Positions 1 through 16,175 of a stretch of 16,175 bases of DNA are shown here, in pieces. The stretch comes from Candidatus Eiseniibacteriota bacterium. GTDB lineage: Bacteria > Arandabacterota > Arandabacteria > JAGLYR01. Positions within the stretch are counted from its first letter, which is position 1. Each line of letters opens with the position of its first letter. The stretch is from NCBI GenBank assembly GCA_023132135.1, contig JAGLYR010000153.1, positions 1 to 16,175 on the forward strand, written 5' to 3'. A program made the position numbers and the translations under genes. Below the pieces are notes generated by a model that did not search any database, had not been told where the DNA came from, and was given only the letters and a program-made list of their open reading frames with translations.

Positions 1-2
1 AC

Positions 3-32
3 CGCGAATGGACACGAATAGACGCGAATGGA
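3..32. repeat. Three tandem 10-bp units
   Basis: Three head-to-tail 10-bp units at 3-12, 13-22 and 23-32. The first and third are identical (CGCGAATGGA); the middle one differs at two positions. The first ATG of the following DUF1016-like reading frame lies inside the first unit, so the N-terminal residues MDTNRREW of that frame are repeat-derived rather than part of the conserved domain. Confidence 0.75.
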
Positions 33-458
33 GTTTTGAAAAGCTGATTGGTTCTATCCGGCAGGTGCATGACGAACTGGCGGCACAGGCCGGACGCGCG
101 GTGAATCTCAGCCTGACGCTGCGCAACTGGCTAATTGGCTGCTATATTGCCGAATACGAGCTGTCCGGTTCGGACCGGGCGAGCTATGGGGATAGCCTCC
201 TCACCGAACTTGCCAAGCGCCTAACGGGCCTCAAGGTCAGTAACTGCAACCGTCGCCAACTCTATCGCTATCTCCGCTTTTATCGCCTTTATCCTGAGAT
301 TGTGGGGACAATGTCCGCACAATTGAAAAAGCTGTTACCCGCAGGAGGGCAAGCGGTTGAGAAAGTGGGGACAACGTCCCCACAATTGCGAATCCCCGCG
401 GATAAACTCATCCATCGACTTTCATACAGCCACCTGGAACTGATCGTTGGAATTCGGT

Positions 459-483
459 GGAATTCGGGACAGACCCGAATTCC
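459..483. repeat. Perfect palindrome, 10-bp arms, 5-nt loop
   Basis: GGAATTCGGG at 459-468, loop ACAGA at 469-473, and the exact reverse complement at 474-483. It sits where the DUF1016-like homology ends. The core (GGG-ACAGA-CCC) resembles the GGGACAG-type palindromes often dispersed with REP-associated IS200-like transposases; that link is from memory and is not shown here. There is no T-tract, so an intrinsic terminator is unlikely. Confidence 0.7.
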
Positions 484-491
484 CTCCGGAG

Positions 492-522
492 CCCCAGAAT
501 GTGGCATTGCAGGACTTGGCAC
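492..522. repeat. Right end of the 168-bp dispersed repeat (copy A, partial)
   Basis: The segment CCCCAGAATGTGGCATTGCA and its continuation match the right end of the complete copies at 6027-6058 and 7259-7291 with few changes. Only the right terminal part is present. It supplies the last residues of the truncated DUF1016-like frame. Confidence 0.75.
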
Positions 523-589
523 GAAAGCGCGAAAGCGCCGTTGAAAGGTGCGATGAGATAGGCCGGCACATGCCACGGGGCTAGACAGG

Positions 590-2671
590 ATGACGAGGAA
601 GCGAAGAACATCATCGTTCACTGACCTTGCGTGGGAGGATCTGGAGGGCTGGGCGGGGGAGCGAATCGTGGCGCGGGGACGATCGTACAAACGCCGCGTT
701 AATGATCTGCGGATGACAGAAGACGGAGGGTTGGTGGCGTGGGTTCACGGATCTGACCGGTACGCGACACAGGTTCAGATGTGCGGAGCGGGCAGATTGT
801 CCCACGAGTGCACCTGCCCCTATGGTTGGGGTCCGTGCAAGCACGCGGTGGCTGTTGTACTGGCTTATCTGGATGCGGTGAAGAAAAAGCAGGAAGTGCC
901 TCTGGCTCAGCCGAATGATAAGCGTTTGTTGCGTATCGACGATGAGAGCAGCGGCGGCTACCGGGAAGATGGTGGGGCTGAAGAGTGGGATGTCGAAGAC
1001 TTACATAAGGAAGGTGGAACGCGGATGATGACGCGGCGCAGACAGCGGTCCACGGACGCCCGAAGAGAAAGGCATGACAGGGAGCTGCAGCAATACCTGG
1101 ATGGGCTGCCGCGAGAATCATTGATGGACCTGGCACAGAAACTGACGGATGACTATCCCGAGACTCGCGAGAAGGTTCTTGATCAGGCGCGGTTACAAGA
1201 TGGGCGTGTTGCCCGAATGGTGGCGTCGATCCGCCGGGAAATCGAGAACCTTGCACGTGAACCGGCATGGTCGAACCACTGGTCGGGGGAAGGACATGTT
1301 CCCGACTACTCACGTGTACGTAAAAGGCTGAAGACGTTGCTCGAAGGTGGTCACGCGGATGAAGTGGTTTCCTTGGGCGAAGATCTTCTCCAGTTGGGCA
1401 CAAGGCAGATCGAAATGTCCCACGACGAAGGCGAAACGGGTATGGAGATCAACTCTTCAGCGGCTGTCGTGTTCAGGGCGGTGACGAGTTCATCCATGTC
1501 GCCGTCGGAACAGCTGCTGTGGGAAATCAACGCGCACCTCGGTGATGACTACTCCCTCCTCGACGGGCTGGAAGGTCCGCTGTCGCGCAACAGATACTGC
1601 GCGAAGGACTGGGACACCGTCGCGCACGTGTTGGGAGAGCGCCTTGCGGAAATGCCGACGACTGAAAGGAGTCAGGACAGAGCCTCGTTTCATCGGGACT
1701 ATCAACGCCAGCAGCTCATGCAATGGCTGATTCATTCACTTGATAAAGCCGGGCGCAAGGAAGAGGTCGTCCCGTTGCTCGAACGGGAGGCGCCTGTCAC
1801 CGACTGCTACGTTGATCTGGTGGACCGCCTGATCTCGACCCGGCGAAGGAAGGATGCCGAGAAGTGGGCGAGAAAGGGTTTCGAGAAGACGATTGGCCGA
1901 TTTGAGGGCATCGCCTGGGCCCTGGAAGAAAGACTGAGAAAACTCGCCGAACGGAAGAAGGATCTGCCGCTCGTGGTTTCATGGCGCGCGACGGAATTCT
2001 TCCACCGCCCGGACATCCCGCGGTATGCCGCGCTGGAGAAGGCTGCAAGGGCTGCAGGAGTGTGGGCGGATGTGCGCGCCTGTGCACTTCAATATCTGGA
2101 AACCGGGATCCACCCGGACGTTCAGCCGAAGATGAAAACACCAGGACGCGGGTCAAAAGGAGCGGACACCGGCCCCCTCTCGTTGAGGCCCGTTTTGGTC
2201 CCTGCGCTTTGGCCTCTCCCGGCGACAGGTTTGAGGCTGGCCCCCGAAGATAAGAGATCCCGCACGTTTCCCCACGCGGATATGCTGATGGATATCGCCA
2301 TCCGGGAAAAGCGGAGCGAGGATGTCCTGAAATGGCATGAGCAGGCCGGGAAGCAGGCCGGATTCTGGGGGAACGGACATGACGACAAGGTGGCGACGGC
2401 TATTCAGATGACGCATCCCGACGTCGCGTTGAGCCTCTGGAAGCGACTGGTCGAAGCGAACGTTGCCCAGGTCAAACCCGCCTCGTATCGGGTCGCAGGT
2501 GGTTACCTCAGGAAGATGAGAGGCGTGTATGCCCGCGAGAAGCGCTTGGCGGGATGGCGTGATTATCTCGCGAAGCTCCGGGCCCAGAACAAACGTAGAC
2601 CTCGTATGCTGGAGGTACTGGATTCTCTGGACCGCAAACGCCGACGAATTCTCAGAGACGCTGGACGTTGA
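590..2671 (+). CDS. SWIM zinc-finger family protein
   Basis: This 693-aa protein has a SWIM zinc finger near its N-terminus: C74-x-C76, then C83-x-H85 (CxC-x6-CxH), preceded by WEDLEGWAGERIVARGRSYK, a typical lead-in for this family. SWIM fingers bind zinc and are used for DNA or protein contacts. The remaining ~600 residues are mostly helical, rich in Arg/Glu/Trp, and resemble the helical-repeat scaffold found in long bacterial SWIM proteins; no catalytic motif is visible. Its exact role is unknown. The ATG at 590 has only a weak purine stretch upstream, but it gives the expected N-terminal start of the family. The gene stands alone between a partial repeat (492-522) and another (2714-2770), facing the same way as its neighbours but ~185 bp from the next gene. 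The family assignment is firm, the function is not. Confidence 0.85.
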   Translation: MTRKRRTSSFTDLAWEDLEGWAGERIVARGRSYKRRVNDLRMTEDGGLVAWVHGSDRYATQVQMCGAGRLSHECTCPYGWGPCKHAVAVVLAYLDAVKKKQEVPLAQPNDKRLLRIDDESSGGYREDGGAEEWDVEDLHKEGGTRMMTRRRQRSTDARRERHDRELQQYLDGLPRESLMDLAQKLTDDYPETREKVLDQARLQDGRVARMVASIRREIENLAREPAWSNHWSGEGHVPDYSRVRKRLKTLLEGGHADEVVSLGEDLLQLGTRQIEMSHDEGETGMEINSSAAVVFRAVTSSSMSPSEQLLWEINAHLGDDYSLLDGLEGPLSRNRYCAKDWDTVAHVLGERLAEMPTTERSQDRASFHRDYQRQQLMQWLIHSLDKAGRKEEVVPLLEREAPVTDCYVDLVDRLISTRRRKDAEKWARKGFEKTIGRFEGIAWALEERLRKLAERKKDLPLVVSWRATEFFHRPDIPRYAALEKAARAAGVWADVRACALQYLETGIHPDVQPKMKTPGRGSKGADTGPLSLRPVLVPALWPLPATGLRLAPEDKRSRTFPHADMLMDIAIREKRSEDVLKWHEQAGKQAGFWGNGHDDKVATAIQMTHPDVALSLWKRLVEANVAQVKPASYRVAGGYLRKMRGVYAREKRLAGWRDYLAKLRAQNKRRPRMLEVLDSLDRKRRRILRDAGR

Positions 2672-2693
2672 GCATCGAACGTTGAACCTTGCA

Positions 2694-2725
2694 CACCGTT
2701 GGGGTCACGCACCGTTGGGGTCGGA
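2694..2725. repeat. Two tandem 16-bp units
   Basis: CACCGTTGGGGTCACG at 2694-2709 is followed directly by a second unit at 2710-2725 that shares its first 13 bases. The second unit runs into the left end of the dispersed repeat at 2714, so the repeat's outer edge appears to be locally duplicated. Confidence 0.65.
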
Positions 2726-2770
2726 TCTTGCAATGCCACAAAAGAGGGTGTAAGTGTTGGAATAGCAGAT
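2714..2770. repeat. Left end of the 168-bp dispersed repeat (copy B, partial)
   Basis: About 57 bp, including TTGCAATGCCACA followed by GTAAGTGTTGGAATAGCAGA, match the left third of the complete copy at 7124-7291 almost base for base. Similarity ends at 2770. It lies in the 185-bp gap between the SWIM gene and the first SUMF1 lipoprotein gene. Confidence 0.8.
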
Positions 2771-2846
2771 ATCATCTCTCAATCGTCAGGTAGGAAGAGA
2801 CTGATGGTGCTTGGACGGAACGCCAGTCTCGGAACGCTACACAACA

Positions 2847-3246
2847 GAGGTGCGGGATGAAGCCCATCAGAGTCCTGGCGGTCATCGCTGTGCTATCTGC
2901 TGTCCTCGCCCTCACGACTACCTGTGGGGAAGACGACAAGCCAACACTGCCGGTGAACACCGCCCCAACCGCCTGCTTCACGGTCTCCCCCGACTCAGGC
3001 ACCACGGAAACGGTGTTCCAGTTCGACGCATCCTGTTCATCTGACAACAAGGGACTGACCTCAGATCTTGAGGTCCGCTGGGACTGGGAGAGCGATGGGA
3101 CGTGGGATACACCGTACTCGACCACTAAGACTGCGAGCCACCAGTACTCCACGACGGGGACAAAGACGATCACATTGGAGGTCAAGGACACGGGGGGCCT
3201 CACCGACCAGACGACAAGGCAAGTTCAAGTTACTGGCGACGGCCAC
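2847..3246 (+). repeat. PKD module repeat, copy 1 (paired with 4589-4982)
   Basis: From the ribosome binding site through the signal peptide and PKD domain, this segment is nearly identical to 4589-4982. A hand count over 2941-3240 against 4677-4976 gave 15 differences in 300 bp (about 95% identity), plus a 6-bp deletion in the signal peptide of the second copy. The similarity falls sharply at the start of the SUMF1 domains. Confidence 0.85.
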
Positions 3247-4119
3247 TTGGTCCTCGTCCCCGCGGGCACATTCATCATGGGGGACGGCGTAGCCTACTGT
3301 GGCCACGATGAGCACCAGGTAACCCTCACCCGGGACTTCTACATTGGCCAGTATGAGGTGACGAACGAGCAGTACCTCGTTGCGGTGCAGTGGGCGTATG
3401 ACAACGGGTACGTGAATGCGACCTCGTCGTCGGTCACCGACAACTTGGACGGAATGACGGTGGAGCTCCTGGATCTGGGTGATTATCACTCCGAGATCCA
3501 GTTCGCTGCAGGCGCGTTCAGCCTTCGCGAATCACCATCGGGTTCTGCACAGGGCGCGTACCCGGAGGGCTATGATCCGGCCGATCATCCGGTGAAGGTG
3601 GTTACCTGGTATGGTGCGGTGCGCTATTGTGACTGGCTGAGCATGCAGGAGGGGTTGCCGCGGGCGTATGAGCACAGCGGGGACTGGTCGTGCAACGGTG
3701 GGGATCCGTATGGGGCGGCCGGCTACCGGCTCCCGACGGATGCGGAGTGGGAGTATGCAGCGCAGTATAACGATGATCGGACGTATCCTTGGGGAGATGG
3801 ATCACCCAACAGTAGCAGGGCAAATTACTATTCGAACGTAGGCTGGACGACGCCGGTTGGGATCTATCCTGCGGCGCCTGTATCGCTTGATCTATACGAC
3901 ATGGCGGGGAATGTGTGGGAGTGGTGCGACGATGGGTACACCTGCAACTTGGGTACGTCTCCGCAGACGGACCCTGCGGGGCCGAGCTCTGGCTCGTCTC
4001 GGGTGCTACGTGGCGGCTCGTGGGCCCACTACGAGAGTGTCCTGCGCTGCGCCTTCCGGAGCTACCACACCCCGTCGCTCACGTACTACGTCGGGTTTCG
4101 TTGTGTCCGCAGTCAGTGA
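2857..4119 (+). CDS. PKD + SUMF1 (FGE-fold) lipoprotein with a DGR-type variable C-terminus
   Basis: 420 aa. Residues 1-22 form a signal peptide ending in a lipobox-like LTTT-C23, so it is a probable lipoprotein. Residues ~34-127 are a PKD domain (start NTAPTACFTVSP, then WDWESDGTWD, end ITLEVKDTGG). Residues ~131-417 are a SUMF1/formylglycine-generating-enzyme-like domain (VLVPAGTFIMG, EVTNEQY, YRLPTDAEWEYAA, YPWGDG, NVWEWC, SRVLRGGSW, GFRCVRS). The two catalytic cysteines that true FGEs carry shortly after RGGS are absent (W-A-H-Y follows), so it is probably a binding protein with the C-type-lectin-like fold, not a sulfatase activator. The GAGG at 2847-2850, 6 nt before the ATG, fixes the start. 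The last 23 variable residues look DGR-diversified. Its paralogue lies at 4599-5804. SUMF1 assignment is firm; surface display and ligand binding are inferred. Confidence 0.88.
   Translation: MKPIRVLAVIAVLSAVLALTTTCGEDDKPTLPVNTAPTACFTVSPDSGTTETVFQFDASCSSDNKGLTSDLEVRWDWESDGTWDTPYSTTKTASHQYSTTGTKTITLEVKDTGGLTDQTTRQVQVTGDGHLVLVPAGTFIMGDGVAYCGHDEHQVTLTRDFYIGQYEVTNEQYLVAVQWAYDNGYVNATSSSVTDNLDGMTVELLDLGDYHSEIQFAAGAFSLRESPSGSAQGAYPEGYDPADHPVKVVTWYGAVRYCDWLSMQEGLPRAYEHSGDWSCNGGDPYGAAGYRLPTDAEWEYAAQYNDDRTYPWGDGSPNSSRANYYSNVGWTTPVGIYPAAPVSLDLYDMAGNVWEWCDDGYTCNLGTSPQTDPAGPSSGSSRVLRGGSWAHYESVLRCAFRSYHTPSLTYYVGFRCVRSQ
4024..4116 (+). other. Putative DGR variable repeat VR1
   Basis: Starts after the conserved Trp codon (4021-4023) and ends at the stop codon. 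Thirteen codons have NNC form. Compared with 5703-5801, framework codons are identical (Leu-Arg-Cys-Ala at 4042-4053, Arg at 4057, Pro-Ser at 4072-4077, Thr at 4081), and from 4042 onward all differences lie in positions 1-2 of NNC codons, for example TTC/ACC, AGC/TAC and CAC/AGC. The last 23 bp (4093-4115) are identical in both genes and correspond to where an IMH would be. The GAG AGT pair at 4033-4038 does not fit the NNC rule, and VR1 is two codons shorter than VR2. No template repeat is present in the window. Confidence 0.7.
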
Positions 4120-4177
4120 GTACTAGAGAATGGATATTAGAAATTAGAGATCGGAAAAGAGCATTAGAGAAAGCAGC

Positions 4178-4222
4178 GGAGACGCCCAGGATGTTCGACT
4201 GACCGACTACCACGCAAGCTAG
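4178..4222 (+). pseudogene. C-terminal remnant of higB (RelE-family toxin)
   Basis: Directly upstream of higA, one frame reads GDAQDVRLTDYHAS then TAG (4220-4222). HigB toxins characteristically end in a sequence of the type GDA-x-DV-x-L-x-DYH, and higB normally precedes higA. Only the last 14 or so residues are recognisable. Upstream of 4178 the sequence turns into AT-rich filler with three ATTAGA copies (4136, 4143, 4163), and the frame is closed by a TAG at 4145-4147. The toxin gene has evidently been lost by deletion or replacement. The match is short, so the call rests on the motif plus its exact position. Confidence 0.65.
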
Positions 4223-4240
4223 TATCAGGAGGTGCTGCTC

Positions 4241-4528
4241 GTGTTGCCTGCGAATCGAATTCCGACGCATCCCGGCGAAGTGCTGAAGGAGGAGTTTCTC
4301 CTGTCCCTCGGAATGACCCAAGTCGCCCTGGCCGAACACCTCGGCGTTCCCGTGCAGCGGATCAACGAGATCGTGCGCGGGAAGCGCGGGGTGAGCCCGG
4401 AGACGGCATGGCTACTGGCCCAGGCGTTCGACACGACGCCCGAGTTCTGGCTCAACCTGCAGGCGCTTCATGACCTGGCCGTCAGCCGACCAAAGACCAG
4501 AATCAGGAAGGTGCGGAAGACCGCATGA
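4241..4528 (+). CDS. higA: HigA-family antitoxin (XRE helix-turn-helix)
   Basis: About 95 aa, starting LPANRIPTHPGEVLKEEFL, a characteristic HigA/VapI opening, with a helix-turn-helix in MTQVALAEHLGVPVQRINEI and the downstream GKRGVSPETAWLLAQAFDTT and FWLNLQ segments. HigA normally neutralises the RelE-like mRNase HigB and represses the higBA operon. I chose the GTG at 4241 because AGGAGG at 4227-4232 sits 8 nt upstream; a GTG at 4232 would overlap that site. The toxin gene upstream is reduced to its last codons (4178-4222), so this is an orphan antitoxin. It might still bind DNA, act as an anti-addiction factor, or be in decay. The gene sits between the two SUMF1 lipoprotein genes, same strand, 70 bp before the second. 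Confidence 0.9.
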   Translation: MLPANRIPTHPGEVLKEEFLLSLGMTQVALAEHLGVPVQRINEIVRGKRGVSPETAWLLAQAFDTTPEFWLNLQALHDLAVSRPKTRIRKVRKTA

Positions 4529-4588
4529 AACAGGATCGCTTGGGGAACTGCCGACCTATGCGACTTGTCAGCGACTTGCCCGAGATCG

Positions 4589-4982
4589 GAGGTGCGGGAT
4601 GAAGCCCATCAGAGTTCTGGCAGTCGTTGCTGTGCTATTTGGCGTCCTCACGACTACCTGTGGGGAAGACGACAAGCCAACACCGCCGGTGAACACCGCT
4701 CCAACCGCCTGCTTCACGGTTTCCCCCGACTCAGGCACCACGGAAACGGTGTTCCAGTTCGACGCATCCTGTTCATCTGACAAGAAGGGACCGGCCTCAG
4801 ATCTTGAGGTCCGTTGGGATTGGGAGAGCGACGGGACGTGGGATACACCGTACTCGACCACTAAGACTGCGAGCCACCAGTACTCCACGACGGGGACAAA
4901 GGCGATCACATTGGAGGTCAAGGACATGGGGGGCCTCACCGACCAGACGACAAAGCAAGTTCGAGTTACCAGCGACGGTCAT
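4589..4982 (+). repeat. PKD module repeat, copy 2 (paired with 2847-3246)
   Basis: About 95% identical to 2847-3246 at the DNA level by hand count over 300 bp. It covers the GGAGG ribosome binding site, signal peptide and PKD domain. Homology drops after the Asp-Gly-His codons, where the SUMF1 domain begins. Confidence 0.85.
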
Positions 4983-5804
4983 CTGGAGATGGTGCTCGTT
5001 CCAGCGGGCACGTTCACGATGGGTTCGGACCCGGACGAGGGGAGTTCCCGTGAGCGTCCGGAGCATCAGCCCTACGTCAGTGCCTTCTACATGGATGTGT
5101 ACGAGGTGATGAACGCAGAGTACTGCGAGGCGCTGAACGACGGTCTTGGATACTGGAACGGGTCGGACGTAGTGGAGTCGTCGGGGGACAACACGTTGTA
5201 CCTGGAGGTTTCGGATTCGGATTGCCGAATTGACCGTTCCGGTTCTTCGTTTGTAGTGCAGTCCAGGTATGAGGATCATCCGATGGTTGAGGTATCGTGG
5301 TATGGAGCGGCGGCGTACTGCAACTGGCGGAGTCAGAGGGACGGGTTGACGCCGTGTTACGACACGAGCACGTGGGCTTGTGATTTCGGAGCGGGTGGGT
5401 ATCGGTTATCGACGGAGGCGGAGTGGGAGAAGGGTGCTCGTGGTTCGTCGGATGAGCGGACGTATCCGTGGGGAGAGGGGATAGATTGCACGCGGGCGAA
5501 CTACTATGGCTGTCATGGTGGGACGGTTCCGGTAGGCTCATACGAGAGTGGGGTGTCGCCGTACGGTTTGTACAACATGGTAGGGAATGTGTGGGAGTGG
5601 TGCAACGATTGGTACAGCAGTTTATATTATGGATCTTCGCCGGAGAGCGACCCAATGGGGCCATCCAGTGGCTCGTCTCGGGTGTTGCGCGGTGGGTCGT
5701 GGAGCTTCTACGGCGGCAGCGGCCTGCGCTGCGCCACCCGGTACAGCAGCGGCCCGTCGAGCACGTTCTACATCTTCGGGTTTCGTTGTGTCCGCAGTCA
5801 ATAG
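4599..5804 (+). CDS. PKD + SUMF1 (FGE-fold) lipoprotein, second paralogue, DGR-type variable C-terminus
   Basis: 401 aa from the ATG at 4599, chosen because GGAGG (4588-4592) lies 6 nt upstream and the start matches the paralogue; a longer frame from 4470 would overlap higA and lack a ribosome binding site. Residues 1-20 are a signal peptide with a lipobox-like LTTT-C21. Residues ~32-125 are the PKD domain. Residues ~129-398 are a SUMF1-like domain (MVLVPAGTFTMGSDPDEG, HPMVEVSWYGAAAYCNW, YRLSTEAEWEKGARG, YPWGEG, NVWEWCNDWY, SRVLRGGSW, GFRCVRS). FGE catalytic cysteines after RGGS are missing (S-F-Y follows). The SUMF1 body is clearly more diverged from the first gene than the N-terminal module. 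The variable tail spans residues 369-393. The hairpin at 5811-5847 follows the stop. Likely a surface-exposed ligand-binding lipoprotein; the ligand is unknown. Confidence 0.88.
   Translation: MKPIRVLAVVAVLFGVLTTTCGEDDKPTPPVNTAPTACFTVSPDSGTTETVFQFDASCSSDKKGPASDLEVRWDWESDGTWDTPYSTTKTASHQYSTTGTKAITLEVKDMGGLTDQTTKQVRVTSDGHLEMVLVPAGTFTMGSDPDEGSSRERPEHQPYVSAFYMDVYEVMNAEYCEALNDGLGYWNGSDVVESSGDNTLYLEVSDSDCRIDRSGSSFVVQSRYEDHPMVEVSWYGAAAYCNWRSQRDGLTPCYDTSTWACDFGAGGYRLSTEAEWEKGARGSSDERTYPWGEGIDCTRANYYGCHGGTVPVGSYESGVSPYGLYNMVGNVWEWCNDWYSSLYYGSSPESDPMGPSSGSSRVLRGGSWSFYGGSGLRCATRYSSGPSSTFYIFGFRCVRSQ
5703..5801 (+). other. Putative DGR variable repeat VR2
   Basis: Begins after the Trp codon at 5700-5702 and ends at the stop. 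Seventeen NNC codons are interspersed with framework codons identical to those of 4024-4116. Just upstream (about 5670-5699) the two genes differ mainly by synonymous changes, so the mode of variation switches at the Trp codon. The 23-bp terminal block 5778-5800 equals 4093-4115. This pattern is expected when AAC codons of a template repeat are randomised at adenines during retrohoming. Confidence 0.7.
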
Positions 5805-5810
5805 TGTTGG

Positions 5811-5847
5811 GGGATGGGGACATGAACTCGTTTCGTGTCCCCATCCC
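5811..5847. repeat. Long hairpin 3' of the second lipoprotein gene
   Basis: GGGATGGGGACA at 5811-5822 pairs perfectly with TGTCCCCATCCC at 5836-5847. The stem can extend inward through TGAA/TTCG (5823-5826 with 5832-5835, one T-G wobble), leaving a 5-nt loop. It starts 6 nt after the stop codon and 10 nt after the conserved 23-bp end of VR2. No T-tract follows, so it is a poor intrinsic terminator. A hairpin or cruciform just past the IMH is a known accessory element of DGR target sites, such as that of the Bordetella phage BPP-1. A simple dispersed palindrome is the alternative. Confidence 0.7.
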
Positions 5848-5890
5848 GCGGGCCACGCTAGGCTAGGATTCGTCGCTCTCTCCCGACACC

Positions 5891-6058
5891 CATTGGGGCC
5901 AGGTCTTGCAGTGCCACAAGACCGAACGTAACTGCTGGAATAGCAGAGGTTGACAGATGTTCTCTGAGCAACTCCGGCCCCGCGCCGATCGCGTCATGCG
6001 AAGATCGTAGGAGACAACGCGTTAGACCCCAGAATGTGGCATTGCAGGACCCGGCACC
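5891..6058. repeat. Complete 168-bp dispersed repeat, copy C
   Basis: Matches 7124-7291 along its whole length, most strongly over the right half (about 5961-6048). The ends are imperfect inverted repeats of ~24 bp: the left end carries TCTTGCAGTGCCACA and the right end TGTGGCATTGCAGGAC, agreeing at about 20 of 24 positions by hand count. It has no ORF. The terminal inverted repeats suggest a MITE-like element, although no clear target-site duplication is visible. Confidence 0.8.
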
Positions 6059-6106
6059 AAGCCGCTAAGGATCCGCTGTGCGCAACGTCGCTGCGGGCAG
6101 TCCTCG

Positions 6107-7099
6107 CTAGAAATCCCTCCGAAGGATCTCCACGCCCTCGCGCAGGACTCTCATGCGGTAGAGCATGTGGCCACCCGGGGCCAGATGATACTCAGGTCCG
6201 ATAGTGCCCTGGGAGCCGACCCTCGATTCCCTCCATTCGAGCAAGACGTTTCTATCCAAGTCCACCACTTGATATGGTACTGCCTCTCGAAAGCTCGCGC
6301 GAAGGACTAGGTGCCCTTCCAGCGAAAACGAGACAAGGTACCTCTGCCCAAAGACCAGTTCGCTGAGGGTATCCAGACCGGACTGATCCAGTCTGTGGAC
6401 CGACCAACTGTCTCTGAGTAGTCTTTCCGACCGGCCTCTCACAGGCCAGCCCCTCAGGGCTGACTCCGACTGCTGCTCCGGTGTCTGGACCTCCCCGTGG
6501 ACAACAAGAGGGAAGCTGTACTGGCTGTGCAGATCGTAGAGTTGGGCGCTGTTCTCAACGAAGTCAGTAAGTACAAGAATCCTCCTGCTCGATGGGCTGA
6601 TTCTTGTTTCACCAGCAACTGTGTTCTCGGTCCATCCCAATCGCGGGTCTTGAGTTACGGGCCAAGTGGTCCAGGCCTCGGTGACGAAGTTGTAAGCAGA
6701 AACGCGATAATGCCGGACGGAGAAGGGATCAACGCCTGGAGTGACCGGGAACGTGTTGGGCTCCCAGAGGAGCAGAAGATGGTCGTCGAGGGCTGCAATA
6801 GCCTCGCACCCGTGACTCTGAGACCTGAGGGTTTGTTCGTAGACTCCGTTAAGCGCGTAGCAGATCACCCTGCCTCTCTGGCCGGGATCGTACACATAGA
6901 TGCCGGATGGGGAGACGCAGAACCCCCAAGCTGAACCGCTCTTGCAGGGAGTGTACTCGTCAAGCCCGGGGCCAAATTGAGCGGAGACCACGACGGTCCA
7001 ACCTGGGTCGTCATCCGAGGCCCTCACCCATCCGAGACAGAGCGCACCAATCGTCAGTAGGCATATTCCGACCAGGATAGCACTCCTGAATTTCTTCAT
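6107..7099 (-). CDS. Secreted protein of unknown function, possibly beta-propeller-like
   Basis: 330 aa. Start ATG at 7099, chosen because GAGG-TGGT-ATG gives a good ribosome binding site and the protein then begins with a signal peptide (MKKFRSAILVGICLLTIGAL, predicted cleavage near VRA-S). An upstream in-frame start would place the dispersed repeat in the coding region. The mature protein has recurring strand-turn segments such as GIYVYDPGQRGRVICYALNG, EAIAALDDHLLLLW, RILVLTDF, AQLYDLHS and YQVVDLDRNVLLEWR, which resemble the blades of a beta-propeller, but I recognise no named family and see no catalytic motif. Three cysteines lie in the N-terminal third of the mature part (C52, C61, C80). 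The gene runs opposite to the lipoprotein genes and is boxed in by complete copies of the dispersed repeat at 5891-6058 and 7124-7291. Possibly envelope or periplasmic. Function unknown. Confidence 0.75.
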   Translation of the reverse strand: MKKFRSAILVGICLLTIGALCLGWVRASDDDPGWTVVVSAQFGPGLDEYTPCKSGSAWGFCVSPSGIYVYDPGQRGRVICYALNGVYEQTLRSQSHGCEAIAALDDHLLLLWEPNTFPVTPGVDPFSVRHYRVSAYNFVTEAWTTWPVTQDPRLGWTENTVAGETRISPSSRRILVLTDFVENSAQLYDLHSQYSFPLVVHGEVQTPEQQSESALRGWPVRGRSERLLRDSWSVHRLDQSGLDTLSELVFGQRYLVSFSLEGHLVLRASFREAVPYQVVDLDRNVLLEWRESRVGSQGTIGPEYHLAPGGHMLYRMRVLREGVEILRRDF

Positions 7100-7123
7100 A
7101 CCACCTCGGAATCCTGGAGCGGC

Positions 7124-7291
7124 CATTGGGGCTCGGATCTTGCAATGCCACAGAAGAGGGTGTAAGTGTTGGAATAGCAGATGCTGACGGGTTTCTCTGA
7201 GCACCTCCGGCCCCGCGCCGATTGCGTCATGCGAAGATCGTAGGAGACAACGCGTTAGACCCCAGAACGTGGCATTGCAGGATCCGGTCCC
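7124..7291. repeat. Complete 168-bp dispersed repeat, copy D
   Basis: The second full-length copy, in the same orientation as 5891-6058. Its left end GATCTTGCAATGCCACA is mirrored by TGGCATTGCAGGATC at the right. It begins 24 bp upstream of the start codon of the divergently read gene at 6107-7099, so any promoter of that gene must lie in or beyond the element. Each full copy contains GCGTTAGAC near its right end. Confidence 0.8.
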
Positions 7292-7324
7292 AGCCGGTGG
7301 ATCGGTGATGCCGCTGACGGCACA

Positions 7325-7353
7325 ATAAGCTGATTAAGCTGACAACGCTCCCC
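7325..7353. repeat. Flanking direct repeat, left copy
   Basis: The segment ATAAGCTGATTAAGCTGACA and following bases (through CTCCCC) are an imperfect copy of 8768-8796 in the same orientation. The motif AAGCTGA occurs twice within each copy. Together the two copies bracket the HsdR_N-DUF5655 gene (7454-8563). Confidence 0.55.
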
Positions 7354-7453
7354 AAAGCCACCGAATCCAGATCCCAGTGCTGCCAATACTTGCCTTGTCG
7401 CAGGGTCTGCATGTGTGCCAATGCCCTGTCTGCACCCTGATTGCCCGATCTCA

Positions 7454-8563
7454 CTACTTCGGCCCCGCTTCGAACGACGCCTGGATGAACTGCTTCGCGT
7501 CGCCAAGGCGCTCAAGGCTATCGATTGCCAGCTCAACATCTCCGACGCCCCAGTGGCCGATGCTCGACACGTCTCTTGCATAAGTCGCGGAACCCGGTAT
7601 CCGCCCGGGGTCAAGTTTCAACCACACACGCAATCCGCTCTTCCGGAGATGAGCACAGCAGAATATCCACTTGTCTTTGGACCAGCTCACGTACTTCATC
7701 TTATGGCGTCGAACAACCTCACCAGTAGAGAGGTCCATGCAGAACCTGTCCAGCGCTCTGTAGATCTCGACTACTTCGGACGGTTCTCCTTGTGTGTGGT
7801 GGGCTTCTCCGTAGTCCCGCCCTTCCTTTGCCCCGCGTGTGCGCGTGCGCCTGCTCTGGCCAGTGCTTTCTTCTGCGAGCACTGTAATCGGGGTCTCCAC
7901 ACCGCTCCAGATACGGGGAAGGGAAGTCCGGACCTGAGCTAGGCTGATGCTCTCGGGGCCGACGGTCTTTCGGACGAGCCGAACCAGGGAATCTGAAGGT
8001 GAGTTGAAGAGCTTATCAAGCGCTTTTCTCACCTTGGCTGTAGTGAAGACTCTCTCCCCGGCAATGTCGAGATGGCCTTGGGCCACGGAGTCCTTCGAGA
8101 TTCGGGAAAGCTGCGAGGCCAGTTGCTCTACGGGCACGCCCTCGGAGTCTCGAGGATCTATTGACACCTCGAACATAATCTTCTCCGGAGCTGGCGCCTC
8201 TTCTGACGTCTTGTAGACTTTGTAGCGTACTCCATTGGTAAGGACGCACCATCCGACATTGTCATTGGCCGCATAGCCTACCACTTGGGTGATGGCCTTC
8301 ACATCTTCCAAGCGGTCCTTGAGCTGCTTCGCCTCGAGCAGCAGGACAGGCTTCTTGTTGATCTTGAGAGCATAGTCTACTGACTTGTTGTCAATCGTCG
8401 GATACTCGAGTTCGACATCATCAGGATCACGCACGTCCCATCCGAGAGCCTCGAGCATGGGGTCAATGAAGATGGTTCTAGTTGGGTACTCCTTCAGCCC
8501 CGCACGTCGATGGCGTTCAATCTGTTTCTGTAGATTGCCAATGCACGTTTCCAGTTTTCCCAT
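7454..8563 (-). CDS. HsdR_N-type nuclease domain + DUF5655 protein
   Basis: 369 aa from the ATG at 8561-8563, preceded by GAGGGAG with suitable spacing; a longer frame from 8590 lacks a ribosome binding site. The N-terminal ~170 residues resemble the type I restriction subunit R N-terminal (PD-(D/E)XK) fold: TIFIDPMLEALGWDVRDPD, then VDYAL and LLLEAK (the D and E-x-K of the putative active site), then QVVGYAANDNVGWCVLTNG. The C-terminal ~90 residues (KMKYVSWSKDK, LRVWLKLDPG, ARDVSSIGHWGVGDVELAI) match DUF5655. This two-domain architecture is found in stand-alone genes without hsdM or hsdS, and none are seen here. A role in nucleic-acid cleavage or defence is plausible but unproven. Short direct repeats flank the gene. 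Confidence 0.82.
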   Translation of the reverse strand: MGKLETCIGNLQKQIERHRRAGLKEYPTRTIFIDPMLEALGWDVRDPDDVELEYPTIDNKSVDYALKINKKPVLLLEAKQLKDRLEDVKAITQVVGYAANDNVGWCVLTNGVRYKVYKTSEEAPAPEKIMFEVSIDPRDSEGVPVEQLASQLSRISKDSVAQGHLDIAGERVFTTAKVRKALDKLFNSPSDSLVRLVRKTVGPESISLAQVRTSLPRIWSGVETPITVLAEESTGQSRRTRTRGAKEGRDYGEAHHTQGEPSEVVEIYRALDRFCMDLSTGEVVRRHKMKYVSWSKDKWIFCCAHLRKSGLRVWLKLDPGRIPGSATYARDVSSIGHWGVGDVELAIDSLERLGDAKQFIQASFEAGPK

Positions 8564-9072
8564 TGCTCTCCCTCTGGATATTGGCATCAATTCCGCCAGT
8601 CCGCAGAGTTATCATCAAACCGTGGCCCAAGACTACGCTTACCAGCCGGCTTTGGTCAATAGAATCCTAGTGAGCTGGAATGGAAGATGGCAGTAATGCC
8701 ATGACTGAAGCGTTGACAGGGGCACGTGCGGGCCAAGTATTGCGGTACCTATGCCGCGACTACTGACATAAGCTGACAAAGCTGACTACGTCTCCCAGAA
8801 CGTTTGCCACAGGGAATTCTATCCCCAGACTCGTCTCGGAATCCTCGCTGAGTCCTTGATCTGTTTTGGGAATTCAGATACGTTTGTGAAGGATCAGATA
8901 CACAGCAGAGCGACCGGCGGGGCTCCGAAGGCTTGGTCCCTCTGAGGTCACGCATAGGATACTCCGGGGATGCGAGATTGATCTGCGACGAGATCCGCTG
9001 GGTGTGATGGAAGTCGAATCCTGACTCGCCAATCTCGAAATTCAGATAAGCCTATCGATTATGGAGGATGTC
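8564..9072. other. 509-bp intergenic region with little recognisable content
   Basis: This gap separates the divergent genes at 7454-8563 (minus) and 9073-10059 (plus), so it should hold both promoters. It contains the right copy of the direct repeat (8768-8796). A TTGACA at 8713-8718 has no convincing -10 at the right distance. Open frames here show no family resemblance, and I see no RNA gene. Confidence 0.5.
8768..8796. repeat. Flanking direct repeat, right copy
   Basis: The segment ATAAGCTGACAAAGCTGACT with the following CG-TCTCCC is similar to 7325-7353, same orientation. It lies 205 bp upstream of the start codon of the HsdR_N-DUF5655 gene. Confidence 0.55.
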
Positions 9073-10059
9073 ATGAGGTCTGCACCGTCTGGCATTCGCT
9101 TCCGTTTAATGGTTCTCGTTTTCCCCGTGGTTGTTGTCTCGGTATCACTACCTCTTGGGGCTTCCTTCGCAGTTCCTGTGTCATCTGGGACGGTGAGTGA
9201 AGACCCGGCCGGAAGTCACGCAGGCGGAAAGCACGCCCCCTGGGAGATGATCGAGCCTGGCTTGGAGTTTGGAGTCTTAAAGTCCCCACTGCTTTCCGAC
9301 TTCTCGGACTCCCGCATCCGAATCCTGCGAATCGATCCGGACTACTTCGAATTCCGATTGATGATGGCATCTGCCGCGGACGGCGGACGAGCGATGACGG
9401 CGAGGGAGTGGTGTCTGGAGAATGGCCTGGTCGCTGCGATCAACGCCAGTATGTACCAGTCAGACCATGTTACGAGCATTGGGCTGATGAAGACGCGGAC
9501 GCACACGAACAACAGCCATCTCACTGAGGACAACGCGGTTTTTGCCTTCGACAGACTCGACGATGAAGTGCCTCCGATTCAGATCATCGATCGGCAGTGC
9601 CAGAATCTGGATTCTGTCGGGAAGTTGTATGGAACGCTCGTCCAGGGCATCCGGATGGTCTCGTGCTATGGCAACAATGTCTGGAGCCCTCAGGAGAAGA
9701 GATGGAGTTCAGCGACCATCGGCATCGATCGCCAGGGTCGTGCCCTCTTCATCTTCGTGCGTTCGCCATACAGGATGCATGATCTGGTGAACATCCTTCT
9801 CGAGCTCCCGATAGACCTGAAGAGTCTCCAGTATGCGGAGGGTGGGCCTGAGGCGCAGCTCTACATCAACGGCGCAGAGCAAGAAAGAGAGCTCTTCGGG
9901 AGCTACGAAACAGACTTCAGATGGGACGACGACAACGACTATGCATGGCGGGTTCCGAATGTGGTGGGCATCGTGAGACGCTCGGGTCCTGACGACGAAG
10001 AGGGCTCGGCGTCTTCAGACTTCCATAACGGTGCCTCGCGAAGAGCGGGGGGCGAGTAG
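9073..10059 (+). CDS. Exported phosphodiester glycosidase (NAGPA-domain) family protein
   Basis: 328 aa from the ATG at 9073, which has GGAGG (9063-9067) 5 nt upstream; an ATG at 9061 has no such site. Residues ~10-33 form a signal peptide (RLMVLVFPVVVVSVSLPLGA, then SFA). The mature part fits the NAGPA / DUF2233 family: RIRILRIDPDYFEFRLMMAS, the AINASMY segment in place of the usual INGGFF, LVQGIRMVS, ATIGIDRQGRALFIFV, and the YAEGGPEAQLYIN segment corresponding to the family's LDGGxSxxL. Characterised members hydrolyse GlcNAc-1-phosphodiesters or act on cell-surface polysaccharide and peptidoglycan-linked glycans. The substrate here is unknown, and replacement of GG by AS in the first motif may mean altered chemistry. 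The acidic tail (DDEEGSASSD) is not conserved. The gene converges with the oxidoreductase gene, leaving only 23 bp between the stops. Confidence 0.82.
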   Translation: MRSAPSGIRFRLMVLVFPVVVVSVSLPLGASFAVPVSSGTVSEDPAGSHAGGKHAPWEMIEPGLEFGVLKSPLLSDFSDSRIRILRIDPDYFEFRLMMASAADGGRAMTAREWCLENGLVAAINASMYQSDHVTSIGLMKTRTHTNNSHLTEDNAVFAFDRLDDEVPPIQIIDRQCQNLDSVGKLYGTLVQGIRMVSCYGNNVWSPQEKRWSSATIGIDRQGRALFIFVRSPYRMHDLVNILLELPIDLKSLQYAEGGPEAQLYINGAEQERELFGSYETDFRWDDDNDYAWRVPNVVGIVRRSGPDDEEGSASSDFHNGASRRAGGE

Positions 10060-10082
10060 GATTCCGTGCTGAGAAATGCAGG

Positions 10083-12065
10083 CTAGGTTTTCCCAACCGA
10101 CTGGTCCAGCAGCTCGATGACATCGAGGGCCCGCAGATTCTCCGACATTTCCTTTTCCTTGATCCCGTCCTCGAACATGGTCAGACAGTAGGGGCATCCG
10201 GAAGCCACGATGTCGGGCCCGACCTCAGCCGCCTGCTCGATCCGCGCATGGTTGATGCGGGTCCCGATGTTCTCCTCCAGCCACATGCGACCGCCGCCGG
10301 CTCCACAGCAGAAGGACGAGCTGCGGTTTTTCTTCATCTCTTTCAGCGTCACACCGGGAATGGCGTCGAGCACGCGCCGGGGGGCATCGTAGATGTTGTT
10401 GTAGCGGCCCAGGTAGCAGGAGTCGTGGAAGCTCACGGTGGCGGACACAGTGCCTGCGGGTTTGAGGCTGCCCGTCCGGAGGAGTTCGTCCAGCAGTTCC
10501 ATGGCATGGACAACGTGGAACTCACCCCCCAGCTGCGGGTACTCTGCGGCCAGGGTGTTGAGACAGTGCGGGCAGGCGGTCACGATCCGCCTGAACTTCC
10601 TGCTCTTCAGCGTTTCGACATTTTCCCGGGCCAGCGTCTGGTACAGGTACTCGTTCCCCAGGCGCCGGGCGGGATCGCCGCAACACTTCTCGTCCGTTCC
10701 GAGGAAGGCCACGTCCACGCCGGCTTTACGAAGAAGGCCCACCAGGGCGCGTGCTACCTTTTTGTTCCGGTCGTCAAAAGCGCCGGCACAGCCGATCCAC
10801 AGCAGGACGTCCGTCTCCTCGCCCTCGTCGAGCTTCCGCAGATCAAGATCCTCCGCCCACGCTGCTCTCTCGGACCACCCGATGGGCCAGGGATTGTAGT
10901 TGGTTTCCAGACTCTTGAAAGCAGCTGTGGCCTCACTTGGGAATCGCCCTTGCATGAGCGTAAGATACCGGCGCAGCTCCATCAGCTTGTCGGTATGCTC
11001 GATGAAGATGGGACATTGCTCCTGGCAAGCCCGGCAGGTCGTGCATGCCCAGATTGCATCCTCCTCGATGGTCCGGCCCGCAAGCGGGTCGGCCTCCCGG
11101 TCCCCGCCCGTCGCGGACTCGAACAGCTCGTGCTTGAGATCGATGAGCAGCCGCTTGGGTGAAAGCGGTTTCTCCGTTGCGTATGCCGGGCAATGATCTT
11201 GGCAGCGACCGCACTCCGCGCACGAGAGAAGATCGAACAGGGATTTCCAAGTGTAGTCCTCGATTTTTTCCGCCCCGAAGCTCTCGGCGTTCTCGATGTC
11301 GATGAGTGGCAGCTCGCCTGCCGGGCGCAGGGAACGGAAGTACACGTTGAACGGTCCGAAGAGAATATGCAGATGCTTGGATCTGGGAAGGTAGACCAGG
11401 AATCCGAAAATCAGGAACATGTGCGCCCACCAGAGAACCACCGCGAGATTCGCTGCTCCGGCGGGAGACATCCCGGCCATCGTGCCGGAGAGCACTTGGC
11501 TGAGGGGTGTCCAGCCATGGAGTTTCTCACCGAGACGGATGCCCAGTGCCTGAACCACAAAGTGGCTTGCCATGATCAGGAAGATCAGCAAAAGGGTAGT
11601 GTCGGCATCCCTGTTGATCTCAAGCCGCTGGATCTTGAGGATGTGGCGGCGTATGGCGGCGATGATCACGGAGACCACAACCAGAATCCCGAAGATCTCC
11701 TGGAAGGTTCCGTAAATGCCGGAGAGAGCGCCGCCCCCGATTCCGGACAACCGGCCCTGGATTTCTCCTCCGGTGAATATGATGAACGCGTAGCCCAGGG
11801 CAAAGACGAGGAAACCCCAGAAGATGAGCACGTGCATCAGACCGGCCGCGGGATACTTGAACAAACGTCCCTGGAAGAGAACATAGCGCAACAGCCCGGT
11901 GATTCTCTCACGCACACGATCCGTCCGTCCCTCGGGAGTTCCGCGTTGGACCACGCTCATCTTGCTTCTGGCACCGCGGATGAAGAGGAGGAGGGCGACG
12001 GCGAAAGCCACGTACAGGATGACGTACGTCGACGCTGCGCCGATCGTCTGCTTGACCAGTTCCAC
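10083..12065 (-). CDS. EMO-like ETF:(mena)quinone oxidoreductase: membrane cytochrome b + FeS + CCG domains
   Basis: 660 aa from the GTG at 12063-12065, chosen for AAGGAG 8 nt upstream; an extension would overlap etfA. Order of parts: a first membrane helix (residues ~12-30); four or more further helices (~76-98, 118-138, 156-176, 206-226) with conserved-type histidines (H78, H168, H215) as in NarI-like b-heme domains; a first 4Fe-4S motif C282-x2-C285-x2-C288-x3-C292; a second, C341-x2-C344-x2-C347-x3-C351; then two CCG domains of the heterodisulfide-reductase type (C426...CC461-462...C498-x2-C501 and C550...CC586-587...C624-x2-C627). This is the architecture of the membrane FeS partner that passes electrons from EtfAB to menaquinone. 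It is the last gene of the acd-etfB-etfA operon, 52 bp after etfA. The family is firm; the quinone type is inferred. Confidence 0.9.
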   Translation of the reverse strand: MELVKQTIGAASTYVILYVAFAVALLLFIRGARSKMSVVQRGTPEGRTDRVRERITGLLRYVLFQGRLFKYPAAGLMHVLIFWGFLVFALGYAFIIFTGGEIQGRLSGIGGGALSGIYGTFQEIFGILVVVSVIIAAIRRHILKIQRLEINRDADTTLLLIFLIMASHFVVQALGIRLGEKLHGWTPLSQVLSGTMAGMSPAGAANLAVVLWWAHMFLIFGFLVYLPRSKHLHILFGPFNVYFRSLRPAGELPLIDIENAESFGAEKIEDYTWKSLFDLLSCAECGRCQDHCPAYATEKPLSPKRLLIDLKHELFESATGGDREADPLAGRTIEEDAIWACTTCRACQEQCPIFIEHTDKLMELRRYLTLMQGRFPSEATAAFKSLETNYNPWPIGWSERAAWAEDLDLRKLDEGEETDVLLWIGCAGAFDDRNKKVARALVGLLRKAGVDVAFLGTDEKCCGDPARRLGNEYLYQTLARENVETLKSRKFRRIVTACPHCLNTLAAEYPQLGGEFHVVHAMELLDELLRTGSLKPAGTVSATVSFHDSCYLGRYNNIYDAPRRVLDAIPGVTLKEMKKNRSSSFCCGAGGGRMWLEENIGTRINHARIEQAAEVGPDIVASGCPYCLTMFEDGIKEKEMSENLRALDVIELLDQSVGKT

Positions 12066-12117
12066 TGTGTGATCTCCTTGGCCTGGAACAGGAAAAGATA
12101 GAGAACCTGTTTCTCTG

Positions 12118-13107
12118 CTACAGCTTCGCCTTCTTGAAAGCGCTGTTGAGAGCGGGAACAACCTCGAACAGATCGCCCACAATGCCGTAGTCCGCAATCT
12201 TGAAGATGGGCGCCTCCGGATCCTTATTAATAGCCACGATGCACTTGGCCGAAGACATGCCTGCCAGGTGCTGGATGGCGCCGGAGATTCCGCAGGCGAT
12301 GTAGAGCGATGGAGTTACCGTCTTGCCGGTCTGCCCGACCTGATCCTGGTGATCCCGCCAGCCCGCATCCACCGCAGCGCGGGACGCGCCCACCGCACCA
12401 CCCAGGGTATCCGCCAGCTCATCGATGATACGGAAGCTGTCAGGTTCCTTCATTCCCCGGCCGCCCGCGATAATGAAATCGGCTTCGGTCAGCTCAACCC
12501 GGCCCGTGTCGGCCTGGACAATCTCGCGAACTGTCTTGCCGAGGACCTCGGCGGGGATGTCCGCAGCGACGCGGATCACTTCCACCTGGCGAGAGGAGTC
12601 CGCCTCCCCCGGGGGGAACACCTTGGGGCGGAGGGTTGCCATCCGGGGCCTGGCGTCGGGAATGGATACAGTCTCGAGGGCTTTCCCGGCGAAAATGGGC
12701 CGGGTGAAGGTGACGTTCCCGTCCGGGTTGCTATCCACCTCGATGCAGTCGGATACGAGTCCGGTCCCCAGCTGGGCGGCGAGCCTGGGCGCCAGGTCCT
12801 TCCCCTGGGCTGTCGCCGGCAGCAAGACCGTGTCCGGTTTCTTCTCGGCGGCCAGGTCCGCGATGGCTTTGGCGAATGGTTCTGACCGGTACCCGGCCAG
12901 CTCGTCATGCTCGATCAGGTAGAGAATGTCTGCGCCGTAGGCCGCTGCCGTCTTACCGGCTGTCTCGGCATCCTTGCCCGGCAGAACCAGTGCCACCCTG
13001 GCCCCGCTGACGCCGGCCATCTGGCGGCACTTGCTCAGAACATCGAGGGTAGGTTTTCGGACCTCGCCATCCCGCGTCTCTGCAATCGTCCAGATTTCAC
13101 CTGCCAT
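12118..13107 (-). CDS. etfA: Electron transfer flavoprotein, alpha subunit
   Basis: 329 aa, typical for EtfA. The N-terminal domain ([20 protein letters not shown]) is followed by the C-terminal FAD-binding half: IIAGGRGM, the [11 protein letters not shown] segment, [40 protein letters not shown] and [20 protein letters not shown], all hallmark stretches. With EtfB it forms the soluble FAD/AMP heterodimer that accepts electrons from the acyl-CoA dehydrogenase and delivers them to the membrane oxidoreductase encoded downstream. It starts with ATG preceded by an AGGAG site, 18 bp after the etfB stop, so it is co-transcribed and probably co-translated with etfB in balanced amounts. Confidence 0.95.
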
Positions 13108-13125
13108 TGCGGTCTCCTGTTATAG

Positions 13126-13905
13126 CTAGAGAATCTTCGCTTCTTCCCTGATAAGGCGGACCACTTCCGTCACAACCTCGCTCACCTTGCCCTCGAGTAC
13201 CCGCCCGGCCTGACGCGGGGGTGGGGAGGAGACCTTCAGCCGCCGGCTCCTGGGGGCGAAGTCGCCGGGGGACAGACCCAGCGCGGATGCGTCCAACGTC
13301 TTGATCTCTTTGCGCTTCGCCTTCATGATCATCGGCAGAGCCGGATAGCGCGGTTCATTGAGACCCTTCTGGGCCGTGAAGAGCGCCGGCAATGTGCACT
13401 CGATGATCTCTGTGGCTCCCTCGAGCTCGCGGTGAGCCGTCGCTTTCCCGGTCTCGACCGATAGCTCCGTGATCACCGAAATACCGGGGATTCCCAGAAG
13501 CTCCGCCAGCGCCGCGCCGACCTGCGCACAGTCATTATCCACCGCCTGCTTCCCGCAGAGGATGAGGTCGTATGGAAGGGGCCGGATGGCTGCTGCCAGG
13601 ATCGTTGCTATGCCCTGGGAGTCCGTTTCCAGGAACGCAGGATCGTTGAGATGGATCGCATCGTCGGCGCCCATCGCAATGGCCGTCCGCAGCGATTTGG
13701 TTGCATCGTCGGGCCCCACCGTGATCACGGTGATGGTGGCGTCGGCGTTTGCCTCCTTGATCCGGATGGCTTCCTCAACAGCGTATTCATCGTATGGGTT
13801 GAGAACATAGTTCGACCCTTCCAGGGCGATCCCCGAGCCGTCCGGGTGCGGTTTGATAACAGCCTCGGTATCCGGGACGTGCTTGACACAAACAATGATG
13901 TTCAT
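13126..13905 (-). CDS. etfB: Electron transfer flavoprotein, beta subunit
   Basis: 259 aa, normal EtfB length. Characteristic stretches include MNIIVCVKHVPDTEAVIKP at the start, LNPYDEYAVEEAIRIKE, TVGPDDATKSLRTAIAMGAD, DLILCGKQAVDNDCAQVGA, and the EtfB signature region around LPALFTAQKGLNEPRYPALP. It binds AMP and holds the partner FAD domain in the heterodimer. GGAGG lies 5 nt before the ATG. The gene follows the acyl-CoA dehydrogenase gene by 21 bp and precedes etfA by 18 bp, consistent with one transcript. Confidence 0.95.
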   Translation of the reverse strand: MNIIVCVKHVPDTEAVIKPHPDGSGIALEGSNYVLNPYDEYAVEEAIRIKEANADATITVITVGPDDATKSLRTAIAMGADDAIHLNDPAFLETDSQGIATILAAAIRPLPYDLILCGKQAVDNDCAQVGAALAELLGIPGISVITELSVETGKATAHRELEGATEIIECTLPALFTAQKGLNEPRYPALPMIMKAKRKEIKTLDASALGLSPGDFAPRSRRLKVSSPPPRQAGRVLEGKVSEVVTEVVRLIREEAKIL

Positions 13906-13926
13906 CCGTGCCTCCAGAAGAGGAAT

Positions 13927-15066
13927 CTACCTCAGAAGACTCGCCGCGATCACCAGGCGCTGGATCTCGGAGGTTCCCTCGTAGATCTCGGTCAGCTTGG
14001 CGTCCCGGAAGTTCCGCTCGACGGGGTACTCTTTCATGTATCCGTAGCCGCCGTGAATCTGCACGGCCTTGATTGCGCTGCGCATGGCCACCTCAGACGC
14101 GTAGAGCTTGGCCATGGCCGCCTCCTTGGTGTAGCGGATGCCCTGGTCCTTGAGGTCCGCGACGCGGTAGGTCAGCAGACGGGCTGCGTCGATCTCTGTG
14201 GCCATGTCGGCCAGCATCCACTGGATAGCCTGGAACTCGCAGATCACCTTGCCGAACTGCTTCCGCTGCTTGGAATACTCAATGGATGCATCCAGAGCGG
14301 CCTGGGCGATGCCCACGGCTTGGGCGGCGATCCCGATCCGGCCACCGTCCAGTGCCCTGAGCGAGATCTTCATGCCCTCGCCTTCCTGGCCCAGGAGATT
14401 CTCCTTGGGGATCCTGGCGTTCTCGAAGACGAGCTCATAGGTGCCCGACGCCCTCATTCCCATTTTGTTTTCTTTCTTGCCCGGGGAAAATCCGGGGGTG
14501 TCTTTCTCGACGATGAACGTGCTTATGCCCTTGCTCTTCTTCGATCGATCCGTAGAAGCAAACAGGACAATGGTGTCCGCATCGCCGCCGCTTGTGACGA
14601 AGATCTTGGTGCCGTTGATCACGTAGTGATCGCCCTCGAGGACCGCGGTGGCCTGGACGTTGGCAATATCGGAGCCGGCATCGGGTTCGGTAAGAGAGAA
14701 GGCGCCCAGCTTTTTCCCCGAGGCCAGGGGGACGAGGAACTTTTTCTTCTGCTCCTCATCAGCGTGGTCGAGAAGCGGTTGGCACACCAGGGAATTCTGG
14801 ACGGAAACGGTCACTCCGGTGGATGCACAGGCCTTCGAGATCTCCTCCACGGCAATCACGTAGCAGACCGCGTCCAGTTCCGATCCCCCATAGGTACTGG
14901 GGATCATCATGCCCATGAAGCCCAGCTCCGCCAGCTTTGCCACGATATCCTTGGGGAACCTGGCCTCGGCATCGAGTTCCGCGGCCACCGGGGCGATTTC
15001 CTTCTGGGCGAAATCCCGAATTGTATCCCGCAAGATTTCCTGCTCCTCAGAGTACTTGAAGTCCAA
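13927..15066 (-). CDS. Acyl-CoA dehydrogenase (short-chain/butyryl-CoA type)
   Basis: 379 aa, full length for the family. It starts at a TTG (15064-15066) backed by AAGGAGG 6 nt upstream. The FAD-dependent enzyme removes two hydrogens from an acyl-CoA to give the 2-enoyl-CoA and passes electrons to EtfAB. Visible family motifs: GAFSLTEPDAGSDIANVQAT (signature 1, residues ~121-140), IFVTSGGDAD, the Arg-rich QRKQFGK segment, AVQIHGGYGYMKEYPVER (signature 2, ~335-351), and the catalytic glutamate E363 in EIYEGTSEIQR. The position of the catalytic base and the overall motif pattern suit short-chain or butyryl-CoA dehydrogenases, but substrate length and branching cannot be fixed from sequence. 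It leads the operon with etfB, etfA and the EMO-like oxidoreductase. Confidence 0.93.
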   Translation of the reverse strand: MDFKYSEEQEILRDTIRDFAQKEIAPVAAELDAEARFPKDIVAKLAELGFMGMMIPSTYGGSELDAVCYVIAVEEISKACASTGVTVSVQNSLVCQPLLDHADEEQKKKFLVPLASGKKLGAFSLTEPDAGSDIANVQATAVLEGDHYVINGTKIFVTSGGDADTIVLFASTDRSKKSKGISTFIVEKDTPGFSPGKKENKMGMRASGTYELVFENARIPKENLLGQEGEGMKISLRALDGGRIGIAAQAVGIAQAALDASIEYSKQRKQFGKVICEFQAIQWMLADMATEIDAARLLTYRVADLKDQGIRYTKEAAMAKLYASEVAMRSAIKAVQIHGGYGYMKEYPVERNFRDAKLTEIYEGTSEIQRLVIAASLLR

Positions 15067-15153
15067 AGCCTTCCTCCTTGCATGGAGTGAGTTTCCCCGG
15101 GCTCTGGAGCCGCCCCAGGGTGACTGGAATAGGCAATGTCACGAAAACACGAT

Positions 15154-15183
15154 AGCCTACCAAGCCTTCCGCGGAATCGTCAA
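15154..15183 (-). promoter_or_regulatory. Possible sigma70-type promoter for the acd-etfBA operon
   Basis: On the minus strand TTGACG (15178-15183) is followed after 18 bp by TAGGCT (15154-15159), about 90 bp upstream of the acyl-CoA dehydrogenase start. The -35 box is good, the -10 box is poor (3 of 6). It lies between the terminator at 15212-15253 and the operon, which is where a promoter must be. Confidence 0.3.
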
Positions 15184-15211
15184 GTGAATTCGCGTGCGTC
15201 TCTCTACACGC

Positions 15212-15253
15212 AAATAGCCCGGAGGAGAGTTTCGTGTCTCCTCCGGGCTATTT
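15212..15253 (-). terminator. Strong hairpin terminator between the small secreted protein gene and the acd operon
   Basis: A perfect 17-bp stem: AAATAGCCCGGAGGAGA at 15212-15228 pairs with 15237-15253, with an 8-nt loop GTTTCGTG. The GC-rich stem has A/T-rich outer ends, so it reads as an intrinsic terminator. It lies 36 bp after the stop of the gene at 15290-15904, which it should terminate. The T-run is short (TATTT), so efficiency is uncertain. Confidence 0.8.
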
Positions 15254-15289
15254 CTGAAGGCCCCTGAGCGGGCCAATGTGGACGCGGGT

Positions 15290-15904
15290 CTAGTGGAACA
15301 GCGCTTTCACGTTGCTCCAGGACACACTCTCCACGGCTGTCGGACCGGCGGGCGGGAAGTGGATCGTTGCGCCGTCCGGAGCTGTCACGGTGATGTCGTC
15401 GACCCAGATCGTGTCACCGGGGTTCGAGTACGTCCGCGCCTCAACGACCAACGCGTCGCGTGTTCCGGCGCTGGAATCGAAGGTCCAGGTGTGGCAGAGC
15501 TGGTCCCAGCCGGGACCTGCGCTGTAGGTGCTGTTGCCGCCTGCGCTACCCTGGTAGTCGGTGATGTCGGCACTCGTTGAGTAATGTCCCCAGATCCGGC
15601 CTTTCGGTACCTCGCCCGAGGGCGTGGTGTCGTAGACCCAGAAGCAGACCTCGATCACATCCCCGTCCGTCAAACCGGTGATCCAGGCGACATAGGCCTG
15701 CGGCGTGCTGCCCGAGGTGCGCTCGAGCTTCAGAGAAGCGGCGCCACTGTGGACTGGATCCCCGACGTTGGTTGCGATGTAGGCATCATCCGGATACATG
15801 CCGAGGACCGTCCCGCAGTCCTCCCAGCCGTAGTCGCCTGTGACCGCAAGTGCAGGACTCGCAACAAAACAGCCTGCGATGAGCAGCAAAAGCAGTTTCT
15901 TCAT
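15290..15904 (-). CDS. Small secreted beta-sandwich (CBM-like) protein
   Basis: 204 aa. Residues 1-20 are a clear Sec signal peptide (MKKLLLLLIAGCFVASPALA, cleavage after ALA20). The mature part has a jelly-roll pattern reminiscent of carbohydrate-binding modules of the CBM4/9 type: SLKLERTSG, AYVAWITGLTDGDVIEVCFW, GWDQLCHTWTF, ALVVEARTY, and the closing strand DTIWVDDITVTAP, with aromatic residues spread along the strands. The protein ends in a short tail SVSWSNVKALFH after a Pro-rich linker, which may be a lineage-specific tail. Ribosome binding site GGGGGAG precedes the ATG by ~4 nt. A strong promoter lies upstream (15954-15983) and a terminator downstream (15212-15253), so it is a single-gene transcript. 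The CBM-like fold is inferred from pattern, and no ligand is known. Confidence 0.78.
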   Translation of the reverse strand: MKKLLLLLIAGCFVASPALAVTGDYGWEDCGTVLGMYPDDAYIATNVGDPVHSGAASLKLERTSGSTPQAYVAWITGLTDGDVIEVCFWVYDTTPSGEVPKGRIWGHYSTSADITDYQGSAGGNSTYSAGPGWDQLCHTWTFDSSAGTRDALVVEARTYSNPGDTIWVDDITVTAPDGATIHFPPAGPTAVESVSWSNVKALFH

Positions 15905-15946
15905 GGTTCTCCCCCTTTGCAGGTAAAGAGTTTACGCAGAAACCCA

Positions 15947-15964
15947 CATGCTAATCATAGCATG
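15947..15964. promoter_or_regulatory. Dyad over the -10 box, possible operator
   Basis: CATGCTA at 15947-15953 and TAGCATG at 15958-15964 form a perfect 7-bp inverted repeat with a 4-nt spacer. It overlaps the -10 box (15954-15959) of the promoter of the small secreted protein gene. A repressor bound here would block transcription, but the regulator is unknown and the dyad could be fortuitous. Confidence 0.4.
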
Positions 15965-15983
15965 ATCCGGTCAGGATTGTCAA
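15954..15983 (-). promoter_or_regulatory. Sigma70-type promoter of the small secreted protein gene
   Basis: On the minus strand TTGACA (15978-15983, 6/6) is followed by an 18-bp spacer and TATGAT (15954-15959, 5/6). An A-rich stretch just upstream of the -35 box (complement of TTTTTT at 15989-15994) may act as an UP element. It lies 50 bp upstream of the ATG at 15904, the best promoter match in the window. Confidence 0.7.
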
Positions 15984-16043
15984 ATATCTTTTTTCAGACT
16001 ACCAGTACAATGCTTTCACACTATCCCATATGGACTGGGCGGA

Positions 16044-16175
16044 CTACGAGGATTGCCCGAACAGGGGATTCAGTCGATCCTTCGCCTCTTGTGCCAGAAA
16101 GGCGGCGGTGAGAGCAGAACGGTTGCAGGTCTCGATGTCTTCGACGGCGAGCCCCATCTCACGAATGCAGACTTC
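16044..16175 (-). CDS. C-terminal end of a probable adenosine deaminase (partial)
   Basis: The last 43 residues of a protein that enters from beyond the right edge and stops at 16044-16046 (TAG). The sequence EVCIREMGLAVEDIETCNRS, then ALTAAFLAQEAKDRL, resembles the C-terminal helices of adenosine deaminases: a Met/Leu-Gly start, a run of about nine residues, an Asn-containing turn, then a small-residue-AFL segment and E-K-x-x-L. All catalytic residues lie outside the window, so the call rests on this tail only. The gene has no recognisable terminator before the next promoter at 15983. Real coding is likely; the family is moderately supported. Confidence 0.55.
   Translation of the reverse strand, partial: EVCIREMGLAVEDIETCNRSALTAAFLAQEAKDRLNPLFGQSS

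Follow-up and report, generated by a model that had tools for sequence, protein, structure and literature searches.

Two paralogous genes in the window diverge at their C-terminal loops in an unusual way, and the question that they raise is whether these loops were rewritten by a diversity-generating retroelement (DGR). The window is the whole 16,175-base contig that we analysed (C61), part of a 3.40-Mb MAG of 345 contigs that is 96.4% complete. Gene 1 (2857–4119, + strand) and gene 2 (4599–5804, + strand) share one architecture: a signal/lipoprotein-like N-terminus that is hydrophobic and contains a cysteine, a PKD domain (PKD_4; 9.5e-10 in gene 1, 2.5e-9 in gene 2) and an FGE-sulfatase, C-type-lectin-like domain (PF03781; 6.7e-52 and 2.7e-56, respectively). 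The start of gene 2 was set at the ATG at 4599, which is homologous to the start of gene 1; the 444-amino-acid open reading frame opens upstream, at 4470. The near-identical signal/PKD halves lie at 2857–3231 and 4599–4970, next to diverged FGE cores. A HigA-family antitoxin (TIGR02607, 9e-28; 4232–4525, + strand) lies between the two genes; we noticed no toxin open reading frame beside it in the intergenic gap, and the antitoxin may be an orphan. A DUF1016_N protein is encoded close to the contig edge (8–541, + strand). The paralogues are mosaic when compared codon by codon. In the N-terminal/PKD part, identity extends to 102 of 118 aligned codons; the FGE core has diverged, and similarity resumes over the last ~30 codons. 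The contrast between the first two parts suggests that gene conversion or the shuffling of domains has recently taken place between the paralogues.

The sequence-only reading had proposed that both genes end in DGR-type variable repeats (VRs). Putative VR1, which runs from TCG TGG to AGT (4018–4113, + strand), has its variable codons at 4024–4092, and putative VR2 (5697–5798, + strand) has them at 5703–5777, with NNC-only differences in both. The variable codons are followed by an identical 23-base tract, GGGTTTCGTTGTGTCCGCAGTCA, at 4093–4115 in gene 1 and 5778–5800 in gene 2 (both + strand); it stands where an IMH-like 3′ boundary would be expected and may act as the IMH. We aligned 4042–4113 with 5724–5798 by codon after removing the extra TTC codon at 5775–5777. 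The alignment contains 14 base differences, seven in position 1, seven in position 2 and none in position 3. They sit in eight codons that are NNC in both genes, and the framework codons are base-identical, so that the earlier description of eight differing codons that all keep C and change only in positions 1 and 2 is borne out. The synonymous differences reported upstream of TCG TGG are also present, four in number (CTA/TTG, CGT/CGC, GGC/GGT and GGC/GGG). The statement that no synonymous difference follows up to the end of the genes is correct from CTG (4042/5724) to AGT (4111/5796) but not for the final Gln codon, where CAG and CAA differ (4114/5799). The VRs differ in length by two codons, as noted before, one of the additional codons preceding CTG and the other (TTC, 5775) preceding GGG. 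GAG AGT, given as a breach of the NNC rule, is a genuine exception, and relatives carry exceptions in the same place (GAG TAT in a third paralogue on contig C304 and TTC GAT in MAG DeMMO4_6); being shared among family members, they would be expected if the template codon at this site were AAT, and known templates include AAT codons (PMC6328139). Over the Trp–Gly loop, 11 of the 12 codons that encode different amino acids end in C in both genes, compared with 7 of 104 for the upstream stretch of the FGE domain (Fisher p = 4.6e-10), and codons for the same amino acid are base-identical in 11 of 12 cases, compared with 51 of 91 upstream (p = 0.015).

Mere codon preference of a G+C-rich genome could in principle fill a loop with C-ending codons; the third positions of both genes are G/C-rich, and FGE loops elsewhere are in several cases mildly enriched in C. 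We therefore scored each FGE loop for C-ending codons given its amino acids and the codon usage of the same gene. The gene 2 loop has 20 such codons where 8.2 are expected (z = 5.5, rank 2 of 62 FGE loops), the gene 1 loop has 16 where 8.7 are expected (z = 3.4) and the loop of the C304 paralogue gives z = 4.3. In the coding sequence that precedes the loops, about 1/4 to 1/3 of the codons end in C, and the all-C pattern is absent from other parts of genes 1 and 2. The genome also has an unrelated FGE gene (C80), in whose loop C is not enriched (z = −0.9). Codon preference is thus a highly improbable explanation. We rejected the same z-score as a stand-alone detector of DGRs because it is unspecific: some DGR genomes scored low for the sampled gene, some high scorers had no RT that we could find, and NNC-enriched FGE loops also occur in genomes with no detected DGR RT (for example, loci L114 and L104). 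Very strong C-ending enrichment was seen in the FGE loops of L114 (Armatimonadetes bin.262; z = 6.9) and of L156 and L157, both on IMG/VR contigs (z = 4.9 for L156). A search for an RT and a template found none for these loci, and they are candidates for further orphan or remote DGR targets.

We searched the genomes holding FGE homologues for reverse transcriptases (RTs). In several of them, FGE homologues lie next to RTs that carry the DGR motifs IGNLTSQ and RYMDD, with template repeats adjoining. We also scanned for template/variable pairs, allowing mismatches at adenines of the template only; this returned pairs with 23 adenine mismatches and 1 other in genome G099, 19 and 0 in G111, 17 and 1 in G118, and 23 and 1 in G123. 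The template on contig C86 of genome G058, which adjoins its RT, encodes GGSWNNNATNLPCANRNNNNPSNTNNNNGFR, and its AAY codons fall on the codons that vary in the window: 11 of 13 AAY sites differ, compared with 2 of 13 other sites (p = 6e-4). Mismatches lie at a template A in 16 of 19 cases when this template is aligned with VR2 over 60 bases and in 20 of 29 when it is aligned with VR1 over 86 bases. A search of 386 genomes with an AAC-filled template pattern gave the G058 template as its sole match.

The closest homologue (65% identity) comes from MAG DeMMO4_6, labelled Gemmatimonadetes. This MAG holds two FGE genes (L176 and L178), and their loops fall into the 6- and 7-codon classes seen in window genes 1 and 2. 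The codons of these loops mostly end in C, and the framework carries third-position differences (CTG CGC versus CTT CGT). Between gene 1 and its DeMMO4_6 homologue, 9 of 9 framework codons are identical, compared with 52 of 91 upstream. The third FGE paralogue of the window's own genome (L023, 9676–9795; G000:C304) has a more degraded loop pattern, with GGT, GCT and TCG codons; both it and gene 1 have GAG NNT in the loop. Contig C304 ends about 300 bases past this paralogue, and inspection by eye of those last 300 bases revealed no template-like sequence.

Where, then, is the core that would act on these genes? The sequence-only reading had suggested searching the genome for a template repeat and a DGR RT; neither was found in the incomplete MAG, and the only template that fits is the heterologous one of G058. 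Searches with RVT_1 and a three-sequence DGR-RT profile detected no DGR-type RT (IGNxxSQ motif) in this incomplete assembly. The only RT that they brought up, a 533-amino-acid UG9 defence RT (PADLOC 1.5e-120; L001, 1081–2679; G000:C168), was rejected as not of the DGR type. No template repeat was recovered from the MAG by BLASTN, by a degenerate pattern with three mismatches, by a search for a template-like peptide through stops or by the template/variable scanner. The DeMMO4_6 genome gave no DGR RT, and neither did seven genomes of the same class, in which the clear RT matches had group-II-like or other non-DGR motifs. Viral contigs matched neither the degenerate VR-framework pattern nor the AAC-filled template pattern. 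The window's MAG encodes three strong PF05635 (Avd-related) proteins, which we considered as candidate Avd; the stretches scanned around them held no RT or matching template. DGR cores in other MAGs lie on contigs of 3.6 kb (G099) and 5.1 kb (G111) or have the RT cut by a contig end (G088). Given that cores elsewhere are frequently found on short contigs or at the ends of contigs, little weight attaches to the absence of one from a MAG of 345 contigs, and large-scale DGR mining is known to miss remote targets in fragmented assemblies (PMC8144416). The core was either missed by assembly or binning, or lost, or acts in trans.

Loss is the more probable of these alternatives to an unassembled core: the genes would be former targets whose DGR has since disappeared from the lineage, leaving static loops. 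Neither of the two genomes that share the loop pattern yielded an RT or a template, the C304 paralogue has the more degraded loop pattern, and Treponema denticola strains that lack RT and TR still hold target genes (PMC4891356). Against loss, the block contains no synonymous change, whereas about 44% of same-amino-acid codons upstream have changed, which argues for recent rewriting; and the missing core, as set out above, counts for little in so fragmented a MAG. We regard loss as possible, though doubtful, and this estimate is a share of our overall confidence that a DGR made the loops. Alternatively, both the window's lineage and DeMMO4_6 might keep target pairs with no resident RT, diversified in trans by a core that resides on a mobile element or in some other organism of the community, a scenario that we consider improbable.

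An explanation without any DGR would have gene conversion equalize the 3′ ends of the paralogues and strong diversifying selection then change the amino-acid-altering positions alone. Conversion is plausible, because the N-terminal halves are near-identical too. Yet at equal rates per position, the probability that none of 14 changes falls in position 3 is about 0.003 ((2/3)^14). In most of the changed codons two bases differ, and C is retained in all of them; the variable codons coincide with the AAC codons of a real template (G058), and conversion leaves unexplained a framework common to another species (DeMMO4_6). We consider this account improbable. Also speaking against a DGR is the two-codon gap in length between the VRs: to produce it would take either a second template or an indel.

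The proposal of DGR-type VRs thus holds for the repeat pattern, its statistics, the DGR-linked homologues, the fit to the G058 template and the pair in a second species, and falls short in that the genome's own template and RT were not found. On the NNC-only differences, the statistics of the two genes themselves, the fit to a real template from another genome and the link of the family with real DGRs, we think it quite likely that the loops were made by a DGR, whether or not its core is still present; that they belong to an active DGR is something we infer. The window probably holds two DGR target genes that either lie far from their core or have been left without one. In the mechanism that we propose, a template RNA with AAC codons and one AAT codon would be reverse-transcribed by the DGR RT with misincorporation at adenines; the template to be sought would resemble TGCGCCAACCGGAACAACAACAACCCGTCGAACACG. 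The mutated cDNA would then replace a segment that starts near TCG TGG and reaches the 3′ tract GGGTTTCGTTGTGTCCGCAGTCA, so that NNC codons would change at positions 1 and 2 only and the framework would stay base-identical. The core would lie outside the assembly, on an unassembled or unbinned stretch that leaves the targets remote, or would since have been lost.

The fold was assigned by matching the sequence to FGE-fold proteins of solved structure, among them TvpA: the FGE domain aligns with human FGE and with the DGR variable protein TvpA (2Y3C, 6e-24), and the PF03781 and 2Y3C matches both span the C-terminal RGGSW...GFR loop of the FGE/CLec domain, where the VRs had been placed from the outset. 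The fold family is thus shared with formylglycine-generating enzyme (PF03781). Active FGE has its catalytic cysteine pair in a GGS(Y/W)-x-C-x4-C segment (PMC6328139). The cysteines of the human segment SYMCHRSYCYRYR (MCHRSYC) are unmatched at the aligned positions of the window proteins, which have SWSFYGGSGLR (gene 2, aligned to human FGE chains) and SWAHYESVLR (gene 1, read straight off its sequence). Enzymatic activity as FGE is therefore not expected, and the proteins are more likely to be binders. The two genes probably encode secreted, lipid-anchored PKD plus FGE-fold (C-type-lectin-like) binding proteins. Since the variable residues of FGE-fold DGR proteins of known structure are solvent-exposed and make up the ligand site (PMC6328139), the most likely role by analogy would be that of a surface-displayed, rapidly changing binding protein. 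With this pair, a bacterial class of which few members have been sampled gains probable hypermutable surface proteins, and the pair shows that VRs can be recognized by comparing just two paralogues, with neither RT nor template at hand. Metagenome mining that requires a repeat plus an RT is bound by its design to overlook remote targets (PMC8144416), and detecting orphan or remote VRs from sequence only could therefore enlarge the set of known targets.

Set beside known systems, the two genes are probably a new target pair of an already known kind of system, not the first of a novel one. The framework LPCANRNNNNPSNTNNNNGFR of the G058 template is near-identical to the window loops in protein and partly so in bases, whereas that template adjoins its RT and the organism lies outside the window's class. 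The DGR of a Chthoniobacter flavus MAG (G099; L116 and L153) likewise has an FGE-fold target, an AAC-rich template and the same loop layout; there, unlike in the window, a single 3.6-kb contig carries the target along with its template and RT. Compared with TvpA and the paralogous targets of T. denticola, the window genes add a PKD domain, and RT and template were not located in their genome. Common to both is a lipoprotein with an FGE-subtype C-type-lectin fold and a C-terminal VR (PMC4891356; 2Y3C match). In T. denticola, too, there are several targets, many of them lipoproteins, with some remote from the core and some in strains that have neither RT nor TR (PMC4891356).
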